From a virus: a stretch of 50,317 bases of DNA. Position 1 is the stretch's first letter. The number at the start of each line of letters is the position of its first letter. The notes under the pieces were generated by a model that had not been told where the DNA came from, did no database searches, and saw only the letters and a list, made by a program, of their open reading frames with translations. Positions 1-50,317 of the stretch are shown one piece after another. The position numbers and the translations under genes were made by a program. The stretch is from IMG/VR virus record IMGVR_UViG_3300022744_000040, positions 1 to 50,317 of that record; one strand, written 5' to 3'.

Positions 1-7
1 TGGACAT
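1..7 (-). CDS. Start of next head gene (probably gp22 scaffold), cut by window edge
   Basis: An ATG reads leftwards from base 7, preceded by a good ribosome binding site (AGGAG, complement of bases 14-18) and by an exact late promoter octamer at 30-37. Only two codons (Met-Ser) are visible. In T4 the gene after 21 is 22, the major prohead scaffold, so that identity is inferred from synteny alone. Confidence 0.5.
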
Positions 8-29
8 TTAATTCTCCTGTTATGGTAAT

Positions 30-37
30 TATTTATA
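30..37 (-). promoter_or_regulatory. T4-type late promoter (TATAAATA)
   Basis: Minus-strand TATAAATA is an exact match to the T4 late promoter -10 element, which is read by host RNA polymerase with a gp55-type sigma factor. It lies in the short gap after gene 21 and 23 bases before the next start codon. Confidence 0.7.
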
Positions 38-40
38 AGA

Positions 41-694
41 CTATTTAGTAGATAAGAATTTTAAGTATTGTTGGAACGCGGCAACCTTGGTTTCTTGCAG
101 TTGTTTTGAGCTAGCCTTGACGATGGATTCCTTGATCTGCTCAACTTGTTGGGCTTTGATAACGCCGTTATCCCATACCCACTCAACGCCTTCCATAATC
201 CCCTGAACGAACGCATCTGGAGCTGAAGGATCAGCTACAACGTCAGCCGCTGTTGCGAGGAAGAAGTCATCTTGGACTTCCATAATACCATTAACTTCTT
301 TGAGAGAGCCCATACCGCGCGTAGATACGCCTAGTTGAACGCCACTCTCCAATAAATTTCTTGCAATATCGCCCATAGGTGTGCCAAGAATCTTAGCCTT
401 ACCCATGAAGTCATTTCCGCTTTGTTTCAATTCAACAATCTTAATGCACACACGATCAAGATTGATTGCAGGACCATTTGGATGTCCCAATTCACCAAGA
501 GCGCGGTTCGTGTCGACGTATTCTTTCGAATAGCGTTGAACTTCACGTTCTAGAACTGGAAGCTTGTAGATACGACCATTGCGGTTCTTTTGTTCTGCTT
601 GCATGAAAGGACCAACAATGTAGAGGTCCTTTTTGCCGTTGCGTTCTTCTACGAGGTATTGAACGTCTTCTACTAATTCTGTGAATAGTTTCAT
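41..694 (-). CDS. 21: Prohead core protease gp21
   Basis: This 217-aa protein (T4 gp21 is 212 aa) is the serine protease that cleaves the scaffold and capsid precursors during head maturation. The N-terminal NRNGRIYKLPVL stretch (about residues 37-48), the GELGHPNGP segment holding the candidate catalytic His71, and GVSTRGMGS holding the candidate nucleophile Ser124 all fit the gp21/U9 protease family. It follows the portal and core genes and precedes the presumed scaffold gene, as in T4. The glutamate- and lysine-rich C-terminus could be the part processed during self-activation; that is inference. Identity is firm. Confidence 0.93.
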   Translation of the reverse strand: MKLFTELVEDVQYLVEERNGKKDLYIVGPFMQAEQKNRNGRIYKLPVLEREVQRYSKEYVDTNRALGELGHPNGPAINLDRVCIKIVELKQSGNDFMGKAKILGTPMGDIARNLLESGVQLGVSTRGMGSLKEVNGIMEVQDDFFLATAADVVADPSAPDAFVQGIMEGVEWVWDNGVIKAQQVEQIKESIVKASSKQLQETKVAAFQQYLKFLSTK

Positions 695-706
695 ATTGGT
701 ATCTTC

Positions 707-976
707 TTAATAGTATCCAACCGAAACGGCAAATACGCCCGAAGCTGAATTGCTTTCGAATGTGTCTGTTGGTTGTTTGAGTACTGACTCACTATCAAAG
801 TTACATCCAGCAGCACCGAGCACGATAGTGCCGATCGATACGCCGTTAGCATTCTTTTGTGTGATCAGAGAAGGAGAAGCGGATGTGTTGACGATACGTA
901 CAACTTTTGCTCCACTTACTGTATTAGCAGTCGTGAGAGTGATAGAGGTCGATAAGATCTTAATGTTATCAGACAT
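707..976 (-). CDS. Small beta-rich head-cluster protein, function unknown
   Basis: An 89-aa protein rich in Ser, Thr, Val and Asn, with no signal peptide or membrane segment. It has a strong ribosome binding site (GAGGAG) and sits between a core-protein gene and the protease gene 21, where T4 has no equivalent gene. The pattern (VVRIVNTSAS, then IGTIVLGAAG, then SASGVFAVSVGYY) suggests a small beta-sandwich. It resembles in outline the 106-108 aa proteins beside the fibres at 18469, 27334 and 33878, although no close sequence identity is visible. A virion decoration or core component is possible. I do not recognise a named family. Confidence 0.75.
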   Translation of the reverse strand: MSDNIKILSTSITLTTANTVSGAKVVRIVNTSASPSLITQKNANGVSIGTIVLGAAGCNFDSESVLKQPTDTFESNSASGVFAVSVGYY

Positions 977-978
977 GA

Positions 979-1632
979 TTACTCCTCTTCGCTTTCATTC
1001 AATACGCCTTGAACCATTTCGAGAAGTTGTTCGAATTGCTCATCTGATTCAAGCATCTCAACGAATTGTTCGCGAGATTCGTCATCTTCTAGGCTCTCGT
1101 AAACAGCTTCAAGCATCGTTGTGATCGCTTCGACTTCTTGTTCTGCCTGCTCTGCTAGCACTGCTTCGAGAATGTCATCGACTTGTTCTTCTTCAGCAAC
1201 TTGCTTAGCTTTTGCAGTAGCAATAGCCATTTTCTTAGCGTCGCTATATTCTGGGTGGTCGCGTTTAATTGCATCAGCAATCTCTTTACGCTTAACCAAT
1301 TCTGCGTTCGATAGATGTCTTTCATTAACATCTTCGCTTTCCTTGGCGTTGTAACCATGACGTGTAGACTTACGTTCTACAGCCTTGACGTTTGAAGCTT
1401 TGAACAGTTTATCATCGTTGCCATTAGCATCAGCTGTTTTCTTAACTTCATGGTCGTCTACAAATTCTTGTGTGCCAAGAGTGGCAGCGGATGGACCGCC
1501 CTTTTCAGAAGTGACAGTATTGTCGTGGTAGACTTTTTTAGGGCCGATCTCTCCAGGCTTACGTGAGCCCTGATCGTGCTTCGGACCCTGGAAGCCTTTT
1601 AATCCTTCAAGCAGATTGTTCAGCGTTTTCAT
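979..1632 (-). CDS. Acidic prohead-core-like protein (position of gp68)
   Basis: A 217-aa, highly charged, low-hydrophobicity protein. The first 90 residues are Gly/Lys/Asp rich and probably disordered. A basic helical segment with HPEYSDAKKMAIATAKAK follows at about 125-145, then a strongly acidic helical tail of roughly 70 residues ending in ESEEE. The charge pattern suits an internal core or scaffold protein cleaved by gp21. It starts inside the preceding gene (26-base overlap) behind a GAGGAA ribosome binding site. T4 has gene 68 here; similarity is by position and composition only. Confidence 0.75.
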   Translation of the reverse strand: MKTLNNLLEGLKGFQGPKHDQGSRKPGEIGPKKVYHDNTVTSEKGGPSAATLGTQEFVDDHEVKKTADANGNDDKLFKASNVKAVERKSTRHGYNAKESEDVNERHLSNAELVKRKEIADAIKRDHPEYSDAKKMAIATAKAKQVAEEEQVDDILEAVLAEQAEQEVEAITTMLEAVYESLEDDESREQFVEMLESDEQFEQLLEMVQGVLNESEEE

Positions 1633-1918
1633 GTGATTCCTCGGACTCTTGGTTTTCTTCCTCTGCCGATCCTTCTATCTCAGTCTCAGTTTCTGTTTCT
1701 GTTTCAACTTCAAGTTGTTCTTCAGATTCAGCTTCCACTTCGTCTTGATCAACTTCAGGCTCGGCAATCATATTCTGAGCAATTTCAACCTTACGGGATT
1801 GAATTGCATCAGCAACACGCTGGCCGATCAATTGATCGAAAGCAGATGATGTATTGACCGCATCTTTGCTCAAAGCAAATCTAACGATATCAGCAGGGGT
1901 ATAAGTTGGTGTTGTCAT
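1607..1918 (-). CDS. Prohead core protein (gp67-like)
   Basis: Starting at the second in-frame ATG (base 1918), which has GAGAG just upstream, gives 103 aa. The alternative ATG at 1930 would add four residues but overlaps the presumed late-promoter initiation region. The N-terminal half (ADIVRFALSKDAVN ... RKVEIAQNMI) is a short helical domain, and 'RKVEIAQ' is a common feature of T4-like core proteins. The C-terminal half is nearly all Glu, Thr and Ser, including a TETETETE run. T4 gp67 is a similarly small acidic core protein immediately downstream of the portal gene. Confidence 0.78.
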   Translation of the reverse strand: MTTPTYTPADIVRFALSKDAVNTSSAFDQLIGQRVADAIQSRKVEIAQNMIAEPEVDQDEVEAESEEQLEVETETETETEIEGSAEEENQESEESHENAEQSA

Positions 1919-1930
1919 GTTTCTCTCCAT

Positions 1931-1938
1931 TATTTATA
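1931..1938 (-). promoter_or_regulatory. T4-type late promoter (TATAAATA)
   Basis: Exact minus-strand TATAAATA in the gap between the portal gene and the core gene. It lies 13 bases before the preferred start codon, so the leader would be very short and would begin close to the ribosome binding site. Confidence 0.6.
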
Positions 1939-1942
1939 CATT

Positions 1943-3550
1943 TCAATTTTGTTGTGGGACATCGGGCACCGGAGGTGGAACTACGCCACCATGTGGAACA
2001 GGAGTTCCATCAGGCATCACTGGAGGATTGAGGATCGGATCTTTAGCCTCTTCCTTAATCTCTTTGTCCATGCGCTTTCTCATTTCTTCATCTTGGCCGA
2101 AGATATATGAGCGAGCCCACTTGTGCGAATAGTACTTACCAATCACGTTAGAGTTCAACATATTCTGATACGTTGATAGTTTGTCGTTCAGAATTTCGTT
2201 GTCTTTTAGTTCTGCAAAGAAATTATCTTTTGCATACTTGAATTTGATCTTAGGAGCAATGTCCTTCCAATCATCTTGTGTAATGATCTGCTTGAGCACC
2301 AATTGCTTCTCGAGCGATTTGATAAACAAGTGATTGAAGCGAATGCGCAAGCGGCTAATGAATTTAGCAAACTTAACTTCGTCTCTAGAAATTTCTGTTG
2401 CGCGGCCAATACCAAATGTTTGATCACTTTGCATGCGTCCCACAGGAACATTAAGCGAACGGTATAGACCTTTTTGGAAGTATTCAACGTCGGTCATTTC
2501 GCCGAGGTTTTGACCTCCTGGCAATGTCTCAATTTGAGTACCACGGTTGCCTTCGCGGCGTGGCAGCCAGTAATCTTCCAACATCGTCATAAACTTACGA
2601 TCGTCGCGAATCTCACCAGTACCAGAGTCGTAAACGACCTTATTCTTATAGCGAGTCATCATATCACGCAGATATTGCTCCGCCTTCATCTTTGGAAGGT
2701 TACCAACGTCGATGTAGAAAATCTTACGTTCAGGAGCACGCGAAATACGATATATGACAGTGGCATCTTCAAGCGCTCTCAGTTGATTGAGTGGCTTGAT
2801 TGCTTTATGGAGGTGCGATATGATCAACGAATTTGTCTTGTCGAGCAGACCAGATGTACAGTGAATGATGCTATCCTTAGCAATCTTCATCCCTGTTGTA
2901 ACTGGTGTAGACAACCCTGCAACAGCTGGCTTACCGCCAAACCCTTTATCGTTGTAGAGGAAGTATTCGTTGCCTGCTACCGGAATAGTAGCATCGCCAC
3001 CCATACCAGTATTGCTGTTTGTTACTTTCTTGCGCTTGTTTTCTCTGACCTTTTTGATCTTACGTGGGTCAATGTAACGCAATTCTTGAATCCCGTCCTT
3101 GGGATTGTTCTTATCGATGATCGCATGATAGTATAGACGACCATCGACATACCAACGTTTGAACACATCGTAACCTTGATGTTCAAAGTCTAATAGTGTC
3201 AGTATGTTTGAAAATTCTGCATCGATTGCTTTTTTGACTGTATCTGGTAGATCGCGGAGATTTTCCAAATTGATTTCAACAGTCTCATCCTTATCATCGA
3301 TAACGATCGTTTCGTTTACGATGTCATCGACAGCTGAGTCGACTTCAGGGTGTAGTGCCATTTCGCGATACTTGGTGACTAATTCACCTTCGTTCTTCGC
3401 TGCACCTTCTAGATCAACGACAGTACCATAGGAACCACCCGCAGCTACAACAACTGCGCCATCATCGTTTTGTTTTGGTATGAATTCGTCTAGATCCTGT
3501 TTTACTACAGGAGCCTTACGACGGAACTCGAACCCTAGGAACTCTGCCAT
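1943..3550 (-). CDS. 20: Portal vertex protein gp20
   Basis: A 535-aa protein (T4 gp20 is 524 aa) forming the dodecameric portal through which DNA enters and leaves the head. Recognisable gp20 stretches include the early VDLEGAAKNEGELVTKYREM, a middle GLYRSLNVPVGR segment, and TEISRDEVKFAKFISRLR in the stem/wing part. The C-terminus ends in a proline-rich tail. The order 20, core, core, 21 matches T4. A GGAG ribosome binding site precedes the start, and a GC-rich hairpin separates it from gene 19. Confidence 0.95.
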   Translation of the reverse strand: MAEFLGFEFRRKAPVVKQDLDEFIPKQNDDGAVVVAAGGSYGTVVDLEGAAKNEGELVTKYREMALHPEVDSAVDDIVNETIVIDDKDETVEINLENLRDLPDTVKKAIDAEFSNILTLLDFEHQGYDVFKRWYVDGRLYYHAIIDKNNPKDGIQELRYIDPRKIKKVRENKRKKVTNSNTGMGGDATIPVAGNEYFLYNDKGFGGKPAVAGLSTPVTTGMKIAKDSIIHCTSGLLDKTNSLIISHLHKAIKPLNQLRALEDATVIYRISRAPERKIFYIDVGNLPKMKAEQYLRDMMTRYKNKVVYDSGTGEIRDDRKFMTMLEDYWLPRREGNRGTQIETLPGGQNLGEMTDVEYFQKGLYRSLNVPVGRMQSDQTFGIGRATEISRDEVKFAKFISRLRIRFNHLFIKSLEKQLVLKQIITQDDWKDIAPKIKFKYAKDNFFAELKDNEILNDKLSTYQNMLNSNVIGKYYSHKWARSYIFGQDEEMRKRMDKEIKEEAKDPILNPPVMPDGTPVPHGGVVPPPVPDVPQQN

Positions 3551-3570
3551 TAATTATATCTCCAATTAAC

Positions 3571-3591
3571 GAGGCCGGACTAGCCGGCCTC
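3571..3591 (-). terminator. GC-rich hairpin between genes 19 and 20
   Basis: The complementary arms GAGGCCGG and CCGGCCTC form an 8-bp stem with a 5-base loop in the 48-base gap after the tail-tube gene stop. On the minus strand it is followed by GTTAATT rather than a clear U-run, so it could be a weak terminator, an attenuator or an RNA-stabilising hairpin limiting read-through from the abundant tube transcript into the portal gene. Confidence 0.5.
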
Positions 3592-3598
3592 CATACTA

Positions 3599-4150
3599 TT
3601 AAGCGCCGCCTGCGTCGCCTGTAGTTCCACCTGTAACTTCCCACCAATCGTAGGCGAATGTTACTTGGAACTCTTGAATCGAATCGGTACTATTCCAATC
3701 CAAATCAATAGGTGACACTTCAACTGGGAAAATGCCGTTGAATGTATATTCACGGATTGGTACACCAGTTTTTGAATACTGCGTTACATTTGCAGTTGAT
3801 TTATATAGGAGAGGGGATGCAGCGCCAAATCCACGCAAGTTACCTTGGAACGTGTTGATTTGGTTGGACCACTCTTCCATCGCATTGCGGATCAAGAAGT
3901 CTTCGTCGTTCATGACGACAACTGACCACTCACCGAAAGTACGATCACCGGCTAGACGAACCTTACGACCAAAGTATGGAACTTCGATAACGCCCAGCGT
4001 TGCCGCTGGGATCGAAGAAGCACGTACCATGAACGGGATCTTGATATCGCCGATGCTGTTAGCAGGATTAGAAAGTGTAACCTGGAATAGCGAGCTGCGC
4101 GCGCCACCCAGTGTTAATTGACTTCTAATTTCATTTACATTAAATGCCAT
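3599..4150 (-). CDS. 19: Tail tube protein gp19
   Basis: A 183-aa protein (T4 gp19 is 163 aa) that polymerises into the inner tail tube. The N-terminal RSQLTLGGARSSLFQV, FMVRASSIPAATLG, the GDRTFGEWSV stretch and the MEEWSNQIN segment are typical of myoviral tube proteins. It is the gene directly after the sheath gene, as in T4, and has a strong ribosome binding site (AAGGAGAAC). The Gly/Ala/Thr-rich C-terminal tail is slightly longer than in T4. Confidence 0.95.
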   Translation of the reverse strand: MAFNVNEIRSQLTLGGARSSLFQVTLSNPANSIGDIKIPFMVRASSIPAATLGVIEVPYFGRKVRLAGDRTFGEWSVVVMNDEDFLIRNAMEEWSNQINTFQGNLRGFGAASPLLYKSTANVTQYSKTGVPIREYTFNGIFPVEVSPIDLDWNSTDSIQEFQVTFAYDWWEVTGGTTGDAGGA

Positions 4151-4169
4151 GTCTTGTTCTCCTTGTCTT

Positions 4170-4177
4170 TATTTATT
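4170..4177 (-). promoter_or_regulatory. Possible late promoter (AATAAATA)
   Basis: Minus-strand AATAAATA differs from the T4 late consensus only at the first base. It lies 20 bases before the gene 19 start and upstream of its ribosome binding site, overlapping the last codon of gene 18. Extra transcription of the tube gene would suit its high copy number. Confidence 0.45.
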
Positions 4178-6257
4178 AGAACGATCCTACGATCTCTGAG
4201 AACTCAACGCCAGTTCTAACTGCAACAAAGTTCAACTGGATGAAGTTGATAGACTTAGCTGGCTTAACATAGATGTCGCCAACGAATTGGTTGCTGTCGA
4301 TAACTTGGCTAGTGTTGTTCGAATCGTCACAAACAACCTTGAACGCTGTGATACCACGGCGACCTTGAACGTCACGCAAGAATGGTTCAACGATGTTCTT
4401 GAATTGAGCGCGAGTGAAGTCGTCGTTGAATTCGAACAATAGAGACTTAGCAGCCTTAGCAATTGCCTTTTCCAAGACGATAAACAAACGACGTACGTTG
4501 ATACGATCGAATGCGCTAGCGTTAGCCAACAACGTCTTATCGCCAAACAAGATTGTGCCTTGACCTGGGAATGTAACAACTGGGTTAACACCAGCCTTAT
4601 ACAATACGTCGCGGTCTGCTTTGCCTGGGTTGTAGGCTAGCTTAACGATATTCTTGATCTGACCACGGCTGAAACCAGCTGGCGAGAACCACGGATCGCG
4701 TGTGTCGTCTGTACGTACGCAGAGACCAGCTGTATCGCCGTTCAAAGGAACATAACGGTACACGTCGTTGTACTTGTCATACTGATACTTGTATCCAGAG
4801 TCAAGGACTGCATATGAAGAAGAACGAAGAGCGTTACGGAAAGCAACAACTCGTGTAGCTTCGAGGCCATTTGCACGAACTACGTTAGCTCTTTCTGGAG
4901 AAACGAACACAACGCAATCACGACGACGATCGGCGATATTGTCGATCAAGTAGTTAGCAAGCTGTTCACCTGCTGTGCCGCCACGCGACTTACCAGTCAA
5001 TAGCAACGAGATGTCAACCGATTCAGCAGAAGCGAATTGGTCGTATGCGCGAGTAATTTCACCAAACGATACTGCAGATTCGTCTGGACCATCAGATCCA
5101 TCAACGAACGACAACGACAATGGCTTCGTATTTGTAGACGAGGCGACAGTTGCAGCAGCAGCAGAAGCAGCGTTTGTACGATCGCTCAATGCCCAAATGT
5201 ATTGAGAACCATCATTGATAACTGTCTTGTAGTAGTTTGTTGCGCCATCGACTGTCTTGGCATCAGATGCACGCGACAAACCTTGGTAGATTTCAAGCAC
5301 CGTTCCTGGAACACCAGTGAATTCGCCGTCTTGGTCAACAACTGCAACGTGAACTTCATCAACAGCAGATGTGTTGCCGCCGAACGAACGTTGGTAAGAG
5401 GAAACAGCTGGAGCGCGATCTACGCTGTTGTAGTATTCCCAGAAACGTGTAAATGATGTCGATGTTAGGTTAGCAGACAGGTTGTATGTGCTATCCAAAG
5501 TGATCGAGAAGTATGCATGAGTTGCGTTTGTAGTTGGTGTGCCAATCGATGTGACTTTAGCATATTGCTTGCCAATCGATGTGTTACCCAATTCGATAAC
5601 GTCACCAACAGTCATGGTTGCAGCAACGGCTGCAGCAGCTGTGTTTGCATCAGCTGTGTTAGAACCAACAGCGTTGGCCATCTTAACCAAAGCAGTGTTA
5701 GAACCAACAGTAATAGTAACGTTTGTTAGAGTTGCGTTTGTGCTAACTGTATTAGAAGCAAGCAAGTTAACTGTCGAAGTGTATGCATCTGCAGTATCAC
5801 AGACGGAAATCTTCAATGAGTTACCAACAGCACCAGGCCACTTTGCGACGTACAAAACGTCAGCATCTGTCGATGTGAATGTGTCTTGCTTGTTTTCAAA
5901 GTCGTCTTGGTTGCTAATGTTGAATGTAGTACGGCTTGTTACAGTGCTTGTATTAGCAATAGCGTTCCAAGCACCATCAGTGCTGTTAGCTGAAGTTGTA
6001 TTAGCTGCACGAACAACGTATAGCTTATTGCCATACGCTAAAAAGTTTGCTGCAGAAAAGAAGGTTTCTGCATTGTAATTTGTAGGCTTGCCGAAACGAC
6101 GGACGAGGGTTGACTCGCTGTCAATCAGAATCTTAGTGTCAACTGGACCCCATTTGAACACACCAGCAATAGCGCCTTCGGTTGAAGAAACTGCTGGGGT
6201 AACGGTAGTTAAGTCGATCTCTGAAACGTTTACGCCTGGACTTACTTGAAATGGCAT
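4176..6257 (-). CDS. 18: Contractile tail sheath protein gp18
   Basis: A 693-aa protein (T4 gp18 is 659 aa) that forms the sheath around the tube. The N-terminal FQVSPGVNVSEIDLT, the SSTEGAIAGVFKWGPV segment, the conserved C-terminal part (NDDFTRAQFKNIVEPFLRD) and the terminal FVAVRTGVEFSEIVGSF are characteristic. A long Asn/Thr/Val/Ala-rich stretch at roughly residues 125-300 probably corresponds to the variable outer sheath domains. An exact late promoter and a GGGGAGATC ribosome binding site precede it. Confidence 0.96.
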   Translation of the reverse strand: MPFQVSPGVNVSEIDLTTVTPAVSSTEGAIAGVFKWGPVDTKILIDSESTLVRRFGKPTNYNAETFFSAANFLAYGNKLYVVRAANTTSANSTDGAWNAIANTSTVTSRTTFNISNQDDFENKQDTFTSTDADVLYVAKWPGAVGNSLKISVCDTADAYTSTVNLLASNTVSTNATLTNVTITVGSNTALVKMANAVGSNTADANTAAAAVAATMTVGDVIELGNTSIGKQYAKVTSIGTPTTNATHAYFSITLDSTYNLSANLTSTSFTRFWEYYNSVDRAPAVSSYQRSFGGNTSAVDEVHVAVVDQDGEFTGVPGTVLEIYQGLSRASDAKTVDGATNYYKTVINDGSQYIWALSDRTNAASAAAATVASSTNTKPLSLSFVDGSDGPDESAVSFGEITRAYDQFASAESVDISLLLTGKSRGGTAGEQLANYLIDNIADRRRDCVVFVSPERANVVRANGLEATRVVAFRNALRSSSYAVLDSGYKYQYDKYNDVYRYVPLNGDTAGLCVRTDDTRDPWFSPAGFSRGQIKNIVKLAYNPGKADRDVLYKAGVNPVVTFPGQGTILFGDKTLLANASAFDRINVRRLFIVLEKAIAKAAKSLLFEFNDDFTRAQFKNIVEPFLRDVQGRRGITAFKVVCDDSNNTSQVIDSNQFVGDIYVKPAKSINFIQLNFVAVRTGVEFSEIVGSF

Positions 6258-6298
6258 GTGGATCTCCCCAATTTAGGTTATAATTTAGACTTCTTGGT

Positions 6299-6306
6299 TA
6301 TTTATA
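6299..6306 (-). promoter_or_regulatory. T4-type late promoter (TATAAATA)
   Basis: Exact TATAAATA on the minus strand in the 55-base gap between genes 17 and 18, about 42 bases before the sheath start codon. This gives the abundant sheath mRNA its own start, independent of terminase transcription. Confidence 0.72.
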
Positions 6307-6312
6307 ATTTCG

Positions 6313-7926
6313 TCAATTCCATAGCCAATTGCCGTCGTCATGTGCGACAGCTACCAAAGGTTGTTCCTCATGTACGTCCATTCCATCATCTACAACACCA
6401 AAAGGAAGCATCGATTCTTCGATTGCACTCTCATTATCTGCATGTAAACTCGATCGTATATCCGTGCTTGTTAGTTCTTTGACATATGGTTGTTGGATCA
6501 ACCACGAGAACAACACACTACACATTACTAAGTCATCATTGCCTTCTTCTGCTTCATACGAATCTCCCTTGGCGGAGAATCGGAATAGCTCATTTAGAAG
6601 GTCTTCGTCAACAACGAGGAATTTACTAGATTCCACCATTGTTTTGAAATTACTGCAGCCAACACGCTTTACCGTCTTTGATGTCTTAACACCAAGCACA
6701 GCATTTCCCTTATAGCCCGCGGATATGTGCTGGCCTGTTTTAGGGTCATTCGCCGTAAAGAACATGAATTCGTATTCAAGATCGTGATAAAGAATGTCCG
6801 CTACTTGCTTGCCGACGTCATTCGACTCAACAAGCACATATGCATTATTATATAGTTTTGCGAATTGATATATGTAATTAGGGTACAAAAGAGTGGAAAT
6901 CTTGTTGTTCCTATACTTCGCTACCACCTTATAGGGTAATTCTGTTACATCATATACTATAAAAGCACAATAATCTTCGCCGATACCTCTTGACGTATCT
7001 GCGACAATGATGTATGATCGGCCTTGTGCCGGATCTGAATATAGCTTAACGTGGTCTGTTTGCTTGATTGGATTCTCATAGACCAGTGTTCTAAGGATGG
7101 ATCCATCAATCAGTGTGCTGGATGATCCTAGGAATTCACACTCATATTCTTGTCGGAACTGTTCAACGGACGTGTTCCGGATGATCATTTCCTTCCACTC
7201 TTCATCTCTTCCTGGCACTTGAGACCAGTGAACGTCCACTCTCTTGTAATCGTTTCTAGCTTCTTCGCTGTCTTTCCACAGCTTGTAGAACATATTCAAG
7301 CCGTTTGGCGTTGAAGTGATAACGACCTTGGACGACTTACCAGACGAAATCGTTGGGTAAACGGATTGGAAGAATTCTTCTTGTAGGTGGTTTGGGACGA
7401 ACGCAAATTCGTCAAGGTAGATCAGATTCTGAGACGTACCACGAATAGCAGAGCTGGATGTTGCAGATGCAAGAATCTTCGATCCGTTCGCTAATTCAAT
7501 ATAGCCTTTGTTCCACTCAATAACACCTTGTTGTAGCCATTTTGGCAAGTGCTCGAACGCCATCTGAATACGACCCAAGATTTCACGAGCTTGTGATAAC
7601 TTGTTAGCTAAGATGGCGGTGGAGAAGTTTTCGTTGAATAGCGCAAAGTGAAGCAAGATGGCAGCAACAGTCGTCGTCTTACCGACTTGACGAGGCATCT
7701 TACATATTGTGTATCTGTTTTCGGACGTAACGAGATCAACGATGTCTCGCTGGAAATCCCACATTTCAAATGGGATCAAACCCCTATCAACGTTAACGAT
7801 CTGTACGTACGTTTCGATGAAGTAGAGCGGATTGGATGCGCATTTTCCAAACTCTACAACTTGCTCGGGGGTCATTTCGACCTGTTCGCGAGCTCCAGAT
7901 AAATTTTGATTGCCGTTATATGACAT
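6313..7926 (-). CDS. 17: Terminase large subunit gp17 (packaging ATPase/nuclease)
   Basis: A 537-aa DNA-packaging motor (T4 gp17 is 610 aa). The ATPase domain shows Walker A MPRQVGKT at 77-84 (Lys83), Walker B LIYLDE at 168-173 and a coupling motif TSTPNG at 204-209. The C-terminal RNase H-like nuclease has the acidic residues expected for metal binding: Asp310 in IIVADTSRG, Glu367 in YVLVES, and Asp464/Asp465 in GNDDLVM. It overlaps the gene 16 stop by one base, so the two subunits are translationally coupled. All catalytic residues appear intact. Confidence 0.97.
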   Translation of the reverse strand: MSYNGNQNLSGAREQVEMTPEQVVEFGKCASNPLYFIETYVQIVNVDRGLIPFEMWDFQRDIVDLVTSENRYTICKMPRQVGKTTTVAAILLHFALFNENFSTAILANKLSQAREILGRIQMAFEHLPKWLQQGVIEWNKGYIELANGSKILASATSSSAIRGTSQNLIYLDEFAFVPNHLQEEFFQSVYPTISSGKSSKVVITSTPNGLNMFYKLWKDSEEARNDYKRVDVHWSQVPGRDEEWKEMIIRNTSVEQFRQEYECEFLGSSSTLIDGSILRTLVYENPIKQTDHVKLYSDPAQGRSYIIVADTSRGIGEDYCAFIVYDVTELPYKVVAKYRNNKISTLLYPNYIYQFAKLYNNAYVLVESNDVGKQVADILYHDLEYEFMFFTANDPKTGQHISAGYKGNAVLGVKTSKTVKRVGCSNFKTMVESSKFLVVDEDLLNELFRFSAKGDSYEAEEGNDDLVMCSVLFSWLIQQPYVKELTSTDIRSSLHADNESAIEESMLPFGVVDDGMDVHEEQPLVAVAHDDGNWLWN

Positions 7927-8354
7927 TACTGATTCTGCTTGAGCATCTTCAATAGCTCAGCTGTGGTACCAACAAACATATTGTTGGTCACTTTGTTTGG
8001 ACCGGCCGCTTGACCATCGACTGGCTTATCCAAGTCCTTCTTGCGCTTAGACAGATCCATTAGATCCTTGCTTGCATCGACTGTCGTCTTAACAAGTGCA
8101 GCTGCAACCTCATATGCACGCGGATGTTGACTCATCCCTGCAACTTCCAAGATACCGTTCAGAGCTTCTTGGCCCTTCTCAATTGCCGCAATCATATTAC
8201 CGCGTGCATACTCGAAGTCATCATCAATCTGATTGTTCGACGACAAGACGACAGTCGCTGGTGGCAGGATGTCTCTGCCAGTGATTACTTCGGCTGGGAG
8301 TGGAGAAAGATTTAGCGAATCGCCAATCTTATCCTTTGGTTGTGATGTATCCAT
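7926..8354 (-). CDS. 16: Terminase small subunit gp16
   Basis: A 142-aa protein (T4 gp16 is 164 aa) that assembles as a ring, recognises viral DNA and regulates gp17. The central helical stretch (ARGNMIAAIEKGQEALNGI, then HPRAYEVAAALVKTTVD, then SKDLMDLSKRKKDLD) is the characteristic T4-type gp16 coiled-coil core. The gene starts 26 bases inside the end of gene 15 and its stop overlaps the gene 17 start. Confidence 0.92.
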   Translation of the reverse strand: MDTSQPKDKIGDSLNLSPLPAEVITGRDILPPATVVLSSNNQIDDDFEYARGNMIAAIEKGQEALNGILEVAGMSQHPRAYEVAAALVKTTVDASKDLMDLSKRKKDLDKPVDGQAAGPNKVTNNMFVGTTAELLKMLKQNQ

Positions 8355-9150
8355 AATTAGAGTTTGCAGGTACTAAGTTTCGATCAATAGCAATTGAAGC
8401 ATTGCTTGTAGGATTTCCATTAGCGTCTAGACCTGGACTAATAGAAATTCTGTCTGGTGGATTCGCTAGGCCAACAGCGGATTCAACTGTTTCATAACCA
8501 GAAGCATCGAAGAAGTTGGTGTTTGCTAGCGTAATTACATTCGAAGACTTGACTGGGCCATAGAAGTAAACTTTCATCAAGAAGTCTAGTGTCCATGTAA
8601 TTGCTCTGCGATCTTCAAACCCACCCTCATATGTATCTGACGGTGTAACGTTGATTAGCGTCAATGGAATGTCGACGACATAGTTCATTTCCGGAATCAG
8701 ATTGACGGTCGTCGTTCTTTCTGGCGTAAAGTATGGTAAGATTTGTTCGAGGATCTGCGCGCCATCATCCTGATACTTCGATACAATGTGCAACGAGAAT
8801 GAAATGTCATATGGCACTGGATTGTAGTTATACTTCATCGAAGAAGGATTGTCTGGATCGACTCTTCTGTTTCTTCCAGCTGTTACCAACTTACGTGTCG
8901 GTGAATATGACATCGTTGTGATCTCAAACCCCATTCTTGGCACAGCAGTAGCTACTGGCAAATCTAGGTCCGGATTGGCAACCAAGCGAGCTTGAGCCTT
9001 TTCTTTTGGTCCATACGACAGCGGAACCTTGATTGTATTAATTACGCCGCCGGCTGTATCCACTCTATTGACGTATATGTCGTTGAAGAGAGTGCCAAAT
9101 AGCGTAACGTATTTACGGAGCGTGCCGTGGTAAAATGTATCTGCAAACAT
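8329..9150 (-). CDS. 15: Tail completion and sheath stabiliser gp15
   Basis: A 273-aa protein (T4 gp15 is 272 aa) that caps the tail tube and sheath and joins the tail to the neck. The N-terminus (FYHGTLRKYVTLFGTLFNDI) matches the T4 pattern. It continues with IKVPLSYGPKEKAQARL, AVPRMGFEITTMSYSPTRKL and a middle segment typical of the family. Its ATG overlaps the stop of the upstream homing endonuclease (TAATG), so the endonuclease insertion left the gene intact and coupled. Confidence 0.94.
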   Translation of the reverse strand: MFADTFYHGTLRKYVTLFGTLFNDIYVNRVDTAGGVINTIKVPLSYGPKEKAQARLVANPDLDLPVATAVPRMGFEITTMSYSPTRKLVTAGRNRRVDPDNPSSMKYNYNPVPYDISFSLHIVSKYQDDGAQILEQILPYFTPERTTTVNLIPEMNYVVDIPLTLINVTPSDTYEGGFEDRRAITWTLDFLMKVYFYGPVKSSNVITLANTNFFDASGYETVESAVGLANPPDRISISPGLDANGNPTSNASIAIDRNLVPANSNYGYITTKG

Positions 9151-9851
9151 TAGACGACCTTATACCCTGAAGCAATCAAGCTATTGAATTTTTCTGTTCC
9201 TGGGACTGCCATCTTTCTTGTTGCTCCGTTTGTTAAATGTCGAATACCTTTTTTAGCATCAGATATCTTTTGCCTATTTATAGGATCATTCATAGCATTA
9301 TTTTTAGACATCAGCTGCTTCGTATCGTCAGAATGCTTTTTTCCGCGCATACCAACCTTGCCCTCTGCTTGCAGCCGCTTGCTATTAGCAGCAATCTTTG
9401 CTCGCGTCTCTGCTGATCGGGTACAGTTCTTTGGCTTGCCTTTCCATAACTCCGACAGCATTTGTTTATGCTCGTCCGTGCAAGGTTTAGCCCACGTGTT
9501 TTTGCGACCAGTGTTTGCTTTGGATATCTTCTCGCCGACCGTCAGTCGCTTCTGTAGGTCGGCAGTCCAATGCCCGTTGGTGTATTTTGTTAGGTTGTAG
9601 TATTTGGTACCTATATCACCATCATCAATGAGACCAAGCCACTTGCCTTCCTCAACAAGAAGGTCGGCTCTCGATGAATATACTCGAGATATTGTGCGCC
9701 GTCTGAAATCATCTGGACGGCGCTTGTACGACTGCCTCATCCAACGCGAACTGCAGATGTAACCATCATCTTCAGTACCCCAATGACATCCCAGATAAAA
9801 TCTCTGGTGCTTTTTATCGAACCAGATATACACGAACCCATACTTTTCCAT
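9150..9851 (-). CDS. GIY-YIG homing endonuclease (between genes 14 and 15)
   Basis: A 233-aa free-standing homing endonuclease. The N-terminal GIY-YIG-like domain shows FVYIW and FYLG (residues 6-23), a downstream basic segment (SSRWMRQSYKRRPDDF) and the candidate metal-binding Glu in LLVEEGKWLG. The C-terminal half carries NUMOD3-like DNA-binding repeats (GRKNTWAKPCTDEHKQMLSE, GMRGKKHSDDTKQLM) and a basic tail. Such Seg-type enzymes cut related phage genomes and spread by copying themselves in. It has its own ribosome binding site (AAAAGGAGCG) and a variant late promoter. Flanking neck genes are uninterrupted, so it is not intron-borne. Confidence 0.88.
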   Translation of the reverse strand: MEKYGFVYIWFDKKHQRFYLGCHWGTEDDGYICSSRWMRQSYKRRPDDFRRRTISRVYSSRADLLVEEGKWLGLIDDGDIGTKYYNLTKYTNGHWTADLQKRLTVGEKISKANTGRKNTWAKPCTDEHKQMLSELWKGKPKNCTRSAETRAKIAANSKRLQAEGKVGMRGKKHSDDTKQLMSKNNAMNDPINRQKISDAKKGIRHLTNGATRKMAVPGTEKFNSLIASGYKVV

Positions 9852-9869
9852 AAACGCTCCTTTTAGAAG

Positions 9870-9877
9870 TATTTATG
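9870..9877 (-). promoter_or_regulatory. Variant late promoter (CATAAATA)
   Basis: Minus-strand CATAAATA lies 19 bases before the endonuclease start, in the short gap after gene 14. The identical octamer precedes the second GIY-YIG gene at 12368, suggesting each endonuclease brought its own late promoter. Confidence 0.5.
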
Positions 9878-9884
9878 TGTCCTC

Positions 9885-10607
9885 CTAGTATACGCCCTCA
9901 CTGAAAGGGTCGATCTCGGTAAAGTTGAGGAAGTCGGCAGCTTCTGTTTGGATAGCATCATTATCAGCAGAAGGAACTGCATTGTTGATGTCCCACGAAT
10001 CGAGCAGTAGCGTGTACCCAGATTCGTCAATTAATTCAACGCCAGTTTCTGTATGGATCGATTCGTCATTCATCGAAGGCGATACCTTATTCATCGCTAG
10101 ATCGATCTGCGGAATGCCAGTATTAAAGCGCTCACCGCTGAATTCAAACATCTCGCACTTAACGTCATAGAAAGCAACAGTACCTAGTTGTAGGAATACT
10201 GGATACTTTTCGACATATGTAATCTTGAACATACGTTGAGATGGTACGAACCAAATCAAGTCGCCTTCACGTGGGCGCTCAAGATTGAACACTTGTCCTG
10301 CCTCATTTTGGAAGGCACGAATAGAAACGCTGAATGTGATTGTATCACGAACTTCTAAGTTAAACTTCGATAGGAACTGTCCATCACCACCGAACCCGTC
10401 GATGTTCTTGATGTACATCTCAAGCATCACGTTGTTGTTATACTCACGGATGTTGTCCTCACCATAGATTGTGTCCATCTGTGGATCGGAGAATGGCAGA
10501 TAATAAGTATCGTTGCCATAGATTTTTATCGATTCCATTACTAGATTAGTGAGCAGCTCTTGCTCACCACTAGCTTGGAAATTGTTAAAATAAAACGAAG
10601 TGGCCAT
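9885..10607 (-). CDS. 14: Neck protein gp14
   Basis: A 240-aa protein (T4 gp14 is 256 aa) that with gp13 forms the head-completion neck ring to which the tail docks. Typical features are the N-terminal ATSFYFNNF, a VMESIKIYGNDTYYLPFSD stretch, and GFGGDGQFLSKFNLEVRD followed by a beta-rich RPREGDLIW segment. The C-terminus is acidic. It overlaps the stop of the preceding endonuclease-like ORF by one base. Confidence 0.94.
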   Translation of the reverse strand: MATSFYFNNFQASGEQELLTNLVMESIKIYGNDTYYLPFSDPQMDTIYGEDNIREYNNNVMLEMYIKNIDGFGGDGQFLSKFNLEVRDTITFSVSIRAFQNEAGQVFNLERPREGDLIWFVPSQRMFKITYVEKYPVFLQLGTVAFYDVKCEMFEFSGERFNTGIPQIDLAMNKVSPSMNDESIHTETGVELIDESGYTLLLDSWDINNAVPSADNDAIQTEAADFLNFTEIDPFSEGVY

Positions 10608-11044
10608 TATGCTTTCGAGACCATGACGGTCCGTCCTTTTGATTGCACATGCTTATTGTGCTTGAGTGACAATCTCATGGAAGCAGTATTAAGTCCATGC
10701 TCTTTGGCAAACTTGTTTATACTCAAGGTGGTGTATTCTTTTGCGTCCATTACTATCTTATATGGGCCATCGCTTTTAGCTTTCGTTATCTCCTCACCCC
10801 AAGTGATATTTCGACCTTTGAGGGATTCTCTTAGAAAGCGCTTTTGTTCTTCGGACCCATTCCATTTCGTGATGAGGTGGCTTTTTTTACCTCGTTCGCG
10901 TAAAATAGGAATCATCAAAGGTGAGCAAAACCCTATCTTGGTTATCGTCTTTGTCGATTTCGCTTCACACACGCTTAGCTCGATCTCCCACATCATTGCA
11001 GGATCGATTGGTGCCAGGTTTAAATGCTCAGCAATGCAATCCAT
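10607..11044 (-). CDS. Endonuclease-derived DNA-binding ORF lacking a visible nuclease domain
   Basis: A 145-aa basic protein between neck genes 13 and 14. The middle (GSEEQKRFLRESLKGRNITW, about 63-82) looks like a NUMOD3 DNA-binding module. The C-terminal KIVMDAKEYTTLSINKFAKEHGLN stretch (about 95-118) looks like the NUMOD1/helix-turn-helix tail of phage homing endonucleases. I see no GIY-YIG, HNH or LAGLIDADG signature in the first 60 residues. It may be a remnant whose catalytic domain was lost, a divergent nuclease, or an endonuclease-derived regulator. The reading frame is open and fits the neighbours with one- to three-base spacing. Confidence 0.7.
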   Translation of the reverse strand: MDCIAEHLNLAPIDPAMMWEIELSVCEAKSTKTITKIGFCSPLMIPILRERGKKSHLITKWNGSEEQKRFLRESLKGRNITWGEEITKAKSDGPYKIVMDAKEYTTLSINKFAKEHGLNTASMRLSLKHNKHVQSKGRTVMVSKA

Positions 11045-11046
11045 AT

Positions 11047-11790
11047 TTATCCAATGAGATCCATGGCAGGAAGCGATAGGTTTGTCACCATTTCACGTTC
11101 CATCTCTTTTATTTCAGCATCTGCTTCGTCGTAGATCTGTTGGCCGTTGAATTGGATACCACCTGGCAATTGCATGCCTGTAAATTTCTTCAAGTTGGTG
11201 CCCCACTGCTTTTTAATTAGAGCAGTTGTGTAGTTTTGCAACCAGCGCTCGCCCCATGCATCTGTAAATTCTTCTGGATCGACGACTTGATATGCTTCCA
11301 CGAGCAAGTATTCACCGTCGCGCAGCGTATTCCAATCCATATCGACCCACAATTGGTTTCTTAGTCTATTGTATCGGATTGGTTGCTTACCAACGAGCAT
11401 CTCACTAATGACAGACAAATGCTGCATCGCCATGTAGTATGGAATCAGCGAAACCGATGTCAATGTATACAGATCGTTCAAAGCAATCTGATAGCGAATG
11501 TTGAAGAGATCGTCTGCACGAACGGCAGGATCGCCAATCGAAAAGATACTTACTGCGCCGATGATGTTGTCGGGCAATATAATGTATTTGTTTGCTCTAT
11601 CTTGAGCAGTTACTTGGTGTTTGTAGTAAATCTTTTCATTACCATCAAAATGGTAATCCCAGAAATAGCTCAACGCTTCATCGATACGATCTTCAACTTG
11701 ATCGTCATCTACGTTGATTTCAATTACTGGGAAGCCTAGTTTACGAAGGCAGTAATCTTTAAAGGATTGTCTTGAATTAGGCACGGCCAT
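11047..11790 (-). CDS. 13: Neck protein gp13
   Basis: A 247-aa protein (T4 gp13 is 309 aa) that forms the neck with gp14 and completes the filled head. Recognisable stretches are FKDYCLRKLGFPVIEINVDD, QVEDRIDEALSYFWDYHFDG, and MDWNTLRDGEYLLVEAYQ followed by AWGERWLQNYTTALIKKQWG. The first eight residues, MAVPNSRQ, are repeated exactly at the start of the upstream homing endonuclease. Its ribosome binding site (GGAG) lies within the 3' end of that endonuclease gene, which overlaps gene 13 by 14 bases. Confidence 0.94.
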   Translation of the reverse strand: MAVPNSRQSFKDYCLRKLGFPVIEINVDDDQVEDRIDEALSYFWDYHFDGNEKIYYKHQVTAQDRANKYIILPDNIIGAVSIFSIGDPAVRADDLFNIRYQIALNDLYTLTSVSLIPYYMAMQHLSVISEMLVGKQPIRYNRLRNQLWVDMDWNTLRDGEYLLVEAYQVVDPEEFTDAWGERWLQNYTTALIKKQWGTNLKKFTGMQLPGGIQFNGQQIYDEADAEIKEMEREMVTNLSLPAMDLIG

Positions 11791-12346
11791 TGCGGAGCTC
11801 CTTGTTTATTCTTCTAGTTTCCAACATTCTCTGAATGGCTGCTGGATCTTTCATTGGGTTGTTCGTGGTCATTGCGGCCGAGCGCTTAGCTGTGTGGTTC
11901 TTAGCAGCTTCTTTCATTTTGTTCTTAGCATCTTCGGAGTGATGCTTGCCGCGCCAGTTAGCAATCGCCTTAACATTATTACAATTAAATTCAGTGCGAG
12001 ATTTCCACGTTTCACTCATCTTGCGACGAGTGTCCTCTGTGTGGCCTAAACATAGAAAGTTGTTACCACCATTATGCTTGTTGTAGTATTTTGGATTGCG
12101 TGCGGCGTCGACTTCTACGAGCATCTGAACTTCAAGCGCATGCATGTCTTCTGTAAGGCCTTGCGAAACGATCTCGCGCGTAAAGTCGGTGGGGCGCTTC
12201 TTATACTCTTTCAGCATGTACTTACTAGAGCAGATATAACCATCGTCCACTGTACCTTTATGGACGCCAAGATACAGCATACCGGTTAGACTGTCGGTCC
12301 ACCGATATACGAATGCTTCTTGTTGTCTAGAATTAGGGACGGCCAT
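11777..12346 (-). CDS. GIY-YIG homing endonuclease with a gene-13-derived start
   Basis: A 189-aa homing endonuclease. The GIY-YIG-like motifs FVYRW and LYLG lie within residues 12-28, followed by the YICSSKYMLKEYKKRPTDF basic segment, a candidate catalytic Glu in ALEVQMLVEVD, and NUMOD3-like repeats (LGHTEDTRRKMSETW, GKHHSEDAKNKMKEA). Its first eight residues are identical to those of gp13, encoded by DNA that matches at 22 of 24 bases. The GIY-YIG part proper begins just after this borrowed segment. It has AGGAG upstream and its stop lies inside gene 13. Confidence 0.87.
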   Translation of the reverse strand: MAVPNSRQQEAFVYRWTDSLTGMLYLGVHKGTVDDGYICSSKYMLKEYKKRPTDFTREIVSQGLTEDMHALEVQMLVEVDAARNPKYYNKHNGGNNFLCLGHTEDTRRKMSETWKSRTEFNCNNVKAIANWRGKHHSEDAKNKMKEAAKNHTAKRSAAMTTNNPMKDPAAIQRMLETRRINKELRNGRA

Positions 12347-12367
12347 AATATCTCCTGAGGATGGAGG

Positions 12368-12375
12368 TATTTATG
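12368..12375 (-). promoter_or_regulatory. Variant late promoter (CATAAATA)
   Basis: Minus-strand CATAAATA lies 22 bases before the endonuclease start and upstream of its AGGAG ribosome binding site, at the junction between the fibre island and the neck genes. It could also drive gene 13 onwards. Confidence 0.5.
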
Positions 12376-12392
12376 CTCGCTGGAATTGTGGA

Positions 12393-13508
12393 TTATAGTT
12401 CAGCCGAAGCGGTCCAAGAGTTAACCTGGACTAGGGATGTACCATAGTAAACCCAAGTTATTCCGTTGGTAGAGCCAGCCACATTCGATGCTGAACCATT
12501 ACCATATACAGTAGTAATGGATGCCGATGCTCGTTTCGTAACCTTGAAATTTATAGCTGCAACAGCGTTGCCAGCGACTACTGGAAGGTATAGTTGGTTG
12601 TCACCAACTTCGTAATAACGCTGACACAGCTGGAGTTCAGTGGTATATGGACGGTAGTCAAATGATGTCGCTGTTGAGCCTTTTTCTAGTTGAACGCCTG
12701 TGATGTAGAACGTATTACCAACTGTCGCCATGAAGTTCGTTTGACCAGAAGCCCCTTGGTAGTTTGCACTAGCGACCCACGCACCAGCAGTACCAAGGCG
12801 CGATGTATGTGCACCAAGACACCACGCAATCAGTATTCCCTTGCCGTTGTTCTTTAGCCACGTACCAGCTGTCGCTCCTGGAATAGTAATCACGATCTGC
12901 TGCCACACATTTGCGGCATTGATTGTGTATGTAAATGGGTAGGCGTAGTCAACGTCGTTGCCTAATACGCCAGTGAATGTGCCTGTAAGATTGGATCTGA
13001 CCCAGAACGATAGGGTAACGGCTGATGCAGTAGCAGATCCAAATCCAATATCAGCGACATTATACCCTTCTATAACTTGTTGTATGCGGTATAAACTGTC
13101 GCTCTGAAGCGTTGTCTGCGAGCTGGTGACGGTAGCAACGATGGAACTAGGAATTCCAGTCGGCGCTACGCTTGACTGTTGTACCGTAAAGGCTGCTCCG
13201 TTACCTGCGGTTGTAGAGTAGCTTTGTGCCCACCAACGGTCGACGTTATAACCATAATAGTTACCAGCAGTGGTAGTGGATCCATATGCAACACTGGCCC
13301 CACCATTCCTCTGGTCGATCACCATCGCACCATTGATGATGCGGTTCTTAAAGCCAAATCCACTAGCAGCTGTGTTCTGAACTGTAGCATCGCCGAACGT
13401 AATGCCTGAGTTAGCAACAGTGACTGTATTGCTAAACGTTGCTGGCGTTGTTACTACATGAGTATTAGATGCACCAATTAATTGTGATACTTGTCTTGCT
13501 CTTGACAT
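12393..13508 (-). CDS. Short tail fibre/adhesin with FKNRIINGAM-QLEKG scaffold
   Basis: A 371-aa fibre protein. It opens with MSRARQVSQLIGAS, a leader also seen in modified form at the start of the fibre at 21148-22326. FGFKNRIINGAMVIDQR lies at about 51-67. A beta-rich domain follows that looks like a jelly-roll carbohydrate-binding fold, then ITGVQLEKGSTATSFDYRPY and QLCQRYYE at about 269-300. This scaffold is widespread in phage and prophage fibre proteins. The C-terminus ends in -SAEL, like three other fibres here. It probably forms a trimeric receptor-binding tip. It is the last gene of the fibre island before the neck genes. Confidence 0.82.
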   Translation of the reverse strand: MSRARQVSQLIGASNTHVVTTPATFSNTVTVANSGITFGDATVQNTAASGFGFKNRIINGAMVIDQRNGGASVAYGSTTTAGNYYGYNVDRWWAQSYSTTAGNGAAFTVQQSSVAPTGIPSSIVATVTSSQTTLQSDSLYRIQQVIEGYNVADIGFGSATASAVTLSFWVRSNLTGTFTGVLGNDVDYAYPFTYTINAANVWQQIVITIPGATAGTWLKNNGKGILIAWCLGAHTSRLGTAGAWVASANYQGASGQTNFMATVGNTFYITGVQLEKGSTATSFDYRPYTTELQLCQRYYEVGDNQLYLPVVAGNAVAAINFKVTKRASASITTVYGNGSASNVAGSTNGITWVYYGTSLVQVNSWTASAEL

Positions 13509-13511
13509 ATT

Positions 13512-14723
13512 TTATAGTTCCGCTGAGAAGTTCAACGATGATTGTGTAGTTGCATTCTGAACAAGTGATATTGGGCCAACAGACATGCTTGATGCAGTCA
13601 CTGGCGCCAATGCTATGTACTGGTATCCTGCAATAGCGGAATATAGACTGATACTACTTACAGCGATTGCTCCTGGATCCATAACGAAGCTGCCTGTCGT
13701 ACTGAATACTGGCGTCGTTCTCATTGGAACTGGCAGATGTACGTATAGGTCCATCGACGACGTTCCAGTCGAGCGGCATAGTCCTAATGAATATCTAGCA
13801 TAGGAAACGTTTCCTGGGTTATTGATGGTAGCATAGTATCTTTGACACAAGGACAATTCTAATCCATATGGGCGATGATCGAACGATGTTGCTGATGGGC
13901 CTTTTTCAAATTGAATGCCTGTAATATCTAGTGTTGCTCCGACTGTACCGAAGAAATCAACATCCCCAGTTACAGCACGTTGACTGCTTAGCGTTGCCCA
14001 TGTGTTGGTTGCTGCTGCCAGAGTCGTTCCGGAACAGGATGTGCGGAATTCAATCCGAATGGCCTCAGCGTTCATCGTTGTGCCAAATGATGCCGTCGTG
14101 TCCCCTGGAATCGTAATCGTCTTATATTCCCAAGTATTCGCAGCGTTTATCGTAAACGACGGCTGAATATATCGATTTGTAATGGGACTGTATATGAATA
14201 GGGATCTCTGGCCGATGAGACTCGAGCGAATCCAAAACGAAAGTGTAGCTGGTTGCGCATTGGATGTTCCGTACGCAAGATCGCTGAGGTTTCCGACCTC
14301 CACTTTATGAGATATAAACGAAATGTCTCGGTTCGTTCCGCCCACACCTGCCGTATTGACTGTAATCGAAAAACAGAACGGATATCCGATCGACGCAGCG
14401 TTGTTTGTTACAGCACAAGTAAATGCTGAGGGTGTGGTTGAATATTGCGACACTGCGGTGGCGCTAGGTAGTATGAACCGGTCCTGAAAGTATGTGCCAC
14501 CAACAGTCGAAGAATTGCCGTTGTTAACAGTCAATGTAGTCACACCTCGCTGATTGATCATCATCGCACCATTAATGATGCGGTTCTTGAAACCGAATCC
14601 GGATGCAGCAGTCATTTGGTTGCTGCCATCGTTGAACGTCAACCCAGTATTTGATAGAGCGATCTTCGCAGACGTGACTGCGCTATTGCCTAATACGTTA
14701 GATGTTACTTTTGTTAGTGCCAT
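13512..14723 (-). CDS. Short tail fibre/adhesin with FKNRIINGAM-QLEKG scaffold
   Basis: A 403-aa paralogue of the neighbouring fibre. The leader is MALTKVTSNVLGNSAVTSAKI, then GLTFNDGSNQMTAASGFGFKNRI and INGAMMINQRG at about 28-60, a long Ser/Thr/Asn-rich beta domain, ITGIQFEKGPSATSFDHRPY and LCQRYYAT, and a -FSAEL ending. Sequence identity with its paralogues is concentrated in the scaffold motifs while the interior and tip differ. That is the usual pattern when receptor-contacting parts diversify. It is separated from both neighbours by three bases, in a single transcription unit. Confidence 0.82.
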   Translation of the reverse strand: MALTKVTSNVLGNSAVTSAKIALSNTGLTFNDGSNQMTAASGFGFKNRIINGAMMINQRGVTTLTVNNGNSSTVGGTYFQDRFILPSATAVSQYSTTPSAFTCAVTNNAASIGYPFCFSITVNTAGVGGTNRDISFISHKVEVGNLSDLAYGTSNAQPATLSFWIRSSLIGQRSLFIYSPITNRYIQPSFTINAANTWEYKTITIPGDTTASFGTTMNAEAIRIEFRTSCSGTTLAAATNTWATLSSQRAVTGDVDFFGTVGATLDITGIQFEKGPSATSFDHRPYGLELSLCQRYYATINNPGNVSYARYSLGLCRSTGTSSMDLYVHLPVPMRTTPVFSTTGSFVMDPGAIAVSSISLYSAIAGYQYIALAPVTASSMSVGPISLVQNATTQSSLNFSAEL

Positions 14724-14726
14724 ATA

Positions 14727-16019
14727 TTATCCTACAAGCCTTCCAAGGAACGACAACCAACCATTACTATCGCTGAATACAGCCTGGTTGCCGCCGACCC
14801 CATCTGATACATATACCGTATCTCCGACAGCTAGCGATAGCATTATAGTACGTTCTGCCTGATCGTATGTGGAGTTGGCTGGACGTGCCCCTCCGCCCAC
14901 TACACTCGTGCCATTTTTATAAATGAATACGTTAATATAACCAGTGCCGCTAGCCATAGCAGACACGGTAAATTGATATACGCCTGCAATAGGAGCTGTA
15001 AACACACCAGTAGTGGCATTGAAGCTGTTTCCTACATTAACATGCACAGTTGGCCAGCTTGTGTATGTGCCAGTTCCATTGACAACGTTTGCTGTTTTTA
15101 CAGCACTGAATGCTGGTTGGTATGGCATAGTGACGTAACCATTGCCGTTTAGTTCCATGGCCTTGATTTCGTTTGATTTTGCTCCACCCAAGTTTGTCGT
15201 GTATATACGAAGCGACTGATTGTATCCGCCGTTATTATATGTGCGTATACTACCCAAGTAATTGATAGCACTACTATCGGTCATCTGAAGAACCGTCGTT
15301 TCAATTGCAGTCTGCGGACTTACAGTTTCAGTAATAGTGCTTGTTATCGATACGGCATTACTAAATGTAGCAGCACCAACGTGTATGGTGTTTGCATTGA
15401 ATGTGACTACACCAGTGTTGGCAAAAACTACAGTGTTGCCTGTTGTATTGGCAATCGCGTGCGGCGTCGCCATAATCGATGTGCCAGAAACAACTAGGTT
15501 GCCTGACATCGTATCGCCAGACTTTAGCAATGCATTAGCAACATTGAACGTACCATATGCAACAACTTCGACGGCATCACCTGCAGCTGCAGCAACTGCT
15601 AGAATGATTGTCGAACCATCATTTGCTGTATAGTCATCGCCAACAACTAAACGAATACCGTTCAAATATACATCAACAAAGCCGATTGTATATCCAGTAG
15701 CAATGTTGAAGTTTGTTTGAGCGGCCGTTGCTGTAAATTGAGACTTGCGATATACGCCATCAGTAACGACAACATCGGCACGAGAGCCCATATTGATCGC
15801 TTCGATGATAGCTCCGCTAGGAGGAGCTTCACTGAATGATAGTGTGTTAGCAGAATACGAATATGTGTCGGTGTGCTGACGAACACCATCGATCGAAATA
15901 AGCAACGCTGCTTTATTTCCTGGAACGGACGACAATGTGAAAACAGTATTCGATCCATTACCTGTGAATAGATCGCTTGGGAACGTCCCGAATGTTGGTT
16001 GTACGCCTGAGTAGCTCAT
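14727..16019 (-). CDS. Tail fibre with C1q-like tip
   Basis: A 430-aa fibre. A beta module with FTGNGSNTVFTLSSVPGN starts at about residue 18, followed by a second module with VDVYLNGIRLVVGDDYTAND at about 115-137. The repetitive middle contains phrases such as NTTGNTVVFANTG. A linker GYVTMPYQPAF precedes a C-terminal domain of about 130 residues with FTAPIAGVYQFTVSAMA and MLSLAVGDTVYV, the hallmark pattern of C1q/TNF-like trimeric domains. C1q-like tips in phage fibres are likely receptor-binding heads. It ends in -GRLVG. Confidence 0.82.
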   Translation of the reverse strand: MSYSGVQPTFGTFPSDLFTGNGSNTVFTLSSVPGNKAALLISIDGVRQHTDTYSYSANTLSFSEAPPSGAIIEAINMGSRADVVVTDGVYRKSQFTATAAQTNFNIATGYTIGFVDVYLNGIRLVVGDDYTANDGSTIILAVAAAAGDAVEVVAYGTFNVANALLKSGDTMSGNLVVSGTSIMATPHAIANTTGNTVVFANTGVVTFNANTIHVGAATFSNAVSITSTITETVSPQTAIETTVLQMTDSSAINYLGSIRTYNNGGYNQSLRIYTTNLGGAKSNEIKAMELNGNGYVTMPYQPAFSAVKTANVVNGTGTYTSWPTVHVNVGNSFNATTGVFTAPIAGVYQFTVSAMASGTGYINVFIYKNGTSVVGGGARPANSTYDQAERTIMLSLAVGDTVYVSDGVGGNQAVFSDSNGWLSFLGRLVG

Positions 16020-16023
16020 TGTA

Positions 16024-16680
16024 TTATCCTATCAAATGGCCTGTGAAGCGTGTTGTGTATACGTTGTAAGAAAGGCCGTTGTTGCCATATGATGTTAATG
16101 TGAGGTAATCATTTACCGCGCAGTAAATTATACCAGTCAAAGAACCGCTGTTGTATATGGCGCTATACGCGAGCGCTTGAAACTGGCTAGCCCCATTCTT
16201 GTTTACTACTACTGACCCAGTCGTGCCCGACGAAGTGCTCTGCTCAATCGATGCGCTCACCAAGTAGTATCCTGCAACGGGAGCAGTGAACCTGCCGGTG
16301 CTCGTTGAGTAGTAGGAACCGTTGTTAATGAACACAGTGCCACCAGTATAGTTATATGTCGTGCTTGCGGACACAGTCATACCATAATACTCAACGCACC
16401 AGCTTGGTTGGTATGGCATCGTGATGCGACCGTTAGCGTCGACCATCATTCGATGTGCAGAATCATCAGCAATTGACCACGCATTAGATGTGTCGCCGCG
16501 CAATCCAACATACCAGTTCTTTCCAGCATTCTGATATGTGATTGTTCTATTCGTAGTATTAGAATCGGCTACGCTACCAACACCCAAGTTTGGCACTGTA
16601 AGAGCACCAGTTAGAACATCGCCTGCCTTGTTAGCGGGTGTGTATCCAATATTTGTTGCTGTTATTTTAGTCAGTGCCAT
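16024..16680 (-). CDS. Short tail fibre with C1q-like tip
   Basis: A 218-aa fibre protein. The leader MALTKITATNIGYTPANKAGD is of a type used by several fibres here. A short beta linker contains GRITMPYQPSWCVEYYG, and the C-terminal half is C1q-like (TGRFTAPVAGYYLVSASIEQ, then GIIYCAVNDYLTLTSYG). It ends in -GHLIG. It is essentially a C1q head on a short stalk, so it may form a heteromeric or alternative tip with one of the longer fibres, or act as an independent adhesin. Confidence 0.8.
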   Translation of the reverse strand: MALTKITATNIGYTPANKAGDVLTGALTVPNLGVGSVADSNTTNRTITYQNAGKNWYVGLRGDTSNAWSIADDSAHRMMVDANGRITMPYQPSWCVEYYGMTVSASTTYNYTGGTVFINNGSYYSTSTGRFTAPVAGYYLVSASIEQSTSSGTTGSVVVNKNGASQFQALAYSAIYNSGSLTGIIYCAVNDYLTLTSYGNNGLSYNVYTTRFTGHLIG

Positions 16681-16682
16681 GA

Positions 16683-18458
16683 TTATAGATCCGCATTAGC
16701 TGCCAAATACGCAGCTGTATTGTTTGTTAAACAGAACCCACTCTGGCCTGCTGTAACACCCGACAAACCACCACCAGTGTACATTGATATGCCTTGTGGG
16801 GATGCAGTGTCTAGCACAAATCCGTTGAACGTCGAGCTTACGCCACTGCCCCAATAGAAGCGGTAGTAACCAGTACCACTGACGCACGTTATGCCGCTAG
16901 GTGCTGCTCTCATCTGTACAGGGAACATATACGACAATCTGAAATCGGTAGTTCCAACAAATGCACCTATACCAATGGGTGCACCCGAACCTGCTGCTAT
17001 GATTTGATAGTAGCGCTGGCACAAAGCCAGTTCTGTGCTGAACGATCTCGCTTCAAATGGAGTAGCCACATTACCCCTTTCAAACTGAATGCCTGTGATC
17101 TGCCATGTCGCATTCAAGTTAGCTTGTAGCTGCACACTAGTTGACGTTCTAAACGCATCGTATGTCTGCCATGCATTTGGAGTCGTAGTTACATTACCAG
17201 CGGAAGATGAGGACCCATTCGTTCCAGACCCCAAATCCCAATCGATACGGATACCATTTGCGTTAGTCGTGCTCCACGTTCCAAATGTTGGGCCAGGAAT
17301 ATTCAACGTTATATATTGCCACGTATTTGCACTATTAATTGTATACGTTGCAACGTAGGTTGCGTTTGCATTATCGCAACGTACCGCCACAGGGTAGGTG
17401 CCAGTTAATGATGCCTTAACCCAAAACGACAACGTGACGTTAGCAGCGCTGGCTGTTCCCCAGCCAAGATCTAAAGTGTTTAACCCCTCAATGATGTGCG
17501 ATAAAACAATAGTTTCAGTTGTTGTCGTCTGTGCGGCCGTGGTTGTGATTTTGCCAGAATATTTAAATCCAGCTGGGGCGTCAACGACTTGTTGGAAAGT
17601 AAGTCGTCCTGTCGTGAGCGCCGAACCACCTATACGAAACCGGTCCGCCAAATACCATCCTGCCCCGCCAGTGACACCTGTTTGTGGGTTACCCGACGCG
17701 CGCTGATCGAATGCCATCGCACCATTGATAACACGATTGCGCATTCCGAATGAACTGGCAGTGCTGAATTGTGTGCCGTCTGGGAACGCGATAGCGCCAT
17801 TGGATGTGATTCGCAGCCTCTCTGAACTGGCGGTCGTATTGCCAGTATGGAAAATGATGTTGTGAGCAGTCTGAGTACCGAGCACCAAGTCACCACCATT
17901 AACAAACACATAGCCGCTGTTCGGCGTCATAATGCTGTATGCAGCTTGGCTGTACGTATTGCTGTTGATACCCATATCGATGTATCCAGCATTATCATTA
18001 CCATCAGAACGAGCAAGAATAGCATCAGTTGATGCATTGTTGCCGTTATTTAAATTCTGTGCGTTAATTTGAATCCAACTGTTAGCTGTGCTTGCTGCTT
18101 GGATGATTGGATTGCTGAAGGTACCAACCGCATTACCAATTAACACCGGCGTAGTTGTGACTTTCAAAGAAGATACGTTTGCGATCGCACCGTCTGGAAT
18201 ACCAGTCACACCGATAGCGTCTACAACTGCTGTGACTTGAATATAATCGCCAGCCGCAGGCGTGCCAGTGAATGTTACTACCGAGCCTGAAACAGAGAAC
18301 GCATCGTAGTGTTGAACGACGCCGTTGATCGTGATGATTAGTTGGTTTTGTGTTGCAGGCGAGAAACCAAGATCGAAAGCTGTGTTCGATCCATTGCCTG
18401 TAAAGTTGAATCTTCTTACGTCACCTGAGCGCGAGGCTATTTTGCCACCATATCCCAT
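16683..18458 (-). CDS. Composite tail fibre (NGSNT module, GTQTAHNI module, FKNRI scaffold)
   Basis: A 591-aa fibre built from three modules found separately elsewhere in the window. FTGNGSNTAFDLGFSPATQN lies near residues 19-38. At about 100-225 is a stretch with SWIQINAQNLNNGNNAS and LVLGTQTAHNIIFHTGN, shared with the fibres at 22639 and 28857. From about 235 comes FGMRNRVINGAMAFDQR followed by the jelly-roll-like domain, ITGIQFERGNVATPFEAR and LCQRYYQ. It ends in -AANADL. It is the third member of the triplicated cassette whose other parts lie at 18469-19773. Confidence 0.82.
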   Translation of the reverse strand: MGYGGKIASRSGDVRRFNFTGNGSNTAFDLGFSPATQNQLIITINGVVQHYDAFSVSGSVVTFTGTPAAGDYIQVTAVVDAIGVTGIPDGAIANVSSLKVTTTPVLIGNAVGTFSNPIIQAASTANSWIQINAQNLNNGNNASTDAILARSDGNDNAGYIDMGINSNTYSQAAYSIMTPNSGYVFVNGGDLVLGTQTAHNIIFHTGNTTASSERLRITSNGAIAFPDGTQFSTASSFGMRNRVINGAMAFDQRASGNPQTGVTGGAGWYLADRFRIGGSALTTGRLTFQQVVDAPAGFKYSGKITTTAAQTTTTETIVLSHIIEGLNTLDLGWGTASAANVTLSFWVKASLTGTYPVAVRCDNANATYVATYTINSANTWQYITLNIPGPTFGTWSTTNANGIRIDWDLGSGTNGSSSSAGNVTTTPNAWQTYDAFRTSTSVQLQANLNATWQITGIQFERGNVATPFEARSFSTELALCQRYYQIIAAGSGAPIGIGAFVGTTDFRLSYMFPVQMRAAPSGITCVSGTGYYRFYWGSGVSSTFNGFVLDTASPQGISMYTGGGLSGVTAGQSGFCLTNNTAAYLAANADL

Positions 18459-18468
18459 TTAGCGCTCC

Positions 18469-18795
18469 TTATGCAATTTCAAGAATAGATGCAAACGCTT
18501 CCAAGTAGTTCGCTGTAGTCGCAGTTAACGATACCTTGTCCCCTGCTTCCAAATTCAAAGGCTTATCATAGAAGTATGACGATCCGCCTGGAACTGGAAT
18601 CAAGTATCCAATTTTATAGTATGCAGCTGCGGATGTATCATATACTTCAATCGTAATCGAAGAGCTAGACACGCCATTGACGTTTGCAATGTTTAGTGTA
18701 TGAATAACTGCAGCTGTGTTAGCTGGGCAAGTATACAAGTCCGTTCTAGACGTCGTTGTTAATGCTAGGCCTTTATTTTTGAACGTGTTTGCCAT
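18469..18795 (-). CDS. Small beta-rich fibre-cassette protein
   Basis: A 108-aa protein with N-terminal MANTFKNKGLALTTTSRTDLY, then a beta-rich body (VIHTLNIANVNG, SITIEVYDTSAAAYYKI, LIPVPGGSSYFYDKPLNLEAGDK). It is paralogous in pattern to the proteins at 27334-27654 and 33878-34204. All three lie immediately after a 320-aa fibre and before a fibre that opens with an NGSNT-type module. It may be a fibre cap, joint or small decoration protein. I know no experimentally assigned function. Confidence 0.78.
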   Translation of the reverse strand: MANTFKNKGLALTTTSRTDLYTCPANTAAVIHTLNIANVNGVSSSSITIEVYDTSAAAYYKIGYLIPVPGGSSYFYDKPLNLEAGDKVSLTATTANYLEAFASILEIA

Positions 18796-18798
18796 TGT

Positions 18799-19773
18799 TT
18801 ATCCACCGAAGACGATAGCCATAGCAGTTGCTGTTCCGGCCGCGTCTACTTGTAAGTTAGTTTGAGTCGCGCTAACATTCGATACTGTGATCGCATTAGC
18901 GGTAAGTAATCCGGAAGTATTTAGGGTGCCTGTAATTGTTGTGTTACCGGCAGCGAGTGTATTGTTTGCAGTAAAGTTACCAACGACCAAGTCTGCCATC
19001 TGAATACCAGTTGCAGTATTAGCAACATCTACTACGTTATTTGCGAAGAACTCTGGTTGATAGTTTTGAAATAGGTAATACTTTTTCGTGAGTGAACTTC
19101 TAATCAAACCAGTATGACCATTCGCGCCAGCACCATTATTATAGTGAGCAGCAAAACCAATATCTAAAGAATCAGATACTTCATTGTTGGAAGCAAGGTA
19201 TAGCAACGAATCGGTAACGTTGATCGAACTTGTGTTAACAGTCGTTGTCGTTCCATTAATTACCAAGTTTCCTGCTACTGTTAGCACACCGCCAACTTGT
19301 AACGAACCAGAAACGTTTGCGCTATTTGCGATGGAAACGGCACCCGTGAATGACGCACCAGCCAGATCTGCCTTGAGACCGAGCTGTGTATTGACGTACG
19401 TGTTCGATGCTGCATATGCAACAGCGTTCGTAAATGCATCTGCTGCTCTGCTTGCTGCATTCGCGTACGCTGTCGCTGCGATTGTGTTTGCATATGCAAC
19501 GGCGTTAGCGTATGCCGTCGCGCCTAACGAATTGGTGTAAGTGACGGCATTGGCATATGCAGAGCCAGCGAGAATCTGAGCGCTGACTAATGTCTGGTTA
19601 ACGGCGTTTGCTGAAGCGGCAACTGTTGCGCTAGTGTTAGACGTAGTGTCTACCAGCTTTACAATACCACTCGTTGTTGAGTTTGCATTATAAAGCGACG
19701 TCGACATTAACGACAGAAAGCCAGACGGAACCGCCTCAGTCGTTTTTAGTCTTGAAAAGTCTATCTTGCGCAC
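18799..19773 (-). CDS. Fibre of the triplicated cassette (alanine-rich helix, DSLLYLASNNE module)
   Basis: A 324-aa protein. N-terminal leader with SRLKTTEAVPSGFLSLMSTS; an alanine/tyrosine/asparagine-rich helical stretch (ATAYANAVAYANTIAATAYA, about 85-130) likely to be a trimeric coiled stalk; then the SINVTDSLLYLASNNEVSDS and GIQMADLVVGNFTANNTL module (about 180-280). That module is common in T4-like aquatic phage structural proteins. Close paralogues are at 27658-28635 and 34212-35174, one of which shares a 32-base identical DNA segment with this gene. Confidence 0.8.
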   Translation of the reverse strand: MRKIDFSRLKTTEAVPSGFLSLMSTSLYNANSTTSGIVKLVDTTSNTSATVAASANAVNQTLVSAQILAGSAYANAVTYTNSLGATAYANAVAYANTIAATAYANAASRAADAFTNAVAYAASNTYVNTQLGLKADLAGASFTGAVSIANSANVSGSLQVGGVLTVAGNLVINGTTTTVNTSSINVTDSLLYLASNNEVSDSLDIGFAAHYNNGAGANGHTGLIRSSLTKKYYLFQNYQPEFFANNVVDVANTATGIQMADLVVGNFTANNTLAAGNTTITGTLNTSGLLTANAITVSNVSATQTNLQVDAAGTATAMAIVFGG

Positions 19774-19785
19774 GCGTTGTTGCCT

Positions 19786-20052
19786 TTAAGCGTTAGGTTG
19801 TGCTGCCTCAGCTGCTGCTTGACGTTCTGCTGCCGATTGGATTGGAGCTGCAACAACGATGTCTTCTTTAGAGCCAGAGATTGTTTCGCCAGCTGCAAGT
19901 TTGCGTTGAACTTCTGCTGCTACGATTTCTTCGATAGCAATGCGGCAACGCTCGTGAACGGCATTATCGATCCATTCTTGTTGAGAGAAAGCGATGAATC
20001 CAAGTGCCTTGTCTTCGGCTGCGGAAAGAGTAATTGTGTATGTTTTTGACAT
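19786..20052 (-). CDS. Small helical fibre-accessory protein
   Basis: An 88-aa protein with TYTITLSAAEDKALGFIAFS and QQEWIDNAVHERCRIAIEEI, then an Ala/Gln-rich tail. It is paralogous to the 95-aa protein at 30325-30612 (both have TYT near the N-terminus, KAL, a QQ-W-V pattern and a long helix). It is mostly helical, unlike its beta-rich neighbours, so a chaperone or assembly role for a nearby fibre is plausible but unproven. A possible late promoter lies 27 bases upstream. Confidence 0.75.
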   Translation of the reverse strand: MSKTYTITLSAAEDKALGFIAFSQQEWIDNAVHERCRIAIEEIVAAEVQRKLAAGETISGSKEDIVVAAPIQSAAERQAAAEAAQPNA

Positions 20053-20078
20053 AATGATTCCTTTATTATTAGGTGATG

Positions 20079-20086
20079 TATTTATT
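20079..20086 (-). promoter_or_regulatory. Possible late promoter (AATAAATA)
   Basis: Minus-strand AATAAATA in the 37-base gap before the 88-aa accessory gene, 27 bases from its start codon. One mismatch to the T4 late consensus. Confidence 0.42.
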
Positions 20087-20089
20087 CGT

Positions 20090-20845
20090 TTAAGAAACTA
20101 GCATGACTGTCATTGTGAGGCCAGAACCATCACCGCACCAGAACGTACCAGTCGAGATATAGTGGTCAATATAATCATTAGCTGCACAAGTTAGAATGAT
20201 GGTTCTAGACATAGCAACATAGCTTCCAGAAGGCATCGACCCATACTCATATGCTACCGTTGTGCCGTTCTTTCTGATTTGATGTGAAGTCGGCTGAGAG
20301 TTTTCAGCATGGCCGCCAATCGTTACCATATATCTGCCAGCAACTGGGCATGTAAATCTACCGGTTGCAGCACTATAATAACCACCAACATCTGTTACGG
20401 TGACGTTGTGTAGTACGACGTTTCCAGACGCCAGTGTTGTTGGTGTCGTGTTTCTGATACCTGAAAACATCGGCTGGTTCGGCACCGTCATGCGGCCTGT
20501 TGAATCGATGTTTAATCTATTAAGAGTGTTTGTACATAGGAAGAGCGCATTGGTATTCGAATCATATCCAATGCGTCCTCTGAAATCCGATCCATCACCA
20601 TTACCAAAGTCTACCCACGATATACCGACTGGTCCGGATACAATTTCGATGCCAACGTTGTTTGCTGCGTTTGGATCATATCCAATATACACACCCTTAG
20701 ACGTAGGGCCAATGTTGGCCATAGGGCCAGATACCTTGACTTGGCCAGTGAAGTTATCGCCAGCTGCGTTAGCTGGAACATATCCAATAGCACTCGCTAC
20801 TACGTTTGCTTGAAGCGAATCTGCTGTGATTTTACTTAGTGCCAT
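20090..20845 (-). CDS. Tail fibre with C1q-like tip
   Basis: A 251-aa fibre. Leader MALSKITADSLQANVVASAI with GYVPANAAGDNFTGQVKVSG, a beta middle (SDFRGRIGYDSNTNALFLC), the linker GRMTVPNQPMFSGIRN, and a C1q-like end (TGRFTCPVAGRYMVTIGGHA, then TIILTCAANDYIDHYIS). It is similar in plan to the protein at 16024-16680 but with a longer stalk. Probably a receptor-binding fibre. Confidence 0.8.
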   Translation of the reverse strand: MALSKITADSLQANVVASAIGYVPANAAGDNFTGQVKVSGPMANIGPTSKGVYIGYDPNAANNVGIEIVSGPVGISWVDFGNGDGSDFRGRIGYDSNTNALFLCTNTLNRLNIDSTGRMTVPNQPMFSGIRNTTPTTLASGNVVLHNVTVTDVGGYYSAATGRFTCPVAGRYMVTIGGHAENSQPTSHQIRKNGTTVAYEYGSMPSGSYVAMSRTIILTCAANDYIDHYISTGTFWCGDGSGLTMTVMLVS

Positions 20846-20848
20846 ACA

Positions 20849-21148
20849 TTACTCTGGTTTTGGGAAAGTAGTCTTAACAGCCTCTATTGAAGCTCTCCAC
20901 GCATCGTATCCGCCATGGTATAATGTATCTAGTTGAGCCTCTATTGATGGGTAGTACATCTTGCGATGTCTAGCATAATCTTGCTTCGCAGCATTAATCT
21001 TATTATCTAGAAACTCTTTGGTTGGCTTGAGGGACGGATCCGAATTCCATACGAGCGTATCGTAATTTTCAGGATCGGCGATACTCCAGTCATAGAAGGA
21101 AAACTTCTTTTCTAAAACAGTCTGGTAGTTAATGTAATTATTCTGCAT
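20849..21148 (-). CDS. Small fibre-accessory protein (YPSIxxQLDxLYH family)
   Basis: A 99-aa mainly helical protein. The C-terminal half (YPSIEAQLDTLYHGGYDAWR and a following VKTTFPKP) matches the C-terminal half of the protein at 25906-26181. This short helical unit is frequent in small phage proteins encoded beside tail fibres. It overlaps the preceding fibre gene stop by one base, so it is translationally coupled to the fibrinogen-like fibre. Possible fibre chaperone; function not established. Confidence 0.75.
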   Translation of the reverse strand: MQNNYINYQTVLEKKFSFYDWSIADPENYDTLVWNSDPSLKPTKEFLDNKINAAKQDYARHRKMYYPSIEAQLDTLYHGGYDAWRASIEAVKTTFPKPE

Positions 21149-22326
21149 TATTTGATCCAGAAGTAGAGACTACGATAATAGTCAGTGAGGCCAGTTTGCG
21201 TAACACTGGCAGTAGCGGAGGATGACCACAAAGTTGCGCCGCTGGTGTCGTCGACACCCACTTTACAGTTCATTGAGTCGCAATCTTGTCCAGCAGTCGT
21301 ATATGTGCTACCTTGTGGAAGAATAGCAAGAGACCCATCGCCACCAACCCCCCATCCAAGTGTATTGTGGGGCTGTGTTAATCCAGCCCACCAATTATAT
21401 GATGTGTTTTGTGCTGTACCGCCGCCAGCAGAGTCAGACAGATTATTCCAGCGTTGGCCGACTTGATATCCAAACTTCAAGTTGTATGCCCAGTTAAATC
21501 CACGCAAACAGCAGCGTGGTAGCGCACCTGCTTGGTTAGTCGGTGCTGGCCATCCAGAGCAATATGCGGCATTGATGTTGCCGTTGTTATCGCCCGACGT
21601 ATCGTTCATATAATTGCCAGTACCTGTCTGCCAATTCCATACTTGCTTCCATGCACATGCGTTTGAGTAATTGAAATACCAATCCATTGTGGCATTCGGT
21701 CCAGTCTCGATGATGCTCCATGCATTTTGAATGCGGAACTTGTTCATCTGATAATCACCCCAGTTTGCTGACCACATTTTACGGTCAGGTTGAGGGGTAC
21801 CATCGTTCTGGTTCATTACAAGGTCGAATGGGTTCAATACTTGTCTAGTCGACAGTCCATCATCGCGCCAGTTCTGTGCCATCGGAAACATAGCGACGAG
21901 AATCCAGCCAGACTGACCATTCTCGTCTAGCGTATCGAGATCACAAAAATTTTGAACAGTACCGCCATTGGGGCTATTTAACCAGAAGAATCCTTTGCCG
22001 CGGCCACCAGCCTGCCAGATTTCTACAGCTGAGTTAGCAGCATTTTGCGGCGATGATCCTGGATAGTTGCCAGATAACCAACGCGAACCATTATACTCTT
22101 CGACTACGTTAGTGTTGCTATTAAATCGAATCGATCCATTTGATCCTGCACGTTGAGCTGTCGTTCCGATAGGAAGTGTTATCGATCCATTAGATGTAAA
22201 CGCGACTGTATTTGCAAAGGTAGCAGCGCCAGTAACAGCAACGTTAGCTGCAAACGTAGTGTTGCTCGTGAACGCTGGCGTACCAGACGAGCCGATAAAA
22301 TCCGATAGCGTTCTAGAATTACTCAC
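21148..22326 (-). CDS. Tail fibre with cysteine-rich fibrinogen/lectin-like C-terminal domain
   Basis: A 392-aa fibre. Leader MSNSRTLSDFIGSSGTP, then a repeat-like stalk (VTGAATFANTVAFTSNGSIT) and the joint NGSIRFNSNTNVVEEYNGSRW (about 64-84). The C-terminal 280 residues are rich in Trp, Tyr, Asn and Cys, with GFFWLNSPNGGTVQNFCDLD, GQSGWILVAMFP and a late QDCDSMNCKVG. The Cys plus aromatic layout recalls fibrinogen-related or intelectin-like sugar-binding domains; this is an inference from pattern. No other protein in the window has this domain. Confidence 0.75.
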   Translation of the reverse strand: MSNSRTLSDFIGSSGTPAFTSNTTFAANVAVTGAATFANTVAFTSNGSITLPIGTTAQRAGSNGSIRFNSNTNVVEEYNGSRWLSGNYPGSSPQNAANSAVEIWQAGGRGKGFFWLNSPNGGTVQNFCDLDTLDENGQSGWILVAMFPMAQNWRDDGLSTRQVLNPFDLVMNQNDGTPQPDRKMWSANWGDYQMNKFRIQNAWSIIETGPNATMDWYFNYSNACAWKQVWNWQTGTGNYMNDTSGDNNGNINAAYCSGWPAPTNQAGALPRCCLRGFNWAYNLKFGYQVGQRWNNLSDSAGGGTAQNTSYNWWAGLTQPHNTLGWGVGGDGSLAILPQGSTYTTAGQDCDSMNCKVGVDDTSGATLWSSSATASVTQTGLTDYYRSLYFWIK

Positions 22327-22328
22327 AA

Positions 22329-22583
22329 TTAACCTCTATTAGCGATTTCTGCTTGTTGTGCTTGATATGCCGATACGACTTCCGATGTCCATGCTGCAGA
22401 TGCAATTGCTTGCACATTTGCAGGCATTTCTGATACATCAGAACCAGGAGCAAAGCTCCAGCGATGATATGTTTGGGCGATCTGTTCGCCGTCTTTTAGA
22501 ATACGAGTAGCTTCACGAACTTGTAATGTGCCGTTCTCTACTACTTCGATTTTGTCTATTACTTTTACTTCTGATAATGCCAT
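22329..22583 (-). CDS. Small conserved fibre-accessory protein
   Basis: An 84-aa protein: MALSEVKVIDKIEVVENGTL, then VREATRILKDGEQIAQTYHR followed by a WSFAPGSDVSEMP segment and a helical Ala/Gln-rich end. Proteins of this outline occur beside fibre genes in other aquatic phages. It has a strong ribosome binding site (AAAAGGAG) after a 55-base gap that holds a small hairpin. Role unknown; assembly factor is a guess. Confidence 0.75.
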   Translation of the reverse strand: MALSEVKVIDKIEVVENGTLQVREATRILKDGEQIAQTYHRWSFAPGSDVSEMPANVQAIASAAWTSEVVSAYQAQQAEIANRG

Positions 22584-22606
22584 TTTGTTTCTCCTTTTAG
22601 TGTCCG

Positions 22607-22626
22607 CCTAGTAAATCCATACTAGG
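22607..22626 (-). other. Small inverted repeat in a fibre intergenic gap
   Basis: CCTAGT and ACTAGG, six base pairs around an eight-base loop, lie between the fibre at 22639 and the 84-aa gene. No U-run follows on the minus strand, so a terminator is not supported. It may be an RNA processing or stability hairpin, or chance. Confidence 0.3.
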
Positions 22627-22638
22627 TAATTGTGAAAA

Positions 22639-23862
22639 TCAAGCAACTCTATAGGTCACAGAGCCTATAATATGCGTCCCGTTTTGTAACGCTGCTGGGC
22701 TCAAGTAGCTTACGCCCGCTACAGCAGAGTTTGTATATGTAATTACAACACCCGACGATCCAGGATCTATGTAACAACCCACATACGTTGCTGTGGTGGT
22801 AAGCAGGCTAGCCCAATACCCCACAGCACCGCTTACCCACGTATATCCATAATTGCTAAATGGAAGGCCGCCTATGAACAGCAATCCAGTACCAGTATGC
22901 GTGGACGTGCAATTGAATGAAAAATATGCAGTAACTAGCGAACCGATCTTCACATATGCACCCTTGTTGTTAGTCGCGCTATATGTTCCGGTTCCAGCAG
23001 TAGTCGATCCATATGCATATGGCGACCATGTTCCTTTTTCATAATCGTCTAATGTATTCGGATCAGATGTTGTCACTTGTGTATTTGGAAACGCAATACC
23101 AACCCCACTAGCAGCTACGTTACCGCCCGCAAGAATAATTGCGCCAGTAGTATTAATGCGCAACTTTTCCGATGCTGCAGTAGTATTGCCAGTGTGGAAA
23201 AGAATGTTATGTGCTGTCTGCGTGCCGATAACAAGATCGCCACCATTAGTAAACACATATCCACTACCGGGCGTCATTATGCTATAACCAGCTTGGTTGT
23301 AGTTGTTGCTGTTGATACCTACGTCGATGAAGTTCGATGTGTCTGTACCGTCATTTCTTGCAAGGACCAAGTCGGTCGATGCGTTGTTACCTGGGTTTAT
23401 GTTCTGTGCATTAATTTGCAACCAGCTATTTGCTGAGCTTGCTGCTTGAACCAATGGGTTTGTAAATGTGCCATTAGCTGCACCGATTGTTAGCGGAGCC
23501 TTAGGAGCAGTATTACCAATACCAACGCTACCATTAGCAGCGATGATGTTATTATTTGGAAAGTTGACTGTACCAGAGAACGTATCGCCAGAACGACGGA
23601 TAGCATCAGCCATCGACACTGATCCATATGCAACTGTTTCGATAATTGCGTTTGCAGTAGCGCCTGCTGTCAATACAATCGTTAATCCGTCCGTAGCAGA
23701 GAAGTCAGTACCAGCAACGAGCTTGACGCCGTTATAGTATACATCAACATAGCCGACAGTATATCCACCATTAGGTGTAAAGATAGTTTGGCTAGCAGTT
23801 GCAGTTATCGTTGTAACTGTTCTGACTGTTTGGCCGAATGGCGGGATGCCCAAATAAGACAT
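22639..23862 (-). CDS. Tail fibre with GTQTAHNI and TLDDYEKGTW modules
   Basis: A 407-aa fibre. An N-terminal module with GYTVGYVDVYYNGVKLVAGT (about 33-52), then NTAPKAPLTIGAANGTF and LVIGTQTAHNILFHTGN (about 115-240), shared with the fibres at 16683 and 28857, and a C-terminal module opening with NTLDDYEKGTWSPYA, shared with the fibre at 32832. The TLDDYE-GTWTP motif is common in phage fibre proteins. The tip shows no recognised enzymatic motif. Confidence 0.8.
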   Translation of the reverse strand: MSYLGIPPFGQTVRTVTTITATASQTIFTPNGGYTVGYVDVYYNGVKLVAGTDFSATDGLTIVLTAGATANAIIETVAYGSVSMADAIRRSGDTFSGTVNFPNNNIIAANGSVGIGNTAPKAPLTIGAANGTFTNPLVQAASSANSWLQINAQNINPGNNASTDLVLARNDGTDTSNFIDVGINSNNYNQAGYSIMTPGSGYVFTNGGDLVIGTQTAHNILFHTGNTTAASEKLRINTTGAIILAGGNVAASGVGIAFPNTQVTTSDPNTLDDYEKGTWSPYAYGSTTAGTGTYSATNNKGAYVKIGSLVTAYFSFNCTSTHTGTGLLFIGGLPFSNYGYTWVSGAVGYWASLLTTTATYVGCYIDPGSSGVVITYTNSAVAGVSYLSPAALQNGTHIIGSVTYRVA

Positions 23863-24026
23863 TACTGTTGTTCCTCAGCTGGTAATGGTCGATTGCCTTC
23901 GGCAACCCACTTTAAGTATTCTTGATAGTCTGTGTTAGCTGGATCAAATGGAATATGTGCACCATCCGACGTGCGGTACACGTAATTTATTTGCTGAGTA
24001 ATTGGATTTTGTATGAGCTGATACAT
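23862..24026 (-). CDS. 54-aa fibre-accessory protein (short gene)
   Basis: Translating the gap between two fibres gives an uninterrupted 54-aa protein, MYQLIQNPITQQINYVYRTS then DGAHIPFDPANTDYQEYLKW and VAEGNRPLPAEEQQ. Its stop overlaps the next start (TAATG) and its own start abuts the upstream fibre stop. The 'IPFDPANTDYQEYLKWVAEG' motif is recurrent in short proteins next to phage tail fibres, which supports it as a real gene. Function unknown; the pattern resembles the N-terminal region of tail-fibre assembly proteins. Confidence 0.82.
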   Translation of the reverse strand: MYQLIQNPITQQINYVYRTSDGAHIPFDPANTDYQEYLKWVAEGNRPLPAEEQQ

Positions 24027-25181
24027 TTATAGCTCCGCATTTGCAGTGTAGTTTCCAGACAATAAGTACGAAGCCCAAGCCGTCATGCCTGTCGATCCTA
24101 TAAACACAGACAGGCATGTAGAGCTAGGAGAGTTTACAGTCGTGCTTGTGCTTGCGCCCCAACCTGCACCCTTATATACGTCCCAGACGCCAGTAGCACC
24201 ATTCACACCATAGAATGCTACCGTCGGAACAGAACGCATCTGAACAGGATATGTCAATACTATACCATATGAGTTGGTTGCATTGTATGCAGTAAACGTG
24301 CCGTTGATGCCTGCGGCAGCGCCGTTCGCAGGTGCCGTTCCAGGCTCAAAAGATTTAATGAAGTATCGTTGGCATAGCTGCAACTCGGCGCTATATGGAC
24401 GATAGTCGAATGCTGTAGCTGTCGAACCTTTTTCAAACTGCACACCAGTAATTTGCCATGTGGCGCCAGATGTAGCAAACAAGTTAACACCTTGTGTGGA
24501 AGCATATTGGTTAGCTGAGGCGTTCGTGTTCCATGTCCCTGCCGTTCCAGTCGCATATCCGGCGCTTAGCAACGTATAGAATTCAACACGAGCGGCCGCT
24601 CCAATCGTCACGCTAGTCGGAGCAGTGGACGTGTTGCCAGGTATGTTTATAATGACCTGAGTCCAAGTATTGGAAGCCGCTATCGTATATGTGAACGGAT
24701 ATGTCTTTTCGCCAGGTGTGCCGCCTGTCAGAATGAAACTGGCAGAAAACGTACCTGTGACGCTCGACTTGACCCAAAAGCTCAATACTGCCGAAGCTGC
24801 TTGTGCTGTACCATAAGCGAGATCAGCAAAGTTGTATCCTTCGATTTGCTGACACAGTCCATAGTAGTGTCCTGTTGCTGTCGGTGCCGCTTGCGTTGCA
24901 GTTACGGTTTGTTTTAATGAGTAAGTGAATCCAGCTGGAGCATCTTGGACTTGTGACCATGTGGCTGCTGCTGTTGAGTTGGTCGATTCGATATAAAATC
25001 TATCAGCCAAATATACGCTACCAAAAGAAAGTCCTGTCTGTGGAAAATTTGTTCCACGTTGCCATATATTCATCGCACCATTGATGATGCGGTTCTTAAA
25101 GCCGAAGCCAGACGCCGCAGTGACCTGCGCTGTTCCATCATTGAATGTTAGACCGTTGGATCCGTCGACTACTACGCTCAT
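24027..25181 (-). CDS. Short tail fibre/adhesin with FKNRIINGAM-QLEKG scaffold
   Basis: A 384-aa paralogue of the fibres at 12393 and 13512. GLTFNDGTAQVTAASGFGFK and NRIINGAMNIWQRG lie in the first 45 residues, then the jelly-roll-like domain (QQIEGYNFADLAYGTAQAAS), ITGVQFEKGSTATAFDYRPY and LCQRYFIK, and a variable C-terminus ending in -TANAEL. Likely receptor-binding trimer. It follows the 58-aa accessory gene. Confidence 0.82.
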   Translation of the reverse strand: MSVVVDGSNGLTFNDGTAQVTAASGFGFKNRIINGAMNIWQRGTNFPQTGLSFGSVYLADRFYIESTNSTAAATWSQVQDAPAGFTYSLKQTVTATQAAPTATGHYYGLCQQIEGYNFADLAYGTAQAASAVLSFWVKSSVTGTFSASFILTGGTPGEKTYPFTYTIAASNTWTQVIINIPGNTSTAPTSVTIGAAARVEFYTLLSAGYATGTAGTWNTNASANQYASTQGVNLFATSGATWQITGVQFEKGSTATAFDYRPYSAELQLCQRYFIKSFEPGTAPANGAAAGINGTFTAYNATNSYGIVLTYPVQMRSVPTVAFYGVNGATGVWDVYKGAGWGASTSTTVNSPSSTCLSVFIGSTGMTAWASYLLSGNYTANAEL

Positions 25182-25204
25182 TTGTTAGCTCTTTGTTTTT
25201 GTAT

Positions 25205-25212
25205 TATTTATT
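25205..25212 (-). promoter_or_regulatory. Possible late promoter (AATAAATA)
   Basis: Minus-strand AATAAATA overlaps the last codons of the 58-aa gene and lies 24 bases before the following fibre start. One mismatch to the late consensus. Confidence 0.4.
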
Positions 25213-25384
25213 CGATCGCAGCTAGCTGTTCTTCGGTAGGTCTAGCTAGAGTATGATGTTCCCACTTAGCAATATAGTCGCCTCGTCCGTCACTGGCATT
25301 CTCTAATGAGATAGTACCGCGAGGTGCAAACTCTGCATCCGTCAATTCTGGATAAATTGTTTTGATTTTTTCGTATAGTGACAT
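25208..25384 (-). CDS. 58-aa fibre-accessory protein (short gene)
   Basis: The 200-base gap between two fibres holds a complete ORF: MSLYEKIKTIYPELTDAEFA, PRGTISLENASDGRGDYIAK, WEHHTLARPTEEQLAAIE. Motifs of the type 'YPELTDAEF ... I.L ... DGRGDYIAKW ... RPTEEQLAA' recur in small tail proteins of many phages (XkdW-like by pattern), so this is very likely a real gene. Two consecutive ATGs overlap the upstream TGA; I chose the second because its spacing from AGGG is better. Probably translationally coupled to the C1q-like gene upstream. Confidence 0.85.
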   Translation of the reverse strand: MSLYEKIKTIYPELTDAEFAPRGTISLENASDGRGDYIAKWEHHTLARPTEEQLAAIE

Positions 25385-25902
25385 CATGCTGCCCTAACCA
25401 TGAACCCCTGTAAAGAGGTGTAAATTTGACTTCCGTAGATGGTATTCGGACTTGTGCCGCCGACCACATATGCCCAGACTTCGATATAGTCAGTCGATCC
25501 GTTCAAGTATACCAATCCAAAAAATGGGTTCGACGTTCCAGCTTGTGGAACCAAAATTACTCTATGAGACGCGCCAGTTTTTCGAATATCAGCATATGTA
25601 TATGATGCGGACGAATTACATTCCCACATGCCTTGAATTTGATAATACCCAGCAACTTGTGGTTGAAATCTATAGTTGGTCGCAGAATCGAATGCGTTGT
25701 GGGTATCAAATTCCTCAGCATTCCAAGCAATCTTGGTCCAAGTATTTGTAGAAATTGACTGGTTGCCTGAGAGATACGCGCAAAACGCGGGGCCATTACC
25801 AGCTATATTGGGAGCTAGATCTGCCTGCTGTATAGATGCATCTGTTAGGCCACCAACTGCCAATCCAGATATCGTGCCACCGCCGTCAAGAATTAATGCC
25901 AT
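25384..25902 (-). CDS. Short C1q-like tail fibre
   Basis: A 172-aa protein: MALILDGGGTISGLAVGGLT leader with DASIQQADLAPN, then a single C1q-like domain (FCAYLSGNQSISTNTWTKIA, then NYRFQPQVAGYYQIQGMWEC, then GLVYLNGSTDYIEVWAYV). The leader plus C1q layout is a common minimal phage adhesin. It lies between two small accessory genes and overlaps the downstream one. Confidence 0.82.
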   Translation of the reverse strand: MALILDGGGTISGLAVGGLTDASIQQADLAPNIAGNGPAFCAYLSGNQSISTNTWTKIAWNAEEFDTHNAFDSATNYRFQPQVAGYYQIQGMWECNSSASYTYADIRKTGASHRVILVPQAGTSNPFFGLVYLNGSTDYIEVWAYVVGGTSPNTIYGSQIYTSLQGFMVRAA

Positions 25903-25905
25903 ATA

Positions 25906-26181
25906 TTAAACCTTCGGATACTTGTCTTTGACTGCTTGAATTTTAGCAGCCATTTCGGCAGGGAATACGCCAGCATGAAATAATGCATCGAGCTGTTCGC
26001 CGATCGACGGATACTCTTGTTCTCGAAGTTCCTTATACTCATTAGGATCTTGCCACTGGTCGACCGATGCATTATCATATTCGATAACATTATTGTTTAT
26101 ATCGAAAGCAACCTCTCCTGAAACTCTAACGACGTCAGGATACAATGCCAAGATAGCTTTTTGTTTTTGTTCTAACGTCAT
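25906..26181 (-). CDS. Small fibre-accessory protein (XkdW-like N-terminus, YPSI helix)
   Basis: A 91-aa protein joining two pieces: an N-terminal beta part (LALYPDVVRVSGEVAFDINN, VIEYDNASVDQW) similar in pattern to XkdW-like phage tail proteins, and a C-terminal helical YPSIGEQLDALFHAGVFPAE unit shared with the 99-aa protein at 20849. It overlaps the preceding fibre stop by four bases. Function unknown. Confidence 0.77.
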   Translation of the reverse strand: MTLEQKQKAILALYPDVVRVSGEVAFDINNNVIEYDNASVDQWQDPNEYKELREQEYPSIGEQLDALFHAGVFPAEMAAKIQAVKDKYPKV

Positions 26182-26741
26182 CCTGCAATCTCCATCATTG
26201 TAATATACGTTACACCATAGTTATTATTGTTATAATCTGCATTGAATATTACCGACCCCCCAGCACCCGCAGTCATCCACTGTAGGCCATACGTGACCGG
26301 AGAAGTGGTAGCAGGGGAATCCAACCACGTAATAGTAACGCAGCCAGAGACACCACCCCCTGTAGGATGATAGAAGTCAGATACTGCGCCAGAAAACGCA
26401 GCACCACCTCTACTCAGGCGGTAGTTCGGATTCATACCAGCAGACTGATGTCTGGGCATGGTGTTGACTATAACTAAGATTTTACTCGATGTACTCGTAG
26501 GCGTAATTGTCCCTACATAGCCGGTGTCGACCCACGACGCGGACGACACAGTTGTAGTCGTCGAGTTGGCCGATTGCACCACTTGTAGTATGCCCCCAGT
26601 ATAAATTGCTTTCTTACCAGCTTCAAAATACATGCCGGTGCTATTGACGTTAGCGATAACAGTATTGCCAACAGACATCGTAATGTTGTTGTTACTATCG
26701 TTGCCTACTGCTCCATTGAGTGTTGTAGATGATATTAACAT
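26178..26741 (-). CDS. Short tail fibre (ILQVVQ-type tip)
   Basis: A 187-aa fibre. Leader MLISSTTLNGAVGNDSNNNI, a short stalk, then GGILQVVQSANSTTTTVSSA and TGYVGTITPTSTSSKILVIV, a pattern widely seen in distal fibre or adhesin domains of phages. The rest is beta-rich with Tyr/Asn loops. It ends in -MMEIAG. It overlaps the following accessory gene by four bases and the preceding fibre by one. Confidence 0.78.
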   Translation of the reverse strand: MLISSTTLNGAVGNDSNNNITMSVGNTVIANVNSTGMYFEAGKKAIYTGGILQVVQSANSTTTTVSSASWVDTGYVGTITPTSTSSKILVIVNTMPRHQSAGMNPNYRLSRGGAAFSGAVSDFYHPTGGGVSGCVTITWLDSPATTSPVTYGLQWMTAGAGGSVIFNADYNNNNYGVTYITMMEIAG

Positions 26742-27334
26742 TAGAGGATCACCAATCTTTGTCCAGGAGGTACTGTTACTGAAGCGCCGTTAGCAATGAC
26801 TAGCGGACCAACAGTCAGACCGTTCTTACCAGTAGTTAGTGTGTATGGTGCTGTTACTGTTGGGCTAAATTCGTGAATTGCGCCGTTAGCTTGATTCACC
26901 GGAGCTGTGGTTACGCTTGTTGTGCGACCCTTAGCGTCAACAGTAATAACCGGTATGACGGTCGTATTGCCATATGTTCCAGCAGTGACGCCGCTATCAG
27001 ATAGCTTTGCTGTCGTTACTGCGTTTGCTATAATTGAGTTAGCTGTTACCGAGTTGTCAGTAGGAGCCAGGATGCCAATTACACCAGCACTGTAATTAAC
27101 ATAGATGTTATTTGCACCGGCTGTTGGAGCGCCAGAAAACGTAAGCGTTTGTCCGCTCACGGAGTAGCTGCCATCAAATGGATTTTGTTGGACGTTGTTA
27201 ACAACAACTTCAATATCGCGTGTATTATATACGGTGCGCGATAGTGTAAACTGAGTATTCGACCCGTTACCGTTAAATACGTCTGATGCAGACGCTTGGT
27301 TGGTTAATGCGCCAGAAGCGCCGATCCATGCCAT
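26741..27334 (-). CDS. Short fibre with NGSNT module (cassette copy 2)
   Basis: A 197-aa protein. FNGNGSNTQFTLSRTVYNTR (about 20-39) and VNNVQQNPFDGSYSVSGQTL form the NGSNT module, then APTDNSVTANSIIANAVTTA and VTAGTYGNTTVIPVITVDAK. The latter phrase recurs in the 1073-aa fibre. It ends with a short beta stretch TVPPGQRLVIL. It occupies the third slot of cassette copy 2 but lacks the long distal domains of the equivalents at 16683 and 32832, and so may be a truncated version. Confidence 0.77.
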   Translation of the reverse strand: MAWIGASGALTNQASASDVFNGNGSNTQFTLSRTVYNTRDIEVVVNNVQQNPFDGSYSVSGQTLTFSGAPTAGANNIYVNYSAGVIGILAPTDNSVTANSIIANAVTTAKLSDSGVTAGTYGNTTVIPVITVDAKGRTTSVTTAPVNQANGAIHEFSPTVTAPYTLTTGKNGLTVGPLVIANGASVTVPPGQRLVIL

Positions 27335-27654
27335 TAGACACCTACCGCTGCACTAGTTACAAAGTCTGCACTCGATGCTGCGCTCGAAACGCATTTCAGC
27401 ACATCGCCTGTAACCAAGAAGTGTTTAACGTCTCCGCCAATCAAGGCGAGAGCGCCTCCGACCGGAATCGTTACGCCCTTGATTAGGTAGTAGTTCGTTG
27501 CGCTGCGCGTGATATACACATCGACTGTGATTGCTGCGCCAGATATGTTTGCGACTTGGCAGCCTACCAAAGCAGTCGTTGCAGATGCCGTAACGATAGT
27601 AGCCGGCGTTGTACCGACTGCTGAATTAAGATAACTGGTTTGTGTAGAAGCCAT
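27334..27654 (-). CDS. Small beta-rich fibre-cassette protein
   Basis: A 106-aa protein, paralogous to 33878-34204: shared pattern VGCQVANISGAAITVDVYIT, SATNYYLIKGVTIPVGGALA and GGDVKHFLVTGDVLKCVSSA. Compared with 18469-18795 the similarity is weaker. It sits second in cassette copy 2, abutting genes on both sides. It may be a fibre joint or small structural protein. Confidence 0.78.
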   Translation of the reverse strand: MASTQTSYLNSAVGTTPATIVTASATTALVGCQVANISGAAITVDVYITRSATNYYLIKGVTIPVGGALALIGGDVKHFLVTGDVLKCVSSAASSADFVTSAAVGV

Positions 27655-27657
27655 TGC

Positions 27658-28635
27658 TTATCCGTAAATGATTGCGTTGAGGAACGCTGAACCTGCAGGA
27701 TCAACTTGCAAATTCGTTTGTGTTTGTGAGACGTTAGCTACTGAGATTACGTTTGCAGTAACTGTCCCTGTTGTATTTAGACTGCCTACGTTTGCCTGTC
27801 CTGTGACAGTTAGTGTGCTGTTTGCGACCAGATTACCGACAACCAAGTCTGCCATTTGAATGCCTGTAGATGTATTTGCAACATCTACGTTATTGTTCGC
27901 GTAGAACTCTGGTTGATAGTTCTGGAACAGATAATACTTCTTCGTAGTTGCAGATCTGATTAGACCTGTATGTCCATTTGCTCCAGCTCCAGCGTTGTAG
28001 TGAGCTGCAAATCCGATATCGAGAGAGTCGCTGACTTCGTTATTCGAAGCAAGGTATAGCAACGAATCGGTAACGTTAATCGAGGTCGTATTGATCGAAA
28101 TTGTGTTGCCGTTGACAACCAAGTTTCCAGTGATTGTCGCGCTACCGTTCAATAGCATTGAGCCAGAGAACGTAGGGTTGGCTAGCGGTGCGAATGTCGA
28201 ATTGACATATGTGTTTGATGCAGCATAGGCGATTGCATTAGCGTATGCTGCAGCAGCGTTGCCAGAATATGCGATTGCATTAGCGTATGCAGTTGCTGCC
28301 TTAGTATCCGCATAAGCAGTTGCATTAGAATATGCGGTTGCAGCTTTAGATGTAGCGTCTGCTGCAGCAGTTGATACGGCATTTGAGTATGCGGTCGCAG
28401 GAGCTGTATTTACTGCATAGTATGATGCAGGCTGTCCAGCAAGATATGTTGCGCTATTTGCAAGATAAGCTGTACCAGTGTAAACAGAAGAGTTTACAGA
28501 GTTTGAGCCAAGCAGAATTGTGTTGACGGATAGGTTCGATTGCCCTTGATAGGTACCAAGGTCATTCCTATAGACAAGAACGTCGTTATTAGACGAGCTG
28601 CCTTGTTTGAGTTTCTCTATCCGTAACTTAGACAT
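27658..28635 (-). CDS. Fibre of the triplicated cassette (copy 2)
   Basis: A 325-aa paralogue of 18799-19773 and 34212-35174. N-terminal KLRIEKLKQGSSSNNDVLVY, an Ala-rich helical stalk (ATAYSNATAYADTKAATAYA) and the SINVTDSLLYLASNNEVSDS module with KKYYLFQNYQPEFYANNNVD. A 32-base DNA stretch (28046-28077) is identical to 19190-19221 in copy 3, which points to recent duplication or gene conversion. Probably a stalk or fibre-like structural protein. Confidence 0.8.
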   Translation of the reverse strand: MSKLRIEKLKQGSSSNNDVLVYRNDLGTYQGQSNLSVNTILLGSNSVNSSVYTGTAYLANSATYLAGQPASYYAVNTAPATAYSNAVSTAAADATSKAATAYSNATAYADTKAATAYANAIAYSGNAAAAYANAIAYAASNTYVNSTFAPLANPTFSGSMLLNGSATITGNLVVNGNTISINTTSINVTDSLLYLASNNEVSDSLDIGFAAHYNAGAGANGHTGLIRSATTKKYYLFQNYQPEFYANNNVDVANTSTGIQMADLVVGNLVANSTLTVTGQANVGSLNTTGTVTANVISVANVSQTQTNLQVDPAGSAFLNAIIYG

Positions 28636-28638
28636 CTA

Positions 28639-28803
28639 TTATGCTTCTGGTTGTGATTCCTGTTGCTCAGCAGCTTGCAATTGAGGTTGAGCTTGTTGGC
28701 GGATCGAGTCGATGATCGGTGCCACAGTCTCAAACGTTTGCTTGCCAAGAGCAGCAAGAATAATATTGGTTTGATCTAGCGTAAAAACAAAATTCAAGTT
28801 CAT
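28639..28803 (-). CDS. 54-aa fibre-accessory protein
   Basis: The open frame extends to 28878, but the ATG at 28803 is preferred. It follows GGAG, gives MNLNFVFTLDQTNIILAALG, and avoids overlap with the neighbouring fibre and the late promoter. The remaining residues include FETVAPIIDSIRQQAQPQLQ and a Gln/Glu-rich tail. Small proteins with this 'FTLDQTN.ILAALGKQ' start occur in many phages near structural genes. Predicted helical; function unknown. Confidence 0.78.
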   Translation of the reverse strand: MNLNFVFTLDQTNIILAALGKQTFETVAPIIDSIRQQAQPQLQAAEQQESQPEA

Positions 28804-28837
28804 AATATCTCCATAATGTGAGGTTGATAACAGAAGG

Positions 28838-28845
28838 TATTTATG
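28838..28845 (-). promoter_or_regulatory. Variant late promoter (CATAAATA)
   Basis: Minus-strand CATAAATA in the 53-base gap between the fibre ending at 28857 and the 54-aa gene, 35 bases before its start. Same octamer as upstream of both homing endonucleases. Confidence 0.5.
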
Positions 28846-28856
28846 ACAGCAAAATA

Positions 28857-30317
28857 CTACCCTACCATGTATCCCCACATATATGTGTGCCCTGCGTATA
28901 TGTTTACAGCAGGAGCACCAATACGTAATCTCAAATCAACATAATCGCCGGCATTGAGCTTAACTAGCAATTCGCCTCTCGTTTGGTTGTCGCCACCAGT
29001 AACTGCACCACTGTACATAATGAGCGAATCTCCCGAACTTAGCTGACCGCCGTTTACGTTGAATGCATATGATTGCGTGCCTTGCCCGCTACCATTCCAT
29101 ACATATATCGCCGCAGCGAACAAATACGTTCCGGCCACTGGCGCTGTAAATCTATACGATGTATTGTTCCAAAACCCACCAAGATTAAACCCATTACCAT
29201 CAGTAAGCGGAATGATCGCCCCATTCGAGAATGAAGTCGTTGATGATCCTGAAACACGAAATGATGGTTGGTATGGCATGGTTACATAACCAAGAGAATT
29301 GATGCGCATACGCTCCGTTTGCGCTCCACCATCAGTGCGCGTCTTAAACACCATGGATGCACCATACGAACCACTAGTAGCATTTTCTTTATATGCTTCT
29401 ATGGAGGCGAAGCTTGTAATTCCTCCGCCAGAATTATATACTCCACCCATATTAATAGCACCACCAGTTCCCACTGCAAGGGCGGTGCTGTCGACTGCTA
29501 GCATCTGCCCTACTGGAATTCCTGACGACAATGTTTTTGCAGATTTTACTGAAAACTTTGCCGATTCGACCTGAACAGTATCTCCTACAAAGAAGTTGCC
29601 AGAACTGTCGATACGCATGCGTTCAGACGCACTTGTAGTATTACCAGTATGGAATAGGATATTATGAGCAGTCTGTGTACCGAGTACTAGGTCGCCGCCG
29701 TTGGTGAACAAGTATCCACTGCTTGGCGTCATGATGCTGTATGCAGCCTGAGCATATGTGTTGCTATTGATGCCCATATCGATATAGCCAACGCTATCGT
29801 TACCATCCGATCGAGCAAGGATCAAGTCTGTTGACGCGTTATTGCCGTTGCTCTTATTTTGAGCGTTAATCTGCAGCCAGCTATTTGCACTACTTGCAGC
29901 CTGAACTAGTGGATTCGTAAACGTACCATTCGCAGCACCAATCGTTAGCGGCGCGTTAGGAGCTGTGTTGCCGATACCGACGTTAGTATTAGCTCCGCTC
30001 CAGAATACGACGTTTGCGTTACTCAACATAGATGGTGTAACAGATCCATCAACTGGCACTAGCGTTGAACTCTTGATACCAAGATGAAGAACTAGAATGT
30101 TATTTGTTCCAGTAGGAGGAGCGCCAGTAAACGTCAGCGTAGTGCCGCTTACCGTATAAGCAACACTTGGTGTTTGATATAGGCCACTAATATACACAGC
30201 GATAGACGCAGCAGATGCTGGCGCCAACGAAAGTGTATATGCGACCGTCGTACCATCACCACTGAAGGTGTTGGTTTGATAGTTTGTTGATACTAATGGA
30301 TTTCCGATTAATGACAT
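28857..30317 (-). CDS. Composite tail fibre with C1q-like tip
   Basis: A 486-aa fibre combining the N-terminal module FSGDGTTVAYTLSLAPASAA, the GTQTAHNILFHTGNTTSASE module (about 125-240, shared with 16683 and 22639), a spacer, the GYVTMPYQPSFRVSG linker (about 350) and a C1q-like end (YRFTAPVAGTYLFAAAIYVW, then VKLNAGDYVDLRLRIG). It ends in -GYMVG like the other C1q tips. The mix shows domain shuffling between paralogues. Receptor-binding role inferred. Confidence 0.82.
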   Translation of the reverse strand: MSLIGNPLVSTNYQTNTFSGDGTTVAYTLSLAPASAASIAVYISGLYQTPSVAYTVSGTTLTFTGAPPTGTNNILVLHLGIKSSTLVPVDGSVTPSMLSNANVVFWSGANTNVGIGNTAPNAPLTIGAANGTFTNPLVQAASSANSWLQINAQNKSNGNNASTDLILARSDGNDSVGYIDMGINSNTYAQAAYSIMTPSSGYLFTNGGDLVLGTQTAHNILFHTGNTTSASERMRIDSSGNFFVGDTVQVESAKFSVKSAKTLSSGIPVGQMLAVDSTALAVGTGGAINMGGVYNSGGGITSFASIEAYKENATSGSYGASMVFKTRTDGGAQTERMRINSLGYVTMPYQPSFRVSGSSTTSFSNGAIIPLTDGNGFNLGGFWNNTSYRFTAPVAGTYLFAAAIYVWNGSGQGTQSYAFNVNGGQLSSGDSLIMYSGAVTGGDNQTRGELLVKLNAGDYVDLRLRIGAPAVNIYAGHTYMWGYMVG

Positions 30318-30324
30318 GCCGAAA

Positions 30325-30612
30325 TTATCCTTGTTGGTTTCTTGTTGCGTCGCGGATAGCAGCTTCTGCGTTTAGCTGTGCAATTGTTTTTACCCAATTG
30401 TGCGCTAATGCTAATTCGATGATTGCTTCTTCAGATTGTGGGATTTGAATTCCTAGATCTAAGCACTTCGGAACGGCAATAGATAGGATTTGCTTCGTTG
30501 CTGCTTTTACATACGCTTCGACGACACCGCTGACCCACTGCTGCTGGTCAAGCATCATCACAGCAAGTGCTTTGTTTTGTGTTTCAGTGACCGATACAGT
30601 ATATGTGATCAT
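30325..30612 (-). CDS. Small helical fibre-accessory protein
   Basis: The open frame reaches 30675 but would overlap the fibre ending at 30617. The ATG at 30612 gives 95 aa beginning MITYTVSVTETQNKALAVMM, matching the start of its 88-aa paralogue at 19786-20052. QQQWVSGVVEAYVKAATKQI follows, then a second helical half. Likely an assembly or chaperone protein for an adjacent fibre; unproven. Confidence 0.77.
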   Translation of the reverse strand: MITYTVSVTETQNKALAVMMLDQQQWVSGVVEAYVKAATKQILSIAVPKCLDLGIQIPQSEEAIIELALAHNWVKTIAQLNAEAAIRDATRNQQG

Positions 30613-30616
30613 ATTA

Positions 30617-31501
30617 TTATCCCAGAAGCCATACTGCAATAGATGCGCCGTGCGCAGTGGCGTTTGCAACGCCATTTAGTCCTACGCGGACTTGTGTGCC
30701 GGCAGTGAGATATCTCATCGATATGGTGCCGTCGTTTTGGTATTCGTGGTGCATCTCAATAATCTCTTCATATGATCCGTTGAAGGAAAGGATGTAGATA
30801 TATCGGCCGAGCACCGACGTTCCACCAAGCGATGTGTCGATTGCAAAGTTAGTTTCGATGGCATATACACCATCTACAGGAGCTGTAAATATTCCAGTCG
30901 ATGTATCGAAGAAAGATGCACCGCCTGAGTTCTGTGCCCTCAGTGTCCACGTTACGAACGGGTATGTGGCAGGCGAAGCAATGTATGCAGTGCCACCAGT
31001 GTTATGAGCAGTTGCGCTAAAGAACGTTTGCATTGGCTTGCGTACGCGTCCTGCACCATCCCAAATCATCGATGTAAATTGTTCACCAACACCATTATCG
31101 TTCAGCATTCTCACGCGAAGAATACCATTAGTTGTCGAGTTACCACCATCCGCTAAGATGTTCCATTTGCGATGGTTTGCTGGTGAGTCTGTTTGTTCAA
31201 TGATGAATTCTGCAGCGCCTGCAGCGCCGATGTGAATATGACGAATTGGGGTAACACCACCAACGCCAACAAAGCCACCAACAACGGCAGTATTACTCAT
31301 GTTGAGGCCGCTATTGATAGTTACGTTAGCAGCGAACGTTACGTTGCCGTTCGCTGCAATTGTTACACTATTAGCAGTGCTATTTGCAATTCTTACGCTA
31401 CCAGTCGAATCGATCGACACAGAACCGCCTGCAGATGTAATCTTGCTTGCACCAGTTGAGTCTTGCCCAATTACGCTTGGATCTAATTTTGTTAATGCCA
31501 T
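30617..31501 (-). CDS. Tail fibre with C1q-like tip
   Basis: A 294-aa fibre. Leader MALTKLDPSVIGQDSTGASK, a repetitive stalk (SVRIANSTANSVTIAANGNV), a beta segment with HIHIGAAGAAEFIIEQTDSP, the linker GRVRKPMQTFFSATAHN, and a C1q-like end (TGIFTAPVDGVYAIETNFAI, then MRYLTAGTQVRVGLNG). It ends in -IAVWLLG. Probable receptor-binding fibre. Confidence 0.8.
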   Translation of the reverse strand: MALTKLDPSVIGQDSTGASKITSAGGSVSIDSTGSVRIANSTANSVTIAANGNVTFAANVTINSGLNMSNTAVVGGFVGVGGVTPIRHIHIGAAGAAEFIIEQTDSPANHRKWNILADGGNSTTNGILRVRMLNDNGVGEQFTSMIWDGAGRVRKPMQTFFSATAHNTGGTAYIASPATYPFVTWTLRAQNSGGASFFDTSTGIFTAPVDGVYAIETNFAIDTSLGGTSVLGRYIYILSFNGSYEEIIEMHHEYQNDGTISMRYLTAGTQVRVGLNGVANATAHGASIAVWLLG

Positions 31502-31504
31502 AGA

Positions 31505-31849
31505 TTAGACTTCGTTCCATTGTTGTGTTTGCTCATCCCACGCATATCTTTGCCCATCTTGAGGTTTGTCGATTGGCGGGTTCCACATACACGTGTCGTC
31601 ATCGAGCGTCCAGCTTGGATATGGTTGAGGGGGAATGAATGCATCCTTTAATTTGTCGTATGTATATCCTACTCCAGCAAAGTTCTTGCGAAGAGGCGTC
31701 CCTCCGTGGATGTGGATACCCCCTCTTGTATTATAGGATGTCTGTATCCATTCGCCAGGAGAAGTGTCTATGAACGAATCGAAAAACTCTGGCTCTGCTA
31801 CGATTACCTGAACTACAGTGTTGTCGACTACTTTTGCAAAATGTCCCAT
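31505..31849 (-). CDS. Conserved 114-aa fibre-region protein (HFAKV family)
   Basis: MGHFAKVVDNTVVQVIVAEP, then WIQTSYNTRGGIHIHGGTPL, RKNFAGVGYTYDKLKDAFIP and PQPYPSWTLDDDTCMWNPP. This is a recognisable small protein repeatedly found with fibre genes in cyanophages and other aquatic T4-like phages. Its biochemical role is not established to my knowledge. The conserved aromatic-rich centre suggests a compact fold. It may be a fibre assembly or cap protein for the adjacent glycine-rich adhesin. Confidence 0.82.
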   Translation of the reverse strand: MGHFAKVVDNTVVQVIVAEPEFFDSFIDTSPGEWIQTSYNTRGGIHIHGGTPLRKNFAGVGYTYDKLKDAFIPPQPYPSWTLDDDTCMWNPPIDKPQDGQRYAWDEQTQQWNEV

Positions 31850-31860
31850 TATTTTACCTC

Positions 31861-32823
31861 TTATACAGCGTATGTGATGATAACAATGCCGGACCCACCA
31901 TAACCACCTACGTTGTTGCCACGAGGGTCTGTGCTACCAGCACCATCGCCGCCGCTGCCTCTATTTGCGGTACCGTCATTGCCACCAGTAGTCCATCCAT
32001 CACCACCACCCTTGCCGCCTGCGGCATATGTTGTTGTAGTGCCAGATATCGAGCTCGTAATTCCGCTACCACCGTTCGCATAACCAGTGGTGCTGCTTAT
32101 ACCATCGCTGCCAGCACCACCAGCTCCGCCACCACCACCGCCAGTTGAGGATGTTCCATAGGCATCCGAACGGCCAGCACCGCCAGCATATCCCTGTCCA
32201 GATGTTCCAGATCCGCCAGCAAGATAACCACCAGAATACCCCGAGCCGCCGCCACCCGATCCGCCAGAAGCACCAGATCCGCCATTATAATTGCCACCGC
32301 CGCCACCGCCAATTGCAGTCAATCCGAACGCCGTTGTGTTTGATCCACTTGGCGCAATACCACCACCCGACGTCGAAGATGCTGCACCAGCCCCGATTAC
32401 GATATTGTATACGCCTGGGACTAAACTTACGGTTTGTTGAATTACTCCGCCGGCGCCACCGCCACCACCAACGTCCCACCCACCAGCACCAGCACCTCCG
32501 ACCATTAAAACGGTCGCGGATCTTGATCCTGATGTTACGGTAAGCGTGCCGCTCGATGTGAATGTGTGGACGTTATTGCCGCCATTAGTAGTGATTGTTC
32601 CGCCAGTCGCTGTGATATCATTCGTACCATACCATGTCGTTCCATCTGCATATTCGAGCACACCTCGTTGGGAGTTGAAGCGAAAGCCACCCGCATTAGC
32701 TGACGGTCTGTTGCTTGTATTGCCAACTGGTATTATAAACACACTTGTATTGGACATCACAAGATTGCCACTATAGTTAAGTGGGCTTGCGAACGAATTA
32801 GCGTTTAATTTATCGATTGCCAT
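31861..32823 (-). CDS. Glycine-rich tail fibre adhesin
   Basis: The start at 32823 (MAIDKLNANSFASPLNYSGN) is chosen because the longer frame overlaps the upstream fibre. That gives 320 aa. The N-terminal 90 residues contain RPSANAGGFRFNSQRGVLEY, a joint also present at 21148. The C-terminal 200 residues are very glycine-rich in short runs separated by Ser, Thr and Tyr, ending GGYGGSGIVIITYAV. Glycine-rich tips of T-even type gp38 adhesins use polyglycine-II bundles to present variable loops. The composition suggests a similar architecture here, though homology to gp38 itself is not evident. Confidence 0.82.
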   Translation of the reverse strand: MAIDKLNANSFASPLNYSGNLVMSNTSVFIIPVGNTSNRPSANAGGFRFNSQRGVLEYADGTTWYGTNDITATGGTITTNGGNNVHTFTSSGTLTVTSGSRSATVLMVGGAGAGGWDVGGGGGAGGVIQQTVSLVPGVYNIVIGAGAASSTSGGGIAPSGSNTTAFGLTAIGGGGGGNYNGGSGASGGSGGGGSGYSGGYLAGGSGTSGQGYAGGAGRSDAYGTSSTGGGGGGAGGAGSDGISSTTGYANGGSGITSSISGTTTTYAAGGKGGGDGWTTGGNDGTANRGSGGDGAGSTDPRGNNVGGYGGSGIVIITYAV

Positions 32824-32831
32824 ATATTTTA

Positions 32832-33878
32832 TTACTGGGTTGTGCGGTATGTAGCAGCGAATACCAAGTATCCAGACGTCCAACTTTCATTAATTTCACT
32901 CTGCGTTCGCGAGTTTCCTGATGGTAGGAAAGATATCCCTGTCAGCGTAGCTCCGAAGCTCAATCCCGTGGCGACACTGGTCGCAAACGCATTGTTGTAT
33001 GTGACGCTTCCGCCGAGTGTGCTCCAGATGGCAGCAGAATTGTCTGCTGGAAAAGGAAGCCCACTGATTAAATTATACCCAGCACCAGCCGCCGACACCG
33101 ACGCTACGTGTAGGTTTACTGATATATGAACCAGGCGACCCACTTTAATATAGGTACCTTGCAGTACGTCTGTTGTGAGTGTCGGAGCAGTAGTGGCGCG
33201 AGTGACTACCGGCGTCCAAGTGCCTTCTTCATAATCATCTAATGTGTTTGCATCCGAGGATGCGTTTTGTGTGACTGGAAATTTGAGTTGTCCTAAAGGT
33301 AAGGACACTACACCAGTAGACAATATCGAGAGCGGATTTGTATCGAGAGCGGATCCGTTAGACACACGGAAGTTGATGTTTCTGCCAACCGTATTGTGGT
33401 CGACGTAACTATCACCAGCAGACTTGAAGCGGAGGTTATTTTCAGCAAGTATCGATCCAGCTGCGCCAACTGTCTGATTGCCTGCTATTGTCTGGTTGCC
33501 TGCAACTGCATGGTTGCTGCTGCTATCCCAACTTGGTGCGCCTGTAGACAGCTTTGCAGGCGTAACAGCACCATCAACTAAAGTAGTAGTTGTGACTGAT
33601 CCTGAAATGGGAACAACGCTCGTTGCAGTAAAATTCTTGTAGACTACAACTACGTTATTAGAACCAGCAGAAGGTGCTGATGTAAATGTAATTGTGTTTG
33701 CTGATACGTTATATCCTACGCCGGGTCTTTGCCATACGTTTTCGACATACACATCGACGTCGAAGTTTGTATTGATCGTTCTCGTTAGACCAAACGCAGT
33801 ATTAGAAGCGTTGCCATTAAACTGATCAACGCCCCCTGTAAATGATTGTTGTGTTAAGCTATTTCCGATGTAGCTCAT
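32832..33878 (-). CDS. Tail fibre with NGSNT-like and TLDDYEEGTW modules (cassette copy 1)
   Basis: A 348-aa fibre. FNGNASNTAFGLTRTINTNF and VDVYVENVWQRPGVGYNVSA form the first module; GNQTIAGNQTVGAAGSILAE a repetitive link; and SDANTLDDYEEGTWTPVVTR starts the C-terminal domain at about residue 215. Third gene of cassette copy 1, overlapping the 108-aa gene by one base. Paralogous parts are at 22639 (C-terminal) and 26741 (N-terminal). Confidence 0.8.
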   Translation of the reverse strand: MSYIGNSLTQQSFTGGVDQFNGNASNTAFGLTRTINTNFDVDVYVENVWQRPGVGYNVSANTITFTSAPSAGSNNVVVVYKNFTATSVVPISGSVTTTTLVDGAVTPAKLSTGAPSWDSSSNHAVAGNQTIAGNQTVGAAGSILAENNLRFKSAGDSYVDHNTVGRNINFRVSNGSALDTNPLSILSTGVVSLPLGQLKFPVTQNASSDANTLDDYEEGTWTPVVTRATTAPTLTTDVLQGTYIKVGRLVHISVNLHVASVSAAGAGYNLISGLPFPADNSAAIWSTLGGSVTYNNAFATSVATGLSFGATLTGISFLPSGNSRTQSEINESWTSGYLVFAATYRTTQ

Positions 33879-34204
33879 TATGTCGTCTCGAGATAAGAAA
33901 CAGTTGCATCAATCGCAGAAGCAGCACCTGATACTACCTTCAATACATCAGCTGCCTGGAGAACCAATTTCTGATCTCCACCAACAGGAACCAATGCACC
34001 ACCTTGTGGGACAGTAGCTCCCTTCAAGATGTAGTAATCGACAGCACTTCTTGTGAAGTATAGATCTACAGTAACAGGATTCGATGTGATGTTGCAAAGG
34101 TTCCAACCAATCACCGTAGTGGTAGTTAGCGACGGAACAGTGTATACAGAGTTAGCACTCGTACCAACAGATTTTGCGACAGATGATTTGAATGTAGAAG
34201 CCAT
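33878..34204 (-). CDS. Small beta-rich fibre-cassette protein
   Basis: A 108-aa protein closely patterned on 27334-27654: IGWNLCNITSNPVTVDLYFT, SAVDYYILKGATVPQGGALV and LQAADVLKVVSGAASAIDAT. Both sit between a 320-aa fibre and an NGSNT-type fibre. Probably one functional family, perhaps a small structural joint; no known activity. Confidence 0.78.
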   Translation of the reverse strand: MASTFKSSVAKSVGTSANSVYTVPSLTTTTVIGWNLCNITSNPVTVDLYFTRSAVDYYILKGATVPQGGALVPVGGDQKLVLQAADVLKVVSGAASAIDATVSYLETT

Positions 34205-34208
34205 GTTT

Positions 34209-34216
34209 TATTTATC
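34209..34216 (-). promoter_or_regulatory. Late-promoter-like octamer (GATAAATA)
   Basis: One mismatch to the consensus on the minus strand, but only 5 bases before a start codon. Transcription from it would begin at or inside that codon, so activity for the 108-aa gene is doubtful. Confidence 0.25.
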
Positions 34217-35174
34217 CTAGGGCAATAGCCATCGCTATCGGATCGATGTATGTTGTTTGTTGTGATCCATCATTAAATTGAATCGTATTAGCTGACAGCA
34301 ATCCTGTATTAGCACGCAAGCTACCAGTGATCGTCGTATTGCCAGCAGCAAGTGTGTTGTTTGCGGTAAAGTTGCCGACAACGAGATCCGCCATCTGAAT
34401 ACCGGTCGACGTATTCGCTACGTCGATATTATTGTTAGCATAGAACTCTGGCTGATAGTTTTGAAATAGGTAGTACTTTTTCGTAGTTGCTGAACGAATC
34501 AATCCAGTGTGGCCGTTAGCGCCAGCGCCTGCATTATAATGAGCAGCAAAACCAATATCTAACGAATCGCTGATTTCATTATTCGAAGCAAGATATAGCA
34601 ACGAATCTGTGACGTTGATTTGTGATGTGTTGACTGTGATGGTCGTACCGTTGACAACTAAGTTACCGCCAATTGTCGTTTGTCCGCCAACTTGCAACGT
34701 GCCTGTGACGTTGGCGAACCCTGTAATAGTTGTATTACCAGCAGCAATTGCGCCCGTGAAAGTTGCACCAGCAAGAGGAGCGAATGTTGAGTTAACGTAT
34801 GTGTTTGATGCTGCGTATGCGACTGCGTTTGAGTATGCAGTAGCAGCCTTTGTGTCTGCATAGCTGACAGCGTTTGTATATGCTGATGCTGCAAGCGTTG
34901 CTGCATTCGAATATGCATTCGATGCCATGTTCTGAGCAGTTACTGCAGTGTCGTATGCAACCTTGACAGAGTTAACAGAAGCTGCGATGTTGGTGCTCGT
35001 ATTGGCATACGAATCGAGGATTCTAACAACACCAGAGACAGTTGAGTTGGCAGCAACAATCAGCGATGTAGCATTCGACGACGTCCATGAGTTGGAGACG
35101 TTACTCCACGTCAACACGTAGTTATTAGAAGCACTTTCAGCTTTTAATTGTTTTAAGTTTATCTGGAGTGTCAT
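34212..35174 (-). CDS. Fibre of the triplicated cassette (copy 1)
   Basis: A 320-aa paralogue of 18799-19773 and 27658-28635. LQINLKQLKAESASNNYVLT start, Ala/Tyr/Asn helical stalk (AYSNAATLAASAYTNAVSYA), NTTITGFANVTGTLQVGGQT, and the QINVTDSLLYLASNNEISDS module with GIQMADLVVGN. The C-terminus has FNDGSQQTTYIDP. I see no clear ribosome binding site upstream. An AATAAATA octamer lies only 7 bases before the start, so translation may depend on coupling to the upstream chaperone gene. Confidence 0.8.
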   Translation of the reverse strand: MTLQINLKQLKAESASNNYVLTWSNVSNSWTSSNATSLIVAANSTVSGVVRILDSYANTSTNIAASVNSVKVAYDTAVTAQNMASNAYSNAATLAASAYTNAVSYADTKAATAYSNAVAYAASNTYVNSTFAPLAGATFTGAIAAGNTTITGFANVTGTLQVGGQTTIGGNLVVNGTTITVNTSQINVTDSLLYLASNNEISDSLDIGFAAHYNAGAGANGHTGLIRSATTKKYYLFQNYQPEFYANNNIDVANTSTGIQMADLVVGNFTANNTLAAGNTTITGSLRANTGLLSANTIQFNDGSQQTTYIDPIAMAIALG

Positions 35175-35180
35175 GCTTGG

Positions 35181-35188
35181 TATTTATT
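35181..35188 (-). promoter_or_regulatory. Late-promoter-like octamer (AATAAATA)
   Basis: Overlaps the stop of the chaperone gene and is 7 bases from the next start. If used, the transcript would be nearly leaderless. Low confidence. Confidence 0.25.
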
Positions 35189-35615
35189 ATTGTTGTGGAG
35201 GAGTTGGCCACTCGATGTTCTGCGGAAACCCGCTCTGTGTAGTAATATCACGCAATGCCTGTCTATACGGAGCCCATGCCGACGACACTGCATCAGGAAC
35301 ATCCTTACCTTGTGTCCAGTCGCAATCCGATAGTAGTTTATTGCGCTTTGCACGCATGGTAATGATCGCGACTCGGACCGATACCGACTCCTCATAGTCG
35401 GCTGTCGGCATCCAAGCAGTAGTGTGGTCGTTATTGACAACTAATATAGTATTTGCTGGTTGAGCCATGGTGGGCTCAGTTACAGAAATATAACCTGCGG
35501 CTGTAAGTTGTTCAGATGTGGCGTTGGGCCACATCATACTTGCTCGAACCACATCGCCGTGTAGTATGCTCGCCGTCGGAAATGCGGTCACATTAGATTG
35601 AATGTATAATTCCAT
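35187..35615 (-). CDS. Tail fibre assembly chaperone (Phage_tail_APC-like)
   Basis: A 142-aa protein. The C-terminal half holds the diagnostic pattern MRAKRNKLLSDCDWTQGKDV, AWAPYRQALRDITTQSGFPQ and IEWPTPP. This is the motif 'RN.LL...DWTQ ... YRQALRDI ... GFP..I.WP..P' of fibre assembly chaperones (Phage_tail_APC type). Such chaperones usually act on the fibre encoded next door. Here that is the 879-aa propeller fibre immediately upstream, or the cassette fibre downstream. Confidence 0.85.
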   Translation of the reverse strand: MELYIQSNVTAFPTASILHGDVVRASMMWPNATSEQLTAAGYISVTEPTMAQPANTILVVNNDHTTAWMPTADYEESVSVRVAIITMRAKRNKLLSDCDWTQGKDVPDAVSSAWAPYRQALRDITTQSGFPQNIEWPTPPQQ

Positions 35616-35617
35616 TT

Positions 35618-38257
35618 TTAAATTCCAAAGTAGAAGCCAGAATAACCAAACGAACCATTATATCCAGACAGGGTCCCCATCAGGCCTCCCATCGACCAGA
35701 TCGAACCAGGAACTCTAACCATCAGCTGTTGTAGTGTCGTATTATAGTAAATGACGACACCAGGTGCAGGCGTGAATGTAGATAGATCGCCACCACCCAT
35801 CAAATAAACTGTACCATAGAAGTAATCCGGCTGGCTTATATAAGCGCCGTAGTTCATCTGCGGCATATTGCTAATAAAGAAGTCACCTCCCATAGCCGAT
35901 CCACCACTTCCAGAGAACCAACATTGCATCATCGCGGGGTTTGTGCTGCTGGCTAAACCATAGCCAACCACCGCCATCGTGCCGTTTCCGCCATTCGACA
36001 TGTTGGTTGAGATGTGGAGAGTGGCGCCCGATTGAATGCTGGATGATGAATACCACGGATACACCATTCCATTAGGACCATAGGCGCCAGAATAGGGACC
36101 GTTTATTGTGTTGAATGGCGGAAGTCCTGGTCCCCCGACCATAGCAGTTGATTCGTTAAGTGGCATCGGTTGTATCAGCCACTGCGCCGTAGCTGGTATA
36201 GTAACTGTCGCATCGCCCATACTATACGATATCGCAGTAGGTCCTGCGTTAGCAAAGAAGGGCGTTCCACCACCACCAATGCCACCAGAACTACCGCCAC
36301 CTGTGGAACTGATCGTAATAGTCTTCATCATCGTGTCGGCACTCAATGTTATATTGCTGCCAGCAACAAGCTCAAACATGTCGGGGCCCATTGCAGTCAA
36401 CGACTGCCCAGCGATCTTTACGCTCGTAAATGCTGATGACAAACCGCCTGTTGGTGTGTATTGTGTGCTAGTAACTGAGACAACGCGACCATATGAGTCA
36501 ATCGACATTTGTGGTACGTTAATGTATGACGTACCATCAGTACCCCCATAAATGCCAGGCACTACCGACGTCGGGGCTAAAGCGACTGTGGTAGCAGTGC
36601 CGCCGTTGAATGTATTATTAACATTAAACAGGTATGTGACGCCACTTCCGGTCACATAGTTGGCATTGGTTTCATATGGTGCGCCGATAACGGCATAGTT
36701 GCCGGACATGCTTAAAGCTCGAGCAAACTTATCAGAAGCACCCTGCTCTCCAGCAGAGTTTGGTGAAAATATTGTTTTCTTTAACTTACCGTCTGCCAAG
36801 TCGAACATATAGGATATGCCTGGAAGAGGCCACCCTTGTCCGCCTGCATTATCGTTGGGTTCTCCTACTAATAAGTTATTTCCAGACACCGACACTGCAG
36901 TACCAAAATCCTGGCCAGCATTAACTATCGGGCTAGGCGAGTTTAGCTTATATACTAATGCTCCAGACGAAGCATCAAACACATACACTGCACCTACACC
37001 TTGCTTTGATGCTTGTCCAGGTCGCACGCTGCCCTTTGCCCCAGGAGCACCTGCGATCACATATACTCCGTTAGTGGCAACCGAATACCCCATATTTGAT
37101 TGCGTGTATAGGATCGGGTCAGGAACAGCTATAGCAAACCCATAGCTTGTATAATTAGACGACGTAATGTTAACAGTTGACCCTGGGTACGCTGGGAAAC
37201 TGCCTATATTAAATACATATACAGCACCATCGACCGACTGTGTGCTGTTGCCTTCGTTAAACGCTCCGACGACCAGAGTGTTTCCGCTGATACCCACCGA
37301 CCAACCAAAATAGTCACCGGAAGGGTTACTATATGCGCTGGGATCGGTAATCATGTATTTCAGAGTACCTGTTATCGAATATAGATATACGACGCCCGCA
37401 TTACTATATCCAGATACTCTAGTATTCCAACACCCAACAACAATATACGATGATGATATTGCTAGTGCGTTGCCGAAGTAATAGCTGTTAGATTGTGGAT
37501 TAGTAAGTGTATTGGTCGCAGACGTAATTGAAACCAATGAACCCGTATACGTAGGCCACGTCGACATATCGAACACAAACACGCGGCCAGTGCTACCGCT
37601 ATATGCCGTCTCGGACACTACAATAATATTATTGCTGTTGATTGCGACTTTTGCGCCCAATGAGATTGTACCAGTAATCCCAATACGATACTGCATTACG
37701 CCAGTAGAGTTCAGATATACATACACATAACCCGTTCCACCGTTAGCACCAGAAGCAGCCACAACAGAGTAGGTGCCATTTGTGGCCACCGACATCCCCA
37801 TGTACTCCGACGTATTACTATCCGTTGGTAGCCATGTTGCTAACTTATCACCATCTTGCGTAGACAGTCCGTTACCGATGGTTAGTGCGTTTGTTGTAGA
37901 CCCGCTGCCACCCCCACCGCCACCGCTAGCTGCATTGGCCCAATATACGTTTCCTGTACCGCCGGACGTCAGCACTTGGCCAGCAGTTCCTTGTCCTCCG
38001 TTGGCAACAACGGTGCCACCAACTCGTAGTGAGGACGACGTCATGCTACTATTGACAGTACTGTTGCCAACAAATACAGCCGTTGTATTGACGTATGCAG
38101 CAGCACCAACGGAAACGACCATGTTGTTAACAACAGTATTACCAGTTGTGATCCCCGCAAAGGCGACGTTTGCAGTTTGCGTCAGCGTTTGTGTTGCCGC
38201 TGCGTTAGTAAAGTTGGTTGCTAACTGGGCAGCAATTGTACGTGTTCTAATTCCCAT
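35618..38257 (-). CDS. Large tail fibre with seven-bladed FG-GAP-like beta-propeller
   Basis: An 879-aa fibre. Residues 1-115 are a fibre stalk with GGQGTAGQVLTSGGTGNVYW, then a glycine/serine linker. Residues about 150-550 contain seven units of roughly 55 residues, each with a variation of 'FG.AVSVSGN..LVG ... G.VYVFD', for example DYFGWSVGISGNTLVVGAFN and QDFGTAVSVSGNNLLVGEPN. Seven units match a complete integrin-like FG-GAP propeller. After this come NGGTATTVALAPTSVVPGIY, a beta linker and a Gly/Met/Tyr-rich C-terminal tip. The propeller may bind glycans or protein receptors. It shares its last base with the 1073-aa fibre stop. Confidence 0.83.
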   Translation of the reverse strand: MGIRTRTIAAQLATNFTNAAATQTLTQTANVAFAGITTGNTVVNNMVVSVGAAAYVNTTAVFVGNSTVNSSMTSSSLRVGGTVVANGGQGTAGQVLTSGGTGNVYWANAASGGGGGGSGSTTNALTIGNGLSTQDGDKLATWLPTDSNTSEYMGMSVATNGTYSVVAASGANGGTGYVYVYLNSTGVMQYRIGITGTISLGAKVAINSNNIIVVSETAYSGSTGRVFVFDMSTWPTYTGSLVSITSATNTLTNPQSNSYYFGNALAISSSYIVVGCWNTRVSGYSNAGVVYLYSITGTLKYMITDPSAYSNPSGDYFGWSVGISGNTLVVGAFNEGNSTQSVDGAVYVFNIGSFPAYPGSTVNITSSNYTSYGFAIAVPDPILYTQSNMGYSVATNGVYVIAGAPGAKGSVRPGQASKQGVGAVYVFDASSGALVYKLNSPSPIVNAGQDFGTAVSVSGNNLLVGEPNDNAGGQGWPLPGISYMFDLADGKLKKTIFSPNSAGEQGASDKFARALSMSGNYAVIGAPYETNANYVTGSGVTYLFNVNNTFNGGTATTVALAPTSVVPGIYGGTDGTSYINVPQMSIDSYGRVVSVTSTQYTPTGGLSSAFTSVKIAGQSLTAMGPDMFELVAGSNITLSADTMMKTITISSTGGGSSGGIGGGGTPFFANAGPTAISYSMGDATVTIPATAQWLIQPMPLNESTAMVGGPGLPPFNTINGPYSGAYGPNGMVYPWYSSSSIQSGATLHISTNMSNGGNGTMAVVGYGLASSTNPAMMQCWFSGSGGSAMGGDFFISNMPQMNYGAYISQPDYFYGTVYLMGGGDLSTFTPAPGVVIYYNTTLQQLMVRVPGSIWSMGGLMGTLSGYNGSFGYSGFYFGI

Positions 38258-41200
38258 TATCGAATAAACCTAATTCTAATTTCAGCCGATGCAATCGGAG
38301 CTGAAGAAAATGTAATAGTAGTACCAGAAACTGTATAGTCTTCGTCTGGATGGAAGTATGTACCATCAACGAATACCAGAATATTATCAGAAAATGTGCT
38401 GGAGCTCAACGTAAAGATCGTGTTCGATCCATTACCAGTTAGCGATTGTTTCGTTACCGCCGTCGCAGCGATAGTTACCGTAGATGTAGATGCATTCGCA
38501 GATAATGATACACCCGAACCAGCTGCTAGATTAAGGACAGCGTCCGATGTTGGAGCAGTTACTGTTACGCCATTTGCGACTACGCTCTTATAAGAAGCGC
38601 CTATTGCTCCTGACAATCTTAACGATTGGATCGATGCACCGCTCGGTGGAGCATCGACAAACGTCAGCGTTAAATCTGTTACGCTATAATCCGTCGTATA
38701 GCGTTGGAGCATACCGTTGATTGTCACAAAGCTAGTCGTACTATTCGCTGTGGCTGTCAACGTAAATGCAGTAGTTGTACCATCGCCAGTAAATGTATCC
38801 GAGCTCGTAATCGCTGCTGAAGGTAGAGCAGTTGCTGCGCTATCAACATGATATACCAATATGCTTTCGCCGCTCAGAGGTGCAGTTGTGAATGTAAGAG
38901 CAGTACCACTAATCGAGAAGTCAGTCGAAGGATCCTGCAGCAAACCATCCAAGTAGACTGTTGCTGTGCTAGTATTGGCAGTTCTGGATAGTGTATATCC
39001 TGTATTGCTTCCGTTACCAGTAAAGCTATCAATTGCTCCATATTGCGAGAAGCGATAGATCGCCGCACCAGATATATGAAGGACTTCAATTGCTTCGTTG
39101 TTTACTGGAGCAGTCGTAAATGTCAGTGTTGTGCCAGATACGTCATAATCTTCGTTATGGAATTGTACCAAGCCTTCAACGAGAACCAGGATTGTATTCG
39201 ACGTTGCCGTTTGCGACAGCGTGAATGCTGTATTTGATCCGTTGCCAAGGAAATTATCACGCGCCGATATAAACGCATTGCCGACGTTGTTACCAAGCGC
39301 ACCGCCACCACCACTTGCAGTCGAAGTAAATGTGATTGCGCCACTCGTAGCATTAGTCGTAATCGACATATTGCTACCAGCAACAAGCGTCAATGTGTCA
39401 TTTGCTTGATCTGCAACTACGTTTGCTTGGCCAGCTACGATGAACGTACCGAAACTGTTACTGCTTCCACCACCTCCAGTGATACTAGAACCATCAAGTG
39501 TGATTACTGTACCATTCGAGCTAACATTGAGGCCACCAGCACCAATGATTTTAACTGTATTCGTCGATGAATCAGAACCAGTTAAAACGATGTTAGCCGA
39601 TGCTGTGTTTGCTGCTGTCGATAATGTGTATGTTGTATTAAGATCAGTCAGCGATACTGTCGACCAATATACATTGCCGCTTGCACCACCAGACATCAAC
39701 ACTTGACCAGATGTGCCTACACCACCATTAGCAGTAATCCGTGTGTTGCCAAACGCTACTGTGTTAGCGAAAGTTACAGATCCAGTAAACGTTGCACCTG
39801 CAAGAGGAGCAAACGTCGAATTGACATATGAATTGGAAGCAGCGTATGCAATTGCATTCGAATATGCATTTGCTGCCTTATTGGTAGCGTCTGTTGCTGC
39901 TGTAGATACAGCATTCGAATAAGCCGTAGCAGCCTTCGAAGTAGCATCGGCCGATGCAGTCGATACTGCGTTTGAGTAAGCAGTCGCTGCCTTGCTAGAT
40001 GCATCAGATGCTGCAGCACTTACAGCAGAATTGTACGCATCTGTTGCTAGTATTGTCGCATCTGTTGCTGCTGTAGATACGGCATTTGAATATGCTGTAG
40101 CAGCTATCGAAGCAGCATAGCTTATAGCGTTGGAGTATGCGTTGGCTGCTTTATTGGTAGCGTCTGTTGCTGCTGTAGATACAGCGTTCGAGTATGCGGC
40201 AGCAGCCTTTGTATCAGCGTACGAGGTTGCATTCGAGTAAGCAGCACTTGCTGCAGCAGTAGCAAAACTTACAGCATTGCTATAAGCATTAGATGCCTTG
40301 TCTGTCGCATCAGCTGATGCTGTCGACACTGCGTTCGAATAAGCCGCTGCAGCCTTTGTATCTGCATATGAAGCTGCATTAGAATACGCTGTAGCTGCTA
40401 CTGTATCCGTATAGCTCGTTGCATTTGCATAAGATGTTGCAGCAACAGTATCAGCATAAGATGTAGCGTTAGCATATGATGTAGCTGCTACCGTGTCTGC
40501 ATAACTCGTCGCATTAGAATATGCAGCAGCGGCTTTTGTATCCGTATAGCTTACTGCGTTGGAATATGCATTTGCAGCCTTAGCATCAGCATAGCTTGCA
40601 GCATTGGCGTATGCAGCATCAACATCCGTGTTGCTCGCGATCTTGAAGTAAGTAGAGCCGTCGTTAGTAAATGTCCAAGCATCTACCGATTCATCCCACA
40701 ACAAAGCTACATTAGAGGATGTTCCTCTGTTGATAGAGACGCCAGCATTTTCTGATGGAGTGCCTGTTAAATCAGCATTGAGCGAAATGATATTGTCGCC
40801 AATGTTTAGCTCTGTCGTATTAATGTACGTTGTTGTACCAGAAACAACTAGGTTACCAGAAACAATTACATCGTTGGAAAACGTACCGACACCAGTCACA
40901 AGTAACGTATTCGATACTGCAAATGTATTGACTGTATTGACGGTAGCTTTATAGACCGAACCGTCGCCAGCAGTAATAGCAAGCGTGTTGTTCGATGATG
41001 TGTATGAGAATCCAGTAATGCCAGCTACCGCATTCGTTGTTGCAGCCGTTACACGACCCTTACTATCGATCGTGAGTACTGGGATTACAGAGCTGTTACC
41101 ATATGTGCCTGGCGTAACAGCTGTATTAGCAAGTGTGATGTTGATCGCGCCATTTGCAAGATCAACAAATGTATTTGTACCAGTCGCATCGCCTGTGATG

Positions 41201-41478
41201 TCGATTTTGAGATCTGGTTTTGTTGTGATGTAGCTCCATTCCAAGTTACCAGCAAGCGTGGTAGCTGAAATATTAGCAAATGCACCATCTCTGAAAGAGA
41301 CGTTAGCTGTTGTATTTAGACTTTGGCCAAAAACATCAATGACGGTGTTTGACCCGTCCTTTGTAAAGAACCGATTGTCTGTAAAGTTAATAGCAAGCTG
41401 TCCAACTTCAATATCTGAAGCTGATGGGACGCGCCCAGCAACGCTGCTACGTTTGATTTGTACTTTTGTTCCAGCCAT
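38257..41478 (-). CDS. Long tail fibre with alanine-rich coiled stalk
   Basis: A 1073-aa fibre. N-terminal domain AGTKVQIKRSSVAGRVPSAS and DIEVGQLAINFTDNRFFTKD, a leader frequent in T4-like fibres; VTPGTYGNSSVIPVLTIDSK; INTTELNIGDNIISLNADLT, shared with the 1847-aa protein; then about 270 residues (roughly 285-560) of repeats such as ATSYADTVAATSYAN. The following ANGGVGTSGQVLMSGGASGN joint leads to four tandem NGSNT modules over the C-terminal 300 residues. This order suggests attachment domain, helical rod, then beta-sandwich knobs. Confidence 0.85.
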   Translation of the reverse strand: MAGTKVQIKRSSVAGRVPSASDIEVGQLAINFTDNRFFTKDGSNTVIDVFGQSLNTTANVSFRDGAFANISATTLAGNLEWSYITTKPDLKIDITGDATGTNTFVDLANGAINITLANTAVTPGTYGNSSVIPVLTIDSKGRVTAATTNAVAGITGFSYTSSNNTLAITAGDGSVYKATVNTVNTFAVSNTLLVTGVGTFSNDVIVSGNLVVSGTTTYINTTELNIGDNIISLNADLTGTPSENAGVSINRGTSSNVALLWDESVDAWTFTNDGSTYFKIASNTDVDAAYANAASYADAKAANAYSNAVSYTDTKAAAAYSNATSYADTVAATSYANATSYADTVAATSYANATSYTDTVAATAYSNAASYADTKAAAAYSNAVSTASADATDKASNAYSNAVSFATAAASAAYSNATSYADTKAAAAYSNAVSTAATDATNKAANAYSNAISYAASIAATAYSNAVSTAATDATILATDAYNSAVSAAASDASSKAATAYSNAVSTASADATSKAATAYSNAVSTAATDATNKAANAYSNAIAYAASNSYVNSTFAPLAGATFTGSVTFANTVAFGNTRITANGGVGTSGQVLMSGGASGNVYWSTVSLTDLNTTYTLSTAANTASANIVLTGSDSSTNTVKIIGAGGLNVSSNGTVITLDGSSITGGGGSSNSFGTFIVAGQANVVADQANDTLTLVAGSNMSITTNATSGAITFTSTASGGGGALGNNVGNAFISARDNFLGNGSNTAFTLSQTATSNTILVLVEGLVQFHNEDYDVSGTTLTFTTAPVNNEAIEVLHISGAAIYRFSQYGAIDSFTGNGSNTGYTLSRTANTSTATVYLDGLLQDPSTDFSISGTALTFTTAPLSGESILVYHVDSAATALPSAAITSSDTFTGDGTTTAFTLTATANSTTSFVTINGMLQRYTTDYSVTDLTLTFVDAPPSGASIQSLRLSGAIGASYKSVVANGVTVTAPTSDAVLNLAAGSGVSLSANASTSTVTIAATAVTKQSLTGNGSNTIFTLSSSTFSDNILVFVDGTYFHPDEDYTVSGTTITFSSAPIASAEIRIRFIR
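39800..40610 (-). repeat. Tandem coding repeats, 45-base basic unit
   Basis: Within the 1073-aa fibre, a unit encoding 15 residues (SYANATSYADTVAAT type) is repeated many times, with occasional 19-residue units. The third-position variation between copies shows it is an old, protein-selected array and not a recent DNA expansion, except for two or three adjacent copies near 40430-40520 that are almost identical. Confidence 0.8.
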
Positions 41479-41530
41479 GTCTCTATCTAGAGTTAAAGGC
41501 CACTATAGAGCAGCCCGTATATTAATGTAT

Positions 41531-41538
41531 TATTTAGG
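41531..41538 (-). promoter_or_regulatory. Weak late-promoter-like octamer (CCTAAATA)
   Basis: In the 74-base gap between the two longest fibre genes, the minus strand has CCTAAATA, two mismatches from the late consensus and 53 bases before the 1073-aa fibre start. It is the only promoter-like element I see in this otherwise empty gap. Confidence 0.2.
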
Positions 41539-41552
41539 TTGTCACAAATCCA

Positions 41553-44500
41553 TCAGAATGTACCACAGTCTATTGATCCGAATGTTGGGACTCCTCCAAT
41601 AATCTGCAGTACTTCGCCCTCAGCGCCAGCAGCAGTTACCAATAAGCCATCCGTACCATTGCCATAAAGAACGCCATTAACCGTGAATGTAGATCTACCT
41701 GTACCGCCGTTCGGAACTGTGAGATCGTTCGTCAGTGTTATGGCAGTTGCAGTAATATTGCCCGAAATTGCAACATCACCAATAACATTTGCAAAACCAG
41801 CGATCGTCGTATTGCCGGCACTCACCGCGCCAGATACATTCGCAAATCCTGCGATCGTAGTATTTCCTACAGATAGCGATCCAGACAATACAGTATTGCC
41901 TGCTGCAATTGTTGTTGCTGCCAAGCTACCAGTAATCGTTGTGTTGCCAGAAGCTAGCGTACCACTGATAGTTGTATTACCAGTGGAGAGTGTCGTAGAT
42001 TGCAACGAACCAACGACATTAGCATATCCGGTGATCGTAGAGTTACCAGAAACGAGTGTCTGCGTTTGTAGTTGTGATGTTACATTTGCCCAACCTGCTA
42101 CTGTTGTGTTGCCAGCACCAAGCGTTCCAGCAATTGTTGTGTTACCTGTCGACAACGTCAACGATTGGAGCGACGAAGTTACGTTAGCAAAACCAGTAAT
42201 TGTTGTATTACCGGCAGCAAGCGTCGACGAGATGTTTGCAAAGCCAACAATCGTTGTGTTTCCAGAATCGAGCGTGCCGACCACATTAGCGAATCCGCTA
42301 ATTGTAGTATTGCCGGCTGCAACGATACGGAACGTACCGGTATTTGCTTGGAAGTCGGCGATTCTGAACGTGTTGTTTGATGTATCGATGTATGCGCCAT
42401 CTGGTTCAGGCTCATATTGATCGAAGACTTTCCACACTCCATCTGTGGCATCACGGAAGAAACCAGCATGACGATATGTACCGTCGTTATAGTTACCAGT
42501 AATACCCAAATCAGGATTAGCAATTGCACTACCTTCGTTGAGGTAGATCATGTTGTCTTCAACTGCTAGATTCGTAACGCCAATTGTTACAGTATTACCA
42601 TTGACAAACAAATCACCATCGATCTGGACGTTAGATAGTGTATGGATTGTATTTGCTGTTAGATGATACCCGATCGTAGCGTTGCCACTAACAGTAGCAT
42701 CGCCGTTCACATTAGCAAAGCCAGTAATCGTTGTGTTGCCAGCTGCAAGTGTATTAGCAATCGTTACTGCACCACCAACATCCAACGTCGATGTAACATT
42801 CGCGAATCCATTGATCGTTGTGTTACCGGCCGCTAGCGTGCCGGCTACATTAGCGCCACCAGTCGTAATCGTAGCTGAATTAATATTACCTGTTACGTTT
42901 GCCCATCCGTTTACGGTCGTATTGCCTGTAGCAAGCGTGTTGGCGATTGTAGTAGCACCGTTAACAACTAACGTACCATGAACATCAACGTTGCCAGCGA
43001 TGCTTGCTGTAGAATATACGTTGATGAAGCCAGTTACTACTGTATTACCGGATGCGAGTGTACCAGCAACTGTTGTGTTGCCAGTCGATAGGGTGGTCGA
43101 TTGCAACGAACCAACGACATTCGCGAAGCCAGTTACGGTTGTATTGCCAGCATCGAGAGATCCAGACACAACTGCATTACCAGAAGCAAATGTAGTTGTT
43201 TGCAAGCTACCAACAACGTTAGCAAAACCTGTAACAGTTGAGTTACCAGAAACGAATGTTGTTGTTTGTAGGTTTCCAACGACGTTTGCTGAACCTGTTA
43301 CAGTAGTGTTGCCTGTAGTAAGAGTTGTCGATTGTAGCGATCCAACGACATTAGCAAATCCAGTTACGGTTGTGTTACCTGCTGTGATTGTAGCAGACAT
43401 CATATTGCCTGTTACATTAGCAAATCCTGTAACTGTTGTATTTCCAGAAGCCAGTGTGCCAGATACGACGCTATTGCCAGTAGAAAGAGTTGTCGATTGG
43501 AGCGTACCAACGACATTAGCAAAACCAGTGATTGTGGAATTGCCAGAAACAAATGTAGATGTCTGTAGGCTAGTCGTTACATTAGCATAGCCCGTAATCG
43601 TTGTATTTCCGGCCGACAACGTGCCACCAACGATCGTGTTGCCTGTTGACAGCGTCTGCGATTGGAAAGATCCAGTTACGTTAGCGTAACCAGTGATTGT
43701 TGTGTTGCCAGCTGCAAGTGTAGTAACGCCAGACAACGTACGGCCAAATAGATTCAAGCCAGTATTGTTGGCTTGCATAATCAGCGTAGTATTTGCGTAG
43801 AACTTGTAGTTGCTATCGGTCAGCGTAGCTGTACTGAACCACATCGAACCAGATTCAATACCAATTGCATAGTCGACAGCGGCAGCGCTAACTGTATCCC
43901 AGAAAATAGCTTTAGTACCAGCGCTTCTTGTGGCGACTGTAGGAGCACCAATTCCGTTTTGCTGGAAGTTGATCCACTTGCTTACTGTGTTGGAAAGCGT
44001 CAACGAACCAGCACTAATCGTCGTATTTCCGGCGATATCTACAGTATTTGCTAGAGTTGTTCCACCCGACACTTGCAAACTGTTGACCACATTAGCAAAA
44101 CCGGCTATAGTCGTATTGCCGCTGCTCAATGTATTAGATATTAAGACAGCTCCATTAACGGTCAAGCTGTCTCTCAGGGTAACAGCTCCGCCTACATTAG
44201 CGGTAGAAGAAACGTTGATGAAACCGGTTACAGTTGTATTGCCACTAGCCAATGAGCCAGATACAATTGTGTTTCCTACCGTAGCAGTCACTGCATTTAG
44301 ATTGCCAATAACGTTGGCATAACCAGCTACAGTTGCATTACCAGTTGCGATTGTGTTTGCAACTACAACAGCACCATTAACGGTTACATCACCACGAGCA
44401 GTGATATTGCCACCGATGTTGGCAGTCGATGTGACATTAATGAAGCCAGTTACCGATACATTTCCTGAATCGATAGTACCAGCAACTACCTTACCAGAGA

Positions 44501-47096
44501 CATTGGCAGTGCCATTGATTGTTGTGTTACCAAACGTAACAGCAGATGTTGTATCGACTGGCTGGCCGATTGCAAACGTAGGTTGGCTATTCTCACCACC
44601 AGCTCCAGTGATGTATACACCAGTTCCTGGTACGACATTACCAACATATGATCCCGAAGTATCGATACCAAGCTCAACAGCATTCGGTTGAATTGTTGTT
44701 GATAGCGTAATGCTACCATTTGCCAAGTTTGTTAGTGTTGCGTTAGCAGTACCAACAACATCACCAGTCAACGAAACAACAATGTTTGGGTTGCGGTTGA
44801 TTGTGGCAACGTTGATGTTGTTTGCAACGATCGTTGTAGAGTTGGCGAATGTATTGACAGTCGTATTACCTACTGTAATGTCAGTAGTATTGATAACGAC
44901 GTTTGCGCCAACAGCTAAATTGCTACCATTCGTTGACCATCTATCGTTCAACTCGTCCCAAAGGAACTGAACATTAGCAGATGTGCCACGGTTGATGTCG
45001 ATACCAGCATTCTCAAGTGGAACGCCAGCCATATCAGCATTGAGCGTGATGATATTGTCACCAATATTCAATGCAGTTGTGTTGATATAAGTGGTTGTAC
45101 CGGAAACCGTTAGGTTACCAGTCAGTGTTAAGTTATTACCAGCAAGCGTATCTGTAACGACAACATTACCTTGGACGTTCGCGATGCCAGTGATTGTAGT
45201 ATTACCAGCCGCTAGAGTGTTGGCGATATTTACAGCACCATTGACTGTCATGTTGCCATGAGCAGCTAAGTTGCCACCAACGTTTGCTGATGAAGATACT
45301 TCTAAGAAACCAGTAACAGTCGTGTTACCAGCAGCAAGAGTGTTTGCAATTGTTACTGAGCCGTTGGCGATGATTCGGCTACGTGCAGTCAGATCGCCGC
45401 CGACGTTTGCAGTCGATGATACGTTGATGAATCCAGTAACAGTCGAATTGCCAGTAGCAAGCGTATTTGCAATAGTAACAGCACCATTAACAGCGACTGT
45501 GCTACGAGCAGTTACAGCGCCACCGATGTTGGCCGTGGAAGATACTTCTAAGAAACCAGTAACAGTCGAATTGCCTGTCGCAATCGCATTCGTAACCGAC
45601 ACTTGGCCGTTGATGGTTGCATTGCCGCCGATATTCGCGGTTGATGAAACGTTGATATAACCTACAACATCAGCATTACCAGAAAGCAATGTTCCTGTTT
45701 GAAGTTGTCCTGTTACGTTCGCATAGCCAGTAACTGTTGCATTACCTGTAGCAATTGTGTTTGCGATGGTAACTGCACCATTAACGATTGCAGGGCCGTG
45801 AATTTGTGTGTTACCATAAAAGTCTGAGCTCTCGGCAACAGAGATTGCATTAGCAACGAGTGTGTTAGAAGAAACAGTCTCGCGAACTGTCAGCGTTCCT
45901 TGTACGCTCGTATTGCCAACGTCGAATGCGATAGGATCGCCAGTTGGAGTCTGAGCACTTAGAACAGTTCCAGCATCCGAAATAACAGCATTGCCGACAA
46001 CAAGCGTATTGCCACTGAGATACAACTCAGTGTATCGCATTTCAGGTGTACCGAGAGCATATGCGTTGTTAGCATCTGGAACGACATTCTTAGTCGTTAG
46101 TGTTCCGGCGATTGCTGCATTGCCACTGATGTTGGCTGTGTTAGCAATTGTTACTGCGCCATTGACAACCAAACCACCATGAATAGTAGCATCGCCGCCT
46201 ACATTGGCAGTGGATGATACGTTAATCGAACCAACGACAGTCGTATTCCCTACAGCCAAAGTATTAGCAATAACGGTTGCGCCATTGACTGTAGCGGTGC
46301 CACGAATTTCAACGTTGCCAGCCAAATTAGCTGTATAGTTGACGCGCAACGTACCATCAATACCAGTATCACGTAGATCAGTACGTCCAGATACTTGCAA
46401 CGTGCCTGTTACGTTTGCAAAGCCATGTGCAGTTGTGTTACCGAAGTTAACTTCAGAATCAGTTTCAACTGGTTGACCGATCGAGAATGTAGGCTGGCTG
46501 TTTTCGCCGCCAGCACCCGTAATGTGAACACCAGTTCCTGGAGCCACGTTGCCGACATATGAGCCAGTTGTATCGACGCCAAGCTCAATACTATCGAACT
46601 GATTAGTCGTTGTGATGTTGATTACACCATTCGCTAAATTCGTTAGCGTGGTATTTCCAGAACCTGCGACGTCGCCAGACAGATTGATCGTGATTGTCGG
46701 ATCTCTGTTGATCGCGCCTGTGATGTCTAGATTATTAGCGGTCGTCGTTTGATCGACAATGCTGAAACTATTGCCAACGTTTAGGTTATTGGCAATAATG
46801 ACGTTATTTGGGAACGACAGACTCCAGTCAAAGTCGTTATATGTGTTCGATACCGCAATTTGAAACACATTGCCGGTGATCGTAGGTGCGCGATGTGCCA
46901 CCCATGTAGCGGAATTCGCATTGTAGATAATGATGTACGCATTGGCTACGTTGGTAGTAGTGACGTCCGTCAGCTCATCCAACCTACGGCCAGAGCCAAC
47001 AGCATTGCGTAGTGTAAGTGCTTGCGTTGGTGCTAAGGCACCGTCGTTCTTTACACGAACCTTAATCTTTGGGGTTTGGAAAACGGTATTTGCCAT
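41553..47096 (-). CDS. Giant repetitive tail fibre (1847 aa)
   Basis: The largest protein in the window. The N-terminus (ANTVFQTPKIKVRVKNDGAL and SGRRLDELTDVTTTNVANAY) looks like a virion attachment domain. The body is a long series of units of the type GNTTVTGFANVVGSLQSTTL, predicted to fold as a triple beta-helical or shaft-like fibre. Embedded are INTTALNIGDNIITLNADMA (also in the 1073-aa fibre) and, near residue 1480-1570, the NLAVEDNMIYLNEGSAIANP module with YNDGTYRHAGFFRDATDG. The C-terminus has VPNGGTGRSTFTVNGVLYGN, a common fibre-tip motif. It is the second gene in the late unit. Confidence 0.87.
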   Translation of the reverse strand: MANTVFQTPKIKVRVKNDGALAPTQALTLRNAVGSGRRLDELTDVTTTNVANAYIIIYNANSATWVAHRAPTITGNVFQIAVSNTYNDFDWSLSFPNNVIIANNLNVGNSFSIVDQTTTANNLDITGAINRDPTITINLSGDVAGSGNTTLTNLANGVINITTTNQFDSIELGVDTTGSYVGNVAPGTGVHITGAGGENSQPTFSIGQPVETDSEVNFGNTTAHGFANVTGTLQVSGRTDLRDTGIDGTLRVNYTANLAGNVEIRGTATVNGATVIANTLAVGNTTVVGSINVSSTANVGGDATIHGGLVVNGAVTIANTANISGNAAIAGTLTTKNVVPDANNAYALGTPEMRYTELYLSGNTLVVGNAVISDAGTVLSAQTPTGDPIAFDVGNTSVQGTLTVRETVSSNTLVANAISVAESSDFYGNTQIHGPAIVNGAVTIANTIATGNATVTGYANVTGQLQTGTLLSGNADVVGYINVSSTANIGGNATINGQVSVTNAIATGNSTVTGFLEVSSTANIGGAVTARSTVAVNGAVTIANTLATGNSTVTGFINVSSTANVGGDLTARSRIIANGSVTIANTLAAGNTTVTGFLEVSSSANVGGNLAAHGNMTVNGAVNIANTLAAGNTTITGIANVQGNVVVTDTLAGNNLTLTGNLTVSGTTTYINTTALNIGDNIITLNADMAGVPLENAGIDINRGTSANVQFLWDELNDRWSTNGSNLAVGANVVINTTDITVGNTTVNTFANSTTIVANNINVATINRNPNIVVSLTGDVVGTANATLTNLANGSITLSTTIQPNAVELGIDTSGSYVGNVVPGTGVYITGAGGENSQPTFAIGQPVDTTSAVTFGNTTINGTANVSGKVVAGTIDSGNVSVTGFINVTSTANIGGNITARGDVTVNGAVVVANTIATGNATVAGYANVIGNLNAVTATVGNTIVSGSLASGNTTVTGFINVSSTANVGGAVTLRDSLTVNGAVLISNTLSSGNTTIAGFANVVNSLQVSGGTTLANTVDIAGNTTISAGSLTLSNTVSKWINFQQNGIGAPTVATRSAGTKAIFWDTVSAAAVDYAIGIESGSMWFSTATLTDSNYKFYANTTLIMQANNTGLNLFGRTLSGVTTLAAGNTTITGYANVTGSFQSQTLSTGNTIVGGTLSAGNTTITGYANVTTSLQTSTFVSGNSTITGFANVVGTLQSTTLSTGNSVVSGTLASGNTTVTGFANVTGNMMSATITAGNTTVTGFANVVGSLQSTTLTTGNTTVTGSANVVGNLQTTTFVSGNSTVTGFANVVGSLQTTTFASGNAVVSGSLDAGNTTVTGFANVVGSLQSTTLSTGNTTVAGTLASGNTVVTGFINVYSTASIAGNVDVHGTLVVNGATTIANTLATGNTTVNGWANVTGNINSATITTGGANVAGTLAAGNTTINGFANVTSTLDVGGAVTIANTLAAGNTTITGFANVNGDATVSGNATIGYHLTANTIHTLSNVQIDGDLFVNGNTVTIGVTNLAVEDNMIYLNEGSAIANPDLGITGNYNDGTYRHAGFFRDATDGVWKVFDQYEPEPDGAYIDTSNNTFRIADFQANTGTFRIVAAGNTTISGFANVVGTLDSGNTTIVGFANISSTLAAGNTTITGFANVTSSLQSLTLSTGNTTIAGTLGAGNTTVAGWANVTSQLQTQTLVSGNSTITGYANVVGSLQSTTLSTGNTTISGTLASGNTTITGSLAATTIAAGNTVLSGSLSVGNTTIAGFANVSGAVSAGNTTIAGFANVIGDVAISGNITATAITLTNDLTVPNGGTGRSTFTVNGVLYGNGTDGLLVTAAGAEGEVLQIIGGVPTFGSIDCGTF
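41740..46450 (-). repeat. Degenerate coding repeats of the giant fibre
   Basis: The minus strand encodes several dozen short units built on 'aGNTTVTGFANVxGxLxSxTLs', with spacings of about 15 to 36 residues. The paired phrases GNITARGDVTVNGAVVVANT and GNATINGQVSVTNAIATGNS show two alternating subtypes. The array is densest at 41.7-44.4 kb. Clean open frame throughout. Confidence 0.8.
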
Positions 47097-47101
47097 CTAT
47101 T

Positions 47102-47431
47102 TTATCTCGTAACTTGTGGGGTGACCGTAACTATTCCTTCCACAATCCGAGAAACAACACCAGATGTGTTTGTAAGCTCTACATCATATACAAAACGACC
47201 GGCCGTCAAAGCGCCAGTCTGCGTCGACGTCAAACCCAACGTTACAACGCCGTCAGCCGCATCGATCGATACAGCAAATGGTGTGGAATTTGACGATGAA
47301 TAGTGTTTTCTTATCTGAGCGGAACCTGTATACCCAGTCAGATCGACTGGCATATCGTTATCATCGGTAATATCGATGGAAGTTGAGTATGTGGTCCCTT
47401 GGTCGATGATCAGATTTGCTTTAATTGCCAT
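47102..47431 (-). CDS. Ig-like structural protein at head of the fibre operon
   Basis: A 109-aa protein: AIKANLIIDQGTTYSTSIDI, TDDNDMPVDLTGYTGSAQIR, KHYSSSN and DGVVTLGLTSTQTGALTAGR, then VYDVELTNTSGVVSRIVEGI. This is the small beta-sandwich outline ('QG.....I...D..G.P.DLTG.T..AQIR') of proteins found beside fibres or baseplate parts in many phages, including BppU-type N-terminal domains. It is the first minus-strand late gene after the strand switch and is separated from the giant fibre by five bases. It may form the attachment or collar of that fibre. Confidence 0.83.
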   Translation of the reverse strand: MAIKANLIIDQGTTYSTSIDITDDNDMPVDLTGYTGSAQIRKHYSSSNSTPFAVSIDAADGVVTLGLTSTQTGALTAGRFVYDVELTNTSGVVSRIVEGIVTVTPQVTR

Positions 47432-47460
47432 GGTTTTTTCGCAGTTTGAAGTGTCTTCTT

Positions 47461-47468
47461 TATTTATA
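47461..47468 (-). promoter_or_regulatory. T4-type late promoter (TATAAATA) for the fibre operon
   Basis: Exact TATAAATA on the minus strand, 30 bases before the Ig-like protein start, in the divergent intergenic region. It is the only exact octamer upstream of the 35 kb fibre island and so probably its main promoter. Confidence 0.72.
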
Positions 47469-47515
47469 AGATGTCAAGATCGCCTAGATAATAATACTAG
47501 ATTAATGGAGATATT
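47469..47515 (+). promoter_or_regulatory. Divergent intergenic leader of the plus-strand operon
   Basis: The leader contains AT-rich TAGATAATAATACTAG and the ribosome binding site GGAGATATT directly before the ATG at 47516. There is no plus-strand late octamer. A sigma70-like -10 element is possible within the AT-rich stretch, but I see no convincing -35. If real, this would make the operon early or middle rather than late. Confidence 0.4.
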
Positions 47516-48664
47516 ATGAGAGCTTGTGTAACTGGGTATGGAATGATTGACTGTTTGGGTCGCGATCCTTCTTCGAATTTCGACAAACTGATCGATCCTC
47601 ACGACTATACCTCCCACGTTGACTGCGAAAATATCCGCCACGCGTATGTTAATCGCGGCTGTACGGTCGATGATACTGACCTCGAAATAGGCGTGCCAAA
47701 AGTACACCTATCCAAGACGATGATTTATGGCATATATGCCACCGAGCAAGCCCTCAAAATGGCCGATGTGCCAGATACGAAGAACGTTGCTGTAATTCTA
47801 TCTTCAGTCACTGGCGGAAATGAGCTTCGGTATGAAGCCCAAACATCCGAGAAAAGGTACTCAATCAAGAAGACCCTCAACGTAATGGTTGATTCCTTAT
47901 GTAGCGCCGTATCTCAACAACACGGGTTCACTGGTGTCAATCTATCAATTTACTCTGCATGTTCCACCGGCATCGTCAGCATCGACTATGGAATGAAACT
48001 ACTCGACGAATATGATTATGTCATTGTCGGAGGTGCAGACCACGGCGTCAACCCAATCGATCTTAGTTTCTTCTGCCAATTGACCGCGCTAGGAAATAAG
48101 TCAGCGCCTTTTGACGACAACCGTGAAGGATTCGTGATGGGGTCGGGAGCTGGTGTTCTGATTCTAGAGTCGGAGGAAAAGGCTAAAGCACGAGGTGCAA
48201 CCATACATGCATACTTATATCCAGCTGGAAACGCTTCCGATGCGCATGATAGAACCTCCCCATCAGGAGAGGGCGCAATAACGGCTATGAAGAAAGCAAT
48301 CAGCAATGCTGGTGGCCCTAACATCGATTTCGTCAATGCGCATGGTACTAGCACGCCAGCTGGCGATGAGGTTGAATATAATGCAATATTGTATACGCTA
48401 GGGGATGTGCCAATCTATAGCAACAAAGGCAAGATCGGCCATACTATGGCAGCTGCTGGTGTTATTGAAACAATCTATAGTATTGAGGCGATGAAGCGAA
48501 GTGTCATTCCACATACCCATAACCTTCAAACATCGTCGTTCGATATAAATAATAATCTAATTAAAACGCCAACAAACTACACAAAGCAGACAGCATATAC
48601 TCTGAACAACTCGTTTGGGTTTGGTGGCAAATGTTCCTCGATGGTGATTGAATATGAAAATTGA
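47516..48664 (+). CDS. Beta-ketoacyl-ACP synthase (FabF/KAS II-like)
   Basis: A 382-aa condensing enzyme (bacterial FabF is about 410 aa). It would join malonyl-ACP to an acyl-ACP in fatty acid or polyketide elongation. The thiolase-fold active site is complete: Cys149 in YSACSTG, His276 in VNAHGTSTPAGDE, Lys304 and His309 in SNKGKIGHTMAAAG, and the C-terminal NNSFGFGGKCS loop. The Cys-His-His arrangement identifies an elongating KAS I/II type rather than the initiating FabH type. The N-terminal third is shortened. No acyl carrier protein is visible nearby, so it would have to use the host's. First gene of a coupled plus-strand operon. Confidence 0.93.
   Translation: MRACVTGYGMIDCLGRDPSSNFDKLIDPHDYTSHVDCENIRHAYVNRGCTVDDTDLEIGVPKVHLSKTMIYGIYATEQALKMADVPDTKNVAVILSSVTGGNELRYEAQTSEKRYSIKKTLNVMVDSLCSAVSQQHGFTGVNLSIYSACSTGIVSIDYGMKLLDEYDYVIVGGADHGVNPIDLSFFCQLTALGNKSAPFDDNREGFVMGSGAGVLILESEEKAKARGATIHAYLYPAGNASDAHDRTSPSGEGAITAMKKAISNAGGPNIDFVNAHGTSTPAGDEVEYNAILYTLGDVPIYSNKGKIGHTMAAAGVIETIYSIEAMKRSVIPHTHNLQTSSFDINNNLIKTPTNYTKQTAYTLNNSFGFGGKCSSMVIEYEN
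48544..48551 (+). promoter_or_regulatory. Late-type octamer TATAAATA inside the ketosynthase gene
   Basis: Exact TATAAATA on the plus strand, 110 bases before the 66-aa ORF. It could give late expression of the downstream oxygenase and desaturase, but it encodes ordinary residues (Asp-Ile-Asn-Asn) and may be chance. Confidence 0.25.
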
Positions 48665-48854
48665 ATACAAAGAACGCAATGGACGCGTGATGGCGCTGGC
48701 CAGAATACAGGACAAGGTGTTTGTCCATGTAGATGGTGATAAGGATTCTGCAGAAAAGGGGCTGATGGATAAAATCGCAAATCCGAAGTTTGCGTTGTAT
48801 GATATGGCAGCTCCCACGACACACCATAATTCCTCAGTGAGGACTAGAGCATGA
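48654..48854 (+). CDS. 66-aa orphan protein in the acyl-modification operon
   Basis: MKIEYKERNGRVMALARIQD, then KVFVHVDGDKDSAEKGLMDK and a Ser/Thr/Arg tail. The ATG at 48654 is chosen; a TTG two codons earlier is less likely. The start overlaps the ketosynthase end, and its TGA overlaps the next ATG (ATGA), so it is sandwiched in a coupled operon. It lacks the DSL phosphopantetheine motif, so it is not an obvious acyl carrier protein. There is no signal peptide or membrane segment. Not recognised. Confidence 0.72.
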   Translation: MKIEYKERNGRVMALARIQDKVFVHVDGDKDSAEKGLMDKIANPKFALYDMAAPTTHHNSSVRTRA

Positions 48855-49648
48855 ACCAAGTAAAAGACGTCGTTGGGTATAAGTGGGATGCATGGCAAAT
48901 CCGTGCCGACTGGTACAATAAGGTACTTCCACACCTCACACGCAATTCGATTATACCTGCAGTATTTGCAGAAAATCCTGACGAGGAAATGTTTACCTAC
49001 GTCCGCCGAACAAAGATCAATCCTATCTTAGAAGGAACGATATTTGAAGATATTCTCATGCGTGTCCCTTTCAATTTGAATAGAGCTGTATTCATATACA
49101 TTCCGGAAGGGATGTGCCTACGACACCACACAGACCCTGATGACAAGTATCATATATCGGTGATTGAGAATCCTGGCTCTTTCTACTACGATTATGATCG
49201 TCGCACTGGTGTTCATTTACCAGCCGATGGCCAATTGAGAAAGATAAACTCTTCTGAATGCCATCACACAGCTATCAATGGTGGTGTCGAGCCACGGATC
49301 CATTTGGTGATGACTGAGCACGAATGCGACGTGCCGAATCCTTCACAGACGTTCGTATCAAAGCTGTCGTACGACTACTCGGATTGCAATTGTATGGGTT
49401 TGTTTACAGGCAAAAGGGATATAGCATCGACGATAGAGCAAAACTTTACAATGTCGTTAACACAGGCAATGTATCGTACTAAGAAAGTGCACAAACTTCA
49501 TGCGACCAATGAACACAACGCACGGTCTTATGAAATACACTGGGCCGATCACCAGACGATGTGTGATATGATCAACTCAGACATCCACTGGCAAACCGAA
49601 GAAGCACTCAAAGTATTTGGCATTAAACTGACACACACGCCGTTATGA
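48851..49648 (+). CDS. 2-oxoglutarate/Fe(II) oxygenase, Asp/Asn beta-hydroxylase type
   Basis: A 265-aa protein. The double-stranded beta-helix core is clear: the HxD iron ligands His93 and Asp95 in CLRHHTDPDDKYH, FYYDYDRRTGVHLPADG, the distal ligand His139 in SECHHTAINGG, and Arg149 in PRIHLVM, which would hold 2-oxoglutarate. This spacing is that of the aspartyl/asparaginyl beta-hydroxylase family, which also contains the lipid A acyl hydroxylase LpxO. No membrane segment is visible. Substrate unknown: protein side chain, small molecule or acyl chain. The C-terminal 100 residues have extra Cys and His. Coupled to both neighbours. Confidence 0.87.
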   Translation: MNQVKDVVGYKWDAWQIRADWYNKVLPHLTRNSIIPAVFAENPDEEMFTYVRRTKINPILEGTIFEDILMRVPFNLNRAVFIYIPEGMCLRHHTDPDDKYHISVIENPGSFYYDYDRRTGVHLPADGQLRKINSSECHHTAINGGVEPRIHLVMTEHECDVPNPSQTFVSKLSYDYSDCNCMGLFTGKRDIASTIEQNFTMSLTQAMYRTKKVHKLHATNEHNARSYEIHWADHQTMCDMINSDIHWQTEEALKVFGIKLTHTPL

Positions 49649-50317
49649 TGCATTATGGAAAATACATCCAGCAAACACTATTCTTAGTATCTGCTGGAAT
49701 CACAACCTACGCTTGTATTTTCATGCCGTCGTTGTATGTGTATGGGTGGTTGGTGTATGGTATATGGCTAGTGGGAATAATCGCTGCTGCTTTTTATCAT
49801 AGATGCTTGAGCCATGGTGCGTGGAAGTGTCCGCGGTGGCTCCAGATATTTTTAACGATCGTTGCAGCAGGTCATGCATTTACACCAGCAATATCGTGGG
49901 TATCGATTCATAGAAAGCATCATCGATTTTCAGATACAGCTGAGGATCCACATGGACCACAAGTTGGGTTTATCAAGAATGCATTGATATCCTTCTACAA
50001 CACCGACCTCAAGTATGCTGGTCGGCTTTGGAAGGATCGATTGTATACTTTGCAGTTAGAATACTACTTTACAATTGTTATTGTATATTTCGTATTGTGG
50101 TCGTGGTTGTTTGGACCGCTGTCGTGGTTCATTATCAATGGCGTAGTGTATTTGCTACAAGCGACAATCAACTATATTGCCCACGATGGATATAAACCAA
50201 TCAATCTATCGCATGCCCATGCATTGTTGTTTAGCGCCGAGACATATCACGCTACCCACCACAAATACCCAAATGAGGCACGGACTGGGTTAGTCGATAT
50301 TCCCTATTTGACATTTA
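49645..50317 (+). CDS. Membrane fatty acid desaturase (partial, runs off window)
   Basis: The frame opens at ATGATG overlapping the oxygenase stop and stays open to the end (224 codons). All three histidine boxes of acyl desaturases are present: HRCLSH at 52-57, HRKHH at 89-93 followed by FSDTAEDPHGP, and HATHH at 202-206. Hydrophobic segments flank them (about 12-50, 66-86, 142-175). This is the delta-9-type acyl-CoA/acyl-lipid desaturase layout, a di-iron enzyme that introduces a double bond using oxygen and an electron donor. The C-terminus is missing only because the window ends. Confidence 0.93.
   Translation, partial: MMHYGKYIQQTLFLVSAGITTYACIFMPSLYVYGWLVYGIWLVGIIAAAFYHRCLSHGAWKCPRWLQIFLTIVAAGHAFTPAISWVSIHRKHHRFSDTAEDPHGPQVGFIKNALISFYNTDLKYAGRLWKDRLYTLQLEYYFTIVIVYFVLWSWLFGPLSWFIINGVVYLLQATINYIAHDGYKPINLSHAHALLFSAETYHATHHKYPNEARTGLVDIPYLTF

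Follow-up and report, generated by a model that had tools for sequence, protein, structure and literature searches.

What is the open reading frame that separates gp13 from gp14 in a T4-like phage, and does it still serve a function? The original prediction described an endonuclease-derived ORF with DNA-binding modules and no recognised catalytic domain, which could be a decayed remnant or, judging from its open frame and tidy gene junctions, a protein with retained function. The stretch of DNA analysed here, referred to as the window, is the 50,317-base virus record IMGVR_UViG_3300022744_000040 (positions 1 to 50,317). T4-type neck genes are encoded on its minus strand, and the transcription order is HE1, gp13, the ORF in question (P0001), gp14, HE2 and gp15:

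11777-12346, minus strand: HE1, matching PHROG 314 (homing endonucleases) and Pfam NUMOD3
11047..11790, minus strand: gp13 homologue, head-tail adaptor Ad2 (PHROG 211, 4.7e-42)
10607..11044, minus strand: P0001, homing endonuclease-derived ORF between gp13 and gp14, 145 codons plus stop, ATG start
10605..10609, minus strand: TAATG stop/start overlap of P0001 and gp14, one base common to both genes
9885..10607, minus strand: gp14 homologue, head closure Hc2 / T4 neck protein (Pfam PF11649, 4.9e-29; PHROG 460, 4e-54)
9150-9851, minus strand: HE2, matching PHROG 314 (homing endonucleases) and Pfam NUMOD3
8329-9150, minus strand: gp15

The ORF at 10607-11044 is real, reading from its ATG through 145 amino acids on the minus strand without an internal stop, and only an AT separates the gp13 stop from the P0001 start (TAA-AT-ATG). 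Under a simple composition model, the chance of an open frame of this length is 8.5e-5 for one frame. An antisense frame (10560-11057, plus strand, 165 aa) is likewise open across all of P0001; it has no match in Pfam or PHROGs and is probably due to chance. The codon score of the whole of P0001 is no better in frame (-0.312) than in the antisense frame (-0.286), and codon preference in the N-terminal half gives no in-frame signal (-0.386 in frame, -0.526 to -0.159 in the other frames), unlike HE1 and HE2, which each score best in their own frame (-0.029 and -0.142, respectively). The openness of the P0001 frame is by itself modest evidence.

The origin of the ORF can be read from its C-terminal half, which contains two modules:

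10757..10855, minus strand: NUMOD3-type repeat (SEEQKRFLRESLKGRNITWGEEITKAKSDGPYK), P0001 residues 64-96 (custom HMM, 27.0 bits; blastp to T4-like HNH ORFs and L088)
10610..10768, minus strand: I-HmuI-type NUMOD helix-turn-helix (HTH), P0001 residues 93-145 (custom HMM, 17.3 bits; AF2; 1u3e, Z 6.9)

Searches of the whole of P0001 against Pfam, PHROGs, NCBIfam and PDB sequences gave nothing above cut-off. At curated cut-offs, Pfam NUMOD3 (PF07460) does not match P0001, whereas it matches HE1 and HE2, and I-HmuI_NUMOD-like (PF22083) has no match in the window. The nearest library match was PHROG 2081 (HNH endonuclease; E 0.026-0.04, C-terminal pieces); matches to Pfam LBP_M (0.0094, under its cut-off) and phrog_2472 (0.071) were judged to be chance. 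The first lead was a similarity of residues 64-118 to T4-like homing-endonuclease ORFs (tblastn E 0.2, weak; hhalign probability 92%), in which Pfam finds NUMOD3 clearly and HNH only under cut-off. Searches with these T4-like relatives recruited two IMG/VR proteins, L088 and L096 (L-numbers denote loci and proteins gathered in our searches, including IMG/VR), which match P0001 across both modules, with 34% identity over 61 residues (E 1e-5, among 643 ORFs) and 28% over 75 residues (E 4e-5), respectively. Both have the same C-terminal order as P0001, a NUMOD3 repeat followed by an I-HmuI-type NUMOD HTH, and differ from it in carrying a GIY-YIG domain (by motif); others in the set, e.g. L075, have an HNH motif by eye.

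With custom profiles, P0001 scored 27.0 bits for the NUMOD3 'GRKITWGDKIS' repeat, a value that is somewhat favoured because some profile members were retrieved by P0001 itself, and 17.3 bits for the I-HmuI-type HTH; in each case 0 of 20,000 shuffles reached the score. An AF2 model from the P0001 sequence alone was useless (mean pLDDT 34.7). With 15 aligned relatives, the pLDDT for residues 91-145 was 91-96 per block of ten, and the fold is predicted to consist of a hairpin, a helix-turn-helix and a second hairpin; F112 and G137 are invariant in the 16-sequence alignment of P0001 and its relatives. The top VIA-align match of this model was I-HmuI (1u3e; Z 6.9, 61 residues, 2.1 A), although Z values below 8 can reflect a common arrangement, followed by AcrVA3 (Z 5.9), a Paulinella DNA-binding protein (5.7) and the HTH-type DNA-binding domain of I-TevI (PDB 1i3j; 4.5), an intron-encoded GIY-YIG enzyme. 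Foldseek also puts I-HmuI first (1u3e, E 7.8e-3, with no match at E <= 0.001), and a BFVD fold search returned mostly endonucleases as top matches, none at E <= 0.001. Because relatives with the HTH went into the aligned model, its resemblance to I-HmuI is in part built in; a profile of the same alignment retrieves I-HmuI from PDB sequences at 2.3e-7. I-HmuI, an HNH intron endonuclease, thus has a C-terminal DNA-binding domain with a fold like that predicted for P0001, and differs in having an HNH catalytic domain and in its sequence (15% identity). In a leave-one-out comparison the P0001 HTH scored 22.6 bits; 14 of the 15 relatives reached 45-96 bits and the last one, L171, 21.4 bits. The HTH of P0001 is hence recognisable but strongly diverged.

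Two other resemblances were discarded. SegE-like homing endonucleases are not relatives of P0001 by hhalign (probability 0.2%), and the string WNGSEEQK, common to P0001 and Vibrio phage 150E35-1 (tblastn E = 4), returned only the phage's own contigs when searched as an exact degenerate pattern, a likeness that may be a NUMOD-like resemblance and not homology. It is well supported that the C-terminal half of P0001 is homing-endonuclease DNA-binding machinery and that the ORF descends from a homing endonuclease. The original prediction of NUMOD-like modules was thereby upheld by custom profiles and an I-HmuI-type fold, yet no curated library reports them.

The N-terminal part gave a different picture:

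10859..11044, minus strand: P0001 residues 1-62, without detectable relative or nuclease signature in profile and sequence searches

This segment has no match in Pfam or PHROGs, none among 50,697 phage records, no relative in viral contigs except the same phage's own two, and none in genome contigs; the whole of P0001 found nothing in plasmids and no relative in genome contigs. GIY-YIG, HNH, SegE-like and L029-like profiles did not rise above the 5% shuffle level, either for residues 1-62 or for any of the six frames of 10560-11110; the general GIY-YIG profile has limited sensitivity, as it also misses HE2 and the junction ORF of locus L032, and the HNH profile was used without an outside positive control. 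Even for HE1, HE2, L029 and L032, Pfam finds no GIY-YIG domain that passes its cut-off. For the profile and sequence searches run, the earlier statement that the first 60 residues carry no nuclease signature holds.

Several candidate origins of residues 1-62 were rejected. A decayed GIY-YIG tail ('AMMWEIELS', noticed by eye) was equalled by 1836 of 5000 shuffles with a tail profile, and the match to the whole GIY-YIG profile by 3516 of 5000. HE1, L029 and PA9 beat all 5000 shuffles with the whole profile; HE2 was equalled by 33 of 5000 and L032 by 3300 of 5000, and since these two controls fail, the profile is not sensitive for SegE-like enzymes. A duplicated gp13 tail (MDCIA compared with MDLIG) gave p = 0.298 by DNA alignment, and a comparison with the gp14 protein (p = 0.044, one of five protein comparisons) was disregarded.

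Could residues 1-62 nevertheless be a nuclease domain of an unrecognised kind, making P0001 an intact homing endonuclease? The order of an N-terminal domain followed by NUMODs is that of homing endonucleases, the frame is open, and AF2 predicts a helix at residues 15-28 with moderate pLDDT (75 over residues 11-20). A PD-(D/E)XK-like pattern (D14, E27-A28-K29) is also present; however, 4910 of 20000 shuffled versions of the segment contain it too, which is chance level. For residues 28-57 the pLDDT mostly falls under 50, phage records, genome contigs and viral contigs apart from the phage's own two hold no relative of residues 1-62, and 62 residues are short for a nuclease domain. We consider an intact enzyme improbable, and the new nuclease fold raised in the original prediction found no positive evidence in our searches.

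The start region of P0001 contains a further element:

11044..11051, minus strand: GATAAATA, box resembling a T4 late promoter, sharing bases with the gp13 stop and with the P0001 ATG (its A)

In the whole window, the coding strand has 14 copies of ATAAATA, which we read as a T4-type late promoter, where 4.1 are expected, and the other strand has a single one; 11 of the 14 boxes are found 7-49 nt ahead of an ORF start, those of HE1, HE2 and P0001 among them. One box, at 9282, falls within the end of HE2 and precedes gp15 by 132 nt. The Shine-Dalgarno energy of P0001 (-3.1) is near random (median -2.5), and that of gp14 (-2.7) is weak as well; the values for HE1 and HE2 are -7.4 and -9.0. Translation of P0001 would thus proceed through coupling to gp13, and that of gp14 through coupling to P0001. 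Such coupling of gp14 implies that the frame would stay open whether or not the protein acts.

In the region 11754-12375 (minus strand), HE1 has taken over the ancestral leader of gp13. The HE1 Shine-Dalgarno sequence, first codons (MAVPNSRQ) and preceding stretch match the gp13 leader of related loci L009 and L006, with the leader box reading CATAAATA before HE1 in the window and CCTAAATA in L009/L006; gp13 in the window now starts at a second copy of those codons, with a new Shine-Dalgarno sequence inside the 3' end of HE1.

The box on the start codon raises the alternative that residues 1-43 are normally untranslated, with a late promoter over the ATG turning them into a leader and a NUMOD-only product starting at Met44 (or Met17/18). 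The A of the ATG is the last base of the box, codon preference gives no in-frame signal for residues 1-60, and Met44 has a slightly better Shine-Dalgarno energy (-3.8) than Met1 (-3.1). These differences are small against the random background, though, the box may be no promoter, and read-through transcripts from gp13 would include Met1, so that we attach little probability to a shortened product.

To place P0001 among its relatives, we searched viral contigs with gp14, obtaining 29 loci whose gp13/gp14 junctions were classed by tblastn coordinates; the junction DNA itself was inspected for 16 of them. The junction is empty in 22 of the 29 loci (2-33 nt from the end of the gp13 match to the start of the gp14 match), although the loci do not represent 29 independent lineages, because several are copies of one phage. 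Two loci (L004, L005) are the same phage as the window, two (L008, L024) are unclassifiable, having gp14 without a preceding gp13 match, and three (L028, L029, L032) hold another ORF that is GIY-YIG-like by motif:

1872-2498 of L028 and L029: GIY-YIG-like ORF at the gp13/gp14 junction, with a Cys/His-rich end like that of the T6 HNH protein
1902-2492 of L032: second, different GIY-YIG-like ORF at the gp13/gp14 junction

Pfam gives no significant match for any of these junction ORFs; that of L032 aligns with HE2 over 110 residues at 55% identity. In the closest relatives, L006 and L007, gp13 is 93% and gp14 89% identical to the window, and in the compared stretch of L006, L007 and L009 there is no match to HE1, P0001 or HE2. 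The two further complete copies of P0001, in L001 and L002, do not differ from the window in DNA over the ~2.5 kb compared; a 74,655-base contig of the same phage holds no second copy, and ten related records no match. P0001 is therefore an insertion, at a junction that is empty in most relatives and holds other endonuclease ORFs in a few. Inserts were also seen within gp13 itself: in L023 (1496-2482; 328 aa compared with 247 in the window) an in-frame insert lies near residue 66-78, L032 (862-1848) has a similar one, also seen in sequence, and L026 and L027 carry one as judged by a split tblastn match; the inserts are rich in G, T and N.

These relatives bear on the view that P0001 is a DNA-binding-only regulator, whose HTH would repress late transcription of the neck genes, or of P0001 itself, by binding the 13/14 junction or the P0001 promoter. 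The predicted fold and the basic character of the DNA-binding half (net charge +8 over residues 63-145) speak for this view, the late-promoter-like box sits on the start codon, and PMC2988022 describes I-TevI as an autorepressor acting via its DNA-binding domain. Against this, the only copies of P0001 found are DNA-identical and give no sign of conservation, the 22 loci with an empty junction, closest relatives included, do without such an ORF, and its own start signal is weak. A regulatory role by analogy with I-TevI is hence unlikely, if a little less so than the other alternatives to decay, and the repressor of neck genes envisaged in the original prediction gained no positive evidence.

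The junction is occupied in other T4-like phages as well. T6 and ESh24 have an HNH endonuclease exactly between gp13 and gp14, and of 1044 matching phage records 45, which include duplicate entries of the same phage, contain the T6-type gene at >=95% identity; a neck, head-completion or head-tail adaptor gene lies beside or under the match in 39 of the 45. The T6/ESh24 enzyme resembles P0001 in insertion site and tidy junctions, and differs in having an HNH domain (PF13395, 2.8e-5), no significant match to P0001 and, as seen in sequence, a Cys/His-rich C-terminus where P0001 has NUMOD3 and HTH. In F1 and SHFML-26 the T6-type gene is broken, with gp13 and gp14 still annotated:

1201-2012 of L194 and 1411-2012 of L195: broken HNH gene regions
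1201-1662: HNH piece of the broken gene (only 1411-1662 annotated in SHFML-26)
1692-2012, F1 and SHFML-26: 106-aa C-terminal ORF free of catalytic domain, with its stop just before gp14 at 2014

What remains of the broken gene beside gp14 is, as with P0001, a C-terminal ORF lacking a catalytic domain. F1 and SHFML-26 indicate that such an open ORF with a tidy gp14 border can be a product of decay. Retained function therefore does not follow from an open frame and tidy junctions, as the intact T6 enzyme and the broken F1/SHFML-26 piece are equally tidy. The original prediction had also named what would speak for simple truncation, a full-length nuclease at the same locus in relatives of which P0001 is a drifting copy, and only the first half of this was seen. 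Other endonuclease ORFs do occupy the junction (L028, L029, L032 and the T6 group), but P0001 is not a truncated copy of L029, L032 or ESh24 (best blastp E 0.63, 6.5 and 6.7, respectively). Its full-length parent was not found among the junction enzymes compared, which have different C-termini; the P0001 modules resemble those of other homing endonucleases, e.g. L088 and L096. Our literature search found no paper on the 13/14 insertion site. PMC2988022, in the part available, reports 12 free-standing T4 endonucleases in intergenic regions, and the portion of its table therein lists none at 13/14.

Taken together, we consider it reasonably probable that P0001 is what remains of a homing endonuclease gene of the free-standing type, which had inserted between gp13 and gp14 in a T4-like phage. 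Of the features that define free-standing phage homing endonucleases, P0001 has the C-terminal NUMOD-type DNA-binding modules and the insertion between conserved genes with empty alleles in relatives (22/29), and lacks a catalytic domain recognisable by libraries or custom profiles, which agrees with the earlier description. After entry of the gene, the N-terminal catalytic domain may have been lost or replaced, and the remaining product may bind DNA without cutting, so that homing would have ended. Loss of catalysis is what we best infer; the searches run link residues 1-62 to no nuclease, so that a lost domain is presumed. The frame was perhaps kept open because gp14 starts on the P0001 stop without a good ribosome site of its own and translation of P0001 would feed gp14; alternatively, the loss may simply be recent. 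The preprint PMC13405050 states that homing endonuclease genes usually gather inactivating mutations after invasion, and this fits a remnant. An open frame and a recognisable HTH core would also be expected of a functional DNA-binding protein, which counts against decay.

A functional protein of this kind could have been domesticated, a homing-endonuclease DNA-binding protein free of catalysis turned to the phage's own purpose, either control of neck genes or a DNA-centred counter-defence like that of AcrVA3, with residues 1-62 as a new effector domain. We regard this as a slim prospect and keep it in play since AcrVA3, a protein of I-HmuI fold, is reported to cleave DNA and counter CRISPR-Cas12 (PMC13001698, which also states the likeness to I-HmuI). 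AcrVA3 (PDB 9kja, named 'HNH endonuclease' by its depositors) shares an I-HmuI-like DNA-binding fold with the P0001 model over 50 residues, and differs in its reported dsDNA cleavage and anti-CRISPR action and in sequence (8% identity).

P0001 is most likely of a known and largely ordinary kind, the leftover of a selfish DNA-cutting enzyme at a repeatedly invaded spot. As such a remnant, it would illustrate how the catalytic half can be shed while the C-terminal half stays open, abutting an essential gene, and it cautions that an open frame and tidy gene borders are no proof of function. For T4-like phages, P0001 adds weight to the view that various homing endonucleases insert repeatedly at the gp13/gp14 junction, with visitors of the HNH type in T6 and its kin and of two GIY-YIG-like types in relatives of the window phage.
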